Shown piece after piece: positions 1-64,000 of a stretch of 64,000 bases of DNA. The DNA lies in assembly GCF_015291705.1 (NCBI RefSeq), contig NZ_CP030050.1, forward strand, positions 1,860,001 through 1,924,000, given 5' to 3'. The notes below the pieces were generated by a model. That model was not told where the DNA came from, did no database searches, and worked only from the letters and a program-made list of their open reading frames with translations. Positions within the stretch are counted from its first letter, which is position 1. Each line of letters begins with the position of its first letter. The translations under genes were made by a program, and so were the position numbers. The DNA comes from Bradyrhizobium arachidis (GTDB lineage: Bacteria > Pseudomonadota > Alphaproteobacteria > Rhizobiales > Xanthobacteraceae).

Positions 1-870
1 GATGCAAAGAAGATCAATCCGCAGATCATCTATGCGGCTGCCTCCGGCTACGGTCCTGACGGGCCCTACGTCAACCGCCCAGGCCAGGATCTCTTGATCC
101 AGGCCCTATCAGGACTTGCGATGATCACCGGAAGTCGCGAGCAGGGGCCGCGGGCTGTGGGCGTTTCTGCCATTGATCATCACGGCGCCGCCTTGTTTGC
201 GGCGGGCATCCTGGCTGCCCTGGTGAGGAAAGCGCGCACGGGGCAGGGCTGCCGCGTCGATGTAAGCCTACTATCGGCTGCGCTCGACCTGCAGATGGAA
301 TCTTTTACCTGCTACTTGAACGGCCAAAGGCCTGACGACGTCCGTCAGCCGGGTCCGGTGGCGGGCTGGTACTACGGCGCGCCCTACGGCATCTACGCAA
401 CACGCGATGGACACATTGCAATCTCTTTGGGATCGCTGGAGGCGCTCTCAGACGCGCTTGGCCTTCCGGTCGACCAGCGAATTCCTGACGAGGAGGCTTA
501 TCGCCGGCGGGACGAGGCCTCAGCCATGATTGCGCCCAGTGTCGCCAAACGCACAACCACCGAATGCATCGCCTTGTTCGAGGCGCGCGGAATTTGGCAC
601 GCTGCGGTGAACGATTATGCCGACGTCGTTGCGGATCCGCAGATTGCGCACAACAGAAATTTCCAGGTCGTGACCGGCGCGACTGGAACTCCCATCACCC
701 TCGTCAGCCATCCCGTGCGCTACGACGGCGAGCAGCCGGACGTGCGTTTACCCCCGCAAAAGCTCGGTGCGCAAACGGAAGAGATTCTGAAAGAGCTGGG
801 CTATGACGCCAGGAAATTGAAGCATCTTTACGATATGGGCGCCATCGGGGCGGCGGACTCGCATCACTGA
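1..870 (+). CDS. Family III CoA transferase (CaiB/BaiF type), 3' part
   Basis: The reading frame is open from base 1, so the N-terminal part lies outside the window. The visible 289 residues contain the family signature GYGPDGPYVNRPGQDLLIQA and then ALSGL, followed by the domain-swapped second half with GAPYGIYATRDGHIAIS, typical of formyl-CoA/carnitine CoA transferases. Members move CoA between carboxylic acids through an aspartyl-CoA thioester; I cannot place the catalytic Asp with certainty in the visible part. The C-terminal tail (LPPQKLGAQTEEILKELGYD) is also typical. The substrate is unknown. It precedes a set of sugar-acid catabolic genes on the same strand, but a gap of about 250 bp separates them, so a shared operon is not shown. 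Confidence 0.85.
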   Translation, partial: DAKKINPQIIYAAASGYGPDGPYVNRPGQDLLIQALSGLAMITGSREQGPRAVGVSAIDHHGAALFAAGILAALVRKARTGQGCRVDVSLLSAALDLQMESFTCYLNGQRPDDVRQPGPVAGWYYGAPYGIYATRDGHIAISLGSLEALSDALGLPVDQRIPDEEAYRRRDEASAMIAPSVAKRTTTECIALFEARGIWHAAVNDYADVVADPQIAHNRNFQVVTGATGTPITLVSHPVRYDGEQPDVRLPPQKLGAQTEEILKELGYDARKLKHLYDMGAIGAADSHH

Positions 871-1119
871 ACGACCAAAGTGACTTCTCGAAAGTAGCGC
901 GCTTACGTCAGGAGGCATGGTGATCGGCATCAACTTGCGCGCGGCTTTCCCTGCGGTGTTGCTGACGAGGCGTGCTCCTCGGCAGCGATGCAACCTAGCG
1001 CACGCTTGGAAGTCTGGTGAACATTAACCGTTCACGCCGGGCCAGGACCTGTTGGTAAAGACTTTTCAGTTGCCGCCAGGCCAAAGCCGCGCGGCGAGTT
1101 TTATGTTGGACCAGAAGCC

Positions 1120-2271
1120 ATGACGGAACGCCAATATCTGCTCGCGCGCGAGCGTATGCTGAAGCGCATTGCCAAGACCAGGGACACTGCACGCTCGGGC
1201 TTGCCACACTGGGCCAGTGCTGCCGATGGAACATGGACGTATACGCCCGATGGTGATTGGACCGGCGGGGCCTTTGTCGGCGAGCTTTGGCTCGCGCATC
1301 TCGCTGATCCCAGGCAGTTCCCAATCGAAGACGCGCGTGCTGCGCTAAGCCGAATGTTGCCGCGTGCCGAGCGGCTTACGGCCTTCAAGGGTTTCGGCTT
1401 CTATCATGCTGGCGCCCTCGGCAGCATCCTGTTCGAGGACGAAAACGCGCGCGAGGTGGCTCTGACAGCTGCAAGGTCGCTTCGTGATATGTTCGATCCA
1501 CACCTCGGACTGATACCGTTGGGCAGGGATGCCGAGGAGGCGAGCGCAGTCGGAGCCTCCGAGAGCAGCATCGACTCCCTTCAGGCGACAGGCCTGCTCT
1601 ATTGGGCCGCGGAAGAGCTTTCCGATGCTCGGATGGAGGAGGTCGCCAATGCACATATGCGGCGTGTCCTCGAGATCCACGTACGGCAGGACAATTCAGT
1701 TATCCAGTCTTCCACCCTTGATCCACACACCGGCAAGGTGCTCAGAACGCACACGCATAAGGGATATAGCGATATCAGCACCTGGGGCCGGGCGCAGGGA
1801 TGGGCGATGCTCTACACGGCTCACGCCGCCATGGTCCGCCCGGACGAACCGCTATGGCGCGACTACGCCGTGCGCCTTCTTGACTGGTGGATCGATCATG
1901 TGCCTGCGGATCTCATTGCCTTCTGGGATTTCGACGATCCGGCGATCCCCAAAACCAGCAGGGATACTGCGGCCACTGCTATCGCTGCTGCCGCGGCGCT
2001 GCGCCTCGCATCCGCGCTTGGGCCTGAGCAGGGCGCCAAATATAGATTATTTGCGGAGCGCACAGTTAATCAGCTGATCTCGAAATACCTGACGCCGACT
2101 ACTCCCGATGACCCGCGCCCGCCTGGAATGCTCACCGGCGGCTGCTTCACCCGAAAGGCGATTGTGCGCGATATCGATGCAGCCCAGAACGTCGAGCTGA
2201 TTTTCGGAAGCTACTTCCTGTTTGAATGTCTTGCCATCCTCACCGACCTGGTGCCGCCTGGCTGGATTTAA
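1120..2271 (+). CDS. Glycoside hydrolase family 88 protein (unsaturated uronyl hydrolase)
   Basis: 383 residues, the usual length of GH88/GH105 unsaturated glucuronyl or rhamnogalacturonyl hydrolases, which hydrate the 4,5-double bond left by polysaccharide lyases and release a uronic acid. The GH88 signature is visible as W(T)GGAFVGELWLAH near residue 48 and as SSIDSLQATGLLYWAAEEL; Asp152 in ESSIDSLQ matches the essential Asp of this family. There is no signal peptide, so it should act in the cytoplasm on imported oligosaccharides. It is followed by a DHDPS-family lyase and an aldehyde dehydrogenase, which fits uronate degradation. Family assignment is strong; the exact sugar is not determined. 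Confidence 0.85.
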   Translation: MTERQYLLARERMLKRIAKTRDTARSGLPHWASAADGTWTYTPDGDWTGGAFVGELWLAHLADPRQFPIEDARAALSRMLPRAERLTAFKGFGFYHAGALGSILFEDENAREVALTAARSLRDMFDPHLGLIPLGRDAEEASAVGASESSIDSLQATGLLYWAAEELSDARMEEVANAHMRRVLEIHVRQDNSVIQSSTLDPHTGKVLRTHTHKGYSDISTWGRAQGWAMLYTAHAAMVRPDEPLWRDYAVRLLDWWIDHVPADLIAFWDFDDPAIPKTSRDTAATAIAAAAALRLASALGPEQGAKYRLFAERTVNQLISKYLTPTTPDDPRPPGMLTGGCFTRKAIVRDIDAAQNVELIFGSYFLFECLAILTDLVPPGWI

Positions 2272-2436
2272 TGAGGAGGCACGAACGGCGTCCAACGCGA
2301 GCAAAGCCTCGTTTGTGACGCCACGCCAGTCAATCTGTCAAAAAAGTGCGCCGGTATCGGCGCCACTCCTTAGATGTTGGCGATGGCTGACCCCCGTTCG
2401 ACAGCAAGTGACCGCCTCCTGTCTGGAATCCTCTAC

Positions 2437-3366
2437 ATGAGAAATGCGAAAACTCCCATCTATCGCGGCTTGTTCCCGGTCGCTCCAACGCCGTTCACGG
2501 AGGCTGGAGATCTCGATCTCCAAGGGCAGCGGCGCGTGCTGGATTGCATGATCGATCAAGGCGTGGACGGAATCTGCATTCTAGCCAACTATTCCGAGCA
2601 GTTCCTGCTGTCTGATCAAGAACGCAACATTCTAGTCGAGCTCTGTCTTTCGCATGTCGCGGGCCGCAAGCCAGTCATGGTGACCTGCAGCCATTTCAGC
2701 ACTCAGATTGCGGTGCAACGCGCCCGCTATGCGGCCGAACGTGGCGCAAGCCTCCTCATGCTGATGCCGCCTTATCATGGTGCAAGCCTCAAGGCGGATG
2801 ACGGGGCCATGATTGGTCATTTCGGCAGGGTCGCAGACGCGGCAGGGATTCCAATCATGGTCCAGGACGCGCCGCTCTCCGGCGTTACATTGACGGTCCC
2901 GTTTCTCGTCCGCCTCGCTTGTGAGGTGCCGCTCGCCCGATATTTCAAGATCGAGGTCCCGTTTGCTGCTGCCAAGTTGCGCAGTCTGATCGAGCTCGGC
3001 GGGGAGGCCATCATTGGTCCTTTTGACGGGGAGGAGGCCATCACCATGATGGCAGACCTCGACGCCGGTGCGACCGGAACGATGTCGAGTGCGCTGCTGC
3101 CCGATCTGCTTCGCCCGGTGCTCGATCACCACAAAGCGGGACGCAGGCAGGAAGCCGCTCTTGCCTATGCAAAGGTGCTCCCGCTCATCAATTTCGAGAA
3201 CCGCCAGTGCGGCCTGCGCGCTGCCAAGAGCGTCATGGCTGAAGGTGGTGTGATCAAATGCGAAGCGGTGCGGCATCCGCTCGATGGCCTCCATCCGGCG
3301 ACGAGAGCTGGATTGATCGAGCTTGCGCACGAGCTCAACCCGTTGGCTCTTCGCTGGGGACATTGA
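2437..3366 (+). CDS. DHDPS/N-acetylneuraminate lyase family protein, probable keto-deoxy sugar acid dehydratase or aldolase
   Basis: 310 residues from the ATG at 2437 (MRNAKTPIYRGLFPVAPTPF); an upstream in-frame ATG at 2374 would add 21 non-conserved residues, so I prefer 2437. The TIM-barrel family hallmarks are visible: FPVAPTPFTEAGDLD at the N-terminus, MPPYHG with a Tyr near residue 113, and Lys171 in ARYFKIEVP as the Schiff-base lysine. Family members include dihydrodipicolinate synthase, KDG dehydratases and L-2-keto-3-deoxyarabonate dehydratase. Lying between a GH88 hydrolase and an aldehyde dehydrogenase (4 bp upstream of it), it most likely converts a 2-keto-3-deoxy acid to a 2-oxoglutarate semialdehyde-type product rather than making lysine. 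That role is inference. Confidence 0.82.
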   Translation: MRNAKTPIYRGLFPVAPTPFTEAGDLDLQGQRRVLDCMIDQGVDGICILANYSEQFLLSDQERNILVELCLSHVAGRKPVMVTCSHFSTQIAVQRARYAAERGASLLMLMPPYHGASLKADDGAMIGHFGRVADAAGIPIMVQDAPLSGVTLTVPFLVRLACEVPLARYFKIEVPFAAAKLRSLIELGGEAIIGPFDGEEAITMMADLDAGATGTMSSALLPDLLRPVLDHHKAGRRQEAALAYAKVLPLINFENRQCGLRAAKSVMAEGGVIKCEAVRHPLDGLHPATRAGLIELAHELNPLALRWGH

Positions 3367-3369
3367 GGC

Positions 3370-4836
3370 ATGAACAATCCGGAACAAGCGGTGCAGGCAC
3401 AGCCTGTGTACCCCCAGATCAAGATGTTCATTGCCGGGGAATGGACGGAAGGGGAGGCGGAGCGCTCGGAAGAGATCCTCAACCCCGCGACCGGACAGCC
3501 CATTGGCGAAACGCCTTATGCGTCCCGCGGTGATCTTGATCGTGCCCTCGCGGCCGCCGCGGACGGCTTCGAGATCTGGCGAAAGGTTTCAGCCTTCGAC
3601 CGGTACAGGACCATGCGCAAGGCCGCCGAGCTCATACGCTCGCGCGCAGTGGGCATCGCTGCAATCATGACCCTCGAACAAGGTAAGCCGCTGAGCGAGT
3701 CGAGTGCCGAAACGCTCCTCGCTGCCGATATCATCGACTGGCTCGCCGAAGAAGGGCGGCGCGCTTATGGGCGGATCGTGCCGGCGCGCTTTGGCAATGT
3801 CGCCCAGCTCGTGACCAAGGAGCCGGTCGGGCCGGTTGCGGCATTTACGCCTTGGAATTTTCCGATCAAACCAGGCCGTGCGGAAGATTTCGGCGAGCCT
3901 TGCGGCCGGCTGCTCCATCATCGTCAAGGGACCTGAAGAGACGCCAGCGAGCTGCATGGAGTTGGTGCGTAGTTTCGCGGATGCGGGCTTGCCGGCGGGT
4001 GTGATCAATCTCGTCTTCGGCGTGCATCCGAAGTTTCAGATCATCTCATACGCCATCCTATCGTCCGTAAAGTCTCCTTCACCGGTTCGACCGTAGTCGG
4101 AAAGCATCTCGCAGCCCTTGCCGGCGCCCACATGAAGCGCGCCACCATGGAGCTCGGCGGGCACGCGCCTGCCATCGTTTTCCCAGATGCCGACGTCGAG
4201 AAAGCCGCAAGAATCTTGTCGGCGAACAAGTTCCGCAATGCCGGCCAAGTCTGCGTCTCGCCGACGCGGTTTCTGGTGCATGAGAGTGTCTATGAAGATT
4301 TCGTCAAGAGGTTTGTTGCCGAGGCCAGCGCGATCAAGGTTGGCAATGGCCTTGAGAGAGATAGCCGCATGGGACCGCTCGCCAATTCGCGGCGGGTCGA
4401 CGCAATGGAGAGCTTTGTCGCGGACGCTCTCGATTGCGGCGCCCAGTTGCGCGTCGGCGGCAAGCGTATCGGCAATGCGGGGTGCTTCTTCGCGCCGACG
4501 GTCCTGACCGATGTTCCACCTCGAGCGCGCATCATGAATGAAGAGCCGTTCGGCCCTGCCGCCCCGATTGCGCGGTTCAAAACCTATGACGACGTTGTCA
4601 CAGAGGCCAATCGACTGCCTTACGGGCTCGCCGCCTATGCCTACACGCGATCCGCCGCAACCATGGCCGCGATCGGGGCCGATCTCCAATGCGGGATGGT
4701 ATCGATCAATCATCATGGGCTTGGACTTCCCGAAGTGCCCTTCGGAGGAACGAAGGAGTCCGGCTTCGGCTCGGAAGGTGGCCTCGAGGCAATCGAGAGC
4801 TATCTCGACACCAAATTTGTGAGCCAGGCGAGCTAG
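3370..4836 (+). pseudogene. NAD(P)-dependent aldehyde dehydrogenase with two compensating frameshifts
   Basis: The whole aldehyde dehydrogenase is recognisable but in three pieces. Frame 1 runs from ATG 3370 to [10 protein letters not shown]; one extra base near 3868 then moves the rest to frame 2 ([20 protein letters not shown] to NLVFGV); a missing base near 4025 restores frame 1 ([20 protein letters not shown] to the end). Catalytic Glu (ELGGHAP, near 4150) and Cys (AGQVCVSPTR, near 4252) are both present. About 488 residues when repaired, the family length, most like succinate or 2-oxoglutarate semialdehyde dehydrogenases. It starts 4 bp after the DHDPS-family gene, so it probably oxidised that enzyme's product. 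Either a recent pseudogene or two sequence errors. Confidence 0.85.
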
Positions 4837-5119
4837 AACCGGAATACCAGGTGCCAAACCGGAGCAGAACGATTGTTCGACAGTGCCGCCGGATCGCCTC
4901 AAGCGCTTTTCCCCTTCTCCGCTGGCAGACCGGTACGTCTGCCTTCTCCCCAGACTTGAGCCGCTGTCGGAGAAATCCGGCAGCGGTTCTTTTTCTTTGC
5001 TGGAATGACAGCTTATTGTTCATTCAGGCAGGAGCAGAAGTAAGATACTTTGTCCGGAAAATCGGCGCGGACGGATAACAGCTGCGTCCAAAGCGCTCAA
5101 ACCTCCGCGCCAATGATAG

Positions 5120-5505
5120 CCCGCGAGCACTACGAAATTGGCGCGGCCCAGCATAACCATCGCCTGGAATTTATCGGGATGACCATCTCACGCGGATAAG
5201 CGCGCAGATGCGGAGCAGGAAGATCGTGGAGAACCGACAAGTCCATTTCGTAGACCCGGTTCGACCGCATCATCAAAGGCCATATCGATAACGATACGGG
5301 CCTTAGCGGAACAATGCGTCGGCGGTGATACGCAGTCCGCCATACTCGGTTTCCTCGCGAATGCGATTGACCTTGAGGCTATTTGGATCGAACTCCGCCC
5401 ATCGTTATGTGAAACGCCGCTGATTTCTTTGAAGATGCGGACCGTCTCGTCCTAATCATTGTTCTCGATGACGAGGGAGTCGAGGGGCACCACGGACTCG
5501 TGGAA
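5120..5505 (-). pseudogene. Remnant of AbiEii/AbiGii-type nucleotidyltransferase toxin gene
   Basis: Reading the minus strand downward from 5505, consecutive but frame-shifted pieces spell a nucleotidyltransferase of the AbiEii toxin family: LDSLVIENND, then ETVRIFKEISGV, EFDPNSLKVNRIREETEYGG, LRITADALF, KARIVIDMAFDDAVEPG, EMDLSVLHDLPAPHLRAYPR and KFQAMVMLGRAN. At least one in-frame stop and several frame changes separate them, so no product is made. Intact members are toxins of type IV abortive-infection pairs. No antitoxin partner was found beside it. The flanks (4837-5119) show nothing further that I can identify. Confidence 0.65.
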
Positions 5506-5536
5506 AAATGGCCCGCTTGGGAGCCATACCAAGCGT

Positions 5537-6439
5537 TTACGATAGGGCCAAATGTGGTAGGGTCAGTTCACCTTTGCCTGCGACAACTGAGAGGTTGAGT
5601 TCCTGTGCGGCAGCATCCAGGACCCGCACGGAAACGGCACTCTCGCGCGCTAGGCGCACAGCACACTCGATGTCCTTTGCAGCATTTGCAATCGAGATTG
5701 CCAGTGCATCCGGTTTCTCTCCCAACAAAAAAGCGGCGAAGGCTTGGAATATTCCACTGTTCGTAGAGCCCCGACTGACCAAAGACCGTAGTGTTACAAG
5801 ATCTATCTGAAGACTATCCGCGAATTGGCAGACCTCAGCGGCGACGGCAGCTATGCCCATAGTCATGCTGTTGTAAACAAGCTTGAGCTTGTGGCCGTGT
5901 CCGACATCTCCAACATGCGTCACGGTCTCGCAAAACGCAGCAAGAATGCGTTCAGCAACGGGAAAGAGTGTTGTATCCGATCCAACCATCGCATTGAGAA
6001 GGCCGAGCTCCGCTTGCTCGGGGCTTCGTGTTACGGGAGCATCAATAAAGCTTAGACCTCGTCTTTGCGCCTTTTTCGCCAATGCAATAGTCGAGGCGGG
6101 ATACGAGGTTGTACAATCAATTATCAAGCCTCCTCGTGACATGTGGACAAATAGTCCATCGTCATCAAGGCACACCATCTCAACTTCGCGGCTGGACGGT
6201 AAGGACAACACCACCACACTTACATGCTGCGCCAACTCAGCGATCGACGTATGTTCGCGGGCCCCTGCACTTATCAGGCGATCGGCACCGAACCGCTTTT
6301 TGTTGACTTTGATGTGGAGTTCGCGTTGCTGACGCAGCAGGCTGATGCCTATACCCGTTCCCATGCGCCCCGCTCCGATAAGCCCTACGCTCTGCTTGAT
6401 CAGTCTGGGAGTCGCGCTCGCTGATGGTCCCTTGCTCAT
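5537..6439 (-). CDS. Beta-hydroxyacid dehydrogenase family NAD(P)-dependent reductase
   Basis: 300 residues of the 3-hydroxyisobutyrate/6-phosphogluconate dehydrogenase type. The N-terminal Rossmann motif is GLIGAGRMGTG near residue 16; the substrate-binding motif is DAPVTRSPEQAELG; the catalytic motif GxGxxxKxxxN is intact as GHGHKLKLVYN, so the catalytic Lys is kept and an imine-reductase subtype is less likely. It is the third gene of an operon: its start lies 4 bp beyond the stop of the HAD phosphatase gene, which itself overlaps the PurF-like gene. It probably reduces or oxidises an intermediate made by the first two enzymes. Substrate unknown. Confidence 0.85.
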   Translation of the reverse strand: MSKGPSASATPRLIKQSVGLIGAGRMGTGIGISLLRQQRELHIKVNKKRFGADRLISAGAREHTSIAELAQHVSVVVLSLPSSREVEMVCLDDDGLFVHMSRGGLIIDCTTSYPASTIALAKKAQRRGLSFIDAPVTRSPEQAELGLLNAMVGSDTTLFPVAERILAAFCETVTHVGDVGHGHKLKLVYNSMTMGIAAVAAEVCQFADSLQIDLVTLRSLVSRGSTNSGIFQAFAAFLLGEKPDALAISIANAAKDIECAVRLARESAVSVRVLDAAAQELNLSVVAGKGELTLPHLALS

Positions 6440-6442
6440 GAC

Positions 6443-7123
6443 TTAGCATTCCGAAAAGTAGCCACGGCTTTGCAGGATGGGCGGCAGCTCGTGATGGTTG
6501 TTGATCGTGTAATCTGGACGCGCGGCTTGCAGGCGCGAGGTCGAAACAAATCCTCCGGTAATGGATATGCTTGTCAGGCCGAGATTATGTGCAATATCAG
6601 TCTCTACGGGCATATCGCCGATGATGAAGGTTGATGCGGGCTTCAGGTCGTACCGTTGCATATAAAGCCGAAGCCGCTCTCCTTTGCTCATCGATTTGTA
6701 TTGCGTGGCGCGGCTTTCAAAAGCGAGCACATCGGTGACGTAGTGATCTACTCCAAGCCTCCTCAGCTGGGACTGTAAAGGCGCGACTATGTGGTTGCTG
6801 AGGATGATGAGTAGAGCGGATTGTCGTCGCGCCATCTCGAGCACTCTGCGCGCCCCCTCACGTAGATCGGCCTTGTCCGCAAGAGGCTCGTATAAGTCGT
6901 GAAACAGTGCGCCATCGTCACGCTCCACTGCCTCAATCTCTTCGCGCGACATTCCAAGGCTAAGGTAGAGACGAGAGAGGGGAACATCACAACGATCCCG
7001 AAAGGTCTTTATATCGATGCTCGGACGACCAAAGCGATCCAAAATGACATTGGTCGTTTCGAGCAGCGCATAGGTGTCATCGAGCAGTGTTCCGTTCCAG
7101 TCAAATACGAGAGCGGGTTTCAT
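6443..7123 (-). CDS. HAD-family phosphatase
   Basis: 226 residues with all HAD motifs: motif I VFDWNGTLLDD at residues 6-16, motif II LIILSN near 113, a motif III Lys in the MSKGERLRLY region, and motif IV FIIGDMPVETDIA. In motif I the second Asp of the usual DxD is Asn (DWNGT), a variant found in some bacterial phosphoglycolate-phosphatase-like proteins. The start codon overlaps the stop of the PurF-like gene by 4 bases, implying translational coupling. In this operon it could dephosphorylate a phosphoribosyl intermediate; that is inference. Cytoplasmic, no signal peptide. Confidence 0.85.
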   Translation of the reverse strand: MKPALVFDWNGTLLDDTYALLETTNVILDRFGRPSIDIKTFRDRCDVPLSRLYLSLGMSREEIEAVERDDGALFHDLYEPLADKADLREGARRVLEMARRQSALLIILSNHIVAPLQSQLRRLGVDHYVTDVLAFESRATQYKSMSKGERLRLYMQRYDLKPASTFIIGDMPVETDIAHNLGLTSISITGGFVSTSRLQAARPDYTINNHHELPPILQSRGYFSEC

Positions 7124-8700
7124 GATCCTGACCTCAGGCGGGTATTGACAGGAAGAGCGGCCAGCAACGCTTCCAAGTGCCTACGCGCGCGCTGCCGTCC
7201 AGCGGGGGTCGGCATCTCGAACGTGAACGGTGACAGATCGATGCCCTCTAGCCTGGTGGCCAAAACGGATACAAGGGCGCGGAAAGGCAGATAAGTTATC
7301 GATGCCGCTTGGATCGCCGTCGCAATGTTGCTCTCAACGATTCTGAGCGCTGGCGGCTCCATCCTGTGGAAGCGAAGGCATTGGGCGCGCAGTTCGGACG
7401 GCAGCCGCTTCAATGCCTGCCAGAATGCGAGCTCATCTAGCGTATCAATACCCATGCCGTAGTAGTTTGGCGCAACTATAGGGGGAGAACCTATCGCCCA
7501 ATGTACGTCTTTGGCTCCAGCGGCAAGGAGCATCGTTGTAACGGCTTGGCTGGTATCGCCTCGAATGAGGGCTTCGTCGACAACTATTACAGTCCGTTCA
7601 GCTACGGCGGGTTCCGACACTCGATACTTCCGGGCAACGCGAGATTGCCGGGCGCTGGTTCTGCCGAGGAGCGTTCGCTCATGAAATTGCGTTGCCACTA
7701 CGTCACTACGCTCGGCAAGCACGCCCTGTTCGGCGAGAGAGTCAAATAGACCATCGGCGTACGGGCCCCCAGTATTTGGCATTGAGGACACGATTGGCGG
7801 CATCAAGAGTGGCTCTGCTTGAAGTCGCTCCGCAACGATTTTTCCCAAAGAGAGCCCGATGTCGTAACGGGTTTGGCGATGTGAATGGCCCTCGACCGAG
7901 GTGTTTGGACTTCCCAAATAGAGAGCTTCGTACGCGCAGAGCTTGGCCTTATGTCCTCGGCAGTTCAGGGCATGGTCAACGTTGGCCCCGGTCTTAGCAT
8001 CCACGCGCTGTATGCTCCCAGGCAAGAGCTGGCTGATCTCACCTTCCAAGCCTGCGAAGGCACAATTTTCAGAAGCAAAGAGCAACAAGCCATTACTTGC
8101 TCGCATAGTCTCCAATGGTCGCAAACCGCTTCGACTGCGGTATGCAACAAGATCTCCGTCCTTATCTAGCAAAAGCGCACTAAGGGCACCATCGATACGA
8201 TTATCAAGCTCGCGAAAGATAGCTTCGTAGTTTGCGGGCCGGCCGTGACGCCAATATTCTCGTTCGCAAGAGTGTTCAATCCACCTCAGCAAGAGCTCGG
8301 CGTCTGTATTCGTATCTGTAAGTTGGCCTCGAGCGAGTACTTCGCTCCTGAGTTCATGAGCGTTCACCAAGGCGCCGTCCAGAGCAATGGCAAAATGGCG
8401 GCTAGGAGTTGACTGCACGTCGTCGCCATCCCTAGCTCCACAGGATCCGCTACGGATCTGCGCGATTGCAACATGAGGCCGAAAGCACGGGTCCTGTTCG
8501 ATGCAGTCAATGCGCACCGAACCATCGTTCGATGGAAAGGCCCTTCCATACCGGAGTCCACGCTCTTGCATAAAAGCAGAGACGATGACGCCCGCTTGTC
8601 CACGGAGTGCAAGTGTCGGAATCATTTTGTTCAGCTGATCAACGACACGGGGCGATGGTTCGCTTGACGCGCAGAAAAATGCACCGGCGACACCGGACAT
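7120..8700 (-). CDS. PurF-like amidophosphoribosyltransferase paralogue with altered glutaminase site
   Basis: About 526 residues. N-terminal class II glutamine amidotransferase fold, then a phosphoribosyltransferase domain. PurF proteins begin Met-Cys-Gly, the Cys being the nucleophile; here the ATG at 8700 gives MSGVAGAFF, with Ser in its place. The oxyanion NGNL motif is DGALVNA, and HxRYST is IAQIRSGS; the acidic TNTDAELL is kept. The PRPP loop is recognisable as VIVVDEALIRGDTS, and GRTSARQSR and SPPIVAPNYYG are conserved. So the phosphoribosyl transfer fold survives while glutaminase activity is doubtful. A GTG at 8712 could add four residues, but the ATG aligns with PurF. First gene of a three-gene operon behind a sigma-54 promoter; not likely the housekeeping purF. 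Confidence 0.8.
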   Translation of the reverse strand: MSGVAGAFFCASSEPSPRVVDQLNKMIPTLALRGQAGVIVSAFMQERGLRYGRAFPSNDGSVRIDCIEQDPCFRPHVAIAQIRSGSCGARDGDDVQSTPSRHFAIALDGALVNAHELRSEVLARGQLTDTNTDAELLLRWIEHSCEREYWRHGRPANYEAIFRELDNRIDGALSALLLDKDGDLVAYRSRSGLRPLETMRASNGLLLFASENCAFAGLEGEISQLLPGSIQRVDAKTGANVDHALNCRGHKAKLCAYEALYLGSPNTSVEGHSHRQTRYDIGLSLGKIVAERLQAEPLLMPPIVSSMPNTGGPYADGLFDSLAEQGVLAERSDVVATQFHERTLLGRTSARQSRVARKYRVSEPAVAERTVIVVDEALIRGDTSQAVTTMLLAAGAKDVHWAIGSPPIVAPNYYGMGIDTLDELAFWQALKRLPSELRAQCLRFHRMEPPALRIVESNIATAIQAASITYLPFRALVSVLATRLEGIDLSPFTFEMPTPAGRQRARRHLEALLAALPVNTRLRSGS

Positions 8701-8767
8701 ATAGTTACCCACTTGTTAAGGAGTCGCTCTGGCGGGGGCGCCTCGATGACACGTCGCTTCATCCTTA

Positions 8768-8783
8768 AGCAAGCGTCGTACCA
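8768..8783 (-). promoter_or_regulatory. Sigma-54 (-24/-12) promoter of the PurF-like operon
   Basis: The minus strand reads TGGTACGACGCTTGCT, matching the RpoN consensus TGGCACG-N4-TTGCW with one mismatch; GG and GC are separated by exactly 10 bases as required. Expected transcription start near 8757, about 57 bases upstream of the ATG at 8700. A NifA-type activator site lies just over 100 bp further upstream. Confidence 0.8.
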
Positions 8784-8886
8784 GCGCTTTGCATATGCTA
8801 GCTGGCATTTCCGGAGCGAGTAGGGTTGGAAGACAGGCCATTCTAGCCATCGAGTGGTATTGTGCGTCGTTTAAGCACCCACGCGA

Positions 8887-8902
8887 TGTTCAGGATGCTA
8901 CA
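8887..8902. promoter_or_regulatory. NifA upstream activator sequence (TGT-N10-ACA)
   Basis: TGT at 8887-8889 and ACA at 8900-8902 are separated by exactly ten bases. The site lies about 105-115 bp upstream of the -24 element at 8783, the usual spacing for NifA acting through DNA looping. Either feature alone could be chance; together they strongly suggest nitrogen-fixation (low oxygen, symbiotic) control of the operon to the left. Confidence 0.72.
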
Positions 8903-10038
8903 ACCATGTGCGAAACGCTCCACACCTGAGCGAGCAGGAAGGGGGGCTTAAGGTCGACGAAAGGCTTCTGATCTTCCACTCATGTCTTTCATTTTTGCGT
9001 CCAGCCACCAAACCGGGTCTTTAAAGACAACCAGCCTAAGAAAAGGAGCTCAGAGAGGCCAGAGAGTGGCGTTCGACGCTGGCCTGATCAACTACTAACA
9101 GTGGTGATTGATCAGGACCATGAATCTTGGCCAGAGCGAATCGTGTCGCTTACGCGGACCAACGCATGACGATGCACCTTCAAACAGTTTGGTCAGAAGC
9201 TGCAATATGTCACCTTCGGCGGCTCTGTCGCGGCGCGCGCGGCCAAATTACTTGTGTCTGAAATCCTTCGAGCCCGAGGTGACTCAGGTATCCACGTGCT
9301 TGGCGGCAAAGCGCGGCTAGATCGGCGGCGCTGAAATAACAGGTGGGTAGGCGGATATACCAAGCCGCCATGATCCCGGATCCTGTACTGCCGAGTCTTA
9401 GCCATCGAGGCCATCCTCGTCCCGGTGTCTTCGCCCAACACAGAGGACGGTGCAACGATCAGGGGCTGTTCGCGACCTTGAACGAGACACCACTTAAAGA
9501 AGGAGCATCTGTTTGTTTTCTAAAAGTGCCGTCAATCCCAAAGCGGTGCAGACTAGCGCATCGGTGTTGCCGACACTCCCGGAATCTCGGCGCATGGCAC
9601 CTATGATACGCGCAGTCGCCACGATTCATAATGTCGTGCTAGCGCGAATGCCTAGGCGCTAGCTGAATTACGAAGCGCGTTCGTTTCACGGTGAGCCATT
9701 TCTGGCAGCGCGGCCATGATCTCGTGTCGGGCAGAGAATTTCGCTGAACTTGTTCGCTCGACCTCGCAGAAGGCATAAGGGGCCGCCGGTCGTGCGCATG
9801 GAAATCGTTGCTGTAGGCCCGAGTGCCTGGTCCGAAACCGAACGCGTTCGGTGTCACGAACCGGCCAAGCAGCCTCCAATCTCGACTTTAATCAGACAAT
9901 TGCCGGCGATTCCTCTGATTGGAACTGGCCCAGAGCGTGCATCGTGAAAGATGGGAGCCCATCTGAGTCTCGCAACATGACGGCAGTTGGGGGGGAGCGT
10001 TCAAATCGAGTGTATCTGACATTAGGTTCGGAGACTGT
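8903..10038. other. Long intergenic region between the divergent PurF-like operon and the carbamoyltransferase gene
   Basis: I see no convincing gene in this stretch. It holds an inverted repeat with 8-bp arms (CTGATCAA at 9084-9091, TTGATCAG at 9108-9115, 16-bp spacer), a perfect 16-bp palindrome ACCGAACGCGTTCGGT at 9837-9852, and a weaker -24/-12-like sequence TGGCCCAGAGCGTGCA at 9926-9941 in front of the carbamoyltransferase gene. No nod box was recognised. Confidence 0.5.
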
Positions 10039-11700
10039 ATGCGAATCTGCGGTATCAAACTGACTCATGATGGAGCAGTCGCCCTTGTCGAGGACGGAAG
10101 GCTGGTCTTTTGTGTGGAGCAGGAAAAGCGGGACAATAATCCGCGATATCAAAAACTCCACAATCTCGATGCGGTTGTTATCGCCTTGGCAGAACACGGT
10201 TTGGATCCGCGGGACGTTGACCGGTTCGTCATCGATGGATGGTGGGGCGAGAGTGAGTCACAATTTCAGGTTCTCAGCGGGACTGCATCCATTACCCTTA
10301 AAGGGGCGCCGTATGTTGAGGGCGATGCCGACGGCCTCCTCATAGCGCACGACGGCGCTGGGCTGATCCTCAAGGGAAGCGCCTTCCCTTATAAAAGCTA
10401 TCCGCATGTTACAGGTCATGTGGCTTCCGCTTATTGTACCAGTCCTTTCGCCAAGGCCGGGCAACCCGCGTTCTGTCTGGTTTGGGACGGCGCCTCCTTT
10501 CCACGGCTCTACCATGTAGAACGCCACGCAGCCAGGTTCGTCGAGTGCCTCTTTCCGCTGATCGGGCATGCTTATGCTGCCGCAGGCTATCACTTCGGAC
10601 CATACAAGCAGGCTAACCGGATCAAGTGGGACCTCGGTGTTGCGGGCAAGTTGATGGCCTACATTGCGCTCGGTTCGGTCGATGAAAGCATCGTCGAGGT
10701 GTTTCAGGAGCTCTATGAAAAGCACTTTAGCATGTTCACGGAGCCAGTCGGTCGTTGCAGCGAGGACGCCGCGCTTGAGCCTGTCCATGCGTTCTTCGAT
10801 GCCTGCGTGTTACGGTTAAAGGCCAAAGCCCCCGCAGATGTGCTTGCATCCTTTCATTGCTTTCAAGAGCGTCTGCTCGTTAGCAAACTGGCGAGTGCTG
10901 TACAGAGACATTCGAGGCTTCCCGCGCGCAATCTGTGCATAGTCGGTGGCTGCGGTCTCAACATAAAATGGAATAGTGCTCTACGAGCTGCCGGCTTGTT
11001 CGATGCTATCTGGGTGCCACCCTTTCCGAATGACAGTGGCTCGGCAATAGGTGCTGCTTGCTCCGCATTGGCGGCGGACCAAGGTTTTGTACCATTGGAA
11101 TGGTCCGTCTATAGTGGTCCAGCCGTGGAACGAGGCGACATGCCGCCCGGATGGGGCGGCTCACCATGCAGCATGCGTGAACTTGCAACCATCCTCGCCA
11201 GCAACAAACCCGTGATTTTTCTTGCCGGCCGCGCGGAGCTTGGACCTCGGGCTCTCGGTAGCAGAAGCATACTGGCCGCGGCGACATCGCCGCAAATGAA
11301 GGACCGTCTCAACGACATCAAACTTCGCGAGCACTTCCGGCCTGTAGCGCCAATATGCCTGGAGGATCGGGCGCCGGATATTTTTAATCCCGGAACGCCA
11401 GACCCTTACATGCTTTTCGAGCACCTAACACGAGCAGAATGGCGGGATAAGATCCCCGCTGTTGTGCATCTGGACGGATCTGCGCGATTGCAGACCATTT
11501 GCAGGACCTCTCGGCACAAGATCGCCGAACTTCTCGTCGAATACGAAGGCCTCACAGGCATTCCGCTACTATGTAACACCAGCGCCAATCACAATGGACG
11601 CGGTTTTTTCCCGAATGCGGCATCTGCCTGCCAGTGGAGCCGTGTTGACCACGTGTGGTGCGATGGCATGCTGTGGACGAGACGCGAGGGCGGCGACTGA
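10039..11700 (+). CDS. NodU/CmcH/TobZ-family O-carbamoyltransferase
   Basis: 553 residues, the length of rhizobial NodU and of antibiotic carbamoyltransferases. The N-terminal Kae1-like domain starts MRICGIKLTHDGAVALVEDG and holds the metal-binding HxxxH pair His123/His127 in PHVTGHVASAY; the C-terminal YrdC-like part follows, with the conserved GPRALGSRSI and HFRPVAP motifs. These enzymes transfer carbamoyl from carbamoyl phosphate via carbamoyl-AMP to a hydroxyl group of a sugar or secondary metabolite. NodU modifies Nod factor, but I see no nod box and no nodulation neighbours, and the closest genes encode a PurF-like operon read the other way. So the substrate may be Nod factor or another small molecule. 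A weak sigma-54-like site lies 98 bp upstream. Confidence 0.82.
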   Translation: MRICGIKLTHDGAVALVEDGRLVFCVEQEKRDNNPRYQKLHNLDAVVIALAEHGLDPRDVDRFVIDGWWGESESQFQVLSGTASITLKGAPYVEGDADGLLIAHDGAGLILKGSAFPYKSYPHVTGHVASAYCTSPFAKAGQPAFCLVWDGASFPRLYHVERHAARFVECLFPLIGHAYAAAGYHFGPYKQANRIKWDLGVAGKLMAYIALGSVDESIVEVFQELYEKHFSMFTEPVGRCSEDAALEPVHAFFDACVLRLKAKAPADVLASFHCFQERLLVSKLASAVQRHSRLPARNLCIVGGCGLNIKWNSALRAAGLFDAIWVPPFPNDSGSAIGAACSALAADQGFVPLEWSVYSGPAVERGDMPPGWGGSPCSMRELATILASNKPVIFLAGRAELGPRALGSRSILAAATSPQMKDRLNDIKLREHFRPVAPICLEDRAPDIFNPGTPDPYMLFEHLTRAEWRDKIPAVVHLDGSARLQTICRTSRHKIAELLVEYEGLTGIPLLCNTSANHNGRGFFPNAASACQWSRVDHVWCDGMLWTRREGGD

Positions 11701-11888
11701 GCGCTGGTCAACGGCATCTTTCTGTGGACGTGAGATTTGAAAACGGAACGCCGACCGTTCAGAGCCATTTTGGCGGCGGATAGTTCTCATCCAGCCCACG
11801 CAGACATCCCCAGGTATACCCTCTCTTTCCGAGGACCCCGATGACCGTGAACGGACCGCGGCGAATGTTGGACGTCTGAGCCGATAGA

Positions 11889-11984
11889 TGTCGTCGATCG
11901 GCGACGTTCGACGATGTCGGCGAAAGGTGACATTTTTGATTGTCAGCGAATGGCGACATATGTTAATGTAAGCGAACGCTGACA
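11889..11984. promoter_or_regulatory. Four HipB-type operators with 26-bp period
   Basis: Four 18-bp units with TGTC/GACA arms begin at 11889, 11915, 11941 and 11967, each exactly 26 bp after the last. Units: TGTCGTCGATCGGCGACG, TGTCGGCGAAAGGTGACA, TGTCAGCGAATGGCGACA, TGTAAGCGAACGCTGACA. The last ends 12 bp before the hipB start, so binding should cover the promoter. HipB proteins bind spaced palindromic operators in front of hipBA; autoregulation is inferred by analogy. Confidence 0.8.
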
Positions 11985-11996
11985 TTCGGGGTTCCC

Positions 11997-12284
11997 ATGC
12001 TTACACGTACCGCAGCCGATCTTGGCGCCGTCATCCGCGACCGGCGCAAACGCCTCAAGCTCGATCAGTCGACGCTGGCCAAAAAGGTTGGTGTCAGTCG
12101 CCAATGGCTCATTGAAGTCGAGCATGGACATCCGCGCGCAGAACTCGGGCTAATCCTCCGCGTCCTCGATGCTCTCGGCATTAAGCTCGATGCAGACAGC
12201 AATCCCTCCGCGGCCCGCGGCGTCCCGAAAACCGCCGTCGATCTGGACGCCATCGTGGCGAAAGCCAAAAAAGGCAAGCCTTAA
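11997..12284 (+). CDS. hipB: HipB-type antitoxin, XRE family DNA-binding protein
   Basis: 95 residues with a helix-turn-helix of the Cro/C1 type (IRDRRKRLKLDQSTLAKKVG, then VSRQWLIEVEHGHPRAELG, about residues 11-50) and a short Ala/Lys-rich tail. It is the DNA-binding antitoxin partner of the kinase encoded next; the stop and the next start overlap as TAATG. HipB represses the operon and neutralises HipA. Four regularly spaced operators end 12 bp upstream of its ATG. The ribosome-binding site is weak (GGGG just upstream). Confidence 0.88.
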   Translation: MLTRTAADLGAVIRDRRKRLKLDQSTLAKKVGVSRQWLIEVEHGHPRAELGLILRVLDALGIKLDADSNPSAARGVPKTAVDLDAIVAKAKKGKP

Positions 12285-13564
12285 TGGCCGAGCTCATTGC
12301 ACTCTTGGACGGCAACGAAGTCGGTCGTGTCCGAAGTGATGCACGCGGCCGGCTGACCTTTGTCTATGACAATGCATGGCGCAACGCTGAGGGAGCCTAT
12401 CCTCTCTCGCTTTCGATGCCGCTTGCCGCTGAGGAGCATGGTCCAGCCGCCATTCAGGCCTTCCTGTGGGGGCTGCTTCCCGCCAATGAGCAGGTGCTCG
12501 AGCGTTGGGCCATGAAATTTCAGGTATCAGCGCGCAACGTGTTTGCTCTCATCTCGAACGTCGGTCAGGATTGCGCAGGCGCCGTTCAGTTTGTCACGCC
12601 CGATCGACTGGAGGCCCTGAAAACGGGCCGAGATGACAAGATCGAATGGCTTGACGAGCCGGAAACAGCAAACCGGCTTCAAGCCTTACGAGAGGATCAT
12701 GCTGCCTGGCGTCTGCCCGGCGATACGGGTCAATTCAGCCTTGCGGGCGCCCAGCCTAAAACTGCTCTTGTCCTCAAAGACGGCAAATGGGGCATTCCGT
12801 CCGGCCGCATACCGACCACCCACATTTTGAAACCGCCGACAGGCCACTTCGATGGTCACGCCGAGAACGAGCATATCTGCCTGCGGCTCGCGCGAGAACT
12901 CGGGCTGCCGGCCGCTGAAACCAAGGTGATGCGCTTCGAAAAGGAAATCGCAATCGTCGTTGAACGCTACGACCGGCAAGTTAGTGGGAACGACATCATT
13001 CGGGTTCACCAGGAAGATATTTGCCAGGCCATGGGCATCCTGCCGACCAAGAAATACCAGAACGAGGGAGGACCAACGTCTGCTGACGTGATCGAGCTCT
13101 TACGGACATACTCGACGGACCGCGACGCTGACCTTGAGACGTTCGTCAGCGCTTTGGGCTTCAACTGGCTCATTGGCGGTTCCGACGCTCACGCCAAGAA
13201 CTATTCCTTGCTTTTGGCTAGCGGCCCGCACGTACGGCTTGCGCCGCTCTACGACATAGCTAGCATTCTTCCTTACGATCACGTCGACCCGCGGAAGGTT
13301 AAGCTCGCCATGAAAGTCGGGGGCGAGTACAAGCTCGACCAAATTGGCTTGCGTCAATGGCAGAAGTTCTCGCGCGAAACGCGGGCTGATGCGGATGTGG
13401 TCACTGCTACTCTTATCTCCATGGCTGGGCAGATCCCCGACCTCGTTAACGACACCCGCGCGCGCGCGCAAAAGGAGGGATTGGAGAACGCCGTTATCGA
13501 GCGATTGGCAGCGGCTTTGACCAAACGAGCTCAGGACTGCGAACGCGTTCTGAAGGGAACCTAA
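12284..13564 (+). CDS. hipA: HipA-type serine/threonine kinase toxin
   Basis: 426 residues, close to E. coli HipA. The N-terminal HipA domain contains YPLSLSMPL; the activation loop region is FSLAGAQPKTAL (near residue 150), which holds the family's autophosphorylated Ser position; the catalytic Asp301 is in GGSDAHAKNYS and the metal-binding Asp324 is in PLYDIAS. HipA phosphorylates glutamyl-tRNA synthetase in E. coli and causes growth arrest and persistence; the target here may differ. All key residues appear intact, so the toxin is probably active. It overlaps hipB by one base and ends just before a degenerate region. Confidence 0.9.
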   Translation: MAELIALLDGNEVGRVRSDARGRLTFVYDNAWRNAEGAYPLSLSMPLAAEEHGPAAIQAFLWGLLPANEQVLERWAMKFQVSARNVFALISNVGQDCAGAVQFVTPDRLEALKTGRDDKIEWLDEPETANRLQALREDHAAWRLPGDTGQFSLAGAQPKTALVLKDGKWGIPSGRIPTTHILKPPTGHFDGHAENEHICLRLARELGLPAAETKVMRFEKEIAIVVERYDRQVSGNDIIRVHQEDICQAMGILPTKKYQNEGGPTSADVIELLRTYSTDRDADLETFVSALGFNWLIGGSDAHAKNYSLLLASGPHVRLAPLYDIASILPYDHVDPRKVKLAMKVGGEYKLDQIGLRQWQKFSRETRADADVVTATLISMAGQIPDLVNDTRARAQKEGLENAVIERLAAALTKRAQDCERVLKGT

Positions 13565-13765
13565 TTTTGGGGGCTAGCAGATCGATCCGCACGGGCAGCA
13601 CCAGCCGCGGCATGTTGATCGTCGGCCTCGGCATCGATGTCGACAGCGCGATCATCGCGCCCATGATGGCGTCGGTGGCACCGGCGCCGGAATTGCCGGA
13701 CCGCGATCATCGGCGCGCCGATGATCAGCAGCGGCAGCAACACCAAGCCGGCGCCAGCCATGACA
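13565..13765 (-). pseudogene. Fragment of a small membrane protein gene
   Basis: On the minus strand an ATG at about 13762 gives MAGAGLVLLPLLIIGAPMIA, a hydrophobic helix, then a one-base frame change leads to a plausible continuation (NSGAGATDAIMGAMIALSTS and onward to the hipA stop). I do not recognise the protein. The fragment ends abruptly at the hipA gene, so it appears to have been cut when the hip locus or its flank arrived. Confidence 0.35.
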
Positions 13766-14055
13766 TGCCTCCGTATTGGCCTGATAGCTCTGGGGAGGCT
13801 GATACGGCCCGCACTTGAGATACTCAAGAACGGGCTGAGTCTCGCTATTAGGGACCCGCTTTCCGAACATCCAAATAGGCCGAACCCAGGACAAAAGCGA
13901 TGTTCGGGAGGCTTGGGAAACTCTGGGAGCGATCTCGACGCGACATGACACGACATGAGGTCGCTTTCGGAAGATCATTGCAATTCGGGCGCAGCAACTA
14001 TACGCACCACCTCCTAAAAGTACTGAGCTTTTTAGGATTCGCCTGACCAACTTTT

Positions 14056-14128
14056 GGGGCGTAGCCAAGCGGTAAGGCAGCGGATTTTGATCGCCATTCG
14101 GAGGTTCGATCCCTCCCGCCCCAGCCAG
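14056..14128 (+). pseudogene. Damaged tRNA-Gln(TTG) gene, probable attachment-site copy
   Basis: The sequence folds as tRNA-Gln: acceptor TGGGGCG pairs with CGCCCCA, discriminator G and encoded CCA follow, the D-arm is GCCAAGCGGTAAGGC and the T-arm GGAGG-TTCGATC-CCTCC. The anticodon is TTG in the loop TTTTGAT. However the anticodon stem reads GCGGA on the 5' side and only CGC on the 3' side: two bases of the usual TCCGC are missing, leaving three pairs. This is probably non-functional and is best read as an att-site duplicate left by the integrase encoded about 90 bp downstream. Confidence 0.75.
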
Positions 14129-14215
14129 ACCGGCCGCCAGGCCTGAAATCGCTCACAAAATCGGCCTAGCTGGGGCGCTGATGCACAGCGCTGCGACACA
14201 TGTCTGCTGCACAGA

Positions 14216-15666
14216 GTGTCGTCCCCGATGGCTGTCCACATCTTTCGCCGTGAAGCAACCTACTATTGGCGGCGGCGAACCCCCATTGCCCTTGCCAAGG
14301 TTATCTGTCGTCCGCATGTTTTTATGAGCTTGAGGACAACCAGCCTCGTTCTAGCTCGGAGGCTCGCGTCCAAGTTGGACGGGATATTCGAAGACGCCGC
14401 AATGCTCGCAGAAGAGGCCAGACTAGATCTGTCGCAAGCCCAGCTTGATGGGATGTTGCGGTCTGTCGTGACCAAACATCTTGGCAAGCTCGAACGGGTT
14501 GCCGCGGCTGCCAAGAGCTTCGAAGGGTTCGACCCTGACAAGGGCTATGCTTGAGGACAAACGGGCGCTGTGGACCTACCGGCTCCTCCTCCGTTCGCGG
14601 CGCGACCGCGCTCGACAAAATTGATCTGTCGAAGTTGAGGGTGAAAGGAAAGAGTAAGCGGGCACGAAACGCCCGGCCAAAGCTCGAAATCGATAAACTG
14701 AAAGCCGTTTTTGCGACGCCGCCCTTCAATAATTGCGCTGGATGGGATCGCCTGACCGAGCCCAGCATCGAGAATGTCCCGGTCATATTTCACTGCGCTC
14801 TCTACTTTGTGCCTATCTTGATCTACTATACAGGCTGCCGACGCGAGGAGCTTTGCGGCTTGATGGTCGACGATGTCATCGTTGACAACGGCAATATTCC
14901 GTATCTTCACATCGCCAAGAATGCGCGCAGACGCATTAAAAACGACCAGTCTCAGCGCAACATTCCTTTGCATCCGGAAGTGCTCCGGCTCAATTTCCTT
15001 CAGTATCTCCGGGCCATCAAGGCTCTCGGATACGGCCTATTGTTCCCTGATCTGTTTTCGCCCTCTAGTCGTTCGCCTCTTGGTGATCGCTTCTATAAGG
15101 AGTTCAAGCCCATTCTGCAGGCAGCCGGCGTCAACGAAAAAGGATTGGGTGCTCACGCAGTTCGGCATCTGTTTGGCGCTCAACTCAAAAAGAGAATGGT
15201 CACTGAAGAAGAGCGCGCCGATCTGCTTGGTCACGGCGGTGAATCGGAGACATCTGAGCGCTATTGTGAGCCTCACGAAGTCGCCACCCTGATGCAGTTT
15301 GTGATGAAATTACCAGTCATCACGGCAGATTTGGAACCGCAGGACATTCACCTTTTACCTTGGGTAGCCGAACGGCAGGTTGCGCCGTTCTCGCAGCCCT
15401 CACGTTCGAAAAGCGCCGGTGCGACTATTTTGTCTCGCGAGCGACATCTCCAGGACGCCGTGATTCTCGACGTTTCTCAGGTGACGCAGGCTAGTTCAGA
15501 AAGCTGCTCGGTCAGACTCATAGCCGATGAGGCCCGGGTCTGCGCCCCTCTGCTGTATGCCGCTCACAGCGACCATCGCGCCGTAGAAGCACCCAAGTAC
15601 GACGGCGACAGCTCTCAGCAGACGGTAAATCCGCGTCTCGGAAAGACGGAAGGGAAAAACCCATAG
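14216..15666 (+). pseudogene. Tyrosine recombinase/integrase, frameshifted and internally deleted
   Basis: The N-terminal part (14216-14554, 112 residues) contains FRREATYYWRRRTP and the alpha-helical SAM-like region ending FDPDKGYA. A one-base shift near 14551 is followed in the next frame by EDKRALWTYRLL, then sequence is missing before the catalytic domain resumes in frame 1 (14600-15300). Catalytic residues are visible there: Arg in TGCRREEL, His-x-x-Arg in HAVRHLF, His/Gly in LLGHGG and Tyr in SERYCEP. The C-terminal tail after 15370 looks unrelated and adventitious. The gene adjoins a tRNA-Gln remnant, the usual site for such integrases, so a mobile island once inserted here. Confidence 0.8.
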
Positions 15667-15813
15667 TTAAGCTTAGGTCCGTCCGGGCACCGTGTCGAGG
15701 ATTCTGCCCAGGCTGATCGAAAGCCATTAACCGGCAGAACCATCGATGGCGCGCCGCACCGCGGGGATACTGCGCCATGCTCCTGCTTCGTGGGGTCGTT
15801 GCTATCTAAGGCT

Positions 15814-18800
15814 TCACATATTCGGTCGCCCGCGAAGCCGTTCGTAGACCTCGCGCATCAGCTGTTCAGAAGCCAGACCCCGGAACACCGGATCATTCAT
15901 GATCTTATCGAAGATTTCCTCGTTTCCGTCCATGCGGTCGATGAAAAGGCCTTCGAGAAGCCTGTCGAACACTGGTTTGAAATTGTCGAGTGAATTGACC
16001 TTCGCTGCCGTTTGCAGGGTTTCGTTGTCAACTGCCGCCTCGGCAATCTGATCGAAAAAGAGTTGGTCGGCCTGTTTGAATTCAGTCCCGAACCGCTCAT
16101 TTAGCTTGTCCACCAATTTGGACAGCACCACGCTTTTGTCTTCCGCGCCTCGCGTTCCGACTTCTGTTGGACCCTTTAGTGGCTCGGCTTCACCCTCCTC
16201 CAGATCGATGCCGCCTTCGCTGATTTTTTGCAGTCGATAGAACCGGAGTGCGACCTCGTCCTCAAGTTCGTAGCCTGGCCCTTCCGCGCGGCGAGGCAAT
16301 TTCAGGAGAAGGAAGCGGGCATACGTGTAGAGCTTCTCAAGATCGGAGTCCTGATAAGGGATAATCTGCGCAAGGAAGGCATACAGATTCCGAAAGCTCA
16401 CAAGCTTGGATTTGAATGCTTTCTTGTCGGCGTCATTCAGTTGCCCGAAGCGAATGACGGCTTGATCGAGAAAGCCATTCAGTTGCTTGTGTTCACCGGC
16501 CGTGGGTTCGCGGCGGTTACGAAACCATATCTCGCAGAACTGGGTGATTTCAGGCTGGTTTATCACCGGAGAGGCTTCAAGCTCATGCTGGATTGCATAG
16601 AGCTGGTGGACATCCGGCATTTCGCCGATCTCGGTCGCCTCGTAATATGGCTTGAATGCCTTGAGGATTTCATCGCGTTCGTTGACAAAATCCAGCACGA
16701 AGGTGTCGTCCTTCCCTGCTGCTCGCCGGTTCAGACGCGAAAGGGTCTGAACGGCCTGAATGTGGTCAAGGCGTTTGTCGACATACATCGTGTGCAGCAG
16801 GGGCTGATCGAAACCCGTCTGGTATTTTTCGGCAACAATGAGCACCTGGTATTCTTCGCCGCTGAATTTCTCAGGCAACTCGGATTCGCGTATGCCGCCG
16901 TTCATGCCCACTTCGGTATAGGTTTTGCCCTCAAGCTCCGGGTCTTCGACTGTACCTGAGAAAGCCACCAACGTTTTTATGTCGGTATAGCCTTTTTCTA
17001 GGATGTATTTGTCTATCCCCTGCTTGTAGCGCACCGCATGAAGTCGCGAGCCGGTGACAACCATTGCTTTTGCACGACCGCCGATCTTGTGACGGGTGAA
17101 TGTACGAAAGTGCTCGACGATGACTTCGACTTTTTGACGGAGGTTGTGAGGGTGGAAGGCAAGGAATCTCGCGAGTGCCTTGGCCGCTTCTCGCTCCGGC
17201 ACTTCGGGGTCATCCGCCACTTCCTTCACGAGACCAAAATAGGCCTTGTAGGTGGTGTAGTTCGCCAGCACGTCCATAATAAAGCCTTCCTGGATGGCTT
17301 GGCGCATGCTGTAAAGGTGGAACGGCGATTTGCCATCGTCACCCGGTTCATCGAACAGGGCTTTGGTTTTGAACTTCGGTGTGGCGGTGAACGCGAAGTA
17401 GGAAAGATTCGGCTGCCGCGGACGTTTCGCCATCTCCCGCAGCATGTTCTCCCGTGCCTCCGGGGTAAGATCGCTGTCATCCTGGTCATCAAGAAGTTGC
17501 GCCGCGACGGCTGCTTCAATACCTTCCTTGTTGAGAATGCCCCGAAGTGCCTGGGCCGTTTCGCCAGCTGACGACGAATGAGCTTCATCGACGATGATCG
17601 CATAGCGCCGATTAGCTGAATCGATTGCTACCTGGTCGCCTTTCTTGCCAAGTGTCGCAATCGCGCCCGTGATGAACGGGAACTTCTGTATCGTCGAGAT
17701 AATGATCGGCACCCGGTTTGCGAGCGCCTTGGCGAGTTGTTGCGTGTCCTCGTCGATTTTCTCGACGACGCCTTTTTTGTGCTCGAATTGGTAGATGGTA
17801 TCTTGTAGCTGCTGGTCCAATACGAGCCGGTCCGTGATGACGACCACTGTATCGAACACCTTCTGATCCTTGACGTCGTGCAGTCCTGCCAAATGATGCG
17901 CGAGCCAGGCGATCGAGTTCGACTTGCCAGAACCGGCCGAATGCTGGATCAGGTAATTACGCCCCGAGCTATTGGCCTGAGCGTGATCAACGAGCCTACG
18001 AACAACCGCAAGCTGGTGATAGCGCGGGAAGATCATTGTCTCCTTACGCACTGTCCGCACACCTTTGTCGGTGCGGATTTGGCGTTCATCGATCTGCAGG
18101 TGGACAAACCGCGCGAGAATATCCAGCAGGCTTTCACGGGTGAGCGCTTCTTCCCACAGATAGGCGGTCCGATAATTGCCGCCTTCGCCTGGAGGGTTGC
18201 CCGCGCCGTTGCAATAACCCCGATTGAAGGGAAGCCAGGCCGTGCTTCTGCCTTCAAGTTTGGTGGTCATAAACACAAGGTCAGGATCGACCGCGAAATG
18301 CACAAGGCTCCGCTCCTTGAAGCGGAAGAGTGTAAGGCGTGGATCACGATTACTGGCGTATTGATGCTTGGCGTGCTCGACGTTCTGGCCTGTCATCGGG
18401 TTTTTTAGTTCTGCCGTGACAACCGGAATGCCGTTGACCGCCAGAACCACGTCGACACTTTGTTCGGTGTCCGGGTTGAACTTCACCTGCCGTGTGATCG
18501 TGAGGATGTTCTGCTCGTACGCCGCGATAGTATCAGGATTCATTCCGCTCGCGGGCTTGAACGCGGCCATCTGAAAGGTCGTGCCGAAGCATTTGAAGCC
18601 ATGGCGAAGAACGTGCAGGCTGCCCTTTGTTGTCAGCTCCTTGTTCAGTGCATCGAGTAAGGTCGCTTCGGCGGCATCGCGCTGGATGTCAGATAGCTTC
18701 TGCCATTTCTTGGGTTGGGAAGTCTTGATGTATTCGACCACGTCGGCGGGGAATAGGCCGAGCGTAGTGGCAAAAGTTTCCGGCTTGCGTTTATCGTAAC

Positions 18801-18870
18801 CGCGCGCGAGCAACTCCAGTTCAATGGCGTCCTCGAAGCGCAACTCGCTGTGTTTGCTTCGGCTGCTCAT
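15814..18870 (-). CDS. hsdR: Type I restriction endonuclease subunit R
   Basis: 1018 residues. The N-terminal nuclease domain includes the PD-(D/E)xK core seen as IPVVTAELKNP; the SF2 motor follows with Walker A HSAGSGKSNS near residue 315, DEAH in IIVDEAHSSS, FAFTATPK, and helicase motif VI in TLSRLNRRAAGK. The C-terminal region is helical and binds the methylase. HsdR cuts DNA far from unmethylated target sites after ATP-driven translocation. The start overlaps the end of hsdS by 4 bases, and it is the last gene of a five-gene leftward operon. Intact by length and motifs. Confidence 0.92.
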   Translation of the reverse strand: MSSRSKHSELRFEDAIELELLARGYDKRKPETFATTLGLFPADVVEYIKTSQPKKWQKLSDIQRDAAEATLLDALNKELTTKGSLHVLRHGFKCFGTTFQMAAFKPASGMNPDTIAAYEQNILTITRQVKFNPDTEQSVDVVLAVNGIPVVTAELKNPMTGQNVEHAKHQYASNRDPRLTLFRFKERSLVHFAVDPDLVFMTTKLEGRSTAWLPFNRGYCNGAGNPPGEGGNYRTAYLWEEALTRESLLDILARFVHLQIDERQIRTDKGVRTVRKETMIFPRYHQLAVVRRLVDHAQANSSGRNYLIQHSAGSGKSNSIAWLAHHLAGLHDVKDQKVFDTVVVITDRLVLDQQLQDTIYQFEHKKGVVEKIDEDTQQLAKALANRVPIIISTIQKFPFITGAIATLGKKGDQVAIDSANRRYAIIVDEAHSSSAGETAQALRGILNKEGIEAAVAAQLLDDQDDSDLTPEARENMLREMAKRPRQPNLSYFAFTATPKFKTKALFDEPGDDGKSPFHLYSMRQAIQEGFIMDVLANYTTYKAYFGLVKEVADDPEVPEREAAKALARFLAFHPHNLRQKVEVIVEHFRTFTRHKIGGRAKAMVVTGSRLHAVRYKQGIDKYILEKGYTDIKTLVAFSGTVEDPELEGKTYTEVGMNGGIRESELPEKFSGEEYQVLIVAEKYQTGFDQPLLHTMYVDKRLDHIQAVQTLSRLNRRAAGKDDTFVLDFVNERDEILKAFKPYYEATEIGEMPDVHQLYAIQHELEASPVINQPEITQFCEIWFRNRREPTAGEHKQLNGFLDQAVIRFGQLNDADKKAFKSKLVSFRNLYAFLAQIIPYQDSDLEKLYTYARFLLLKLPRRAEGPGYELEDEVALRFYRLQKISEGGIDLEEGEAEPLKGPTEVGTRGAEDKSVVLSKLVDKLNERFGTEFKQADQLFFDQIAEAAVDNETLQTAAKVNSLDNFKPVFDRLLEGLFIDRMDGNEEIFDKIMNDPVFRGLASEQLMREVYERLRGRPNM

Positions 18871-20213
18871 GCTGCGGCCTCCCTGTTTTTGAGGTCGCGC
18901 ACGTCGATCTTGCCGGTGACGGCGTTGGTGATTAGGGCGGATCGGTATTCGACCAGACGCTGAATTGCCATCTCCACCGCTGTCGTTATACGCCGTAAGT
19001 GAGCGATATTTCCTTCTAGGTATAAGATGATCCGATGCTGTTCGTCATCGGGTGGTAAAGGAATCCAATAATTTCGGATTCGCTCTACATTGATCCGCTT
19101 AAAGGTGGCGCCCACGGTTAACGAGTCAATCTGTCCAAGAACGGCGTTGCTGTTGAGGGAAAATTCAAGGAATTCAGAGCGCACTTCATGAGCGGGGCGT
19201 ATCAAGCAGAGATCTTGCCCCATGCAAAAACTGACCTCGTCTGCGACGCGGGCCGCCGAGCCCACTGAGACATTTCTACTATAGATAATATCATCTCGCG
19301 TGGGGAGCCTCCCTCCCTCGGTCATATTCGAAAAGTCATCTTCACCGACTTGGCGGGCAGCGCTAAAAGCTAGCGAGAAAGGCTTGACTTCTGTTGTGCT
19401 AACAAGAGGAAACCCATCATCAATATAAGTTGGCGTAACATGCTTGCAGTCGTAAACAGCGCTGAAGTATTTGAGGCGCTTTAACTCCCAATGTGCCGGA
19501 ATCTGACCCAGCCAGTCGATGCCGCTGTCCTTCATGCGCGCTTTGGGATCGAGGCCCTTGGTGACGGCGTGGGTGATGACCGCGAGGCGCTTCTCTTCCA
19601 GCAGCTCCAGCAGTCGGCGCTCCTTATCGATTAGCTCATCGATGCGCGCCGTTTCGCTGTCGAGGAAGCGGACGATAGCAGATTGGTCTACAATTGGTGG
19701 AACGGGCATTTCATCATTGGCGAAATATTCCGACTCAATACTTTCAACTGTTGTTCCCGGCTTGCACCAACGCGAAAGCAAAACGGCTTGCTGTCCCTCA
19801 ATGAAATACTTCGCGAAATCAGGCAGGATGCGATTGGAGAATCCTATCGCTTTGATATCCTGGTTAATCGCCAAATGTTTTCCGGCTAGTGCAACCGGAA
19901 TAGAGTGACGCAAAATTCCTGATCTTACGACCATGAGCAATGTACGGGCAGGTACCATTCGTGCGGCTGAAACAGCAATCGCGTCCGGCGTGATGTAATC
20001 TTCAGTTTCCGTGATGATGCCAGTCTTCATGTCCTTGGGGGAGACCCAGGCAATGTCGCCGCCCCAGTATCCGTCAACACTTGTCGGGGGTGTTCCACCA
20101 CTCACCATGAATGTTGCCAAGAATTTTATCCTCGACCGTGACCAATGGGCCGGAAGCTCCGGTAGCCAAGCGGTGTCGTAGGGCTTGTATGCGGAGTAAC
20201 GCGTAGCCATCAT
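18867..20213 (-). CDS. hsdS: Type I restriction-modification specificity subunit S
   Basis: 448 residues with the typical two half-subunits: a first target-recognition domain after LPELPAHWSRSRIKFLA and a second after WLGQIPAHWELKRLKYF, each followed by a conserved coiled-coil spacer (DSETARIDELIDKERRLLEL and EGNIAHLRRITTAVEMAIQR). HsdS sets the bipartite DNA target for both modification and cleavage. The gene overlaps hsdM and hsdR by 4 bases each. The two recognition domains differ, so the target should be asymmetric; its sequence cannot be read from this alone. Confidence 0.92.
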   Translation of the reverse strand: MMATRYSAYKPYDTAWLPELPAHWSRSRIKFLATFMVSGGTPPTSVDGYWGGDIAWVSPKDMKTGIITETEDYITPDAIAVSAARMVPARTLLMVVRSGILRHSIPVALAGKHLAINQDIKAIGFSNRILPDFAKYFIEGQQAVLLSRWCKPGTTVESIESEYFANDEMPVPPIVDQSAIVRFLDSETARIDELIDKERRLLELLEEKRLAVITHAVTKGLDPKARMKDSGIDWLGQIPAHWELKRLKYFSAVYDCKHVTPTYIDDGFPLVSTTEVKPFSLAFSAARQVGEDDFSNMTEGGRLPTRDDIIYSRNVSVGSAARVADEVSFCMGQDLCLIRPAHEVRSEFLEFSLNSNAVLGQIDSLTVGATFKRINVERIRNYWIPLPPDDEQHRIILYLEGNIAHLRRITTAVEMAIQRLVEYRSALITNAVTGKIDVRDLKNREAAA

Positions 20214-22378
20214 GCCACCGCCTTGAGCATGTCGAGGATTTCGCCTTCGAGCTTCTTGATGTCCCGTTCGATGTCTGCGAGTGGGCGCGGGGCCTCATAG
20301 ACGTAGAAGTGGCGATTGATCGGTATCTCGTAACCAATCTTAGTCTTTGAGAAATCGATCCACGCATCGGGCCAGTGCGGCTTTACTTCCTTGTCGAAAT
20401 ACGCGAGGCAGTGATCGCGTACGAGGCCGACGAGCTCGGTGTTATCGGTCTTGTTCTCGTAGCCAATCGGAAGGGGCAGTGTGACGGCTTTCGGCAGTGG
20501 GACACTTTCGGTGTCACGGAGTTCTGGATCGGGCTCCGGGTTACCGTTTGCGTCCGTGCAAATATCGGCGGTTGGGTCACGCTCTGAGAGCGCCGACAAT
20601 ACGTCCTTGCGCAGTGCCGCCGTGACATTGACTCCTGCCTTCTCCAGTGCGGATTCGAGACCAGCCCAGAACTTGTCGCGGTTCTCATAAATCCGCTTTG
20701 GGTCGAGCGATTTAGCTGCTGCCAGGATGGCGCTCTGCGTTTCACGTCCGGTTTCCATCTCCTTGGCGACAACAGATTTGTCCTTTCGCTTCTTGCTCTC
20801 GGCGAGCGCAAGGAATGCGCCTGCGTCCTGAATGCGTGCGATGCGTTCGGGGCTGGCCTGGAAGTTAAGCCTGAGCGGTCGCTCGACGGTTAGTTTGAGG
20901 TAGCCGAAGTCGCGGCTATCGAACACCTTCGAGCAGATGCGCTCGATCTCGTTGCCGTTGCTTTCAAACGCCGAGAGCGCGTCGTGGCCGCCTTCGGCGT
21001 AAAGGCGTGTGAGTTCCTTGATATGATCTTCGGATAACTCATTGCGTTTGTTTCCGAGGCTCTTCTTCATCTTCTTGTAATGGCGGGTGCCGTCAATCAG
21101 CTGCACCTTTCCGCGCCGCTCTTTGGGCTTTCGATTGGTCACGAGCCAAACGTAGGTGTAGATGCCGGTGTTGTAGAATAACTGATCCGGCAGCGCGACG
21201 ATGGCATCGAGCCAGTCGTTCTCGATGATCCAGCGGCGGATGTTGCTTTCGCCAGAGGCCGCATCGCCGGTGAACAATGGCGAGCCATTGAAGACGATGG
21301 CGATCTTCGATCCTTCCCCGCCTTCGTCGGGCGAGGGTTTACGCTTGGAGAGCATGTGGAGAAGAAACAGAAGCGCCCCATCGTTGATGCGCGGCAAGCC
21401 CGGCCCGAAGCGTCCATCAAAGCCGAAGTCCGCATGCTCTTTCTCGATGAACTTCTGCTGCGGCTTCCATTCAACGCCAAACGGCGGATTGGCGAGCATG
21501 TAGTGGAACGTCTTGCCCGCGAACCCATCGCCGCCCTTGCTTTGGTCAAGCGTGTCGGTCGGCAGGATATTGTCCGCCGGCTCATCCTTGATCAGCATGT
21601 CAGAGCAGCAGATCGCGTAGGACTCGGGGTTGTAGTCCTGGCCGTATAAGGTCAGATGGGCCTTGTTGTTGTGCTCGCGGATGTATTCTTCGGAGACGGA
21701 GAGCATGCCGCCGGTGCCGCAGGCGGGATCATAGATCGTGCGCGAGATTCCCGGTTTGTAAATATCCTCGTCGCCCGTGTAGATGAGATGCGCCATCAGG
21801 CGAATGACTTCACGCGGGGTGAAGTGGTCACCGGCTTCTTCGTTTGCTTGCTCGTTGAAACGGCGGATCAGATTTTCGAAGACGTATCCCATTGCGAGAT
21901 TTGGGACACGATCAGGGTGCAGGTCGATAGAGGCAAATTCCTTGATGACCTCGAACAGCCTGTTGGCCTCTTCGAGTTTTTCAATTTCCTTATCGAACTC
22001 GAACTTCTCAAAAATTTCCCGCACTTTCGGTGAGAAACCCTTGATGTAGGCGGTGAGATTCTTCGCGATGCCGTTCGGATCGCCCAGCAGCTTTGAGAAA
22101 GTGAAAGGGCTGATATTGTAGAGCGGCTGATCCCGATCTTTACTCGCGACTTTGGCGAGCGCCTTCTCAATCGCCGCGCTCGAAAGACCTTTTTTCTTTA
22201 GGAGTTTTAGTTGATCGAGGACATTGTCCTTCGTCGGCTCCAGCACACAATCAAGACGGCGCAACACAATCAGCGGCAGCATGACCCGGCGGTATTGCGG
22301 TGGTCTATATGGCCCGCGAAGCTTATTCGCGACGGCCCAGATCTTGTCAGATAGTTCTTGATGCTTGATATTTTCCAT
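20210..22378 (-). CDS. hsdM: Type I restriction-modification DNA methylase subunit M
   Basis: About 722 residues from the ATG at 22378 (MENIKHQELSDKIWAVANKL); an upstream in-frame start at 22435 would run into the preceding gene and adds non-conserved residues. The N-terminal HsdM_N helical domain is followed by the N6-adenine methylase core with AdoMet motif DPACGTGGML near residue 215 and catalytic NPPFG near 297. It is longer than classical HsdM (about 520) because of a C-terminal extension that includes a predicted helical end. It methylates adenine in the HsdS-specified target. Confidence 0.9.
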   Translation of the reverse strand: MENIKHQELSDKIWAVANKLRGPYRPPQYRRVMLPLIVLRRLDCVLEPTKDNVLDQLKLLKKKGLSSAAIEKALAKVASKDRDQPLYNISPFTFSKLLGDPNGIAKNLTAYIKGFSPKVREIFEKFEFDKEIEKLEEANRLFEVIKEFASIDLHPDRVPNLAMGYVFENLIRRFNEQANEEAGDHFTPREVIRLMAHLIYTGDEDIYKPGISRTIYDPACGTGGMLSVSEEYIREHNNKAHLTLYGQDYNPESYAICCSDMLIKDEPADNILPTDTLDQSKGGDGFAGKTFHYMLANPPFGVEWKPQQKFIEKEHADFGFDGRFGPGLPRINDGALLFLLHMLSKRKPSPDEGGEGSKIAIVFNGSPLFTGDAASGESNIRRWIIENDWLDAIVALPDQLFYNTGIYTYVWLVTNRKPKERRGKVQLIDGTRHYKKMKKSLGNKRNELSEDHIKELTRLYAEGGHDALSAFESNGNEIERICSKVFDSRDFGYLKLTVERPLRLNFQASPERIARIQDAGAFLALAESKKRKDKSVVAKEMETGRETQSAILAAAKSLDPKRIYENRDKFWAGLESALEKAGVNVTAALRKDVLSALSERDPTADICTDANGNPEPDPELRDTESVPLPKAVTLPLPIGYENKTDNTELVGLVRDHCLAYFDKEVKPHWPDAWIDFSKTKIGYEIPINRHFYVYEAPRPLADIERDIKKLEGEILDMLKAVA

Positions 22379-22395
22379 TTTCGTCAGCCTACATC

Positions 22396-24249
22396 CTAAT
22401 CGCGAGCGGTTACAGAAAGTTTTGTCATTGGCCACGATGCTTCGTTGAGATCGTCTGCCAGCTTCTCAAGCTGCTTTATCTGCGACCTGAGTTTGAGAAC
22501 CTTGTCGTATTGTCGCTCAATTTCCCGTTGTTCTTGGACGGTCGGAATCATCACCCTGATTTTTCTGACGTCGCCCATCGAGATCATCGGCACAGTTCCG
22601 CTAGTGGCGAGCGAGTGCATAAGCCACTGGCCCAAGGGCGAGGCGAGATAGCGATACAAGATGAGCGCGCTTATGTGGCTGCTCTTGCGTAGCCGAAGGA
22701 TGACAAAGGCTTGCGATGCAAGCCAATCCGGGCCGCTGAATTCTGGAACAATTCCTACCGCTCCGATCCGGCCTCGCACGGAGAGAAGAAGATCGCCCGG
22801 CTCCAGCTTTTGGCGCATCACTTTGCCAAGGGCGCTGTCGTCGACCTGTATCTGTTTGGTAGGTGTTCTTATGGAGCCGTCTGGCTGAATGTCCTGTAGC
22901 GACACTTCTAGCAGCGTGTGCTCATGTCCGGTTTCGCCAGCGCTCGGCACTGCCTGCGGACGGATAATGTCGGCAACGTCAATCAATTCGACGGTTTTTG
23001 CACTATCCAGGGCATTCTCTATCTTTTGTTCGGTTTCATCCCGGATATAGCGGTCGACCGAAATATTGAATTCCTGCGCCGCGATTTCGTCATATGTCGC
23101 CACTTGTGAGATTGACGTCACGCGGCGAGCTTCGACAATCGACTTTATCTGCTGCAACGGGTCGTTAGCCGGTTCACCTTTTGCCCGCGACTTCACTCCT
23201 ATCTCGTCACTCGCGTCGACGAACAGCACATCGCCGTTCTTTCCGCCGAGCGTCTCAAAGATCAGCAGGGAAGATTGGACGTTTGCATAAGATGCGAAGA
23301 CATCGCGCGGCAGACGGATCACCGCTGCAAGCATTCCGCGGCGAACAAGCTGCTCCTTATAATCCCGCTCGCCGCCTGCCGTTCGGAACAGAAAGCTCTC
23401 GGGAACGACGATGACGGCACGGCCTTTCGTCTGAGCTATGACATGAGCGATCTGATTTCCCTCGCCGTAATGAAAGCGAACTGGGAAACGCTCATAAGAC
23501 TCGTTGGTAAAGTCGCTTCCCAGTCGCAGGCCGAAGGTTGTGATCGCGGCCGAATGAGCGAATTGGCGAAGCTTTTCGCCGTCCAGCCAGGAAGGCTGGC
23601 GGATCGGATCATTCACGTGTGCCTTGAGTTTGTAATCGCCGAGGGACGCAAAGAGCAGTAAAATACGTGCGGCCTGCGAATTGGCTAACTCACAGTCAAC
23701 TGACCAGCCCGCGTCAGCCAGGAGTAAAGGCATCCAGCCCGAACTGTCGAATGGACAGTAAACCGGTTGTTCCGATGGCTTCCCCATCAGAGCCGTTAGC
23801 AGCGGTGCGAGATAGTCGGGCCATGTAAAGTAGCCTAAGGCGCTACGGCGCAGACCCGTTTGTGGTGCGTGAACCAGAAAGCGCAATAGTGCCCGTGCAT
23901 ATTCGGAATCGATAACTTCGGGGTTGGAAGAAAATGCCTCCGCAACCGCCCTTCTCGTCTTTTCAAGAAGCCCCGGCGTGGATTCGGCGAGACTGTGGTG
24001 CCCCCTGTCAGACGCGGGCAACTCAAGCTCTTGATCAAGTTCGGTACGGAGCGTTCTCCAGATGCTGGGAGTCAGCTCGCCCTGATCGATCTCCAATGCC
24101 GATTTGACGCCAGCACTTCGCCGGGCGATGATAAACATTTCGAGGATGACTTCGATCCAGTCCAGTGGATCTGCATTGGCGCCGGAATCGCGCCAGATAG
24201 AGGCGACGTTCTGATAAAGCTGCAAGGGGATTGTTTGCGCAAAGGTCAT
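22396..24249 (-). CDS. Methylase-like/specificity fusion protein with degenerate methylase motifs
   Basis: 617 residues. The first two thirds resemble an N6-adenine methylase: helical N-terminus, VIVVPESFLFRTAGGERDYK and LVRRGMLAAVIRLPRDVF match the conserved C-terminal half of HsdM. But motif I reads CPFDSSGWMPLLLADAG instead of DPACGTGG, and the catalytic NPPF/Y is absent, so methylation is doubtful. The last 200 residues carry an HsdS-like recognition domain (LEPGDLLLSVRGRIGAVGIV, then QREIERQYDKVLKLRSQIKQ). It overlaps the upstream gene by 4 bases and ends 17 bases before the hsdM start. It may be an accessory DNA-reading subunit of the restriction complex; that is inference. Confidence 0.75.
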   Translation of the reverse strand: MTFAQTIPLQLYQNVASIWRDSGANADPLDWIEVILEMFIIARRSAGVKSALEIDQGELTPSIWRTLRTELDQELELPASDRGHHSLAESTPGLLEKTRRAVAEAFSSNPEVIDSEYARALLRFLVHAPQTGLRRSALGYFTWPDYLAPLLTALMGKPSEQPVYCPFDSSGWMPLLLADAGWSVDCELANSQAARILLLFASLGDYKLKAHVNDPIRQPSWLDGEKLRQFAHSAAITTFGLRLGSDFTNESYERFPVRFHYGEGNQIAHVIAQTKGRAVIVVPESFLFRTAGGERDYKEQLVRRGMLAAVIRLPRDVFASYANVQSSLLIFETLGGKNGDVLFVDASDEIGVKSRAKGEPANDPLQQIKSIVEARRVTSISQVATYDEIAAQEFNISVDRYIRDETEQKIENALDSAKTVELIDVADIIRPQAVPSAGETGHEHTLLEVSLQDIQPDGSIRTPTKQIQVDDSALGKVMRQKLEPGDLLLSVRGRIGAVGIVPEFSGPDWLASQAFVILRLRKSSHISALILYRYLASPLGQWLMHSLATSGTVPMISMGDVRKIRVMIPTVQEQREIERQYDKVLKLRSQIKQLEKLADDLNEASWPMTKLSVTARD

Positions 24250-24536
24250 ATCTGCCGCCTCTTCGGTGAGCGCGACTTCCGGCGGTCATAGCTGTCCAGG
24301 CGATATGTCGTAATAAGCGAATCGCCATCTTCGACAACGACGCAGCCGCCCTTGTCCATGGCCTCTTTTGCAGTCCGCTCGAGCCGCTGCATGGCGGCGA
24401 TCAACTCGCGCAGGCTCTTTCGTCCCAGAACAATCTTATCCTGGTCCGGCTCGCCGAACCGGCGGACAAGCTCCACCATTTCGAGCGAGATGCCGCGCTG
24501 TGACATGCGTTGCTGAAAATGTCTCGTTCTGGCCAT
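24246..24536 (-). CDS. Small DUF4258-like protein, first gene of the restriction operon
   Basis: 96 residues: MARTRHFQQRMSQRGISLEM is like the start of DUF4258 proteins (an S/F-H/Q-x-R-M-x-x-R-G-I core), followed by a beta-strand/basic end (DGDSLITTYRLD, then RRKSRSPKRRQI). Its stop overlaps the start of the methylase-like gene by 4 bases, so it is the leader of the operon. DUF4258 proteins are often next to HTH antitoxins; no such partner is seen here. The function is unknown; a regulatory or toxin-like role is possible. Confidence 0.65.
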   Translation of the reverse strand: MARTRHFQQRMSQRGISLEMVELVRRFGEPDQDKIVLGRKSLRELIAAMQRLERTAKEAMDKGGCVVVEDGDSLITTYRLDSYDRRKSRSPKRRQI

Positions 24537-24772
24537 CGTCGCCTCCTGCCAAGAAACTTAGATGGTCAAAACTAAAAAATCAATGTCTGATTATTTAGTA
24601 TGTTCTATCCGATAATTTTGGATGCTGCCGATGATGCAGCTCTGGGCTGAAGACTTTTCACGGAATGGACATTGAGAGAACTGTTTTCATGTACTATTTT
24701 GAGTTTTCGGCTATCCAGCCGATCGGTGAACAAAAATCATGACTTGGAGAGCCATTTTCAGAGGACTTTGAT

Positions 24773-26326
24773 TTGAGCGTGCAATTTTCAGAGCCGGTGA
24801 GCGTTTTTCATGACAGGCGGCTGCCAGAAGCGGCCGCACCGGCGGGTTATGCCGCGCTTATTGGCGCCTACAATCTGCCCGTTCCGGTCCCCCGGCTTCT
24901 GTGCGCCATAGGCTCAAAGCACCGCGTTATCGAGCAGGATGGCTGGCGCATCTACACGCCGCGTCATGCGCCCGACGCGTCTCTTGAGGGACACCTTACC
25001 TTCGCCCTCAAGTACGAGGGGCTGGACCTTGCCGTTCTGAAGCGGCTTTTTCTGGCCGTGAAGGAAGGCGACATCGCCGAACTCGTGCGCCAGAAGCCGA
25101 CCGGCCTCTACACGCGCCGGCTCTGGTTCTTATACGAGTGGCTGCTCGGCCGCGAGTTGCAGCTGCCATCCGCGGATAAGGTCTCGTATGTGGACGCTGT
25201 CGATACCGATCTCCAGTTCGGCGGGACAGGTCAGAACTCGGCCCGGCACCGGGTCCGCAACAACCTTCCCGGCACGCCGGAATTCTGTCCGCTCGTATTC
25301 AAGACACCTGCGCTGAATGACTTCATTGCGCAGGATTGGAATGCGCGCGCGCGCGCTGTCATCCGCGAAGTGCCCAAGGACTTGCTCGCGCGCACCGCGG
25401 CGTTCCTTCTGCTGAAGGATTCAAAGTCCAGTTACGTGATTGAGGGAGAGCGGCCACCGCAGGACCGCATTCAGCGCTGGGGCCGCGCCATCGGCGAAGC
25501 TGGCCGGGCGCCGCTCGACGAGCAGGAATTTCTGCGCTTGCAGGGTATCGTCATCGGTGACGAACGTTTCGTGAAGATGGGCTTTCGCAAGGAGGGCGGT
25601 TTCGTTGGGGAGCATGACCGCGACACTCAGCGACCCATTCCAGATCACATCAGCGCGCGGCACGAGGATGTTCCCTCGCTTATGGCGGGCCTGATCGCGT
25701 TCGACCACAGCGCGGAGAACGATCTCGATCCTGTTGTCGCTGCGGCGGTGCTTGCGTTCGGGTTTGTCTATATCCATCCGTTCGAAGACGGTAACGGGCG
25801 AATTCATCGTTACCTGATGCATCATGTGCTTGCCCGGCGCGACTTCAATCCGCCAGGGCTGCATTTCCCCGTGTCTTCGGCCATCCTTGACAGGATTACC
25901 GAATATAAGGACGTGCTGGAGAGCTATTCCAGCAGGCTGCTTCCATGCGTTCAATGGGAGGCTACGCCGAAGGGCAATGTGAAGGTCTTGAACGATACGG
26001 GCGATTTCTATCGGTACTTCGACGCGACGCCGCACGCGGAATTTTTATACGGGTGCGTCCGTCAGACGATCGAGCAGGATCTTCCCAATGAGACCAACTT
26101 CCTCCGAAGCTTCGACGCCTTCCGGGCCGGCATCGAGAACATGATCGATATGCCCGAGCGCACGCTCAATAATCTCTTTGGCTTCCTTCGGCAGAACGAT
26201 GGGAAGCTGTCGAAGCGGGCTAGAGAGAATGAGTTCGCGGAGCTAACCGCGGATGAAGTCGAGCAAATAGAAGAGTTGTATCAATCGTCGTTCTCCGCGA
26301 AAGGCGGCGGCGACGCTACGGCATAG
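24773..26326 (+). CDS. Fic family protein, class II (probable AMPylator)
   Basis: 517 residues with the complete Fic core HPFEDGNGRIHR starting at His335. An inhibitory motif of type S/T-x-x-x-E-G is present N-terminal to it at Ser220-Gly225 (SYVIEG), which makes it a self-inhibited class II Fic protein. Such enzymes transfer AMP to a hydroxyl group of a target protein. It is divergent from the type I restriction operon, sharing a 236-bp AT-rich intergenic region, and is followed in the same direction by a gene of unknown function 77 bp downstream. Fic proteins commonly accompany type I restriction loci; the target is unknown. Confidence 0.88.
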   Translation: MSVQFSEPVSVFHDRRLPEAAAPAGYAALIGAYNLPVPVPRLLCAIGSKHRVIEQDGWRIYTPRHAPDASLEGHLTFALKYEGLDLAVLKRLFLAVKEGDIAELVRQKPTGLYTRRLWFLYEWLLGRELQLPSADKVSYVDAVDTDLQFGGTGQNSARHRVRNNLPGTPEFCPLVFKTPALNDFIAQDWNARARAVIREVPKDLLARTAAFLLLKDSKSSYVIEGERPPQDRIQRWGRAIGEAGRAPLDEQEFLRLQGIVIGDERFVKMGFRKEGGFVGEHDRDTQRPIPDHISARHEDVPSLMAGLIAFDHSAENDLDPVVAAAVLAFGFVYIHPFEDGNGRIHRYLMHHVLARRDFNPPGLHFPVSSAILDRITEYKDVLESYSSRLLPCVQWEATPKGNVKVLNDTGDFYRYFDATPHAEFLYGCVRQTIEQDLPNETNFLRSFDAFRAGIENMIDMPERTLNNLFGFLRQNDGKLSKRARENEFAELTADEVEQIEELYQSSFSAKGGGDATA

Positions 26327-26403
26327 TTAAACTATCCTGATTTCGATTGCGCGATAACCAAACTATCGTTTAGGTAGTAGTAGAAAACCATGATGGGGGC
26401 ACC

Positions 26404-27794
26404 GTGGTCGATACTTTGAACATACCCGAGTGGACGCACTATGCCGATAAAGGGGGACTTGACCCCCTCGGCATGCAGAACAGCAGCGTGGCCCTCTATC
26501 AGCGCCTCATCCCCGGCATCGGCAACGTGACCCTCCGCATGCGCTATTACGGTCTTTATCCATGGTTGGTGCGCCACTATCTGCAAGCGAATGGAAGCAC
26601 AGATCCAGAGACCTGGCGTGTGTTCCTGCGCCGCGCGGAAGCTCTCTACGCCCTGATAGCGAACCAGGCCGGCGGCGAGCTCGGCGTAGCGGGAACGGTG
26701 TGGGCCCTACGCGCAATAACCGCCGCGAAGACGGGTGGCGGGTCGATCCCGATCGACTTCGCTGCAGCCGCTGTACCGGGATCGGAGGATCACTATTTTG
26801 CGCAGAGCTGGGGCGTCTTTGGGCTGGCCTATCAAAGCCAGCTCTATGAGATCGGCGTTCTCTCGCGTGGCGACGGCCACGGCATCCCGCTTCCCAGCAA
26901 AGAGTCGGGTACGGCGCTTGCCGAGGGCTTTGAATCTGCGATGGGCGAAGCGGCCCAGCTGTTCAAAGACGTACACGCACGCGGGCTTGTGACGCTCGCC
27001 GAACTGGATGCACTGAGTCCGTTTGCGCCCTCGCAAATTGCCTTCAGCAGCGCGGAGCGGGATATCTATCAGCGCGTGCTGTTTAGAAAATCTGCCGATG
27101 CGGATGCGCCAGATTCATTTCGGACGCAGACTCTGCTCCTTACGCTCAAGGTCGCGGAACTGCTGGGCAGACCTCCAGATTCGGATGAACTCCGTTGGGT
27201 GCTCTATGCGGGGCAAACACACGGCGGACATCCGCTCGAACTTGCCGATGCGGCTTTGATCGCTCACTGCGAGCGGTGGCGCATCTACCAGGCCAACGAT
27301 CTCTGCCATGTCGCCCTCGAAACGCTTTTACGATTTGTCCTTGATGCTCTGGGCGCGGAGCCGGCGGGTCTTCCTCCACGGCACTGCTGCAACAAATTGT
27401 TGCCGATATGCGCGAGGCTTCCGGCGCTTCGCCGCAGAGCTGGCGATCTTTGCTTGACGAAACTGGCCTCGCAGACAATGCAATTGACCGAGCCAAGCCG
27501 GACAGCGAGTGGTCGCTGGCGGACGGCATTATGCGAACGGCGCGTCGCGCCAACGGTTTTGTAGACGGTGAAACGGCCCTCAAGGCCGTTCGGCTATTGG
27601 CGGCCCTGCACAAGCGGAGCTTTGAGGAGTCCTGGCCGCTAGAAGCGGAACTGGGGCCGTTTACCAATGACGCTTTCCACTCCTTGCTGAGCGAACGTGC
27701 TTTCCTGCAGCGATATGAGAACCACGACTTTTGGGAACTAATCGCCCGGCTGGTCGAGGAGCGTGTGATCCGCGGTCATGCTGCTCCTGAGTGA
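26404..27794 (+). pseudogene. Unknown protein next to Fic, split by one frameshift
   Basis: Frame 1 from the GTG/ATG region at 26404 encodes MVDTLNIPEWTHYADKGGLD to LLRFVLDALGAEPAG near 27363; the natural continuation is then in frame 3 (GGSSSTALLQQIVADMREAS to 27794). A single base change in the run CCGGCGGGT at 27361-27369 explains it. Repaired length is about 460 residues. Conserved-looking N-terminal motifs include NSSVALYQRLIPGIGNVTLR and MRYYGLYPWLV, somewhat reminiscent of the N-terminus of DUF6361-type proteins, but I cannot name the family. Same strand as fic, so probably part of the same defence unit. Could be a sequencing error rather than a true mutation. Confidence 0.6.
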
Positions 27795-27969
27795 AGGCGC
27801 GATCGCGGGTGAAGACCCATGCAATCGCAACGTCACGCCTCCACCACTTCGTAGAAAATAGATCGTCCATGCGCTGCACCGGCGCGAGCACACTGCGGGC
27901 TCACGCGGCAGCCTGGTCTGCTCCAGGTTTTCGGTCCGTCGACCTATCCGCGCGAGAGGTGAGCCGGTC

Positions 27970-28211
27970 CTACTCGTCCGTGTCGGGCCCGGTAATCTCG
28001 ACGTTCTTCCCGTACTTCTTCATCAGGTCCGTGAAGGCCTCTAGGGCGAGGCCCTGGGTCGGCCGGCCTGTTTCGATCGAGAGCATGCGCAGCTGCTTCC
28101 AGCTGTCCTCAGAGAGCCGGACCTGCATGGCCGCTGTGCCTTGGATGGGACGGCTTTCTTGGCCGCAGGTCGGGCGGGCTTCTTAGGGGGCGCGAGTGGC
28201 GCTCCTGACAC
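27970..28211 (-). pseudogene. Small ribbon-helix-helix-like protein, probable one-base frameshift
   Basis: From a GTG at 28211 the frame reads MSGAPLAPPKKPARPAAKKA and on to VPSKAQR; it then shifts by one base near 28128, where an ATG in the next frame begins MQVRLSEDSWKQLRMLSIET, continuing GRPTQGLALEAFTDLMKKYG and ending at TAG 27970. The two parts look like one 80-residue protein with a basic Ala/Pro/Lys-rich N-terminus and a C-terminal RHH-type DNA-binding region. Alternatively the internal ATG (28128) is the real start, giving 52 residues. It is divergent from the integrase at 28321 and could regulate it. Confidence 0.55.
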
Positions 28212-28320
28212 GAATCATTCCGGGACAGGATAGGCCTCCCGACTCCTCCCGAAACACCCATGCATGCATTCGTGCATGTATATTCTGGCTTACCATAACA
28301 GGAATTATTGAAAGCCAGCC

Positions 28321-29370
28321 ATGCTGCCGGTTCCCGCCGTCCTCGCTAAACCTTCCACAGCGGAAGGTTTACGCTCGCACGAGATTTCCGGCCGCTCCGT
28401 CGCCGCCGTGGAGATCGCCGCCAAGGCGAAGGGTCATGCCCAGAAGGCACAGGCGCAGAACACCAGGACCGCCTATGCGTCGGACTGGACCGTCGTTGAG
28501 GAGTGGTGCGGCCGACAGGGTATGACGGCGCACGCTTCCGACGCAGCGACCGTCCTGGCCTTCCTCGTCGACACCGCCGGCAAGGTGGCAGTCTCAACTC
28601 AGCGCCGACGGCTGGCGGCCATCAAATCTCGTCTTCGCATGTTTGAGGTGGTGCTCGACACCAGCGCCGTTCCGGTCGGTCTGGAAAGGCATCCGGCACG
28701 CGCACGGCCGGCCGCCGGTCAAGAAAGCGCCGCTGATGCCGGTCCAACTCCGCCGCGCGATCGGGGCCGTGCCGCCCGGCTCACAGGCCTGCGGGATCGC
28801 GCGCTGCTGCTGATCGGGTTTGCTGGCGGCTTGCGGCGGAACGAGCTCGCCGGGCTCGAGGTGCTGGCGCGCGCGGCCGCCGATTGGGTGGAGGACGGAC
28901 CCGAGGGCCTCACGATCCATCTGGCGCGCTCAAAGGGCGACCAGGAAGGCGAGGGGCAGGTGATCGGCATCCCGCCCGGCGTGCACCGGTCAACGTGCCC
29001 CGTGCGTGCGTGGCGTGCTTGGCTTGAAGCGTCGGGGATCACGGCAGGGCCAGCCTTCCGGTCAATCGATCGTCACGGCCGCTTGGGTGAGGATCCGCTG
29101 TGCGCTCATTCCATCGCGCTCATCGTGAAGCGCGCTGCGATCGCGGGCGAGCTCGCCAACGGCGCCTCCCAGGCCGACGCTGAGGCCGCCGCCAGGAAAT
29201 TCGCTGGGCATTCCCTTCGCCGCGGCTTGGCTACATCGGCGGCCCGCAACAAGGCGCCCGGTCATCTGATCCAGAAGCAGCTCCGGCATCAGAAATATGA
29301 CACCACGGCTGGATACATCGAGGAAGCGCAGCTGCATGACGAAGACGCCGCCTCTTATGCGGGGCTCTGA
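28321..29370 (+). CDS. Tyrosine recombinase/site-specific integrase
   Basis: 349 residues. An N-terminal SAM-like core-binding domain (NTRTAYASDWTVVEEWCGRQ, about residues 45-115) precedes the catalytic domain: Arg near 172 in GGLRRNELAGLE, Lys-containing beta-hairpin HLARSKGDQEGEG, HxxR at 298-301 in HSLRRGLATSA, and the nucleophile Tyr331 in TTAGYIEE. All catalytic residues are present, so it should be active. Upstream sequence has a small CATGCA-type palindromic run near 28260. It probably belongs to a plasmid- or island-type element whose ends I cannot define. Confidence 0.88.
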   Translation: MLPVPAVLAKPSTAEGLRSHEISGRSVAAVEIAAKAKGHAQKAQAQNTRTAYASDWTVVEEWCGRQGMTAHASDAATVLAFLVDTAGKVAVSTQRRRLAAIKSRLRMFEVVLDTSAVPVGLERHPARARPAAGQESAADAGPTPPRDRGRAARLTGLRDRALLLIGFAGGLRRNELAGLEVLARAAADWVEDGPEGLTIHLARSKGDQEGEGQVIGIPPGVHRSTCPVRAWRAWLEASGITAGPAFRSIDRHGRLGEDPLCAHSIALIVKRAAIAGELANGASQADAEAAARKFAGHSLRRGLATSAARNKAPGHLIQKQLRHQKYDTTAGYIEEAQLHDEDAASYAGL

Positions 29371-29478
29371 TCAGCATGGGCGAGGGCTGGCGAGTTCTGT
29401 TCGCGATCGCACGCGTGTGCAACGCTCTCGATATTGAGCCGTTGGAGTAGTTAGTATCAGCCGGTCGGGCAAGCTCCG

Positions 29479-29730
29479 TTAATCGTCGCTCCCCATGCGG
29501 CCCAGTGAACCTGGCCCGCTGCTCGCCGCATCGATTTTTCGTTCTAGCGCGTCAATGCGCGACACCATCTCGGCCATAATCTTGAAATGGCTCTCAAGGA
29601 GGCTTGCGATTGTCTGAGCATTCGGCCTTCCGCGCGCCACGTCCTCAATCACTCTCTTTGCCTGCGATTGATAGCCTGCGACGGTATTTGTGAATTGTTG
29701 CGACTGCGGCACGATGAATCTCCCTGACAA
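29479..29730 (-). CDS. Hypothetical small coiled-coil protein
   Basis: 83 residues reading from a TTG at 29730: VPQSQQFTNTVAGYQSQAKR, then a helical stretch LLESHFKIMAEMVSRIDALE ending in a Gly/Ser tail. The composition and a heptad-like pattern in residues 45-65 suggest a short coiled coil. I do not recognise a family. There is no clear ribosome-binding site, so the exact start is uncertain. It is convergent with the integrase gene. Confidence 0.45.
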   Translation of the reverse strand: MSGRFIVPQSQQFTNTVAGYQSQAKRVIEDVARGRPNAQTIASLLESHFKIMAEMVSRIDALERKIDAASSGPGSLGRMGSDD

Positions 29731-30060
29731 AGGAAAAATGTATCTGATTCGAGGATCGGCCGGGATTCACTGCTTCCAGGCTAGAAGCAGTGACCGGCCT
29801 CGCTTTGTCTACGGCCGTGGACATTGGGTCCGACGAGAATTGTGCGCCAAAGCTCGAGATTCGCGCGGGCGGACAATATTTTGGCTCGGTTCCGTCCCCC
29901 CATCTATTCCGGACTATTTCCGACCGGCCGTCAGCCTCCTCCCCCCGACCTTTTAGGTCATGCAAAAACGTCGGCGGCCACCACTTTGATTGCTTGAAAA
30001 TCTGGCACGCGATCCGGACAGCAGATCAGCGGTTTGCGGGTGAGTCCGAATCATCCCCGG

Positions 30061-30092
30061 AAGGGATGTTCTCGTCAGGAACATCCCTTTTC
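30061..30092 (+). terminator. Hairpin followed by a short T run
   Basis: AAGGGATGTTC (30061-30071) pairs with GAACATCCCTT (30079-30089) around a 7-base loop, an 11-bp perfect stem, and TTTT follows. It resembles an intrinsic terminator, but no gene ends just upstream on the plus strand. The 3' arm shares AACATCCCTT with the tandem repeat at 30141-30170. Confidence 0.45.
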
Positions 30093-30140
30093 CACGCAAC
30101 CGCGCCGCATCGTATTCATCGGCCAGTCGCCGCTCATTGC

Positions 30141-30170
30141 GCTCCCTTAACATCCCTTAACATCCCTTAA
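30141..30170. repeat. Three 10-bp tandem units (CATCCCTTAA)
   Basis: Units GCTCCCTTAA, CATCCCTTAA and CATCCCTTAA lie head to tail with one or two mismatches in the first. The core AACATCCCTT also forms an arm of the hairpin at 30061-30089. Confidence 0.7.
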
Positions 30171-30818
30171 AGCCGCGAAGCCGCAGCTTGCGCCGCATTC
30201 CCGTTGACCGCCTTCACCTCACGCACCGAAATGTCCGACGCGTCGGACAAAATGGCTTCCGTTGCGCCTCTCGTCTTCGCCGCAGCTAATATTCTCCAAT
30301 TTAATATTGCCGGCGAGGATCCTCAATTGAGGAAGGCTCACAGAGCGCGGCGTCCCTGGCACTGCTCTGATTTGCTCTGATACTCCATTGAAAGAAGGTC
30401 AGCATTTTCAACGGCCGGCGAGACGAGGCGAGGTGGCTGGCGCACTGATTTCCATATGAGTCCCTTTGATTGTTTTAAATTGCCAAGCCTCTGCAGGCGG
30501 GCGGGAATGTTGTCATTTGTTGTCATCGCTTGCGGCCCAGGGGTAAGGAAGGACCGGGGTGAAGTTGCCACCGTTGGCAAACGTTCCCAGCCGGAACGTT
30601 TGCATATCGCCGCGCCCGGCTGCTGACCTTGCCATTTCTAGCCAGCCGGGAGGCATGCCTGTTTCCTACCATCTCCTGCCAAGCGAATGGCAAGGATGTT
30701 CACGTATGTTGACAAGCCGAAGCACCGCGTTCGTCGGCCGGTTATAGATGCCCGGGTCAGAGCCGGGCATGGTGGGAGGGCGGGAGTGAACTTGGATCAA
30801 TCCGACAACTTCCAATGA

Positions 30819-31622
30819 ATGGGCGGGACACTGGCGGTCCTGGTGCCTTCGAGCGCAGGGCTCGTCATTGCGGCCGACATGCGGCAGACGCAGAAAGGGA
30901 CATTCTGCGACGGCATAAACAAGATCCAGATCCCCGCGCGGCCTGCCCGCACCGCAGTCGTGATCACTGGGTTCGCCACGTTGCAGGATATGCCGGACCT
31001 TTCAGGCCCCGTGCTGTGCGAGCACATGGCGAAGACGCCGGCGCCGATTGATTTCGGCCGCTCGACCCTCGCCTATTTGGATGCGGAAAATACGCCAGTG
31101 GCTCACTTCGACGGACAGCGCTTTACCGACGCTATTTTCGCCGATGTCGGCCCGTACCTCGCGGCCGAGAAATTGAGAGAGTTCGCTGGCAGCCGAATCG
31201 CGCAAATCATCATCTCGAGCTACGACGCGGTCAATCGGACCAGCAGTGTTCTCGCCTTCGGGGCGGATCTGAGGGGCGAGGGCCAATTCCTGCTGCAACC
31301 TCTCCCAGTCACGGCATTCACGACACTGCAGGGGACAAGCTTCAACCCCGACAGTGACCGTGTCCTCCTTCCATTCGCGGAAGTGCCATATCTCGAGCAA
31401 CACGTGCTTGCCGGTCACGGACAGATGTATCTGACGCGCGCCTTTTCAGAGTTTCTGCTCAAGACTGGGGTTGGCGATGTCAGCGCAGAGCTGGCAGCAG
31501 CGGCCGCGCTCGACCTGATCGATGCCGCGGCCAAGACGACCAAAATCATCCCGGCACCATCTGGTATTGGGGGCGGATCATCGGCTGTGCTTCTGGGCGA
31601 CGAAACCGTCACGCTGAAATGA
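30819..31622 (+). CDS. Stand-alone proteasome beta-like Ntn hydrolase
   Basis: 267 residues. The N-terminus MGGTLAVLVPSSAGLVIAAD aligns with the start of proteasome beta/HslV subunits: Thr4 would become the N-terminal nucleophile after removal of MGG, Asp20 in IAADMR sits 16 residues on as Asp17 does in the proteasome, and Lys35 in GINKIQI matches Lys33 within one residue. A glycine-rich end (IGGGSSAVLLGD) is also like the fold. It is not clearly HslV, Anbu or BPH, and no ATPase partner is adjacent. I infer a peptidase or amidohydrolase that self-processes; the substrate is unknown. It is convergent with a membrane protein gene 43 bp downstream. Confidence 0.72.
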   Translation: MGGTLAVLVPSSAGLVIAADMRQTQKGTFCDGINKIQIPARPARTAVVITGFATLQDMPDLSGPVLCEHMAKTPAPIDFGRSTLAYLDAENTPVAHFDGQRFTDAIFADVGPYLAAEKLREFAGSRIAQIIISSYDAVNRTSSVLAFGADLRGEGQFLLQPLPVTAFTTLQGTSFNPDSDRVLLPFAEVPYLEQHVLAGHGQMYLTRAFSEFLLKTGVGDVSAELAAAAALDLIDAAAKTTKIIPAPSGIGGGSSAVLLGDETVTLK

Positions 31623-31665
31623 CGCTGGAGCACGTCGGAAAATTTGCCGACCTAAGCGCAGTCGC

Positions 31666-32199
31666 TCATTTGGTGGGCTTGATCGGTTCGAAGAACTCTG
31701 GCCAGGCCTCTCGAAGCTTGCCGTACGTGATCGGGCCAACATAACCGTCCGCCTCTACGTTTTGCGAAAGTTGAAATTCGACCACGGCCCGAAAATAAGC
31801 GTCGTTCACCTCATCATTTGGCGGCCCGGAATACTTGCCGACGTGTCGCAGTACCAGCTTCACCTCGTGAACAGTGATGATCTGGTTGTGTATGGCCGCC
31901 CCCAACCAAACTTTCGGCTTATCGGTGGGAACGGGTGAAGGGAGAGCGGCAAGCGTTTGGGTTGGCGCGGCGGTTTGATTCGAAGGCGTCGCGACAGCGG
32001 CCTTCGGGAATATTCCCGGAAACGCCGAACACAGGACCACCAAGACAATACCGACGGCCAGACTGAGTGCCCGCGAGAGCGTCGGGAGAGTTGGAATCTT
32101 GATTTCCTTTACTTCGATCCCGCCGCCGAAAATGCCGATCACAATCAGAGCTAATCCCAGGAGGAATGTCAGAGTTTGAGGCGACAACAGTTCTTGCAT
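31666..32199 (-). CDS. Membrane-anchored protein with peptidoglycan-binding-like domain
   Basis: 177 residues with two hydrophobic segments near the N-terminus (LTFLLGLALIVIGIFGGGIE and LAVGIVLVVLCSAFPGIF), a low-complexity Ala/Pro/Thr linker, and a C-terminal domain of about 75 residues (NDAYFRAVVEFQLSQNVEAD, GYVGPITYGKLREAW) with the pattern of the PG_binding_1 fold. It probably sits in the inner membrane with the domain in the periplasm. The neighbouring Ntn hydrolase is convergent, so no operon is implied. Confidence 0.65.
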   Translation of the reverse strand: MQELLSPQTLTFLLGLALIVIGIFGGGIEVKEIKIPTLPTLSRALSLAVGIVLVVLCSAFPGIFPKAAVATPSNQTAAPTQTLAALPSPVPTDKPKVWLGAAIHNQIITVHEVKLVLRHVGKYSGPPNDEVNDAYFRAVVEFQLSQNVEADGYVGPITYGKLREAWPEFFEPIKPTK

Positions 32200-32488
32200 G
32201 CGACCCCTCCGCTACTGCGCCGAGAACATGGAGTGCGTGCCTTAGATGAGACAGATCAAGAGAGCGAGGTCGATTGGATGTCCTTGGCACGTCCGTTTTG
32301 TGGGTCCTGTAGCGACCGGCCGGCGCGACCGCTCGGTTGTTTGTTAGTCGGCATTGTCCCCCTGGTTGCCGCACTTCCCTAGATCACGTTTCGGAGAAAT
32401 GGCTGCGTCATCTTGTCGTGCGCGCGCAAGCGCCAAAGCGAGTGCAGTGCAACTGTGGAGCTCCAGATATCGCACCGACCTGGGCGCC

Positions 32489-32728
32489 TTAACCACGCAT
32501 GCGCTCGAACAGCGCCGGCTCCCGGTCAACCAGCCGCAGCAGCACCAGGGCGGCACCGGTCGGCTTCCGCTTTCCCTGCTCCCAGTGGCGCAGGGTCTTC
32601 ACGGGGATACCGAGCCCATCGGCAAAGGCCTGTTGGGTGAGAGGAAGATATCCGTTCCGGAATTTGTGGCGGATCGCGGCCACGTCGGGAATGTCCCTCG
32701 CGATACTGGCTTGTCGCGCGCCATGGAA
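32489..32728 (-). pseudogene. XRE-family regulator truncated by the IS21 element
   Basis: The last 76 residues of an antitoxin-type regulator remain: RQASIARDIPDVAAIRHKF, LPLTQQAFADGLGIPVKTLR, HWEQGKRKPTGAALVLLRLV and a short acidic end, a complete HTH of the type found in HigA/NadS-like antitoxins. Upstream of about 32728 the frame runs into the IS21 end, so the N-terminus and promoter are gone. No continuation could be identified beyond the other end of the element at 34994, so part of the locus was also lost. Confidence 0.7.
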
Positions 32729-32845
32729 AACTGCCCCCTCGGCGTCATGAGGAATTGCCCCCTCCTTGGATAGCCGAGGAGAGAGCGAATGAAAGAGGAA
32801 CGAATCACTAGAGGCTCGCGGTGGAGTGATCCACGGGGGCAGGTG

Positions 32846-34093
32846 ATGAAGACGCCGGATGACGTGGCGGAGATGTTGCGCCTGAGGGCGTGCGGGTGGG
32901 GTCTGAAGCGGATTGCGCGCGAGCTGGGCTGCAGCCATCACACGGTGAAGGGCTACGTGGCGGCGGGCGGGGTTAAGCCGTTCAAATCGCCTGAGCGACC
33001 GAAACGGCTTGATGGCCTTGAGGGTTGGCTGCGCGAGAGGCTCATTCGGCATCGCGGCAATGCGGATGTGGTGCGCCAGGACTTGTTGGCCGAAAAAGGT
33101 GTGGCAGTCAGCCGGCGAACGCTGCAACGCGCCGTGCAGCCCTATCGCCAGGCGCTGAAGGCGGAGGCACTGGCGACGACGCGGTTCGAGACGCCCCCTG
33201 GCCGGCAGCTACAGATCGATTTTGGCGAGCGTCTGGTCGAGATCGGCGTGGTGAAGATCAAGGCGTTTGTGTTCGTGGCGACGCTCGGGCATTCGCGACG
33301 ACTGCATGTGCGGGCGTTCCGGGCTGAGAAGCAAGAGCACTGGTTCGCCGGTCTCGAGAGCGCATTTACGACCTTCGGTGGCGTGCCGGAGGAAGTGCTG
33401 ATGGACAATCCACGCGCGCTCGTGGTGCGCCACGACGCGGTGAGCCGGTCGGTTCAGTTTAACGACAAGCTCATCGCGTTTGCGAAGCATTGGGGCTTCC
33501 GTCCACGCGCCTGCGCGCCATATCGGGCACGCACCAAGGGCAAGACGGAGAATGGCGTCGGCTACGTGAAGAAGAACGCGATCGCGGGGCATTCCTTCCC
33601 AAGCTGGGAGGCATTCGAGGCGCATCTCGCAGAGTGGGAACGTAAGGTTGCGAACGTACGTATCCACGGCACGACCGGCGAGGCTCCGATCGTTCGCTTC
33701 GCGCGTGACGAGGCACACCGGTTGAAACCGCTCGGTGGGCAGCCGTCGTTCGGATCATTGCGCGAACTAACCCGGGTCGTCGGCAACGATTGCGCCATCG
33801 AGCTCGACACGAACAGTTACTCGGTGCCGTGGCGCCTGATTGGTGAGCGCGTGGCGGTAACGGTCGCGGCCGGCGAAGTGCGGATCCGCCATGGACTGCA
33901 CCAGGTGGCGGTCCACAAGCAATCGGAGGGGCGCCGGCTGCGGATCGTCGATCCCGCCCATCTCGACGGTGTTGCTGGACGCAATGGCGCGGTCCGCCGA
34001 CCGGAGATTGCGACGGCGCCCGGGTCGTCTCCACCGCCCTCGTTGTTGCGTCCTCTTGCCGAATATGAAGCCGTGATCGGGGGACGCTTCTGA
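32846..34093 (+). CDS. istA: IS21 transposase IstA
   Basis: About 415 residues from the ATG at 32846 (MKTPDDVAEMLRLRACGWGL); an in-frame ATG at 32789 would extend it by 19. N-terminal HTH (IARELGCSHHTVKGYVAAGG), then the DDE core: Asp in LQIDFGERLVEIG, Asp in VLMDNPRALVV, and Glu in the RTKGKTENGVGYVK region. The C-terminal beta domain follows (NSYSVPWRLIGERVAVTVAA). It catalyses cut and join together with IstB. The stop codon overlaps the istB start. Intact. Confidence 0.92.
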   Translation: MKTPDDVAEMLRLRACGWGLKRIARELGCSHHTVKGYVAAGGVKPFKSPERPKRLDGLEGWLRERLIRHRGNADVVRQDLLAEKGVAVSRRTLQRAVQPYRQALKAEALATTRFETPPGRQLQIDFGERLVEIGVVKIKAFVFVATLGHSRRLHVRAFRAEKQEHWFAGLESAFTTFGGVPEEVLMDNPRALVVRHDAVSRSVQFNDKLIAFAKHWGFRPRACAPYRARTKGKTENGVGYVKKNAIAGHSFPSWEAFEAHLAEWERKVANVRIHGTTGEAPIVRFARDEAHRLKPLGGQPSFGSLRELTRVVGNDCAIELDTNSYSVPWRLIGERVAVTVAAGEVRIRHGLHQVAVHKQSEGRRLRIVDPAHLDGVAGRNGAVRRPEIATAPGSSPPPSLLRPLAEYEAVIGGRF

Positions 34094-34953
34094 TGACGCG
34101 CGCAAAGAAGGCAACCGAAGTACCGACTGATCCCCTCGATGCCATGCTGGCGCGATTGCAGCTCTCCGGCATCCGCGACCAGCTCGACAATTTGCTCGAC
34201 GAGGCGGCACGCGCAAACCTGTCGGCGCGTGAGACGCTGATCCTGCTGTGCGAACGTGAGATCGCGCGCAAAGATCATCGCCGCATCGACATGGCTCTGA
34301 AACTTGCACACTTCCCGGCAGTGAAGGAGCTTGCGGGCTTCGACTTCGAGGCGCAGCCGTCGATCGATCCGAAGCAGATCCGCGACCTGGCCGCGTCACG
34401 TTGGATCGCCAACGGAGAGAACGTGCTGCTGCTCGGGCCGCCCGGCGTTGGCAAGACGCACTTGTCGATCGCGCTGGGGCGAGAAGCAATCCTGGCCGGG
34501 TACACAGTGCAGTTCACCACGGCGACGACGCTCGTCGCTGGCCTTGCCAAGGCGCATGGCGAGCGGCGCCTGGACGAGAAACTGCTCGCGCTGTCAAAGC
34601 CAAAGCTACTGATCGTCGATGAACTCGGCTACCTGCCGCTGGAACCTGACGCGGCGCACCTGTTCTTCCAACTGGTCAGCCGGCGCTACGAAACCGGCGC
34701 CATGCTGATCACGTCGAACCGCAGCGTTGCTGAATGGGGCACCGTGTTCGCCGATCCGGTGGTCGCCACCGCGATCCTCGACCGGCTCCTGCACCACAGC
34801 CACGTGCTGACTATCCGCGGCGACAGTTACCGGCTCCGCGCCAAGCGCAAGAGCGGCCTCATCCAGCCGCCGCCCGCCGGTGACGGCCCTCCGGTCGGCT
34901 CCGCCTCCCTCCGGCCCGTCACCGGCGGAAACAACCTTCAATCGAGATCATAA
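34093..34953 (+). CDS. istB: IS21 helper ATPase IstB
   Basis: 286 residues of the DnaC-like AAA+ family: N-terminal IstB helical region (LARLQLSGIRDQLDNLLDEA), Walker A GPPGVGKTHLSIALG, Walker B LLIVDELGYLPLE, sensor LITSNRSVAEWG. IstB selects target DNA and stimulates IstA. The tail after residue 255 is Pro-rich. The start overlaps the istA stop. Intact. Confidence 0.92.
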   Translation: MTRAKKATEVPTDPLDAMLARLQLSGIRDQLDNLLDEAARANLSARETLILLCEREIARKDHRRIDMALKLAHFPAVKELAGFDFEAQPSIDPKQIRDLAASRWIANGENVLLLGPPGVGKTHLSIALGREAILAGYTVQFTTATTLVAGLAKAHGERRLDEKLLALSKPKLLIVDELGYLPLEPDAAHLFFQLVSRRYETGAMLITSNRSVAEWGTVFADPVVATAILDRLLHHSHVLTIRGDSYRLRAKRKSGLIQPPPAGDGPPVGSASLRPVTGGNNLQSRS

Positions 34954-35131
34954 CCCAGATGGTGGGGGCAGTTCTTCATGACGCAAAGGGGGCAGTTCCG
35001 GATGGCGTTTGACAACTGGCTGGCAAAACTGCCTCCGTAGGGTAATTTGCTTGCGTCATCGCTGCTGCCTCTGTGCTGTGGCGTTAATTCCGCCAGCTGG
35101 CGGATATAGCTGTGCGAGGATCGGCGCCGCG

Positions 35132-35545
35132 ATGTGGTGGAAAGTGCTCCAAGGGGGCACCGCTTTTGCCGTAATCGGGACGAACATTCACTGGCAATAG
35201 ACGCCAAACAATTATCTCGTCTCGATCCTCGCCTTTATCGCGGCTCTGCTCGTCACCGGTGCACTCACGGCGCTAATTGATCTTGGCCGGGCGCTGGCAG
35301 CGAAGCGGCGCGCGCGGCGGCCAGCGTCCGCACCAGCCGGCTTACGCCGCTCTCAGGAGCAGCCGGGGCCAGCGCCTGGTTGGAGAGATAGCACGGGGAG
35401 CGCTGGAGTGCGTTTAAGCGGACCAGCCTCGCAAGGTATCGGAACGTCAAACCGCTGCGGGGAGTGCGAGAGCAGCTCTCAGGGAGATACGGATAAGAGC
35501 GCTATCTCCTCCGAAAAGAAGCCGCTTCCGCCGCTTGCGAGATAG
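35132..35545 (+). pseudogene. Small membrane protein gene with an in-frame amber codon
   Basis: From ATG 35132 the frame reads MWWKVLQGGTAFAVIGTNIH then WQ, a TAG at 35198-35200, and goes on in the same frame as TPNNYLVSILAFIAALLVTG with a clear second membrane helix, a basic stretch (RALAAKRRARRPAS) and a hydrophilic tail to TAG 35543-35545. Reading through gives 137 residues with two helices, so the amber codon is probably a recent nonsense mutation (one base from Trp or Gln). I do not know the family. Confidence 0.5.
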
Positions 35546-35719
35546 AGACCGACAATCAGAAGCAGAGCGAACGCCGAGTATCCTAATATAATCGAACCGT
35601 CGTAGCTGCGCAGTCCAGTAAAGCGCTTCCTTGTTCGCTTGATGGGCGATCTGCATTTGTATCTCCGTTTGAAATAGAGGAATGGTCGTGCTCAGCCAAG
35701 CGGCCGCTCTAGAACCGCG

Positions 35720-36015
35720 TCGACTCGGGATTGATCGCTTCGATCTCTTCAACGGCTTAAAAGCTGTCGTAAACAGGATGGCGAGGCAGCCAATTGTATC
35801 TGCTGAAAAAACCGTCCCAGTAAGCAAGTCGTGTGTCACAACCAATGCGTAACCAATGGCTGCAAAGCAGCGGCAAATAAGAACCAGGTCGAGACTAAGG
35901 CTGCCTCTCCACCAGTCTCATCGTCGTGAACTCTCATAATTTGAGGGATGTAACCCAGCAGCCTCGCGGTGTTGAGGACGACAAATGCGCTTAACGAGCA
36001 ATCTGCCAGGGTCAT
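35720..36015 (-). pseudogene. Small PQ-loop-like membrane protein, frameshifted
   Basis: Starting at ATG 36015, the first frame gives MTLADCSLSAFVVLNTARLL, GYIPQIMRVHDDETGGEAA and LVSTWFLFAAAL, with the Tyr-x-Pro-Gln turn of PQ-loop/SemiSWEET-type helices. One base shift near 35855 moves the continuation to another frame (FAAIGYALVVTHDLLTGTVF, SADTIGCLAILFTTAFK). About 95 residues with three helices when repaired. Function unknown; a small transporter-like fold is likely. Confidence 0.55.
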
Positions 36016-36069
36016 GAAGTTACCAGGACAACAGAGGAAAAAACGAGGTGCAATGCTGTGTCTCATTCA

Positions 36070-36285
36070 TTAAACTAGCTCTTCCGAGAAAAATTCCCGG
36101 TCGACGATTTTTTTCATTTCTTGGTTGCGCCTGGCGGCGATCGCCTGGGAGCCCAACTCATCCCGCGGCGACTTTTGATTGATAACTGGTTTTGTGGGCT
36201 TTTCGGCTGCAAGAACGCCTAACTTCGCAAGTGCTGAGGTCGCAAGTTCCGTTTTTTTGAACTGAGTGGGAATTTCTGGTTCCAT
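36070..36285 (-). CDS. Hypothetical small hydrophilic protein, divergent from the sigma factor gene
   Basis: 71 residues (MEPEIPTQFKKTELATSALA, then KLGVLAAEKPTKPVINQKSP), charged, with no membrane segment or recognised domain. It begins 25 bp from the proposed start of the sigma gene on the other strand, so the two share a promoter region. Length and composition are compatible with a real stress-related small protein, but there is no family evidence. Confidence 0.4.
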   Translation of the reverse strand: MEPEIPTQFKKTELATSALAKLGVLAAEKPTKPVINQKSPRDELGSQAIAARRNQEMKKIVDREFFSEELV

Positions 36286-36310
36286 TTCGAGTCAAATCTT
36301 TAGGGGGCTC

Positions 36311-36853
36311 TTGAACCCGGATCAAACCGCCAGGTTCAGAACGCTTGTCGTACCGCATCTTGCTGACGCGCTGGCTTTCGCGCGATGGATCACGCGCGAT
36401 CGGGCTGACGCCGAGGACGTTGTGCAGGAAGCCTGCATTCGCGCTTTCCGCTCGCTTGACCGATTTGCCGGTTCAAATGCAAAGGCTTGGCTCTTGACCA
36501 TCGTCAGGAATACAGCCTTCACCTGGTTGAATGACAAAAGGCGCCTGTCATTGGTAAGGCTGGATGACCTTAGTGACCAGGAGCGTCTTGAAGTGGAGCA
36601 AGGCGAGGCTCGTGAGGACGACATTTCGCCGGAGGCAGCAATAATCGCTGTGGGAGAATCCGCCTTACTGGATAGACATATTTCTGAGTTGCCAATGGGG
36701 TTCAGGGTGGTCTTGGTACTTCGGGACATACAGGGATTGGAGTACCGAGAAATCTCCGATGTCATGGGACTGCCGCTGGGGACCGTCATGTCAAGACTTG
36801 CACGCGCACGTCAGAGACTTATTGCGCAGATCCGTCGAGAGAGGTCGTCCTGA
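36311..36853 (+). CDS. ECF (group 4) RNA polymerase sigma factor
   Basis: About 180 residues from a TTG at 36311, preceded by AGGGGG at 36302-36307; an ATG at 36266 would overlap the divergent gene. Region 2 is seen as LADALAFARWITRDRADAED, VVQEACIRAFRSLDRFAGSN and KAWLLTIVRNTAFTWLNDKR; region 4 as LPMGFRVVLVLRDIQGLEYR, EISDVMGLPLGTVMSRLARA. Such factors direct extracytoplasmic or oxidative stress regulons. Its stop overlaps the next ATG (TGATG), and the next gene is a membrane anti-sigma factor, so the two form a pair. An upstream GGGAATTT near 36268 might be part of an autoregulated promoter. Confidence 0.9.
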   Translation: MNPDQTARFRTLVVPHLADALAFARWITRDRADAEDVVQEACIRAFRSLDRFAGSNAKAWLLTIVRNTAFTWLNDKRRLSLVRLDDLSDQERLEVEQGEAREDDISPEAAIIAVGESALLDRHISELPMGFRVVLVLRDIQGLEYREISDVMGLPLGTVMSRLARARQRLIAQIRRERSS

Positions 36854-37596
36854 TGCGCCTCACCAATGACGATGTGCTTCTGCTTCACGCCTATCTGGAT
36901 GGTGAGCTGGATGTCACAACTTCGCTCAGCATGGAGAGCAAAATCCGTGAGGATGCCACTCTGCAGCACATGGCGCGCGAAGTCACAAATCTGAAGTCGG
37001 CTCTGTCGCGACTTCATACTGAGCGTGACGTTTCGGAAGCGTTTATGAGTCGCATGGAGGGCAAGCTCGGAATCGAAAGACGATGGCGGCCCCCTCAATG
37101 GGCGCTCTTAGCAGCCTCTTTGATGATTGTAGTTGGCGCGTCCGTTTCCTTGACCTCAATCGCCGTCCTTCAGCGCGAGCCGCTTAGCTCTAGCGCTCAG
37201 CTTCTCGATGGACACTTGCGCGCGCTCATGTCTTCGAACCAGACGGACGTCAGCTCGTCTTACCGCCATACCGTCAAGCCATGGTTCAACGGTCGCATTA
37301 CGCAAGCTCCTCGCGTTGCTGATTTGACTGGCCAGGGCTTCGAGCTGCTCGGGGCGCGCATAGACGTGATAGCAAGCACCCCGGTGCCCACGCTGGTCTA
37401 TCGCCGACGTCAGCACATTATAAGTCTAAGCGAGATACTGCTCGATGACACCAAAAAGAGCGACATTCAGGAAAGAAGCGAGCATGGATACAATATCGTC
37501 ACCTGGACCGAAGGTCCGCGTTCATTTGTGGCGATCTCAGATCTGAACTCGACCGAGTTGGTGAGTTTCGCCCGATCCGTCCGAGACAGCAGCTGA
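36853..37596 (+). CDS. Membrane-bound anti-sigma factor
   Basis: 247 residues. The N-terminal cytoplasmic part (MRLTNDDVLLLHAYLDGELD to about residue 75) resembles the anti-sigma domain with a HAYLDGELD signature but without the zinc-binding HxxxCxxC motif. One transmembrane helix follows (WALLAASLMIVVGASVSLTS, about residues 81-103), and the remaining 140 residues are periplasmic. It should hold the ECF sigma factor encoded just upstream in an inactive state and sense an envelope or redox signal. One-base overlap with the sigma gene supports coupling. Confidence 0.82.
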   Translation: MRLTNDDVLLLHAYLDGELDVTTSLSMESKIREDATLQHMAREVTNLKSALSRLHTERDVSEAFMSRMEGKLGIERRWRPPQWALLAASLMIVVGASVSLTSIAVLQREPLSSSAQLLDGHLRALMSSNQTDVSSSYRHTVKPWFNGRITQAPRVADLTGQGFELLGARIDVIASTPVPTLVYRRRQHIISLSEILLDDTKKSDIQERSEHGYNIVTWTEGPRSFVAISDLNSTELVSFARSVRDSS

Positions 37597-37686
37597 GACA
37601 GTCGACGTCATGCCCTGGATCCACTTGGATCGAACGACACAAACGTCTCGGGCCGCTCGGGGCGGTCTGTCTGGTCCGGGGATGAC

Positions 37687-37950
37687 CTACCCGCGCAGCC
37701 GCGCCAAATTGGTTTTGTGCATGGAGAGCGGCAACTGCCGTACGTCCTCGCCGCCCAGAGCGAGGACATCAAAGCGTAGAGCTGCACCGCCCTCATCATG
37801 CCGTCGTGAGTGCAGCGCGTTGAAGTCCGAAATTTCGTCGACGCCGAGCACCACGGCCTCGCCATCTATGACGAATTGCTGCTCGCGGTTCTTCAGCGCG
37901 GATTCGACAATCCAAGGGAAGCGGTCGGTCCAGTTATGGCCGTCGAAGCG
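37687..37950 (-). pseudogene. Fragment of an ATP-dependent DNA ligase (LigD type)
   Basis: Minus strand reads RFDGHNWTDRFPWIVESALK, NREQQFVIDGEAVVLGVDEI and SDFNALHSRRHDEGGAALRF, then DVLALGGEDVRQLPLSMHKT, ending at TAG 37687. This is the middle of the adenylation domain of LigD-type ligases, downstream of the active-site Lys; both ends are missing. A broken copy with no product expected. Confidence 0.75.
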
Positions 37951-38150
37951 TCAGTGCCGCCATCCGTCCTTGTCGAGGTCGACCCGGAACTCCTCCGGCA
38001 TCTGCGGCACTTCGCCTTCCCCGAGGACGTTGCACGTCGGGCAGGGCGCACCTGCACCGCCACAGCTGCACGCCCGCGGGCCCTCCCAAGGGCGGACTAG
38101 AGGTGATTTTCGCAGACCCAGCGAAAGCCGTCACAAGTGGTGCATGTCAT
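37951..38150 (-). pseudogene. Small Cys-rich (CxxC) protein, one-base frameshift
   Basis: From ATG 38150: MTCTTCDGFRWVCENH, then a stop; a one-base shift near 38098 leads to PWEGPRACSCGGAGAPCPTC and ends VDLDKDGWRH before TGA 37951. Four CxxC/CxC groups suggest a small zinc ribbon of about 63 residues. It abuts the ligase fragment. Function unknown. Confidence 0.55.
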
Positions 38151-38200
38151 TCTGGATGTCAAACGGGCCCGGATCCCGAGGTTTTAGGTCCGCGGCAGGC

Positions 38201-38327
38201 TTAAGCAACCGCACCTTGGTCGCGTTCGTGCAGCTCGAGCCAGCCGTGCTCGACGGCGTACCCAATGCCAGCGTCGAACTCGCTGCCCTTCTCCTTCAAT
38301 TCGAACAGGAAGTGCGCGCTGATCTTC
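38201..38327 (-). pseudogene. 3' part of a small gene split by IS66
   Basis: The minus strand reads ISAHFLFELKEKGSEFDAG, IGYAVEHGWLELHERDQGAV and A, then TAA at 38201. Joined across the IS66 element to 41157-41273 (removing one copy of the 8-bp duplication), it restores one reading frame apart from a single missing base near 41210. See the 5' part for the start. Confidence 0.7.
38320..38327. repeat. Left 8-bp target duplication of IS66 (TGATCTTC)
   Basis: TGATCTTC at 38320-38327 is repeated exactly at 41157-41164, directly flanking the element, as expected of IS66 transposition. Confidence 0.9.
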
Positions 38328-38361
38328 GTACGCATCCGGCGTAGGCCGCAGGCTGATTGGA

Positions 38362-38613
38362 TCATTCCCGTTGCCAGCGCGTGAGCAGCTTGGGGTTTTC
38401 TTTGTAGAACCTGACGAGCTCGATCAGGTTTTCGATGCCAAAGTCGGTGAACGCCTGAACACCATCTTCGCCGACGCCATAGACCCAGATCAGGCCGTCC
38501 TCGATCTCCATTTCGATGGCAATGTCGCCCAGCCAGTCTTCGTCTTCACCGAGGTCCTTTGCGACCTGGGTGATGGTGGTGACGTGATGAACCTTGTTGA
38601 CGTGCGTGGTCAT
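38362..38613 (-). CDS. Small acidic passenger protein of IS66
   Basis: 83 residues from the ATG at 38613 ([20 protein letters not shown]), acidic in the middle ([20 protein letters not shown]). The ATG overlaps the TGA stop of tnpC (ATGA), so it is translationally coupled to the transposase genes and lies inside the element ends. I know such a small gene from related IS66 copies but not its function; it may be a passenger or an accessory of transposition. Confidence 0.7.
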
Positions 38614-40310
38614 GCCGCTCGAGCGGAGAACGCTGATGCCGGCGTCCAATTCCAGGGCAGAAGCTCGTCCAGCCGGTGAGCTGGGTGGGCGGCGATGCGG
38701 GCAAGGATATCCGTGAGCCAGGCCTGTGGATCGACGCCATTCATTTTGGCCGTGATGATCAAGCTATACATGGAAGCCGCGCGCCGTCCGCCGCGATCAG
38801 AGCCGCAGAACAACCAGGATTTTCGTCCAAGGGCGATGCCTCGCAAGCCTCTTTCGGCGGCATTGTTCGAGAGACAGACTCGGCCGTCCTCCAGGAACCG
38901 CGTGAAGCTCGCCCACCGCTTCAGGATGTAGTTGAACGCCTTGGCCAGGTCGTGCCCACGGGACAGCTTGGCGAGCTGCTCCCGCATATAGACCTGCAGG
39001 TCCTCGACCAGGGGCCGGCTCAGCGTCTGTCGCATCTCCAGACGCTCTTCGGGGCTCCTGCCATTGATGGAGCGCTCGATCTCGAACAGCGCATCGATCC
39101 GCCGCACGACCTCGACCGCGATGGGCGAGAGCGGGATCTCCTTCTTGCCGGTGGCCTTGCGACGCGCATTCTCTTCGATATCGGCCATGGCGAAGAATGG
39201 GCGCCGCGCATGGACCCAACACGCCGCTTCCCGGATCGGTCCAGGGTGGCGTCCCGCCAGATAGAGCTGGTTGTACCCGTCATAGGCGTCGGCCTGCAGG
39301 ATGCCGGCATACCCCGCCAGATGCGCCTGGGGATGCTCGCCCCTACGGTCGCGGGAGTAGTAGAACATCGCCGCCGGCGGCCCGGCGCCGCCAAACGGCC
39401 GATCGTCCCGGAGGTAGATCCAGCACCGTGCCGTATCGGTCTTGCCCTTGGCCAGCACCGGCACCGTCGTATCATCGGCATGCAGGCGCTCGGCCGCCAT
39501 GACATGGGCTTCGACCAGGCGCAGCAGGGGATCCAGCGACGCACTGACCGATCCCACGGCGTCCGCCATGGTCGACAGCGCGATCGGCACGCCTTCCAGG
39601 GCGTAGCGCTCAGCCTGGCGGTTTAAGGGCTGATGTTGGCCGAACTTCTCGAACATGATCATGGCCAACAGGCTCGGGCCGGCCCATCCCCGTGCGACGG
39701 CATGGAATGGCGCCGGGGCCTGGCTGATCTTCTCGCAGTCGCGGCAGGAGAACTTCTCCCGCACCGTCTCGATCACCTTCCACTGGCGTGGTACCACTTC
39801 CAGTGTCCTCGTCACGTCCTCGCCGAGCTTGCGCAGACGATTGCCGCCACAGCACTCGCAAGCCGTCGGCGGTTCGATCACCACTCGTTCGCGCGGTAAA
39901 TGCTCAGGGAACGTCTGGCGTTCGCCGCGCTGGCGCGTAAATCCGCGCACCGTCGTCGCCTTGGCCACAGCGCGCTCCGCCGCCAGCTCGTCTTCAGTGG
40001 CGTCACTTTCCAACTCTTCGAACGTCAAGGCCAACTGCTCGATCAGGCGCGACGAACGCTCCGACCGCTGGCCGTAGATCTGATGCTTTAGCTTGGCAAT
40101 TTGCAGCTTCTGCTGGGCAATCAGCGCTTCGTCCTCAGACGCTTTCGCACGGGCGACCGCAAGTTCAGCTGCGATCTCCAAACCCTTCGCGCGCTCGGCT
40201 GCCAGCGCCGCTTTCAGGGCGGCAATGTCATCCGGAACAGCGTCGCGCTCAGCATCCATGCGACATAGTGAATCACAAATTGGAAGCGTTGGGACTCCCC
40301 AAAAATGCAA
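38610..40310 (-). CDS. tnpC: IS66 transposase TnpC (DDE)
   Basis: 566 residues. An N-terminal coiled coil ([20 protein letters not shown]) is followed by a zinc-finger-like part with [12 protein letters not shown] and SCRDCEK, then the DDE catalytic domain ([40 protein letters not shown]) and the C-terminal end ([20 protein letters not shown]). It performs transposition with the two small proteins. Intact. Confidence 0.93.
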
Positions 40311-40329
40311 AATCTGCTGGATTTTGTGC

Positions 40330-40677
40330 TCAACCAGCGCTTCTCGGTCGCCAGCTCAGTTGTGGATTCCGCCAGTCGATCCCTTCCAGCATATAGGCCA
40401 TCTGCGCCGCTGAGATCGATACCGCGCCGTCCGACGCCGAAGGCCAGATAAACTTGCCTCGGTCCAGGCGCTTGGCATAGAGCGACATACCCAACCCATC
40501 ATGCCAAAGAATCTTGACCAGATCGCCGCTGCGGCCCCGGAAGATGTAGAGATCGCCGGCATGGGGATCGCGCTTCAGGCTCTCCTGAACCGTAAGAGCC
40601 AGGCTTCGCATGCCGCGACGCATATCGGTGTGGCCGGTCGCGATCCAGACTCTGACGCCGCTCGGAATCGGAATCAT
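40330..40677 (-). CDS. tnpB: IS66 accessory protein TnpB
   Basis: 115 residues of the IS66 Orf2 family: [40 protein letters not shown] and [13 protein letters not shown] are the conserved core. Required for IS66 transposition with TnpA and TnpC; its exact biochemical role is not established. It overlaps tnpA by 4 bases. Confidence 0.93.
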
Positions 40678-41069
40678 CGTCGTCGCAACAGCTCAAGAAC
40701 CTGCTGCAGCGCCTCAACGTCCACGTCACGGTCAACGCGAACACGACAACCGCCCCCGAGATCAATCTCGATGATTCCAGCCCTTGCACGCTGCGCAGGC
40801 GGTGAAGACGCCAGTTGTGGTGCGCCGCTCGAGATCGGAGCCGCTACAGGTGTGATCTCGACGGGAATAAGAGCAGGCGCAGCATCTCCGCCCAATCGCC
40901 CCTGGCGCGCTTGTCGACGCCAGGTGAACAGCAGGCTATGAGCCACCCCGTGCCGGCGTGCCACCCCGCAGACCGTCTCGCCGGGCTGCAAGGTCTCTTC
41001 GACAAGGCGGACCTTCTCGTCGTAACTCCATCGCCGCCGACGCTCGGCGCCCAACACATTGACCTGCAT
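40674..41069 (-). CDS. tnpA: IS66 accessory protein TnpA (HTH)
   Basis: 131 residues with an N-terminal helix-turn-helix of the IS3/IS66 Orf1 type (RRRWSYDEKVRLVEETLQPG, ETVCGVARRHGVAHSLLFTW) and a C-terminal strand-rich end. It probably binds the element ends. First gene of the IS66 operon. Confidence 0.93.
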   Translation of the reverse strand: MQVNVLGAERRRRWSYDEKVRLVEETLQPGETVCGVARRHGVAHSLLFTWRRQARQGRLGGDAAPALIPVEITPVAAPISSGAPQLASSPPAQRARAGIIEIDLGGGCRVRVDRDVDVEALQQVLELLRRR

Positions 41070-41156
41070 TCCCGGCGTGACCTTAAAGCTAGACTTAAGG
41101 TCAAATCCTCAGGCCGCCTCGCAAACTACACAAGGCGGCCTTCGCCGGAGAGATAC

Positions 41157-41273
41157 TGATCTTCTCTATATGGATGCGTCCGTTCTGGACGGGCTCCATG
41201 CTGGCCGCGAGTCCAGCAGCTTGCGAGCTGCGGCTTCCGGGTCAGAATAGGGATCGCCGTCTGCGTATTTCAA
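41157..41273 (-). pseudogene. 5' part of the small gene split by IS66
   Basis: A TTG at 41273 overlaps the stop of the preceding gene (TTGA) and starts LKYADGDPYSDPEAAARKLL; near 41210 one base is missing and the frame continues as LAASMEPVQNGRIHIEKI up to the IS66 end, resuming at 38327. The joined gene would encode about 80 residues. It is the last member of the coupled operon 43229-41270. I have seen similar small proteins in rhizobial genomes but know no function. Confidence 0.65.
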
Positions 41274-41830
41274 GCCGACGCCGGTTTTGGTGCCGGGAGA
41301 GCCAACTGGATATGACCGGCATCAAACAGCTTTTTTATCAAGCCAGAACCCACGGCGTCTGATTGGATACGGCCCGATGCGAGCGCTGCAGCCATAGCTT
41401 GCATGACCTGGGCTTGACTTCGGAAGATAGGATCTCGAAACTTAAAAGCTTTTGCCAAAGCGATTGCGTCGCCGACCGAATTGATCTGAATCACCTGGTG
41501 CTTGCTCGCTCCGTTCAGCTTCGTATCCAAAGACTCTCCGCGAGTGCTCTTCATGATGAGGCCAAGTTCTTTTTTCACCTTCCAGTCACTGATCACACGC
41601 AAGGTTACGTCTGTGAGGTTGGAGACGTTGCGCGCGTGCAGAGCCGCGACGATTGTATCTAGCTCAGCGGCCGCAGGCGGGTCGCTGACTTCCCATACTG
41701 ATACCTCATTTTCGTTGTCTAGGATGTCCGCCAAAACATTGGCGGGAAAGGCAAGGTCTGCCGGCGTATCGGCAGCGACCCTGTCCCAGTCGCCTCGGCG
41801 ACTTTTTCGCACGAATATCGCCACGGTCAA
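41270..41830 (-). CDS. Unknown protein, third gene of a coupled operon
   Basis: 186 residues (MTVAIFVRKSRRGDWDRVAA). No membrane segment or known motif. The N-terminal third looks like alpha/beta (LADILDNENEVSVWEVSD), the rest is helical (VGDAIALAKAFKFRDPIFRS), ending in an Ala/Pro tail. Its start overlaps the stop of the HEAT-like gene by 4 bases and its stop overlaps the start of the IS66-split gene. Function not known; the coupling implies joint action with its neighbours. Confidence 0.65.
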   Translation of the reverse strand: MTVAIFVRKSRRGDWDRVAADTPADLAFPANVLADILDNENEVSVWEVSDPPAAAELDTIVAALHARNVSNLTDVTLRVISDWKVKKELGLIMKSTRGESLDTKLNGASKHQVIQINSVGDAIALAKAFKFRDPIFRSQAQVMQAMAAALASGRIQSDAVGSGLIKKLFDAGHIQLALPAPKPASA

Positions 41831-42429
41831 CGCAGCATTGCTGCGGCGAGAAGAGCAATCTCACCTGTATCCTTTTGGCTGCTGATTTCTTCAAGGGCCT
41901 GCTTCGCCGGTAGAGCCTTCATGCGACCCAAAGCTCTCACGGCCGCTTTCCGGACCCGATAATCCGCGTCCTTGGCGTATCCCCGCAATGCGTGTGCACG
42001 CAGATACTCCGTATCCCGATGGCGAGACGCTCCGATTGCGAGAAGAAGGGGCTCAAAAGCTGAAAGGTTTTCTTTCAATAATCCAGCCTCAAGGACGGCG
42101 GTGCATGATGCTGGCTCGCCCATGAGATCGATAATTCGAGCGATGCAGTCGACCACTTCTTCGTTCTGATCATCATCCGATTGGTCGAGGTTATCGAGTT
42201 GCCCATAGATAAAGGAGTGAACGCGATCGCACTGGCCAGAAAAGATCTTCTGGTATTGGTCGAACGACGTAACGAATGTGTAGGAAGGTGATGCAACTGG
42301 ACGATTGAACGCTTCGTTCAAGATTGTAGCCGCTGTCGATGAAGTGACAGGCACGATTGCAACGGTGCCATCCTCAAACATCGTTCGCGGTGCGCTATTG
42401 GAAAGAGGATACAGACTGGCATTGTTCAT
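41827..42429 (-). CDS. HEAT-repeat-like protein, second gene of the coupled operon
   Basis: 200 residues. The C-terminal 90 residues form alpha-helical HEAT-like units: RAHALRGYAKDADYRVRKAA, VRALGRMKALPAKQALEEIS. The N-terminal half is mixed (FEDGTVAIVPVTSSTAATIL). HEAT repeats usually mediate protein contacts. Overlaps both neighbours by 4 bases. Function unknown. Confidence 0.65.
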   Translation of the reverse strand: MNNASLYPLSNSAPRTMFEDGTVAIVPVTSSTAATILNEAFNRPVASPSYTFVTSFDQYQKIFSGQCDRVHSFIYGQLDNLDQSDDDQNEEVVDCIARIIDLMGEPASCTAVLEAGLLKENLSAFEPLLLAIGASRHRDTEYLRAHALRGYAKDADYRVRKAAVRALGRMKALPAKQALEEISSQKDTGEIALLAAAMLR

Positions 42430-43229
42430 TTTGCTTTTTCTCCCTCCGCAAGCTTCACGGAATGTTCGCGCAGCTCGCTGACCACACGGGGCAAATCACT
42501 AATAGGGACAATATTTGACGCATCCGTACTTGTATCGATGTAAATCTGGGCGGCTGTGGCGAGGGGCGCTGATGGCAGAATTGGCATCGGAACGCCTAAG
42601 GCTCGCATCCGAACAGTAGCGACCTGTAGAGCTTGCCATCTCGCAAGCCGATTGATCACTCTACCTTGATCATCTCGCGCAGGTCGATTGATCTGGAAGA
42701 TCAAGTCACTGTCTTTCTCTGGGTCTACCGGCACGCTCGGTATCAATCGATGCAGGGCGCGAACCGCTTCTTGGGCGTCCGACGTCGGTCGAATAAGCGT
42801 GATCGCATAGGCGACACGAATAGCGCCGGAAACCAAATTGACGGCTTTGTCGGCGACCGCGTCGAACATCTCCAAGGTTTGTCGGAAAGGCCCGACGAAA
42901 AAAAATGGTTTGTAGCCAGGCGTCAGAGGGTCGACCGTATTCTGGGATGGCTTGTCGCCCAGGACGATATCAATGCGGTTCGATTGCTGCATCACGTTGA
43001 GGAACGCATGAGAGACATCGCCCGCTTCCTGTTGCGTTTGCACCATACGCTCGACTGATGTTGAGGTTGGCTCGACGCCCGCGACCTCCCCGAAGATGGG
43101 CCGTTGGGTCCACCCCGGGATGTCAAGAAACGAAAGCCGAATACTTTCTGCTAGCCAGCCGTCAAGCGGATCCTGCAACATAACCCCCTCAGTCGGTGAG
43201 CTCGCCAGATTTTGGGATTTATGCATCAT
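42426..43229 (-). CDS. Unknown protein, first gene of the coupled operon
   Basis: 267 residues (MMHKSQNLASSPTEGVMLQD). Soluble, mixed composition, with strand-helix segments such as QSNRIDIVLGDKPSQNTVDP and VNLVSGAIRVAYAITLIRPT that look like a beta-rich N-terminal domain and a helical end. It is somewhat like TIGR04255-type proteins in layout, but I cannot assign it. It starts the operon; about 400 bp separate it from the upstream gene. Confidence 0.6.
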   Translation of the reverse strand: MMHKSQNLASSPTEGVMLQDPLDGWLAESIRLSFLDIPGWTQRPIFGEVAGVEPTSTSVERMVQTQQEAGDVSHAFLNVMQQSNRIDIVLGDKPSQNTVDPLTPGYKPFFFVGPFRQTLEMFDAVADKAVNLVSGAIRVAYAITLIRPTSDAQEAVRALHRLIPSVPVDPEKDSDLIFQINRPARDDQGRVINRLARWQALQVATVRMRALGVPMPILPSAPLATAAQIYIDTSTDASNIVPISDLPRVVSELREHSVKLAEGEKAK

Positions 43230-43632
43230 TTCTTAAGGAACCTGCCTACGGCACCGTGACAACATATGCAGAAATCAGTCAAGCGGCGTCATGTTCACTT
43301 TGGCGGAATGCTCCGCTGGAGGGGCGCATTCCGCCGCACAGAGCAACGCGGAACATGACCGGAACATTGCGGCGCACACACCCCCTCCGCCGCACACCGC
43401 TGTAATATAATCAGAAAGATAGCATTAAGAAGTCCTTAATGGGAACCCTGGTAGGCCGGGCCGGCCTTATTGCCGGCGAGGACCGCCAAGTGGGGACAGG
43501 CCGCCAATCCCGGGGAAGGCAAAATCGTTGTGGCGCGGTCGGCAGCTCGAAACGTCAGCAAAGGGTCGGTCTTGCCGGCTTAGGGCGCGGCAACTCCGCG
43601 GGCGGCCTTTGACCTTGGCTCACTCCTACTCG

Positions 43633-44046
43633 TCAGGCCTTTGGCATCTGGACACCAGTGCGGGACTTGGCTTCCGCAGCTCGAAGTGCGGATCGCAGCT
43701 GGCTGCTGGTTTCCGACTGCAGAACGAAGTAATGAGCGAGCCCGGATCCATCGAGAAGGCCAAGTGCCACCACCCCGGGCTGCTCAGTCGCATGTGCCGT
43801 AGCACGACTGATCGGCATCATCTTCACGAACCCCTTACCACCGACCGCGGTCTGGTGGTTTAAGCTTGACGAAAGTAATGCGGTGACAGTCTGCGCAAGA
43901 TTGCTGGCATGTTCTGGGTCCAGGCCGATGCTGACGGACTTGCCTCCGTCTAAAGTAAACTTCAGCGCAACGACCTTGCCATCCGCTGACAACAATGCGT
44001 CGACAGAGTGAGCTGGCAAGAACGACAACTGTTCTGGCGTTGGCAC
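43633..44046 (-). CDS. Unknown small protein upstream of the coupled operon
   Basis: 137 residues (MPTPEQLSFLPAHSVDALLS) with an N-terminal beta-rich portion (GKVVALKFTLDGGKSVSIGL), a helix, and a second beta portion (PGVVALGLLDGSGLAHYFVL). No known family. It lies between the protease-like gene and the coupled operon on the same strand; 127 bp and about 400 bp separate it from them. Confidence 0.55.
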   Translation of the reverse strand: MPTPEQLSFLPAHSVDALLSADGKVVALKFTLDGGKSVSIGLDPEHASNLAQTVTALLSSSLNHQTAVGGKGFVKMMPISRATAHATEQPGVVALGLLDGSGLAHYFVLQSETSSQLRSALRAAEAKSRTGVQMPKA

Positions 44047-44173
44047 TATTTCTCTCTGTTTTTATCAATTTCGCTCATCATGGGGCTTGGCGAGGGTAAG
44101 CCGAAGAATGTGTGCGCGTTGCCGCCTGCCACGTATGTCCAATCACGGCTCGCAATAAAGCGCGGGCTAGTGG

Positions 44174-44611
44174 CTAGACGAAACCCTGCGGGCTCACCAA
44201 TATCTCCAATTCACCAATGCCAGCTGTGCTGTCATACGTGAACCTTGCGCCTTGCAAGAATTTGCGACCGAGGATCACACGCCAAGGCGACATCCTTCCG
44301 CTCAGATTGATCCCTCCGGCGCCAGTCTCGTGCAGCATGTTGCCTACTCCGGAATAGAGCATAAACCATACGCGATGGTTCGTCATGATCGCCGATCTGG
44401 CGACGCCGTGGTTCATTAGTCGCTCCAGTACCGGCGGATTATGAGCCTTGATGAGATCTTCGTCGATGAGGTTCCACTGTGAGCCGGTGTCGATGAGCGC
44501 TTTAACCTTGGTAATCCCGGCTGCGCCGCCCTGGACTTGTGTTGGCGGCTGGAAGCTGACGCCAATCTCGATGCAGCTGTCCATCAAATGGATGGTCTGT
44601 CGCTCGGCCAT
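44174..44611 (-). CDS. Retropepsin-like aspartic protease
   Basis: 145 residues, close to the length of a retroviral or bacterial retropepsin. The active-site triad is in VKALIDTGSQWNLIDEDLI (Asp-Thr-Gly near residue 41), the flap region follows, and the C-terminal ILGRKFLQGARFTYDSTAGI matches the I-L-G-x-x-F-L motif that packs against the active site. No signal peptide or membrane segment. Such proteases act as homodimers. It is the first of a series of minus-strand genes ending at the IS66 element; the substrate is unknown. Confidence 0.75.
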   Translation of the reverse strand: MAERQTIHLMDSCIEIGVSFQPPTQVQGGAAGITKVKALIDTGSQWNLIDEDLIKAHNPPVLERLMNHGVARSAIMTNHRVWFMLYSGVGNMLHETGAGGINLSGRMSPWRVILGRKFLQGARFTYDSTAGIGELEILVSPQGFV

Positions 44612-45110
44612 CGCGGAGCAGTCCCTCTACTGGCAACTTGATGCACTCCGGCTTCATTGGTTCACCCGTCGATGTCAGAACGAGCTCGGCAAGTTGCTGG
44701 CGGTTCCTTTTGATCACTGGCTTCCAGCGTTGCTCGCGATCTGGGAGGAGAGCATCTAGCAATGGAGAGTGGCGCGGATCTTGGTGAGCAGCAGATGCTT
44801 CGAAAGATCGATCCGCTTCCCCCAACCGCAGTCGTTTGGCCATCTGCTGAGTTTTGCGACGCGCAAAGTGATGCCTCGCAACAACCGCCGTCGAAGCGTG
44901 CGGACCGCTTACAGCCCCGCGTTCAAGGACTCTTCGATACGCAGGGAGAAAGGTCGCCTTAAGCTCGGCCATGGCCAAGTCGTCGCCCCACGCCGGTTGA
45001 TCCCTCAGGGTGGTCTGACGCAGAGCTTGATACAGTTTGCGAAAATAGCCCCTCACAAAATGACCTGTGGCGGTTCTGCAACCACTGGTCAACAGGGAGC
45101 TGCGGGTCAA
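44502..45110 (-). CDS. Doubtful open frame upstream of the protease gene
   Basis: 202 residues are open here (YFRKLYQALRQTTLRDQPAW, MAELKATFLPAYRRVLERG and on), but the 3' end overlaps the protease gene in a different frame, composition is arginine-rich in places, and no domain is visible. It may be a partial or decayed gene. I would not rely on it. Confidence 0.25.
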   Translation of the reverse strand: MTRSSLLTSGCRTATGHFVRGYFRKLYQALRQTTLRDQPAWGDDLAMAELKATFLPAYRRVLERGAVSGPHASTAVVARHHFARRKTQQMAKRLRLGEADRSFEASAAHQDPRHSPLLDALLPDREQRWKPVIKRNRQQLAELVLTSTGEPMKPECIKLPVEGLLRDGRATDHPFDGQLHRDWRQLPAANTSPGRRSRDYQG

Positions 45111-45427
45111 CTGCGGGATTCACAGAAAACAAGCTGGTACCCCACCTTTCACGTCAGCATTTTCTGTCAATTTCAGCGAGGTCGGCGGAGAATTTGAGCC
45201 CGTTGCGGTTCGCCTCGCCCTGAGGACGGAACATAACGGGAGTGCCCAGGGCTTACAGATCGTCGCCCGGGCCGATCGAGTGCATGGCGATATGTGCTTC
45301 GATTAGCAGGTGAGCAAGAAGTCCTCGAGGTCTTCTCGAGAAAAATCGGCCCCGATGTCCCTTGCAGCTGTAATACTCGCCTTCAGTTAGGCCTTTCTTT
45401 CGGGCACGACGGCGCATTGATCTAAGA

Positions 45428-45660
45428 GCGCTCCGGGAAGGCATAGATAAGCTGGATGAGACTTGCCAGCACCGCAAAGCGGCCAAAGCGGCAGCGCGCG
45501 CCGCATATGATCGCCTTCGGCCTGATCTGCCTGAAACGCTGGTGGTCACTCCGTACAGCGCTTCCGCCGACGGCGAGCTTGACCTCGCCAAGGTGATCGA
45601 GGCGGAGGCATCCAGCGAAGCGCAGGCGCGCGCGGTATTTCAGCACTGCATGCGTGAAGC
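45428..45660 (+). pseudogene. Unidentified gene fragment
   Basis: An open stretch reads LDETCQHRKAAKAAARAAYD, RLRPDLPETLVVTPYSASAD and GELDLAKVIEAEASSEAQA, a coding-like composition with a coiled-coil start. It stops at the IS481 fragment (45664) and has no clear beginning. I cannot name the protein. Confidence 0.35.
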
Positions 45661-45663
45661 ATC

Positions 45664-45744
45664 CGGCACCACGCGATCATTCAACAGTTCGGCCGCCGTG
45701 ATCGGCGTCTTGCGATCATACAGCTTGGCGAACGCCACCTTGCG
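45664..45744 (-). pseudogene. IS481-type transposase fragment
   Basis: The minus strand encodes KVAFAKLYDRKTPITAAELL NDRVVP, the well-known core of IS481-family DDE transposases just before their second catalytic segment. Only about 27 residues remain, inserted between two other gene fragments. Confidence 0.7.
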
Positions 45745-46597
45745 ACAGGCGGTCCACTGGATGCGGCCTTCTCCGCGGCCGGTCTGGTCGAAGGCGACCG
45801 CGTGAAGCTGACCAACGGCGGCTGGTCGTTCTCTGTCGCCGGGACGAAGAACGCGCTCGGCCTGTCGCGCTTGGTCGTAGTCAACGACTTCGTCGGCGTC
45901 GCGCTCGGAGTCCCCTACCTGGCAGAGGGCGATCGCCGCACCGTCGGAGGCGGGGTGGCGAAGGGCGGGCCGATCGCCGTCGTCGGCGCCGGGACCGGGC
46001 TCGAAGTTGCAAGCCTTATTCCAACCGCGGCGGGGGCCGGCGTGGTTCCTGGTGAGGGCGGGTGAGCTCAGCCAACGGTTTTGAGGCAGAGGTGCTCGAG
46101 TTCCTACGCGATGACGGGCGGCGCGGCGATGGGGAGCGTTGGGGCGGCCACGTTTCGGCCGAGCGCGTCCTCTCCGGCCCTGGCCTGGTGAACCTTTGCC
46201 GGGCGGTCCACGCCCTTGCAAACGCATCTAGCCCAGCACGCGAGCCGCGTGAGGTGACCGCGCTGGCGGAGCGCGGAGACAAGTTTGTCATTAGAACGAT
46301 GGAGGTGTTCTGCTCGATGCTCGGGGCCTTCGCCGGAACCTCGCACTAACGCTGGGCGCGACGGGCGGCGTCTACTTGGGCGGCGGCATCGTTCCAAGGT
46401 TCGCCGATTTCTTCGCGAACTCCGGCTTCCGCAGCAGCTTCGAACGGAAGGGGAGATTCGAGCCATACCTGCGGGCGATCCCCACCTTCCTCATCACCCA
46501 TCGGCACCCCGCGCTGCTGGGGCTGGCAAGGATGAGCGGCCTTGCGTCGGGGCCGATGACGCAGCAACCGACGCTCGCGATGGGCATCGAGGCGTGA
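45745..46597 (+). pseudogene. glk: Glucokinase remnant (several frameshifts)
   Basis: Three frames in turn give parts of a bacterial glucokinase: GLVEGDRVKLTNGGWSFS, VVVNDFVGVALGVPYL and AVVGAGTGLEVASLIPTA (frame 1); FEAEVLEFLRDDG and [32 protein letters not shown] (frame 3); then [40 protein letters not shown] (frame 2). The first third, including the ATP-binding start, is missing. No product is expected. Confidence 0.85.
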
Positions 46598-46743
46598 GGT
46601 GTATCGCGCTGAGCCTAATCGTGCACACTTAAGCCAGGTACTTGCGCTAGAGAGTCAGGGAATTGCGTCCCCTACGTTCGCGCCGCTCCTCGGCGATGCG
46701 TGACCATGTTGCTCGAACGCCCGTCCCTCTTGACCCAATACTA

Positions 46744-47220
46744 AGCTCGATGGGGCTGGCCGCTCCGAAGGTCCTTGTATTCAGTCAACGGCTCGCCGCG
46801 GTACGGGGCCAGCGCATTTAGAATGTCGCGCAGCTTCTGCCTGCCATAGGAATCCGAATAGCCGACGCTCCTCGCTTCGGCAGTCCCTTCACGCCGATCT
46901 TGACCTATCGTGGCTCTTGTAGGCCTGGTCGAAATCGGAGGACACCTCAGCAAGGCCACGCAGGATGTTGCCCCGGGGGTCCTAGATGTAGCGTCGAATG
47001 TTGTCGAGCGTGAACGGTACTGGTCATACGCCAACGCTCTTATCCTCGGCGCTGGCAATGCGATCGATATTGAGACCGCTGTAGACGTGCTTCCAGGCCG
47101 ACTTTAGCAGACACAGCCGAAGCGAGGACCCGCGGACGTGGCCGGTATCGATCGAGACGTCGCCATAGGTACCGCGATCGTCGAGGCCATCTTGAGGTCG
47201 TTGCCTGACGCTCAAACGCA
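46744..47220 (-). pseudogene. DUF4942 protein remnant
   Basis: Minus-strand pieces spell SAWKHVYSGLNIDRIASAED, TLDNIRRYI-stop-DPRGN, ILRGLAEVSSDFDQAYKSHD and YGRQKLRDILNALAPYRGEP, the course of a DUF4942 domain found in plasmid and phage-related proteins. At least one stop and two frame changes interrupt it. Confidence 0.65.
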
Positions 47221-47230
47221 ATTATGGCGA

Positions 47231-47915
47231 TCACCGATCGCGGCTGCCTTGGCCTTGTATTGGGCAGCCAAGTCGGAGTCGGAAAGCTTCCACTGAGTCT
47301 GCAATGGCTTCATCCGGAGATTTCGTCATCATCATGTTCACCGGGATCACTATTTCACAGTCGACGGGCTCGAGGTCGCCGCATCTCAGTTCGGCGACGC
47401 CATTTCCGAACACCTTGTAGAAGAAAGTGGCGTAGGCTCGTACATCGGTTTCGTCGGGCTCCTGCTCCCCAGAAAAGAGGCCGCCATTTTCAAGGTTGGT
47501 GTGGATGCGCCCACTTTTATAGTCCAAGAAAAATACCAGCAGGATCGTCTTACGCTCATTGATGAGGACGGTTCTCACAATGCCTCCATCGACGGCATCA
47601 ACGTGCATCGTCATTCGCTCTAAACCAGGTATCGGCCCATCGGGCCACAGCCCGACCGAAACTGATTGACTATCGAGCCGAGAAACGTCGGCACTCTGTC
47701 CGCTTCTAAGAAAATCAAGGCTTGCCGCCGGCAAGAGCGGATCCCATGGCGCCAGCCGATCGCGCGTTTGATGCAGAGAGCGAGCGTCAGGGACGCCGAG
47801 CTCGTCGCGAATATAAATGCGAGCGAGTTCTTCGATGATGACGAGGTCTTTTGACAAGCGCGTTCGGTCCGCAGGAATGTCAGGATCAACGATCTCGCCT
47901 TCGAGCGAGGCGTGA
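47231..47915 (-). pseudogene. Truncated unknown gene (5' end lost at a recombination joint)
   Basis: About 228 residues with real-protein composition remain: SLEGEIVDPDIPADRTRLSK, DLVIIEELARIYIRDELGVP, VLINERKTILLVFFLDYKSG, YATFFYKVFGNGVAELRCGD. The frame stays open beyond 47915, but there it reads antisense of a caspase gene on the other strand, so the true 5' part has been replaced. Family unknown. Confidence 0.5.
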
Positions 47916-47934
47916 GCCACAGCACAACGGCCGC

Positions 47935-48975
47935 TTCCGTACAGGTGGTTGACGTCGCGGTGGTGTACTACGCCGGTCATGGTATCGAGATAGATGGCAT
48001 CAACTACCTGATCCCCGTCGATGCGGTCCTGGATCGCGATAGAGACGTCTACGACGAGGCCTTGTCGTTGGAACGCGTCCTCGTAGCCGTCGAGCCAGCG
48101 AAGAAGCTGCGACTCGTGATCCTGGATGCGTGCCGAGACAATCCGTTCACAAGGTCGATGAAGCGCACTCTGGCTTCCCGCGCTGTCGGGCGCGGCCTGG
48201 CGAAGGTCGAGCCGACCAGCCCGAACACGCTCATTGCGTTCGCGTCGAAAGCGGGTTCGACCGCCTCGGATGGCGACGGCAAGTACAGCCCGTTCACAAG
48301 GGCGCTCGTCAACCACGTCGCCAAGCCGGGCCTCGATGTGCGCAAAGCCTTCGGCTACGTCCGAGACGACGTCTTGAAGTCCACCGGGAACAAGCAGGAG
48401 CCGTACCTGTACGGTTCACTGGGCGGTGATGATCTACCGCTCGTGCCCGCTAAGCCTGCCGCGACGGGGCCACAGGCCGACCCGCAGACCGCCGTCCGGC
48501 GCGACTACGAGCTGGCTCTTCAGATCGGCACCAGAGACGTGTGGACTGCATTTCTCGCGCAGTATCCCGATGGCTTTTATGCGAGCCTGGCAAAAGGACA
48601 GTTAGCTCGCATCGCCGCCGAGGATGCGCGGTTAGCTGCCGCCGAGAAGGCACGCCTGGCCGAGCAAGAGAAAGCCCGGTTGGCCGCGGAGAAAACTAAG
48701 CAGATTGAGCCGCAAAAGGCCGCAACCGCAAAGCAGGCTGAGCTGGCCGCCGAAAAGGCGGGGGAGGAGAAGGGTCAGCAGCTCGCGGCCGTGGCACCTG
48801 TCGACCAACTTGAGAAACCGCCGGTCGATCTTCCCCGTGCATTGCAGGCTGAACTGCGCCGAGTTGGCTGCAACCCTGGTGCTGTTGATGGCAACTGGGG
48901 CGAAAGATCGCAAAGGGCGCTTAATCTCTTTAACACGCATTCGGGTCTGAGGCTGGAAGCGAAAGCGGCTGCCAT
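47935..48975 (+). pseudogene. Caspase-like protease (C14) fragment with peptidoglycan-binding-like tail
   Basis: The frame contains the second half of the p20 domain with catalytic His in VVYYAGHGIEIDGINYL and Cys in LVILDACRDNPF, then TLIAFASKAGSTASDGDGKY. An Ala/Glu/Lys-rich coiled coil follows (RLAEQEKARLAAEKTKQIEP), then the start of a PG_binding_1-like domain (GCNPGAVDGNWGERSQRALN). The first 80-90 residues of the caspase domain are missing, and the C-terminus breaks near 48975 in the PG-binding domain. Both catalytic residues remain, but with both ends lost it is probably inactive. Confidence 0.75.
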
Positions 48976-49000
48976 GTCCCGTCGACGAGCCAATGTACCG

Positions 49001-50167
49001 TTACGGCGCAGGCGCTGCTGTCGCCTTCGCTATCGAGAGGCGCGCGAGAAGCCCGTCCTTGCCACCCGTAAGGCCGTACTCGTCTGCCGACTTCCCGTCG
49101 AGTTTGGCCGCTTCAGCGACACCCTTTGAGAGCATGGCGAAAGTGTCATCGGAAAGACGTAGGGCGCCCACGCCAAGGCGGCGTCGCCATCTCGCTCCGC
49201 GTTCCCATGCCTCCATCCATGCGAAGCCTAGGTCACTTCCGCGCTTAACGGTATCGAACGCCTGAATGAGCGCACCGGCTTGGTTGATGTCCTTCTTCGC
49301 CTTGTCCGCAAAGAAGACGTTCCTCTTGGTCGCGACTATGAGCTTGTGGATGGCGTAGCGCTCCGGCGCCGGTACAAGGACCGGTACGCCTGCATCGTGC
49401 AGAACGACGGAGCGGATCGGCTCATGGATCAGGTAGTCCAAGAACCGTAATACCTGTGCGCCCACCGACGGCCCCAACGACGGCATCTTCGTTAGCCTGG
49501 AGGAGTAGTCCTCGTCGCCCCGGTTCGGCGTGAGGAATTCGACTTTGAACCCGGTGGCGTTGGCGAAACCGCTGAACAGCTTCGTCTCGTCGGGGGAGAA
49601 CGAGGGCGCGAACGTCGGATCGACCTTTTTCAGGATGTCTTCAATGTCCGGCATGCTCTCATCGATCGAGATCGAGATGCCGTAGAACTTGGCGATATCC
49701 ATATCCTCGGTCGTGACGAGTTCGTCGGGAAGCCTGACGCCGAGGATGCCGCTGTATGTTTGATAAGCCATCGAACCGACAAGCGTGGCGCGAAGTCGAA
49801 AAAGTCCCGCTCGCGCGAGTTCGCTGACAACGAGACCTTCCATATGAGGCGGAGCCGGGTAGCCCGCTCGCCTCAACTTCGCAGCCAGCTCTCGACGCGC
49901 GCGATATCCGATCTTCGTGCGCTGAAACGCTTGGGCGCGCTTGGCGATCTCCGGATCGTCGGCCGGCCCGACGTATTTGAGGGCCGTCTTCGTCGGTCCG
50001 TGGCCGCCGGAGGTCTCATAGGCCTTGTAATAGTAGTATTCGCGATTGGCCCGCTTCTGTTTGAGAAAGGTCCCGTTCTCCGGGAAATTCTCATCGAAGT
50101 CGGCGTCGGTCGCCTTTTGAACCAGGTCGGAAAACATGACTTGGTCGATGTTTGAAAACTGCTTCAT
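49001..50167 (-). CDS. GSU2403-type nucleotidyltransferase-fold protein
   Basis: 388 residues from ATG 50167 (MKQFSNIDQVMFSDLVQKAT). The central part RLRATLVGSMAYQTYSGILG and LVTTEDMDIAKFYG has the G-S and D-x-D arrangement of minimal nucleotidyltransferases of the GSU2403 family, related to AbiEii-type toxins. No partner antitoxin gene is adjacent. Upstream lie three long palindromes, implying tight regulation. Its 3' end meets the broken caspase gene. Probably a defence or toxin enzyme; the nucleotide-transfer target is unknown. Confidence 0.75.
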   Translation of the reverse strand: MKQFSNIDQVMFSDLVQKATDADFDENFPENGTFLKQKRANREYYYYKAYETSGGHGPTKTALKYVGPADDPEIAKRAQAFQRTKIGYRARRELAAKLRRAGYPAPPHMEGLVVSELARAGLFRLRATLVGSMAYQTYSGILGVRLPDELVTTEDMDIAKFYGISISIDESMPDIEDILKKVDPTFAPSFSPDETKLFSGFANATGFKVEFLTPNRGDEDYSSRLTKMPSLGPSVGAQVLRFLDYLIHEPIRSVVLHDAGVPVLVPAPERYAIHKLIVATKRNVFFADKAKKDINQAGALIQAFDTVKRGSDLGFAWMEAWERGARWRRRLGVGALRLSDDTFAMLSKGVAEAAKLDGKSADEYGLTGGKDGLLARLSIAKATAAPAP

Positions 50168-50172
50168 GGGTC

Positions 50173-50273
50173 TTTGTTACCATTTCGGCGAAGTGGTAAC
50201 AAAGGTCTTTTTGTATCCATTATGCGCAAATGGCAGCAAGCCCTTGTATCCATTTCGTCAAAATGGTAACAAT
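50173..50273. promoter_or_regulatory. Three 31-bp palindromic operators upstream of the nucleotidyltransferase gene
   Basis: Copy 1 (50173-50203) has arms TTTGTTACCA and TGGTAACAAA around an 11-bp centre TTTCGGCGAAG; 14 of 15 base pairs match. Copy 2 (50210-50240) has arms TTTGTATCCA and TGGCAGCAAG, and copy 3 (50243-50273) CTTGTATCCA and TGGTAACAAT. They start 37 and 33 bp apart and fill the region before the ATG at 50167. Likely repressor sites; the repressor is not identified. Confidence 0.75.
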
Positions 50274-50533
50274 AGTGAAATCAATGGTTTACCAGAAATT
50301 TGTTCCAGGTCCACTATTCTGGAACCTTGGCTCAGCTTCATTCGCCTCCCTGCGAATGAGCTCGGGCACGAGGCCGGACCGAGGTCCTCTCCGCCGTCTG
50401 GGAACCCGGGCGGAGCCGCCCGACGCGGCGGTTCTGGAAGGCCCCGCCAGCCGCGGGCCGGCGCGCGCTTTGAGGTAGCAGCTGCTGGAAGATCCTTTCG
50501 CGCACGAACAGCCTCTTGAGCCAATCTGTAGGG

Positions 50534-53500
50534 CTAGCTAGCCGCCGCCACAGCAGCTTCGAAACGATCGCGGGTCGAAGCTGCCAGCCGCCCTAAGCCG
50601 AAGTGCTCCTGCATGGCGCGGATGATATCCTCATCTTCCTCAAGGCCAGCGGTCCGCAGCATCCCAGCGAGACCCGCCAATTCGGGAAGCGGAATGTCAC
50701 TGTGATCGCGTCCCCCAGCGCCCCTGTAAGGAGCCCTGTCCTGCGCCGCGGCATCCTGAGGCCAAACAATCTGCCGCTCGCCGTCCTTGGACATCGGAAA
50801 CCGATTTCGTCCGAGGGATGAGGCGACGATCTTTTGCACCGTCTCACCCGAGCGCATGAAACCGTGTGCACGCGCTATGCGATCTACAATCACGTCGAAA
50901 TAGATCGGGGCTTCGGTATGGACAACATGATCGACCATACTACGGAGTGTCCCGCGGTAGCTCGCGTCGTAGAAGCGCTCCCGATCAGGGGGCGCCACAT
51001 TTGCGGGATCGGCTTTGACATACGTGGCCGTCCCTCGATCGGGCTCCCGCACCTCGGTCATCGGTCCACGAGCGTAGACCTTCGTTTCCCCGACAGGCGC
51101 TCCGTCGTCGTTTGCCGATTCCGGCGAGACTTCGGTTTGCTCAGATTCGGGGACCGCCTCTGCGACCGACGTTTCGGCGCCAGCCGGCTCGCCAGTATCA
51201 TTAACGGACGGGATTCTCTCCGGCGGAGGCGTTGGTTCTTCACTTATCGCGGGAGCTCGCCGAGAAGCACGGTCGGCTTCGAGATCGGCGACCAGCCTCG
51301 CATGGATCTTTTCCGTCGCAGTAGATGAATCCATCCACCATTCCGTGCTCCAGATCCGCCGAATTCGCCAACCAAGATCTGTAAGCACCATTTCGCGCAG
51401 ACGGTCGCGGTCGCGGGCGGTGGCCGATCGGTGGTAGGCGGCGCCGTCGCATTCGACGCCGGCAAGATATCGCCCAGGGAAATCCGGATGAACGACGCCG
51501 AGATCGATCCGGAAGAAGGAGACGCCCACCTGAGGATGAACCTCCCAACCCTTCTCTTGGAGGGCCCGCATCACAGCGTCCTCAAACGGCGATTCCGCGT
51601 CGCGCCCGGTTGGCGAGAAGGCCTCGGCGATAGCCCGTGCGCCGTTCTCAGCGAATTCGAGGAAGTGTTTGAAGTCGACTACACCTTTGGCGCCGGTCCG
51701 CCCGAGATCGATCTGCTCGGGCCGCAATGTCGCGAACACCAACAACTCGCGCCGCGCACGAGTGACCGCGACGTTGAGGCGGCGGTGGCCGCCCTCGCTG
51801 TTCAGCGACGAGATCTGAGCTGTGACGCGTCCAGTCTTGTCCGGTCCGACGGCCACCGAGAATACGATCACGTCCCGTTCGTCGCCCTGCACGTTCTCGA
51901 TGTTCTTGACCAGGATCGGTTCCCTGGACTGGTTGCGATCGAAGTGCGGCTCCAGCGATGGGTCAGAGCGGCGGGCTTGATCGAGCAAGTTCTCGATCAG
52001 CCGTTGCTGTTCGCCATTAAATGTGACGACGCCAATTGAATGGGACGACGTTTTCATGCGCCGGACGACCTCGGCCACCACGGCTTCGGCCTCCTTGCGG
52101 TTTATCTTGGCGCCGCCTCGCTCGTAGATGCCGCCCTCTACGTGAATATAGCGGACCGCGGTATCGCGCGTCACGGGCGAGGGGAAAGTCGTCAGCTCAC
52201 CCCGATAATATTTGACGTTGGAGAAAGCGATTAGACTCTCGTGGCGGCTGCGGTAGTGCCAAGACAGCCGCATGCTCGGAATGTTCGAGGCAAGGCATTC
52301 GTCAAGTATGCTCTGTTGGCTCTGGACGGTCGAACCGTCGTCATCTTCGTCATCGACGCCACGCTGTCCGACGTTCGTAGGGGGCAGCTGCTCCGGGTCG
52401 CCCACGATCACAACTTGAGTGCCGCGCGCAATCGCTCCGATTGCGTCCCATACCGGGATCTGAGAGGCCTCGTCGAAAATGACGACATCGAAGGGTTTGG
52501 CGTCTGCGGGTAGGTACTGCGCAATAGAAAGCGGGCTCATCATAACGCATGGGGCGAGCTGGGTTAGCACCGTCGGGAGGCGGCCAAACAGCTGCCGAAG
52601 CGGCATGTGCCGAGCTTTCTTACTGATCTCGCGCGCGAGCGTGCCCCATTCCGGATCCTTGCCGAAATTGGTCTGAGTTGGCACCCCCGCCCCAATGCGT
52701 GCCTTTACGATGTCTCTGGCGAGTTCTCCAACCCGCTTGTCAGCGGCGATGAACGCCTCAATCGTGGCTTCGTGCTTTTCCGCAAGAAAGCCACTTAGAA
52801 CCTCGTCCTCGTTGACGATAGCTTCGGCAATCCAGCGCGCATAAGAGTAATCGAAGACGTTCGAGAGGGCCGTCCCATCTACGATTCCGTTTTCGACGGC
52901 ATCGACGAGAGGGGAAAGTCCCGCTGCGCGTGCCGAACGAGCAGCCCAACGCCAAGTGGCCCACTGCGGAGCCTTGATGACGTTTGATCTCCAATTCGCG
53001 GTTCGTTGGAGGAGGGCCTCGATCCAGCCAGACTCGAGCTTGACGATGTCCTCCGGGTCATCGAGGCCGATGCATGCACCCAGCTCTTTGGCCGTCCGGT
53101 GCATACTCGGAAATGCCCTATACATAGCCTCGAATGCATGGCGGACCTGTCCGCTCGGCCGGAAGCGATGGTTGTCGCGAAGCAGCATATCTTGGATATG
53201 CAGGAGCAGCTGATGCGGCTCCATGCCATCGATAGGATATGCATCGACCACATCGCGTACGCTTGTGGCCCAGTCGATCAGCCCTTGGAAACGAGACACC
53301 TCGCTCTGCGGCCCGCGCCAAAGGCGCTCCATGCCCCTGAAGCGAGGTTTCGTATTCTCGATTTCGCGCAGCAAGCCAGCGAGCTCTTGCAGCACAACAA
53401 TGTCTCGACCGATGTCCTCAGGCACCTCGTCCGGGCAATATGGCTTCAGAGCCAATCTGACCTTCTTTTTCCGGCCGCTTCGCACGAGAACATTCGACGC

Positions 53501-56485
53501 GCATGCATCCGTCCAATCACGCTCGAGCGATGGCAGATCCAGCAGCGCCGCCCTGAGCTCGTATTGGACGGAAAGCTGCGAGTTTTTTTCGTTTAACCGG
53601 CCTGCGGCGTCGGCAAGGTCGTGCAACGCGTTCACGCGTTCTGGTGCATCGGTCGAGAGCAAAAGCGATCCGTCCGCAGCGTCGGCGTGCAGCAGCAACG
53701 AGACGAGCTTGATCAGTTGCGGCAACAGACCATCGTTGCGAGCGGCACCATCGAGCCCAATCGACAACACCAGATCGTCGGCAGCCGTCCTAACTTCCTG
53801 GAGGGCGAGATGGAGACGGTCGACCAGCTGCTGAAGCGACTGCACCCACGCAGGACTCCATTTGGTCTGCTCGATGCCTTTGAGTGGATGATTGACAGGA
53901 TCACCCACGGCTTCGAGGGCGGTGCGAATATCTGAGCAAATCTCGCGCATGCGAACGAGATCTTCGGGGGTATGTACCGAACCGATAGGCCATGTCAGGC
54001 CGACGTCTGGAAACCGATCGCGATCGGCGACGACCCGTCCGAAGGCCTCGTATGCTGTCATTCCATTGGCGCGGCGCCGGTGTAGCGCGGAAACAAGCTT
54101 GTTCAGTTGGTCGCGTCGCCGCTTCAGCTCGCTAGCCGCTGCCGACCAATGTTCCTCGGTGACGCGATTGCGCTCGCGCCAGGCGGTGGCCAGCTGCTCC
54201 AGCACATTAGACTTCTGGGCTTTGGTCGAATGAACCTCGAGACAGTAATTACCGAGACCGATCGCCTGCATTCGCTGTCTTACGACTTCGAGCGCAGCAG
54301 TCTTTTGCGACACGAAAAGAACTGTCTTTTGATGAGCGAGGCAGTTCGTGATCATATTCGCGATCGTCTGGCTCTTGCCCGTGCCCGGCGGTCCGAAGAG
54401 CACGAAATCGCCTCCACGCTGCGCGGCGAGCACGGCAGCAACTTGGGAGGAGTCGGCCGAGAGCGGCGTGAAGAGTTCGGCCGGATCGATGAGTTGGTCG
54501 ATGGTGTGCTCTGCGACAAAGGCGGCGCCCGAGCCGTCATAGGTGTGGGTCGGGGTGTCTATCAGATGCCGGACCACCGAATTTCGCTTCAGGATTTCGG
54601 TGCGGTCGACGAGATCCTTCCACATCAGGTACTTCGTGAAGGACAGCGTCGCGAGCACGACCTGCTCGGTAACCTCCCAGCCTTTGACACTCTTGATATG
54701 ACGCCTGATTGTCTTCCAAATACCTGCAACATCGACCCCAGTTGCGTCTTCCGGCAATTCTCCTTCGAGTTCGGGAATCGAGAGGTCAAAATCCTGCTTC
54801 AGCATCTGCAGCAGGGTCGGATTGAACCGAGCCTCATCCTCGTGCAGCGCGAGGCGAAAGCCGGAGCGCACGCTCTTGCGCTCAAGCTGGACCGGGACAA
54901 GGATCAACGGAGCGCGGTAGGGCCCGGCGCCATCGTGGGGCGTCCACTTTAGGAACCCGACGCAGAGGTACAGTATGTTGGCCCCGCCCTCCTCGAAGGC
55001 GAGGCGGGTGGCCCGGTAGAGGTCGGTTAGCCGACCTTCGAGTTCGGTCTCCGGAACGGCGGTGTGGAGTTCGCCGCGGACCATGGCGTCAGAGATGAAA
55101 TCCTTGCGGGCGCCGTCCTGCAGTCGCTGCGCGAGTAGCGCAGTATCGCGGCCATCGCTGCCATCGAGCACGCTGGCTCTTCCGAGCAATTTGAAGCGGT
55201 CTCCACCTGAGAGCTTGTCCTCCAATATCGCCGCATCAGGGCACTCGATCCCGATGGTAGATTTCGAGTCCTTGAAGTTCAGCAGTCGGTTCCTCAGCGT
55301 GAGGTCTAGAAGATTGCGTTTCCAAACCTCTAGCCGATCCAGGCTCCGTTCTGAAACGTCTTCCCGTGGTTTGTCGAGATTCTCTTCAAATTTTGGAATT
55401 TCGCCAAGTTCATTCGGGACAGACGGTGCGCCAGAAGGGGTTATGGTCGGCTCGCCGGACCTCGATAGATCGAGTGGCCGGATCTTAGCGCTTCGTGCAC
55501 GCTTGACGTCGATGGCAAGCTCGAACTCGGACGTTGCCTCCTCGGCGATCAACTTGGCGCCGGCATCGACAGCTTGTTTGAAACGCCCTGGATTTGACCC
55601 GGTGAGGATCGTCGTCTCCACCAGGACCATCTCATCGAGCTGCACGCGCTTGCGCAACATCTGCGGGTCATCGATTACAAGGCTTGAGAAGTCCTCGTCA
55701 ACAAGCCACACGCCAACGAAAGCGTGACCTTCAGTTAGGACAAGCACAGGATTGAGGCCTGCCTGCTCAAGGCAGGACGCATAGAGGAGAGTAAGATCCA
55801 GACAGGTTCCGACCTTACGAGACAGGATTTCGCTGGGGCCTCGGATCTGCTGGCCCGACCGTTCAAAGCTTTTTGGGGGGAGGACGTAGGCGATTGAGTG
55901 TGAAACCAGAGCTGCCCAGACGGCATCGGCTATCTCCCAGGCCCGGGCCTTGGTCTGCTTGTGATAGCCATCTATCGCATCATGACGGCCTGCTGCCGCC
56001 AGCTTACCCGAGGCTTCCCGAAGGATGACATCGATGGTGGGATCCGTCGGTCTAACGAAAGCGGCCAGCAGCTCGGGCGCGGCGTTGACGCCGCCCCAGT
56101 GCGAGGGAGGGAGCAGATTGAGCTCGACTGCGCTCTCGATAAGCGTTTCACCCGCGGATTCTACGCGAATGCGCAACTGCGCTCGCCTGGAGGCGGTTAC
56201 GCCGGCCAGGAACGCGGGATCCAGCTTCAGGTCTGGGCTGCGGATATGATGAATGGCGCGATCGGCAACGTATTGGATCTGTGACACCGCGGGTGTCAGA
56301 AACGGAGGCTCCGCTGTGAGATGTACGGAGAGTTCTGAAAGATCGCGCCCCGTGCCGTTCTCGATTGCCAATTCGCGGACTATTGGAACAGCGTTTTGAT
56401 AGAAGGCGATGTTGACGTTGTCCGCAGCCGTGCAATTGATTTTCAGTCCGCCAGCTGGTTCCTTGATTTCAGCCCGCTCCGCCAT
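50534..56485 (-). CDS. Large DUF4011/SF1 helicase/Vsr-like nuclease/DUF3320 protein
   Basis: About 1983 residues from ATG 56485 (MAERAEIKEPAGGLKINCTA), which has GGGGG 10 bases upstream; a start at 56542 is possible. Order of domains: beta-rich N-terminus; a transglutaminase-like segment with Cys in KVGTCLDLTLLYAS and His in EGHAFVGVWL; DUF4011 (KRNLLDLTLRNRLLNFKDSK); SF1 helicase with Walker A LFGPPGTGKSQT, Walker B VIFDEASQIPVW, GDPEQLPPT and late motifs GDERDVIVFS and LNVAVTRARREL; a Vsr/MTES-type nuclease (FRIDLGVVHPDFPG, VECDGAAYHRS); and C-terminal DUF3320. Proteins with this layout have been linked to phage defence; I infer that here too. Stands alone on this strand. Confidence 0.85.
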   Translation of the reverse strand: MAERAEIKEPAGGLKINCTAADNVNIAFYQNAVPIVRELAIENGTGRDLSELSVHLTAEPPFLTPAVSQIQYVADRAIHHIRSPDLKLDPAFLAGVTASRRAQLRIRVESAGETLIESAVELNLLPPSHWGGVNAAPELLAAFVRPTDPTIDVILREASGKLAAAGRHDAIDGYHKQTKARAWEIADAVWAALVSHSIAYVLPPKSFERSGQQIRGPSEILSRKVGTCLDLTLLYASCLEQAGLNPVLVLTEGHAFVGVWLVDEDFSSLVIDDPQMLRKRVQLDEMVLVETTILTGSNPGRFKQAVDAGAKLIAEEATSEFELAIDVKRARSAKIRPLDLSRSGEPTITPSGAPSVPNELGEIPKFEENLDKPREDVSERSLDRLEVWKRNLLDLTLRNRLLNFKDSKSTIGIECPDAAILEDKLSGGDRFKLLGRASVLDGSDGRDTALLAQRLQDGARKDFISDAMVRGELHTAVPETELEGRLTDLYRATRLAFEEGGANILYLCVGFLKWTPHDGAGPYRAPLILVPVQLERKSVRSGFRLALHEDEARFNPTLLQMLKQDFDLSIPELEGELPEDATGVDVAGIWKTIRRHIKSVKGWEVTEQVVLATLSFTKYLMWKDLVDRTEILKRNSVVRHLIDTPTHTYDGSGAAFVAEHTIDQLIDPAELFTPLSADSSQVAAVLAAQRGGDFVLFGPPGTGKSQTIANMITNCLAHQKTVLFVSQKTAALEVVRQRMQAIGLGNYCLEVHSTKAQKSNVLEQLATAWRERNRVTEEHWSAAASELKRRRDQLNKLVSALHRRRANGMTAYEAFGRVVADRDRFPDVGLTWPIGSVHTPEDLVRMREICSDIRTALEAVGDPVNHPLKGIEQTKWSPAWVQSLQQLVDRLHLALQEVRTAADDLVLSIGLDGAARNDGLLPQLIKLVSLLLHADAADGSLLLSTDAPERVNALHDLADAAGRLNEKNSQLSVQYELRAALLDLPSLERDWTDACASNVLVRSGRKKKVRLALKPYCPDEVPEDIGRDIVVLQELAGLLREIENTKPRFRGMERLWRGPQSEVSRFQGLIDWATSVRDVVDAYPIDGMEPHQLLLHIQDMLLRDNHRFRPSGQVRHAFEAMYRAFPSMHRTAKELGACIGLDDPEDIVKLESGWIEALLQRTANWRSNVIKAPQWATWRWAARSARAAGLSPLVDAVENGIVDGTALSNVFDYSYARWIAEAIVNEDEVLSGFLAEKHEATIEAFIAADKRVGELARDIVKARIGAGVPTQTNFGKDPEWGTLAREISKKARHMPLRQLFGRLPTVLTQLAPCVMMSPLSIAQYLPADAKPFDVVIFDEASQIPVWDAIGAIARGTQVVIVGDPEQLPPTNVGQRGVDDEDDDGSTVQSQQSILDECLASNIPSMRLSWHYRSRHESLIAFSNVKYYRGELTTFPSPVTRDTAVRYIHVEGGIYERGGAKINRKEAEAVVAEVVRRMKTSSHSIGVVTFNGEQQRLIENLLDQARRSDPSLEPHFDRNQSREPILVKNIENVQGDERDVIVFSVAVGPDKTGRVTAQISSLNSEGGHRRLNVAVTRARRELLVFATLRPEQIDLGRTGAKGVVDFKHFLEFAENGARAIAEAFSPTGRDAESPFEDAVMRALQEKGWEVHPQVGVSFFRIDLGVVHPDFPGRYLAGVECDGAAYHRSATARDRDRLREMVLTDLGWRIRRIWSTEWWMDSSTATEKIHARLVADLEADRASRRAPAISEEPTPPPERIPSVNDTGEPAGAETSVAEAVPESEQTEVSPESANDDGAPVGETKVYARGPMTEVREPDRGTATYVKADPANVAPPDRERFYDASYRGTLRSMVDHVVHTEAPIYFDVIVDRIARAHGFMRSGETVQKIVASSLGRNRFPMSKDGERQIVWPQDAAAQDRAPYRGAGGRDHSDIPLPELAGLAGMLRTAGLEEDEDIIRAMQEHFGLGRLAASTRDRFEAAVAAAS

Positions 56486-56823
56486 ATTGTGCGCCCCCAA
56501 AAGAAAATTCGGCAACTGCAGACCATGTTCGGCCAAGAACAATCATGCGCAAGCTAGACTTGAACTGGGCTTGACATAATGGTGGCCGCCCAAAGAATCG
56601 CCCTATTGCCTCCCGGCGTCTTCTACTCCTTTGGCGCAGGTGTAAAGTAAGTCCTTCGGATGCGCTAAAGAACCTAGGGAAATCCCCAGGGCTAGTCAAA
56701 AGTCTCGCAGTCGGGCCACACGATCAATATCGGCCATTGCCATTGTGATTGCGAGCGCCCGAGTTCACTGGGGATGCGCTTCTTAATACAACGAAGTCGC
56801 AACGGTGGCCGTGTCGCAAGCGG

Positions 56824-57273
56824 CTAATGATCCATTCTCAATGCGTGTTCGATCAATACCCGATTTCCGTGCAGGGTCGCCCCCTCATCGCCAATTGAGG
56901 CAGATAACCCAATGAACCCCCGCCCGGCCTCACGTGGCTTGTATCCTATCGCACCCAACGCGACGACCGCTAAAGTTTCGGTCTCTGCGAATGCCTGTAA
57001 TCTGCTGCCGCACTTTCTAAAAGCCTCCCTGGCATCGGCCAGTCTTTTTTTTATCGCCTCGACCTGTGGGTCTCGTGGCCTGAACATATTTGAGCGTAAC
57101 TCAACAGGTAGTGCGCTTACATTGCCGAAATGTATGAGGGTCTCTATGCATTCCTTCTTTAGATCGAAGAACGCGCGAACAGGTTTGCCGACAAACTCCG
57201 CAGTAATCCAGCCAATGACCGCTCCTAAGGCGCCCAGAGCGACCGGTTCAAGCCAAGCAAAAAAGTCGCTCAC
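56824..57273 (-). CDS. Hypothetical protein with an N-terminal membrane helix
   Basis: 149 residues; one hydrophobic segment near the start (VALGALGAVIGWITAEFVG) is followed by a soluble helical part (VEAIKKRLADAREAFRKCGS). Probably inner-membrane with a cytoplasmic domain. No family recognised. It lies alone between the helicase and the cytochrome genes. Confidence 0.55.
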   Translation of the reverse strand: MSDFFAWLEPVALGALGAVIGWITAEFVGKPVRAFFDLKKECIETLIHFGNVSALPVELRSNMFRPRDPQVEAIKKRLADAREAFRKCGSRLQAFAETETLAVVALGAIGYKPREAGRGFIGLSASIGDEGATLHGNRVLIEHALRMDH

Positions 57274-57971
57274 TGTACGCAGACCTCAAGCCGAAAGGTC
57301 GGTGCAATTCTGCCGCTTCCTATGCGGTTGGTAGCTGCTGTCATCAAAAGAGCCCCAAAAGGCGCAATCAAGCGCAACTAGCGGACGAGTGCAAGTGGTC
57401 CGTTAATCGTGGCGGACAGTCCATCCGGACTGATCGCTTCCTCCTCGGACCAACATGGCGACTAATAACTGATCTGATTTACGGCACGGATCATCCGTGC
57501 GACCAATTCGGATTATCCATGACCTCGCGGCGGACCGCGTGGCGTCTAGGTGACTGAACACGCACTTGGGCGCTTATTCTAAGCTGTGCCGTTGGTTAAC
57601 CTCGCTAACGCCGAAGACGGCACTGATGGCAAGGTATCGTGGCTGGGATTTTGCTCTCACGACGGCACATCAGGTCGATACGAGCCATGGAGCGCCGTCC
57701 GCTGCGTCTTTTGTCGTGGTAATCGAGCGCGATGGCAAGCGGCTCGCGGTCCCGCCTTCCTCACGGCGCTCGGTATTCGGCCATAGCAGGGGACTCAGCA
57801 GCCTGCTCGGGGAGCCTGCTGCACGGGGTCAGCCAGATTTGTCCTTGATCCCCTTGGGATCAAGGTTTCGATCGCATCCCGAGTGGCACGCGCGCTGACG
57901 AGGCGCGCGCGACGTCAGCGGAAAGTCGAAGGTGGCGGCGCCGACACACAGGCCGACGGGCAACCCATCGC
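57274..57971. other. Gap of about 700 bp without a supported gene
   Basis: I see no convincing coding sequence or structured element here. Short plus-strand frames exist but their composition is not coding-like. Confidence 0.5.
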
Positions 57972-60254
57972 TCATAAAGTCTTGAGATACTCAACAAGCG
58001 CTCGGCGCTCGGCTTCGGTCAATTCTGGTCCGATGACGCCAGGCGGCAGCTTCGTTAAGTCGGTTTCCTTGCCCTCGAACGAATGTCCGCGATTGCTGTT
58101 GCCAAGCAGCGACACATCAAAGTTCGTAAGGCCGGCCGCACAGCTCTCGACCGCCTTTGCTTTTGTAACAAGCCCGACCTTGATCGGGTCGAACGCACGA
58201 CTGCCGACGCAAAACGACCTCGGCCGCTCGGCTTGCGGCACCAACATGTCTCTCAGTGTCGGAACAGACCCATTGTGAAGATAAGGAGCCGTTGCCCAAA
58301 CACCGTCCAATGGGCGAGCCCGGTATTGAGGCTCAAGGGCGAGTACTGTCTCGTCCTTGCCGTTGTGGCTCGCACGCGCCCCGACATAGACCCGCTGGTT
58401 TTGGCAGTTCTTCCGAGGCCCCCACATTCGCCGCTTGGTCTCTTCAGAAGTGCCGTTCGCAATGTCCCATTGATCGATCGTTTTGCCGACCACGTCCATG
58501 AGCGCGAGTACAAACAGAGGATCTACGCCTTTATCCGCCAGAAGGCCACAACCTCCGGCTTTGTTGAGGTCATCTTCAGGATTTAATCCGAGTGACTCGG
58601 GTAGGTGAACGCGCCGCGTCGTGAGGACGTTAGATTGTTGGCGGTCAGTGCCGATCGCCGAGACCGGCATCTGGACGACGTTAAAATAATGCCGTCCGCC
58701 GACCTCTACCCAATTCTTCTCGCTCTTGGCTGAGCGATCGGGGTTCTCTGCGCGCCAGAATGAGTCTTCCGGCCACTTTTTGTCGAAGGCCGCATCGTTC
58801 ACCGGGCCTCGGTGGCATTCAAAGCAGTGAGCACGATAAAGATCGCGACCCTGTTCAACGAGCTTTTCATCGATCGCCCAGGCCGGGTCACCGCGGAATT
58901 TCTCCTGCGCGTCCTTCCATCGGGGAGCCACGAGCCCGGTGAATTTTCTGCCTCCTGCATCTTCGGACGAAAAGGGATCCGTGCCGCGCAGAAGCTCTTC
59001 GAACCGCGCGATGTCGGAGAGACGTATGGATGAGGCAAAGAGCGGCCTTCCGGGCGCGGCAGCGCTCATATTGATTTTTGCGCTGACACCGAGCGCTTCG
59101 CCTGCATTGCGAACGAGTTCGTTGAGAACAGATGCGTCATACTGTGCCCAAAGGAAATACGGCGTGTCCCAGATCGGTGGAAAGCTCACGGGGGCATCGT
59201 GGCGCGCGAAGTTGCCCTTGAGGAGTGGCTCGGACAGTTCGCCGGTCAAGGGATCGAGTAGATTGCTATAGAAGACCTGGTTCCCGATCCGGTTCAGCGC
59301 ATCAAGTCGACCGAACCCTTCATCGAGATCCGCCACTCCCTGTCCTGTCAAAAGTCTGTCGGTCTCTGCCTTTTGCTTCTTGATCTTTTGGAGTGCTAGC
59401 TCAAGATCGCTTCGAAGCTGATTTCGATCGACGCTCTGCCCTTTGATCTGCTCCAGCTTGCTGGCGAAACGCTCGAAACGCCATGGCAAGATCAGCGTGT
59501 AGCCGATAGACAGCCCGACAGCTCTTTCAACCTCGCCAAGATTGACCATCGCCGGCCCGCCGTCGAACCGTATGCTGACATTCTTGTATTCGAGATGGCC
59601 CGTATGACAGGCGGCGCAGGTTAGCCCGATCTGATCTTCATACGCGACGCCAGTCGCCGGATCGAAACCGCCCTTGAGGATGGCAAAGCCGACCGGCAAA
59701 GCATTCGGGTTCGCGGGCGCGCTTGGAGTCCAACCGGGGTTGGCTATGTCCCCATTCGGCGCATCGTCGTGATAACCGTACGCGGGCGCAATACCCGCGA
59801 AGTCCTTTGAGCCAGGACTGGGAATGAAGCCGAGGCGGCGCAGGTAGTTCTCGTCCGTTAAGCTCGTGTAAGAGAAGGACAGCTCCGGGCGTTCCAGGGC
59901 CAAAAACCACTGATAAGGGACAGGGATGGTCGCTGTTCCCTGCGATGTGTGGTGAAACCAGTAACGCTGGCGGGCGCTCCAATTTTGCGGGAGCCAATAA
60001 GCGCTTTCAATTTTTGATGGCTCGGGCAGGGTCGCAGGCAGTAATTGAGCGACGAGATTGGCATCGTTCTTGATCTTAAGGGCTGCGTCGCGAACCTTCT
60101 CCGGGGCGAAATACACCAGGCCGGCCGCCGCGATCACGACAACGACGGCTGCTAATAACAGGCTGGTGATATGAGGCCAGCGCATCAACCAGGAATAAAG
60201 ACGAGAGCCAAAAGAAGGTCTGCCCATAGCAAGGACTCCATCCATCGTTTTCAT
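57972..60254 (-). CDS. RoxA-like dihaem c-type cytochrome
   Basis: 760 residues. An N-terminal membrane anchor (TSLLLAAVVVVIAAAGLVYF, about residues 31-50) exports the protein. Two haem-binding motifs are seen: CAACH at 213-217 and CFECH near residue 475, and the C-terminal APYLHNGSVPTLRDML is typical of the CcpA/RoxA superfamily. RoxA of Xanthomonas cleaves polyisoprene; most homologues are dihaem peroxidase-like proteins of unknown substrate. Its 5' neighbour is another c-type cytochrome 46 bp away, so they probably work together in the periplasm. Confidence 0.82.
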   Translation of the reverse strand: MKTMDGVLAMGRPSFGSRLYSWLMRWPHITSLLLAAVVVVIAAAGLVYFAPEKVRDAALKIKNDANLVAQLLPATLPEPSKIESAYWLPQNWSARQRYWFHHTSQGTATIPVPYQWFLALERPELSFSYTSLTDENYLRRLGFIPSPGSKDFAGIAPAYGYHDDAPNGDIANPGWTPSAPANPNALPVGFAILKGGFDPATGVAYEDQIGLTCAACHTGHLEYKNVSIRFDGGPAMVNLGEVERAVGLSIGYTLILPWRFERFASKLEQIKGQSVDRNQLRSDLELALQKIKKQKAETDRLLTGQGVADLDEGFGRLDALNRIGNQVFYSNLLDPLTGELSEPLLKGNFARHDAPVSFPPIWDTPYFLWAQYDASVLNELVRNAGEALGVSAKINMSAAAPGRPLFASSIRLSDIARFEELLRGTDPFSSEDAGGRKFTGLVAPRWKDAQEKFRGDPAWAIDEKLVEQGRDLYRAHCFECHRGPVNDAAFDKKWPEDSFWRAENPDRSAKSEKNWVEVGGRHYFNVVQMPVSAIGTDRQQSNVLTTRRVHLPESLGLNPEDDLNKAGGCGLLADKGVDPLFVLALMDVVGKTIDQWDIANGTSEETKRRMWGPRKNCQNQRVYVGARASHNGKDETVLALEPQYRARPLDGVWATAPYLHNGSVPTLRDMLVPQAERPRSFCVGSRAFDPIKVGLVTKAKAVESCAAGLTNFDVSLLGNSNRGHSFEGKETDLTKLPPGVIGPELTEAERRALVEYLKTL

Positions 60255-60300
60255 GCGTCCAGCCGACCCGGCAGGCTACCGGAAACGGCGACGGCGTCTG

Positions 60301-61674
60301 TTACTTGTTCAACAATTGGCTATTGATGAAGGCGACCACGTCGGACGTCTCGGCTGCCGCGCGCCTGGTTATCGTCGCCGCTGCCGGGCCGCCGCGCAAA
60401 AAGGATGGAAACCAACCGAAGTTGCGAACATTCCAGTCTTCTTTCGGCCACACCGCGCGGTTGACGCCCAGCGCTACGAAATTTGGAATTTTCCTGGCGA
60501 GTGGCTGTGCCGTCTCGGTGTGACAGCTCACGCAATCGGTATTGAAGAAGTGGCTCTTCTTCGTATCGGCAATGGTATTGACGATCTCGATGATGCGGCT
60601 GTTGGGCACGTTACCATCGATGAACTCGGAGGTCGAAACACCCTTACGATCACCTTGGGGCAAGGGCGGATTTTGCAACGCCGCGTGTCGACAGGTGACC
60701 GGGTTTTGATTGTTCGCGCCCGGTTCCGGGACCACGTGCTTTCCGCCGACGGCGCTGAACATCTGTGCCACGTGCATGCCATCAAGCGTAGGGCCGGGTA
60801 CTGGGATTAGGCCTGCTTGCGGGACCCTTAACATCGACACGAAAATCCAGGGTTCGGGCGGGGCGATGCCCATCACGGCCATGGTATTGAGGCGCTGCGG
60901 CGAGAGGTGCTTCTCAATCAAAGCCTTGAGGGCATCGCGGAACGCCTTTGCCGATGCTCCTACAAGACCCGGATGCACATTCAGATCACCCGCAGTCGAG
61001 ACTTTGACATTGCCAAACTGTCCGGCCCCAAGCTGATCGCGCAAGGTCGCGACGTCACGAAGGATTGCCTTGAATGCTTCGTCGTCCGGTTTGAATCGCG
61101 GGAAGGGCGCGCAACCGTCCAGAGGCGGGTCCGGGGCGAGAGTGAAGCTGAAGATAAGGTGGCCTGCAGTGTCATGAACCTTGAAGCCGTCCGGCCCGTT
61201 GGTCACCGGCTGAATGATGAGCCGGATCTGTGGTTGTCGGCCAAACTGCGCGATGATCTCCGGCGACAATCCCGGCGCGCCCGGATCGATGCGGATCCCG
61301 GCCACAAACCAGGCGCCGATCTTCTTCACGGCATCGGGAAACTGAATGTGCCGTGCACCCGAATCCGGCACGCCCGGATGCTCCGGATTTTCGGCGTTGG
61401 CGATAAAATGCGCGAAATCCGCGTCGGAAAACAGCCGCTGCGGCGATCCCGAAGGGCCCGCAAGATCGGACACGGCGATCAGATTGGCGAGGTCGGCCGC
61501 CGACTTCGGCGGAGGAAAGAGAATGGATACATCATTGGGCGCAAGCGGCCTCGACGCGGCTTGCGCCGGAGCCGTTCCTACGTCCAAAGCTGCGACGAAC
61601 ATCAACCCCGCCGCTAACAAGCTTGCGAGCCGTCGCGGAAGCAGAGATCCGTTGATTTGACCCCTCGCGATCAT
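60301..61674 (-). CDS. Periplasmic single-haem c-type cytochrome-like protein
   Basis: About 457 residues from ATG 61674 (preceded by AGGGGG), giving a signal peptide with SLLPRRLASLLAAGLMFVAA and a cleavage site near APAQA-ASR. One haem motif is present: FNTDCVSCHTETAQPLARK near residue 410. The rest is not a known domain. It is upstream of the RoxA-like gene on the same strand and likely an electron-transfer partner; a third gene with a lipase fold lies further upstream. Confidence 0.75.
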   Translation of the reverse strand: MIARGQINGSLLPRRLASLLAAGLMFVAALDVGTAPAQAASRPLAPNDVSILFPPPKSAADLANLIAVSDLAGPSGSPQRLFSDADFAHFIANAENPEHPGVPDSGARHIQFPDAVKKIGAWFVAGIRIDPGAPGLSPEIIAQFGRQPQIRLIIQPVTNGPDGFKVHDTAGHLIFSFTLAPDPPLDGCAPFPRFKPDDEAFKAILRDVATLRDQLGAGQFGNVKVSTAGDLNVHPGLVGASAKAFRDALKALIEKHLSPQRLNTMAVMGIAPPEPWIFVSMLRVPQAGLIPVPGPTLDGMHVAQMFSAVGGKHVVPEPGANNQNPVTCRHAALQNPPLPQGDRKGVSTSEFIDGNVPNSRIIEIVNTIADTKKSHFFNTDCVSCHTETAQPLARKIPNFVALGVNRAVWPKEDWNVRNFGWFPSFLRGGPAAATITRRAAAETSDVVAFINSQLLNK

Positions 61675-61780
61675 TGGAAAATCCCCCTGTAAGAGCAAAA
61701 ATTTAAACATCAGCTGTCGAACAACTACATCTCGCCGCTACGCGCCTCCCAAGGCTATGCGGGCGACCGGATCAAACCCT

Positions 61781-64000
61781 TCATTCCTCACCGTAGAATT
61801 GGCTTTGCAAGGTCTTGAGTTTCGTCGGATGCAACGCCTCCTCGATACAGCCGAGGAACATCTCACTGCGTGCATTGACCCGCGCGTGATCGGCTGGATG
61901 CGTCATATCCGTTTGCAACGCGCGCACCGTTGTCCAGTCGTTCGCACGATCGTTGAGCAATTCGAACAGCGTTCGGCGGTTGTTCGGCGGAGATAACCGG
62001 CCGTCCTTATACCGGTGCAGTCGGAAGTGAGCGAAGGTAACCTTAGCCGAGATCTTCGCATCAAATAGCGCGTCGGGTAGCGTTAGCAGATCAAGTCCTT
62101 GTAGCTCGCGTAGCTGCACCATCTGATCCTGCGCTTCCTGATACTGCTCACGGCCGACCAATTGATACATTCCTCTCGGGCGAAACAGCCAGCCGTCGTC
62201 CGTTCCGGGCTGGTTGCCAAAATCGTTGTCATCGTAAGCGAGCACGAAATTGGCCAGTTCCTTGGGATGATTCAGCAAAGAGTTCACGTCGACCGCTGGC
62301 TTGTTTGCGGCCAGGAGCCTTGAGTTGTTCTTGTCAATGCGATCGCGCCATTTCTGCGGAAGTTGAGAAACCGCGCTGTAAGAAAAGTTCTCGCTGCTGC
62401 GAGTAAAATCGGCGCTGTCGTATGAGACGGATCCTAGAATATAGGCAAGGATACGGGGATCCGTTTCCTCGACACGATCCCATTCCTGCAACAAGGCTTT
62501 GACCTGCTCGGCCTGATAATAGGCCATATAGCTCTTGCGATATGGCGGAACGGGTGGAGGGGCCGGCGAATGATCTTTGCGCGATTGACTCAGCTGGTGC
62601 TCGTAGGCGGCGACTTTTTCCTGGTATTCCTCATAACCGCGCTGTTGCAACCAATTGCTCTCATAACACGCAAGTAATGGCTGCGGCTTGATCTTTGGAG
62701 TTGGTTGATATTCCTTCGCTAGCTCGTCGGCGTAGGCAGCCCGTGCAAGTTTGGCATCCTTCAGCGTTTCAAATGCGGCCGCGACCGATCCATTCAGAAG
62801 ATGGAACAACTTCACCTGCAGGCAATCTGCATTGCTCTGCCTTTCGCGGGACTGATCGAAGTCGTCCTTCGGCACGCAGTCCCAAAAGCGACCGCTGCTC
62901 AATGAGATGATATCTTCGGTCTTCTGGGACAGTGTCCAGCCGAGTGGAAGGCTATAAAACAAACCTGTTATGTCTGTCCGGCCGAATGTTGGAAAGCGCT
63001 GAACACTGGACGTCATTTCGGCGTCCGGCCGACGGTCGATGCTGGTTGCATGATTGAGGGCCACATAGGTACGGGAGGTCCGCGTGCTTAGAAGCGCGCG
63101 CACCGGCTCCATGAGCTCTCCGAACATGAATGAACCATGATCGCCGAACTGCCCGCTGACCAGGGACAGCAGGTAAATCCTGAATTTCGGCGCATCGGAG
63201 GTGCCCTTGATGGCGTTAAGCTTCTCAATCAGGTCGAGCGCGGTCTCAATCCCAGAGTTCTCCACATATCCGCCGTCCACCAGGCGCGCCTGCGGGTGCG
63301 AGGTTATGCAGTCATTTTTGACTGAGACGGTCGCCGCTGGCGTCACCCACGGAAAACGTGCGCTCGTGAAAGCGGCCGTGCTGAGCGGAATATGCAGCGA
63401 ATGGCTCTTGACCGTTTGGTCCGCCCCAGTGCCCGCACGTTCAAGCGCGGCAAGAACACACAGGTCCGTGTCTTTGGGCTGCAGCGGATCGAAATCAAAG
63501 GGAGAGATGACGGCTCGTTTGCCGCTGCCGGCATCTGTCGTGTTGAACAACAGGGCCGGCATGTTGTTATCGGGCGTCCAATGGGACTGGAAGTCAGCCC
63601 TTAGCAGATTGGATTGATTGCCGCCGCCCTTGTTGCTGCGGAGGACTCTGTCAGCGGCGTTCTCCAACGTGTATTCGAGGAAGCGCGCGCGATCGAAGGC
63701 CGGGATCGCGAGCGGTGAAAACATCTGAGTGAAGTCAGTAAACAGAAAGCCGGCAACCAAAGGCGACAGAAAATCTGTTGTCAGGACGCTTGCTACGCGC
63801 TGCTCAACCGGCCCAGGAGCGTCAATATCTTGGACCCGTCCAACCCCTGCCAGGAAATCCGCGATTTTGGGGCATGTTTTTGCGTCGACGGCATTCGGAT
63901 CAAGGGACGCATTTTCGGCGTGGAGCGCAGCGGCGAAGATTGCCGAACCGACGCTGCCCCCGGACACACCGCTTATCGCAAACAGATGTTGGCGAAATGC
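61781..64000 (-). CDS. Patatin-like phospholipase, 5' end outside the window
   Basis: The frame is open to the window end, so the N-terminus is missing; 739 residues are visible. The nucleophile elbow is FAISGVSGGSVGSAIFA and the catalytic Asp is in RLVDGGYVENSG, the two halves of the Ser-Asp dyad of patatins. The C-terminal 450 residues have no domain that I recognise; a basic/proline-rich region (SQSRKDHSPAPPPVPPYRKS) sits in the middle. Acts on lipid or ester substrates; it precedes the cytochrome genes on the same strand and may be one unit with them. Confidence 0.82.
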   Translation of the reverse strand, partial: AFRQHLFAISGVSGGSVGSAIFAAALHAENASLDPNAVDAKTCPKIADFLAGVGRVQDIDAPGPVEQRVASVLTTDFLSPLVAGFLFTDFTQMFSPLAIPAFDRARFLEYTLENAADRVLRSNKGGGNQSNLLRADFQSHWTPDNNMPALLFNTTDAGSGKRAVISPFDFDPLQPKDTDLCVLAALERAGTGADQTVKSHSLHIPLSTAAFTSARFPWVTPAATVSVKNDCITSHPQARLVDGGYVENSGIETALDLIEKLNAIKGTSDAPKFRIYLLSLVSGQFGDHGSFMFGELMEPVRALLSTRTSRTYVALNHATSIDRRPDAEMTSSVQRFPTFGRTDITGLFYSLPLGWTLSQKTEDIISLSSGRFWDCVPKDDFDQSRERQSNADCLQVKLFHLLNGSVAAAFETLKDAKLARAAYADELAKEYQPTPKIKPQPLLACYESNWLQQRGYEEYQEKVAAYEHQLSQSRKDHSPAPPPVPPYRKSYMAYYQAEQVKALLQEWDRVEETDPRILAYILGSVSYDSADFTRSSENFSYSAVSQLPQKWRDRIDKNNSRLLAANKPAVDVNSLLNHPKELANFVLAYDDNDFGNQPGTDDGWLFRPRGMYQLVGREQYQEAQDQMVQLRELQGLDLLTLPDALFDAKISAKVTFAHFRLHRYKDGRLSPPNNRRTLFELLNDRANDWTTVRALQTDMTHPADHARVNARSEMFLGCIEEALHPTKLKTLQSQFYGEE

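Follow-up and report, generated by a model that had tools for sequence, protein, structure and literature searches.

A putative NifA/sigma-54-controlled operon of nodulating Bradyrhizobium built around a PurF-like protein without the glutaminase cysteine

Introduction

PurF (EC 2.4.2.14; TIGR01134) has a two-domain fold and a PRPP motif. PMC3261824 states that the E. coli enzyme, when its catalytic Cys is changed to Ser or Ala, loses glutamine use and keeps its ammonia-dependent activity. The same paper describes archaeal PurF', a PurF paralogue without the glutaminase nucleophile that occurs together with an intact PurF in the same genome, lies near purine genes in Crenarchaeota, and for which an ammonia-dependent activity was proposed (PMC3261824). 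In the rhizobial NifA-sigma-54 regulon (for instance that of M. loti R7A, PMC3538637), genes of the symbiosis region are preceded by -24/-12 promoters and upstream TGT-N10-ACA-type sites. A homologue already described is Bphy_7471 ("glutamine amidotransferase class-II") on a symbiotic plasmid of Paraburkholderia phymatum, for which Table 1 of PMC8305402 gives a log2FC of -5.75 in nifA compared with wild-type nodules, alongside nifE (-5.89) and nifX (-5.35), and which was interpreted there as a glutamine-using enzyme.

The operon analysed here lies in a 64,000-nucleotide stretch of the Bradyrhizobium arachidis genome (the window) and resembles each of these systems in part. Its PurF-like protein shares with PurF the two-domain fold, the PRPP motif and a structural match that spans almost the whole chain; unlike PurF, it has Ser for Cys (Ala in P. 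phymatum) and mostly Asp in place of what we take to be the oxyanion Asn, scores 132.1 bits, below the TIGR01134 family cut-off of 350, and was not seen beside purine genes. It resembles archaeal PurF' as described in PMC3261824 in lacking the nucleophile while an intact PurF is encoded in the same genome, but its annotated neighbourhoods hold no purine gene, and the family appears to be under NifA/sigma-54-type control, symbiotic and paired with a HAD enzyme. The promoter arrangement is that of the M. loti regulon, except that imperfect tandem sites predominate upstream of the PurF-like gene. Bphy_7471 is a 37% identical homologue that is truncated before the PRPP motif, with Ala at the catalytic Cys position; no -24/-12 or UAS-type site was recognised within 600 bp upstream, and no HAD or dehydrogenase match was found in the surrounding 25 kb.

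Apart from the Bphy_7471 passages of PMC8305402, no description of the operon was found in searches of the open-licence literature. By word search, it goes unmentioned in the main texts of PMC5979394, PMC5748707, PMC9927569 and PMC3538637, the last of which has no mention of amidotransferase, amidophosphoribosyl, phosphoribosyl, hydroxyisobutyrate or haloacid proteins; two of these papers deal with rpoN of P. phymatum and likewise gave nothing on Bphy_7471. PMC12419801 has a single, unrelated mention.

Operon organization

All three genes are open reading frames on the minus strand (Table 1). The PurF-like and HAD genes overlap by 4 bases and the HAD and dehydrogenase genes are separated by 3 bases, a tight layout that agrees with the three-gene operon of the first-pass annotation. 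The PurF-like protein more likely starts at the ATG at 8700 (MSGVAG) than at 8712, because most aligned relatives are annotated from there. Five terminator-like hairpins were found in the region against 4.7 expected, and the case for the one behind the operon is its position. No Rfam families were found in 4000-12500.

Table 1. Features of the operon and its upstream region, in window coordinates.
Feature	Position	Strand	Remark
PurF-like paralogue	7120..8712	-	Ser at catalytic Cys position; PRPP motif VDEALIRGDTS
HAD-superfamily hydrolase	6443..7123	-	motif I DWNGT
beta-hydroxyacid dehydrogenase (NAD_binding_2/NAD_binding_11)	5537..6439	-	DAPVTRSP motif
terminator-like hairpin	5514..5535	-	immediately 3' of dehydrogenase stop
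near-consensus sigma-54 -24/-12 promoter TGGTACGACGCTTGCT	8768..8783	-	one mismatch to TGGCACG-N4-TTGCW
NifA-type upstream activator site 1, TGT-N10-ACA, TGTAGCATCCTGAACA	8887..8902	-
imperfect second NifA-type site CGTGGGTGCTTAAACG	8868..8883	-	19 bp downstream of site 1

The most constant partner is the HAD gene, which lies directly downstream of the PurF-like gene in 39 of 40 loci (a fragment in one of the 39). The dehydrogenase gene is approximately full length and directly downstream in 26/40 loci and absent or decayed in several lineages; the operon core therefore consists of the PurF-like and HAD genes. Not every copy of the PurF-like gene is intact, some being broken or partial.

Two neighbourhood links were tried and rejected. 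The DHDPS-like gene at 2374-3366 is presumably mosA-like and belongs, in the window's clade, to a convergent block beside the operon with a CoA transferase, a 383-aa protein and a split aldehyde dehydrogenase; a rhizopine link was dropped, as the block was found in 9/40 loci (at most 16/40 if seven loci with an opposite-strand ORF choice are counted) and was not seen in other clades. Likewise, nodU lies within 10 kb in 12/40 loci, with short flanks at some of the 40, and is therefore a neighbour in part of the loci; no nod-box-like pattern was found near it.

Promoter and NifA-type sites

The -24/-12 element and the TGT-N10-ACA site proposed in the first-pass annotation are both present (Table 1). 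All other -24/-12 sites in the window carry two or more mismatches, and the NifA-type site begins 119 bp upstream of the -24 element. Within the window, TGT-N10-ACA was found seven times against 6.2 expected and -24/-12 sites with up to two mismatches 11 times against 12.0 expected, so the motifs prove little there by themselves and their conservation carries the case. A -24/-12 element (10 or more of the 12 positions matching, no further than 250 bp away) precedes the PurF-like gene in all 40 loci (39 relatives and the window), compared with a mean of 0.37 and a maximum of 2 in shuffles; several loci are near-duplicates and the 40 are thus not independent cases. The arrangement that the first-pass annotation named as a refutation, sigma-70 promoters beside purine genes, was not observed in a scan of the window for sigma-70-like sites and in the annotated neighbour clusters.

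The activator sites are more variable. The exact TGT-N10-ACA was found in the tested zone of 11/40 loci and is absent in 29, and a UAS-like site is wholly absent from that zone in 4/40. Of the 15 closest loci, counting the window, 13 have CGT in site 1, indicating that conservation of the exact NifA site is poor. Commoner, in 26/40 loci, are two imperfect NifA-type sites in tandem, spaced by 18-20 bp, a pattern chosen after the alignment was inspected. Genome-wide, there are 22 near-consensus -24/-12 sites, of which five are paired with an exact NifA site 30-180 bp away; these belong to nifH, an ETF-beta/FixA-type gene, the PurF-like operon and two others. All five fall among the 11 -24/-12 sites of the symbiosis stretch, compared with none of the 11 outside it. 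Taken together, NifA/sigma-54-type control finds support in the sequence.

The PurF-like protein

Among 73 proteins examined, the catalytic Cys position is reached in 54 and is occupied by Ser in 53, Pro in one and Cys in none. This Cys loss is a new observation that the first-pass annotation had overlooked, and the missing glutaminase nucleophile argues against an ordinary amidotransferase. In covering proteins, the other glutaminase positions, which we take to be Arg73, Asn101, Gly102 and Asp127 by E. coli PurF numbering and roles, hold Arg in 49/66, Asp (58/70) or Asn (11/70), Gly in 69/70 and Asp in 67/70. The PRPP motif retains its D-E acid pair and G-D-T-S in 70/70 covering proteins, and an Arg (71/71) and a Thr (70/71) are kept in what is presumably the flexible-loop region. 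The predicted structure (mean pLDDT 80.7) has PurF chains as all of its 17 best solved-structure matches, with TM scores of 0.66-0.72 (by query) to the E. coli, B. subtilis and plant enzymes.

A housekeeping purF elsewhere in the genome keeps the Cys and is 27% identical to the PurF-like protein, and no purine gene was found among those neighbour clusters that are annotated. Together with the Cys loss, these points led us to reject an ordinary purF duplication. The first-pass annotation had suggested a symbiosis-specific small molecule rather than purines, and these observations support the non-purine role. The operon genes are, as judged from coding-sequence comparison of 10 close loci, under purifying selection: median dN/dS is 0.36 in the N-domain and 0.24 in the remainder of the PurF-like protein, the PRT half thus being the more constrained, 0.23 in the HAD gene and 0.20 in the dehydrogenase gene.

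The HAD enzyme and the dehydrogenase

Motif I of the HAD enzyme has Asn in place of the second Asp in 39/39 sequences, so that the usual acid/base Asp is lost, a trait shared with a wider HAD subfamily (35 of the last 37 matches listed in the HAD search). The Ser/Thr of motif II, the Lys of motif III and the Gly-Asp of motif IV are each kept in 39/39. The previous designation "HAD phosphatase" is consequently uncertain, as no sequence has the DxD of motif I. The dehydrogenase keeps the Gly residues of GxGxxG in 26/26 sequences and the catalytic Lys in 24/26 (Gln in two). Its substrate motif contains an invariant Arg (26/26), presumably comparable to that of sulfolactaldehyde reductase.

Distribution and link to nodulation

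Across 265 Bradyrhizobium genomes, the PurF-like gene was found in 66 of 135 with nodC, two of 28 with nifH only, and none of 102 with neither gene. As nodC is present in 66 of the 68 carriers and the loci lie in the symbiosis regions of these nodulating strains, the symbiosis link of the operon is supported. An order-wide search recovered the family in the window's own genome and another Bradyrhizobium among 397 genomes, a thin sample that missed known Rhizobium carriers; Rhizobium is also among the carriers. A relative of the HAD enzyme alone was seen in Mesorhizobium. A profile search enlarged the PurF-like family by two fragments only (P0073, P0074) and yielded no outgroup pathway.

Discussion

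Our working interpretation, held with a little less than even confidence, is a bacteroid operon under NifA/sigma-54 control that encodes a PRPP transferase working with free ammonia or some other small amine in place of glutamine. In the bacteroids of nodulating rhizobia, sigma-54 RNA polymerase would transcribe the operon and NifA, by binding the upstream sites, would activate it. The PurF-derived transferase would no longer draw nitrogen from glutamine and would link the ribose-5-phosphate of PRPP to free ammonia or a small amine, ammonia being a donor that should be abundant while nitrogenase works. Next, the HAD enzyme may process the phosphate group. Where the NAD(P)-dependent beta-hydroxyacid dehydrogenase is present, it may contribute a redox reaction, and the outcome would be a small metabolite specific to nodules. 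The operon layout, promoter, UAS-type sites, nodulation-gene linkage, Cys loss, PRPP motif and purifying selection that bear on this proposal are all read from sequence. It is favoured by the promoter element in all 40 loci, the NifA-paired sites, the nodC association, the loss of Cys with retention of the PRPP motif, the dN/dS values and the model match to PurF structures, as well as by the drop of Bphy_7471 in nifA nodules listed in PMC8305402 and the ammonia-dependent Cys-less E. coli PurF of PMC3261824. Against it stand the loci without the exact UAS, the lost HAD acid/base Asp, the dehydrogenase decay and the broken PurF-like copies, together with the truncation of Bphy_7471, which also lacks recognisable promoter sites and so may depend on NifA indirectly.

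The altered glutaminase half, with Cys lost and Asn mostly replaced by Asp, is still under purifying selection and may bind something else. A less likely possibility is that the NifA-controlled PRPP transferase acts not on ammonia but on one particular organic amine, or on an acceptor of another kind, to form an N-ribosyl natural product, e.g., a partner signal or nutrient. The HAD enzyme and dehydrogenase, which are ill-suited to purine synthesis, speak for this proposal, and the invariant dehydrogenase Arg would suit an anionic substrate; however, the clades share no linked gene for an acceptor or for additional biosynthetic steps. The fold, the PRPP motif and the ammonia activity of Cys-less E. 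coli PurF (PMC3261824) are compatible with a bacteroid PurF isoform that supplies ordinary purine synthesis from ammonia when glutamine is scarce, but the divergence from the genome's own Cys-bearing PurF, the lack of purine genes in annotated neighbour clusters and the unfitting operon partners make this quite improbable.

The loss of several glutaminase residues and the near-constant HAD neighbour would also accord with a PurF-like protein that is no enzyme itself but serves the HAD enzyme as sensor or scaffold. We consider this very improbable, given the invariant PRPP-motif acids, the conserved flexible-loop Arg and Thr, and a PRT half more constrained than the N-domain. Regarding regulation, the scarcity of the exact NifA site could point, as could its absence from the 11 -24/-12 elements beyond the symbiosis stretch, which implies that other activators are at work in the genome, to a sigma-54-dependent promoter served by a different enhancer-binding protein. 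There is little chance of this, considering the UAS-like pair, the nodC association and the published dependence of Bphy_7471 on NifA (Table 1 of PMC8305402).

Returning to the ammonia- or amine-using transferase, since the residue that takes nitrogen from glutamine is lost, the product is probably an undescribed nodule-specific compound. A more specific version, in which a rhizobium-specific PRPP aminotransferase induced by NifA together with nitrogenase uses nitrogenase-derived ammonia directly to form an undescribed ribosylamine-derived nodule metabolite, appears rather doubtful. Family records carry the names hypothetical protein, purine enzyme or glutamine amidotransferase, and the last of these, including the published reading of Bphy_7471, is probably wrong about glutamine. 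Yet the PurF-like gene is present in roughly half of the Bradyrhizobium genomes with nodC (66/135). If the NifA-driven pathway is true, it points to a nodule metabolite for which no report was found, and if ammonia is used directly, bacteroids would be putting newly fixed ammonia straight into a biosynthetic pathway.

Operon organization and promoter

The three genes are tightly coupled, as the first-pass annotation had proposed, with a 4-base overlap between the PurF-like and HAD genes, a 3-base gap between the HAD and dehydrogenase genes, and a terminator-like hairpin that begins directly past the dehydrogenase stop. Both upstream motifs of that annotation, a −24/−12 element and a TGT-N10-ACA site, were recovered at their positions; within the window alone, neither motif is more frequent than expected by chance.

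Coordinates of the operon, its upstream motifs, and neighboring features in the window
Feature	Position	Strand or location
Three-gene operon (PurF-like, HAD hydrolase, NAD_binding_2 dehydrogenase)	5537–8712	minus
−24/−12 element, TGGTACGACGCTTGCT	8768–8783	upstream of operon
NifA-type site TGT-N10-ACA, TGTAGCATCCTGAACA	8887–8902	upstream of operon
Convergent block of genes for a CoA transferase, a 383-aa protein, a DHDPS-like protein, and the split aldehyde dehydrogenase	94–4836	
Aldehyde dehydrogenase in two frames (188 + 234 aa), pseudogene-like	3370–4836	
HipB/Y4mF-type antitoxin and HipA-like toxin pair	11997–13564	

Across the 9.87 Mb genome, the pattern TGGYACG-N4-TTGCW occurs at 22 sites versus three for the reversed pattern. 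Eleven of the 22 fall within a single stretch of 560 kb, equal to 5.7% of the genome and delimited by its own first and last −24/−12 sites, which holds nifH, the PurF-like operon, and nodC. An exact NifA site lies 30–180 bp upstream of five −24/−12 sites, all inside this stretch, and of none of the 11 outside it. Downstream of the five, the first long genes are nifH, an ETF-beta/FixA-type gene, the PurF-like operon, a gene for a pentapeptide-repeat protein, and one that weakly matches the GFA domain. The pentapeptide-repeat gene (G000:C1:1788690; L083:2691–5705) is accompanied by a PanC-like protein and, judged by eye, an apparent P450 gene nearby. Elsewhere in the same genome (G000:C1:2092770; L082:4271–5306), a −24/−12 element and a tandem pair of imperfect NifA-type sites, 19 bp apart as upstream of the PurF-like operon, precede an ornithine cyclodeaminase-family gene.

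Conservation of the promoter among relatives

The genome scan yielded 48 loci. Nine did not enter the counts, namely L048, whose match spans 27 residues, and eight distant matches of PurF type; the remaining 39 (38 Bradyrhizobium, one Rhizobium) and the window make up 40 loci. A −24/−12 element agreeing with the consensus at 10 or more of 12 positions was detected within 250 bp upstream in all 40 (dinucleotide shuffles: mean 0.37, maximum 2). At 30–180 bp upstream of this element, the exact TGT-N10-ACA site was found in 11 loci (shuffles 1.05, maximum 5) and the imperfect form [TC]GT-N10-AC[AG] in 36 (shuffles 6.1, maximum 12), while L034 and L037 are exceptional in carrying exact NifA-type sites between promoter and gene. 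Imperfect sites form a tandem pair at 18–20 bp spacing in 26 of the 40 (shuffles 0.015, maximum 1); the shuffle figures overstate the evidence, because the pair pattern was picked after alignment inspection and the loci are related, some being near-identical.

The PurF-like homolog on Paraburkholderia phymatum pBPHY02 was matched by locus tag to Bphy_7471 (BPHY_RS40825), whose expression in nifA-mutant nodules was lower by log2 5.75, a drop similar to those of nifE and nifX (PMC8305402). The search for published expression turned up nothing on a Bradyrhizobium copy. The gene is truncated and no recognizable promoter was found within 600 bp of it, so the effect of NifA may be indirect. Downstream of it (L057:16683–19364) lie a GHMP kinase and an SbnA-like PLP enzyme, both likewise published as NifA-dependent (PMC8305402). 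Judging from sequence, control of the operon by NifA and sigma-54 is very likely and well supported.

Distribution and genomic neighborhood

Among 265 Bradyrhizobium genomes, the PurF-like gene was detected in 68, nifH in 159, and nodC in 135. It is present in 66 of the 135 nodC genomes, in two of 28 with nifH and no nodC (G183, G187), and in none of the 102 with neither gene (Fisher p 1e-21 for nodC, with genomes counted as independent despite their relatedness). Three carriers have no nifH match (G036, G107, G132), all drafts of 140–1000 contigs. Among the 25 carriers whose assemblies have three contigs or fewer, the gene always shares a contig with nodC, at a median distance of 252 kb and, leaving aside G149 (692 kb, measured linearly on its circular plasmid), at no more than 492 kb. 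It also occurs on ten Bradyrhizobium plasmid records, one copy being broken. Two copies separated by about 35 kb of the same replicon are seen in G045, G047, G048, G147, G148, G149, and G264, and as L015 and L038 on a single contig; the two-copy carriers are B. zhengyangense and, by plasmid records, peanut isolates. In a collection of 5.8 billion proteins, the named family members among the matches listed are Bradyrhizobium and Rhizobium, and the next match listed, below 40% identity, is a generic PurF (26%). This family list is incomplete, because scoring covered only the 7996 candidates with the most shared words, and the protein of P. phymatum is absent from the matches.

No purine gene was found among the annotated neighbor clusters of the 40 loci. 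After the HAD and dehydrogenase genes, the most frequent cluster is a LacI-type regulator, located some 9 kb from the operon in 21 loci; 19 loci have a CoA transferase, 15 a 383-aa protein that matches nothing in Pfam, 13 an aldehyde dehydrogenase, and 12 NodU. Clusters of DHDPS-like proteins, ABC ATPases, enoyl-CoA hydratases, and aminotransferases are less frequent. These counts rest on crude ORF choice, unequal flank lengths, and single-linkage clusters, part of which were annotated. Within the clade of the window, the convergent block is repeatedly found next to the operon, with the LacI-type regulator further on in relatives.

The three-gene set itself is conserved only in part. The HAD gene lies directly downstream of the PurF-like gene in 39 of 40 loci (a fragment in L019), the exception being L016. 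There, the PurF-like gene has no HAD gene of its own, and HAD and dehydrogenase genes, each 89% identical to those of the window, lie upstream of it at L016:6296–7879 on the opposite strand. A nearly full-length dehydrogenase directly downstream was found in 26 of 40. Remnants in L021, L025, and L032 suggest that it was lost in some lineages, with short contigs leaving some cases open to doubt. Both partners are under purifying selection (10 close loci). HAD motif I reads DWNGT in 39/39 operon sequences and in 35 of 37 last-listed HAD search matches, which mostly share 36–44% identity and include four fragments from Bradyrhizobium; being common to most of these wider matches, it is a trait of the HAD subfamily. 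In the dehydrogenase, the Arg of DAPVTRSP is invariant (26/26) and the catalytic Lys is kept in 24 of 26.

The PurF-like protein

The PurF-like protein scores 132 bits against TIGR01134, below the cut-off of 350. Its closest solved structures are those of PurF from plants, B. subtilis, and E. coli, with which the predicted model agrees (mean pLDDT 80.7, TM 0.66–0.72). Whereas the purF of the same genome keeps the catalytic Cys, the paralog lacks it: among the 54 of 73 proteins that extend to this site, the residue is Ser in 53, Pro in one (P0002, whose first residues are unlike those of its relatives), and Cys in none; the P. phymatum homolog has Ala. At the positions which we take to be the oxyanion Asn, Arg, Gly, and Asp of the glutaminase site, Asn is changed to Asp in 58/70 and Arg is replaced in 17/66, while Gly (69/70) and Asp (67/70) are kept. 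The PRPP motif, with its acid pair and G-D-T-S, is present in 70/70. Both halves are under purifying selection (10 close loci). Decayed copies also occur, with four internal stops in L046, a broken gene in L059, an internal stop in G145 and G192, and partial genes in G061, G190, and the second copy of G112.

In E. coli PurF, replacement of the Cys by Ser or Ala abolishes glutamine use while ammonia is still used, according to Brown et al. (PMC3261824), in which ammonia use by archaeal PurF' is also proposed, as a suggestion without test. The PurF-like enzyme probably acts as a PRPP transferase independent of glutamine, and ammonia would be the simplest guess for its nitrogen donor.
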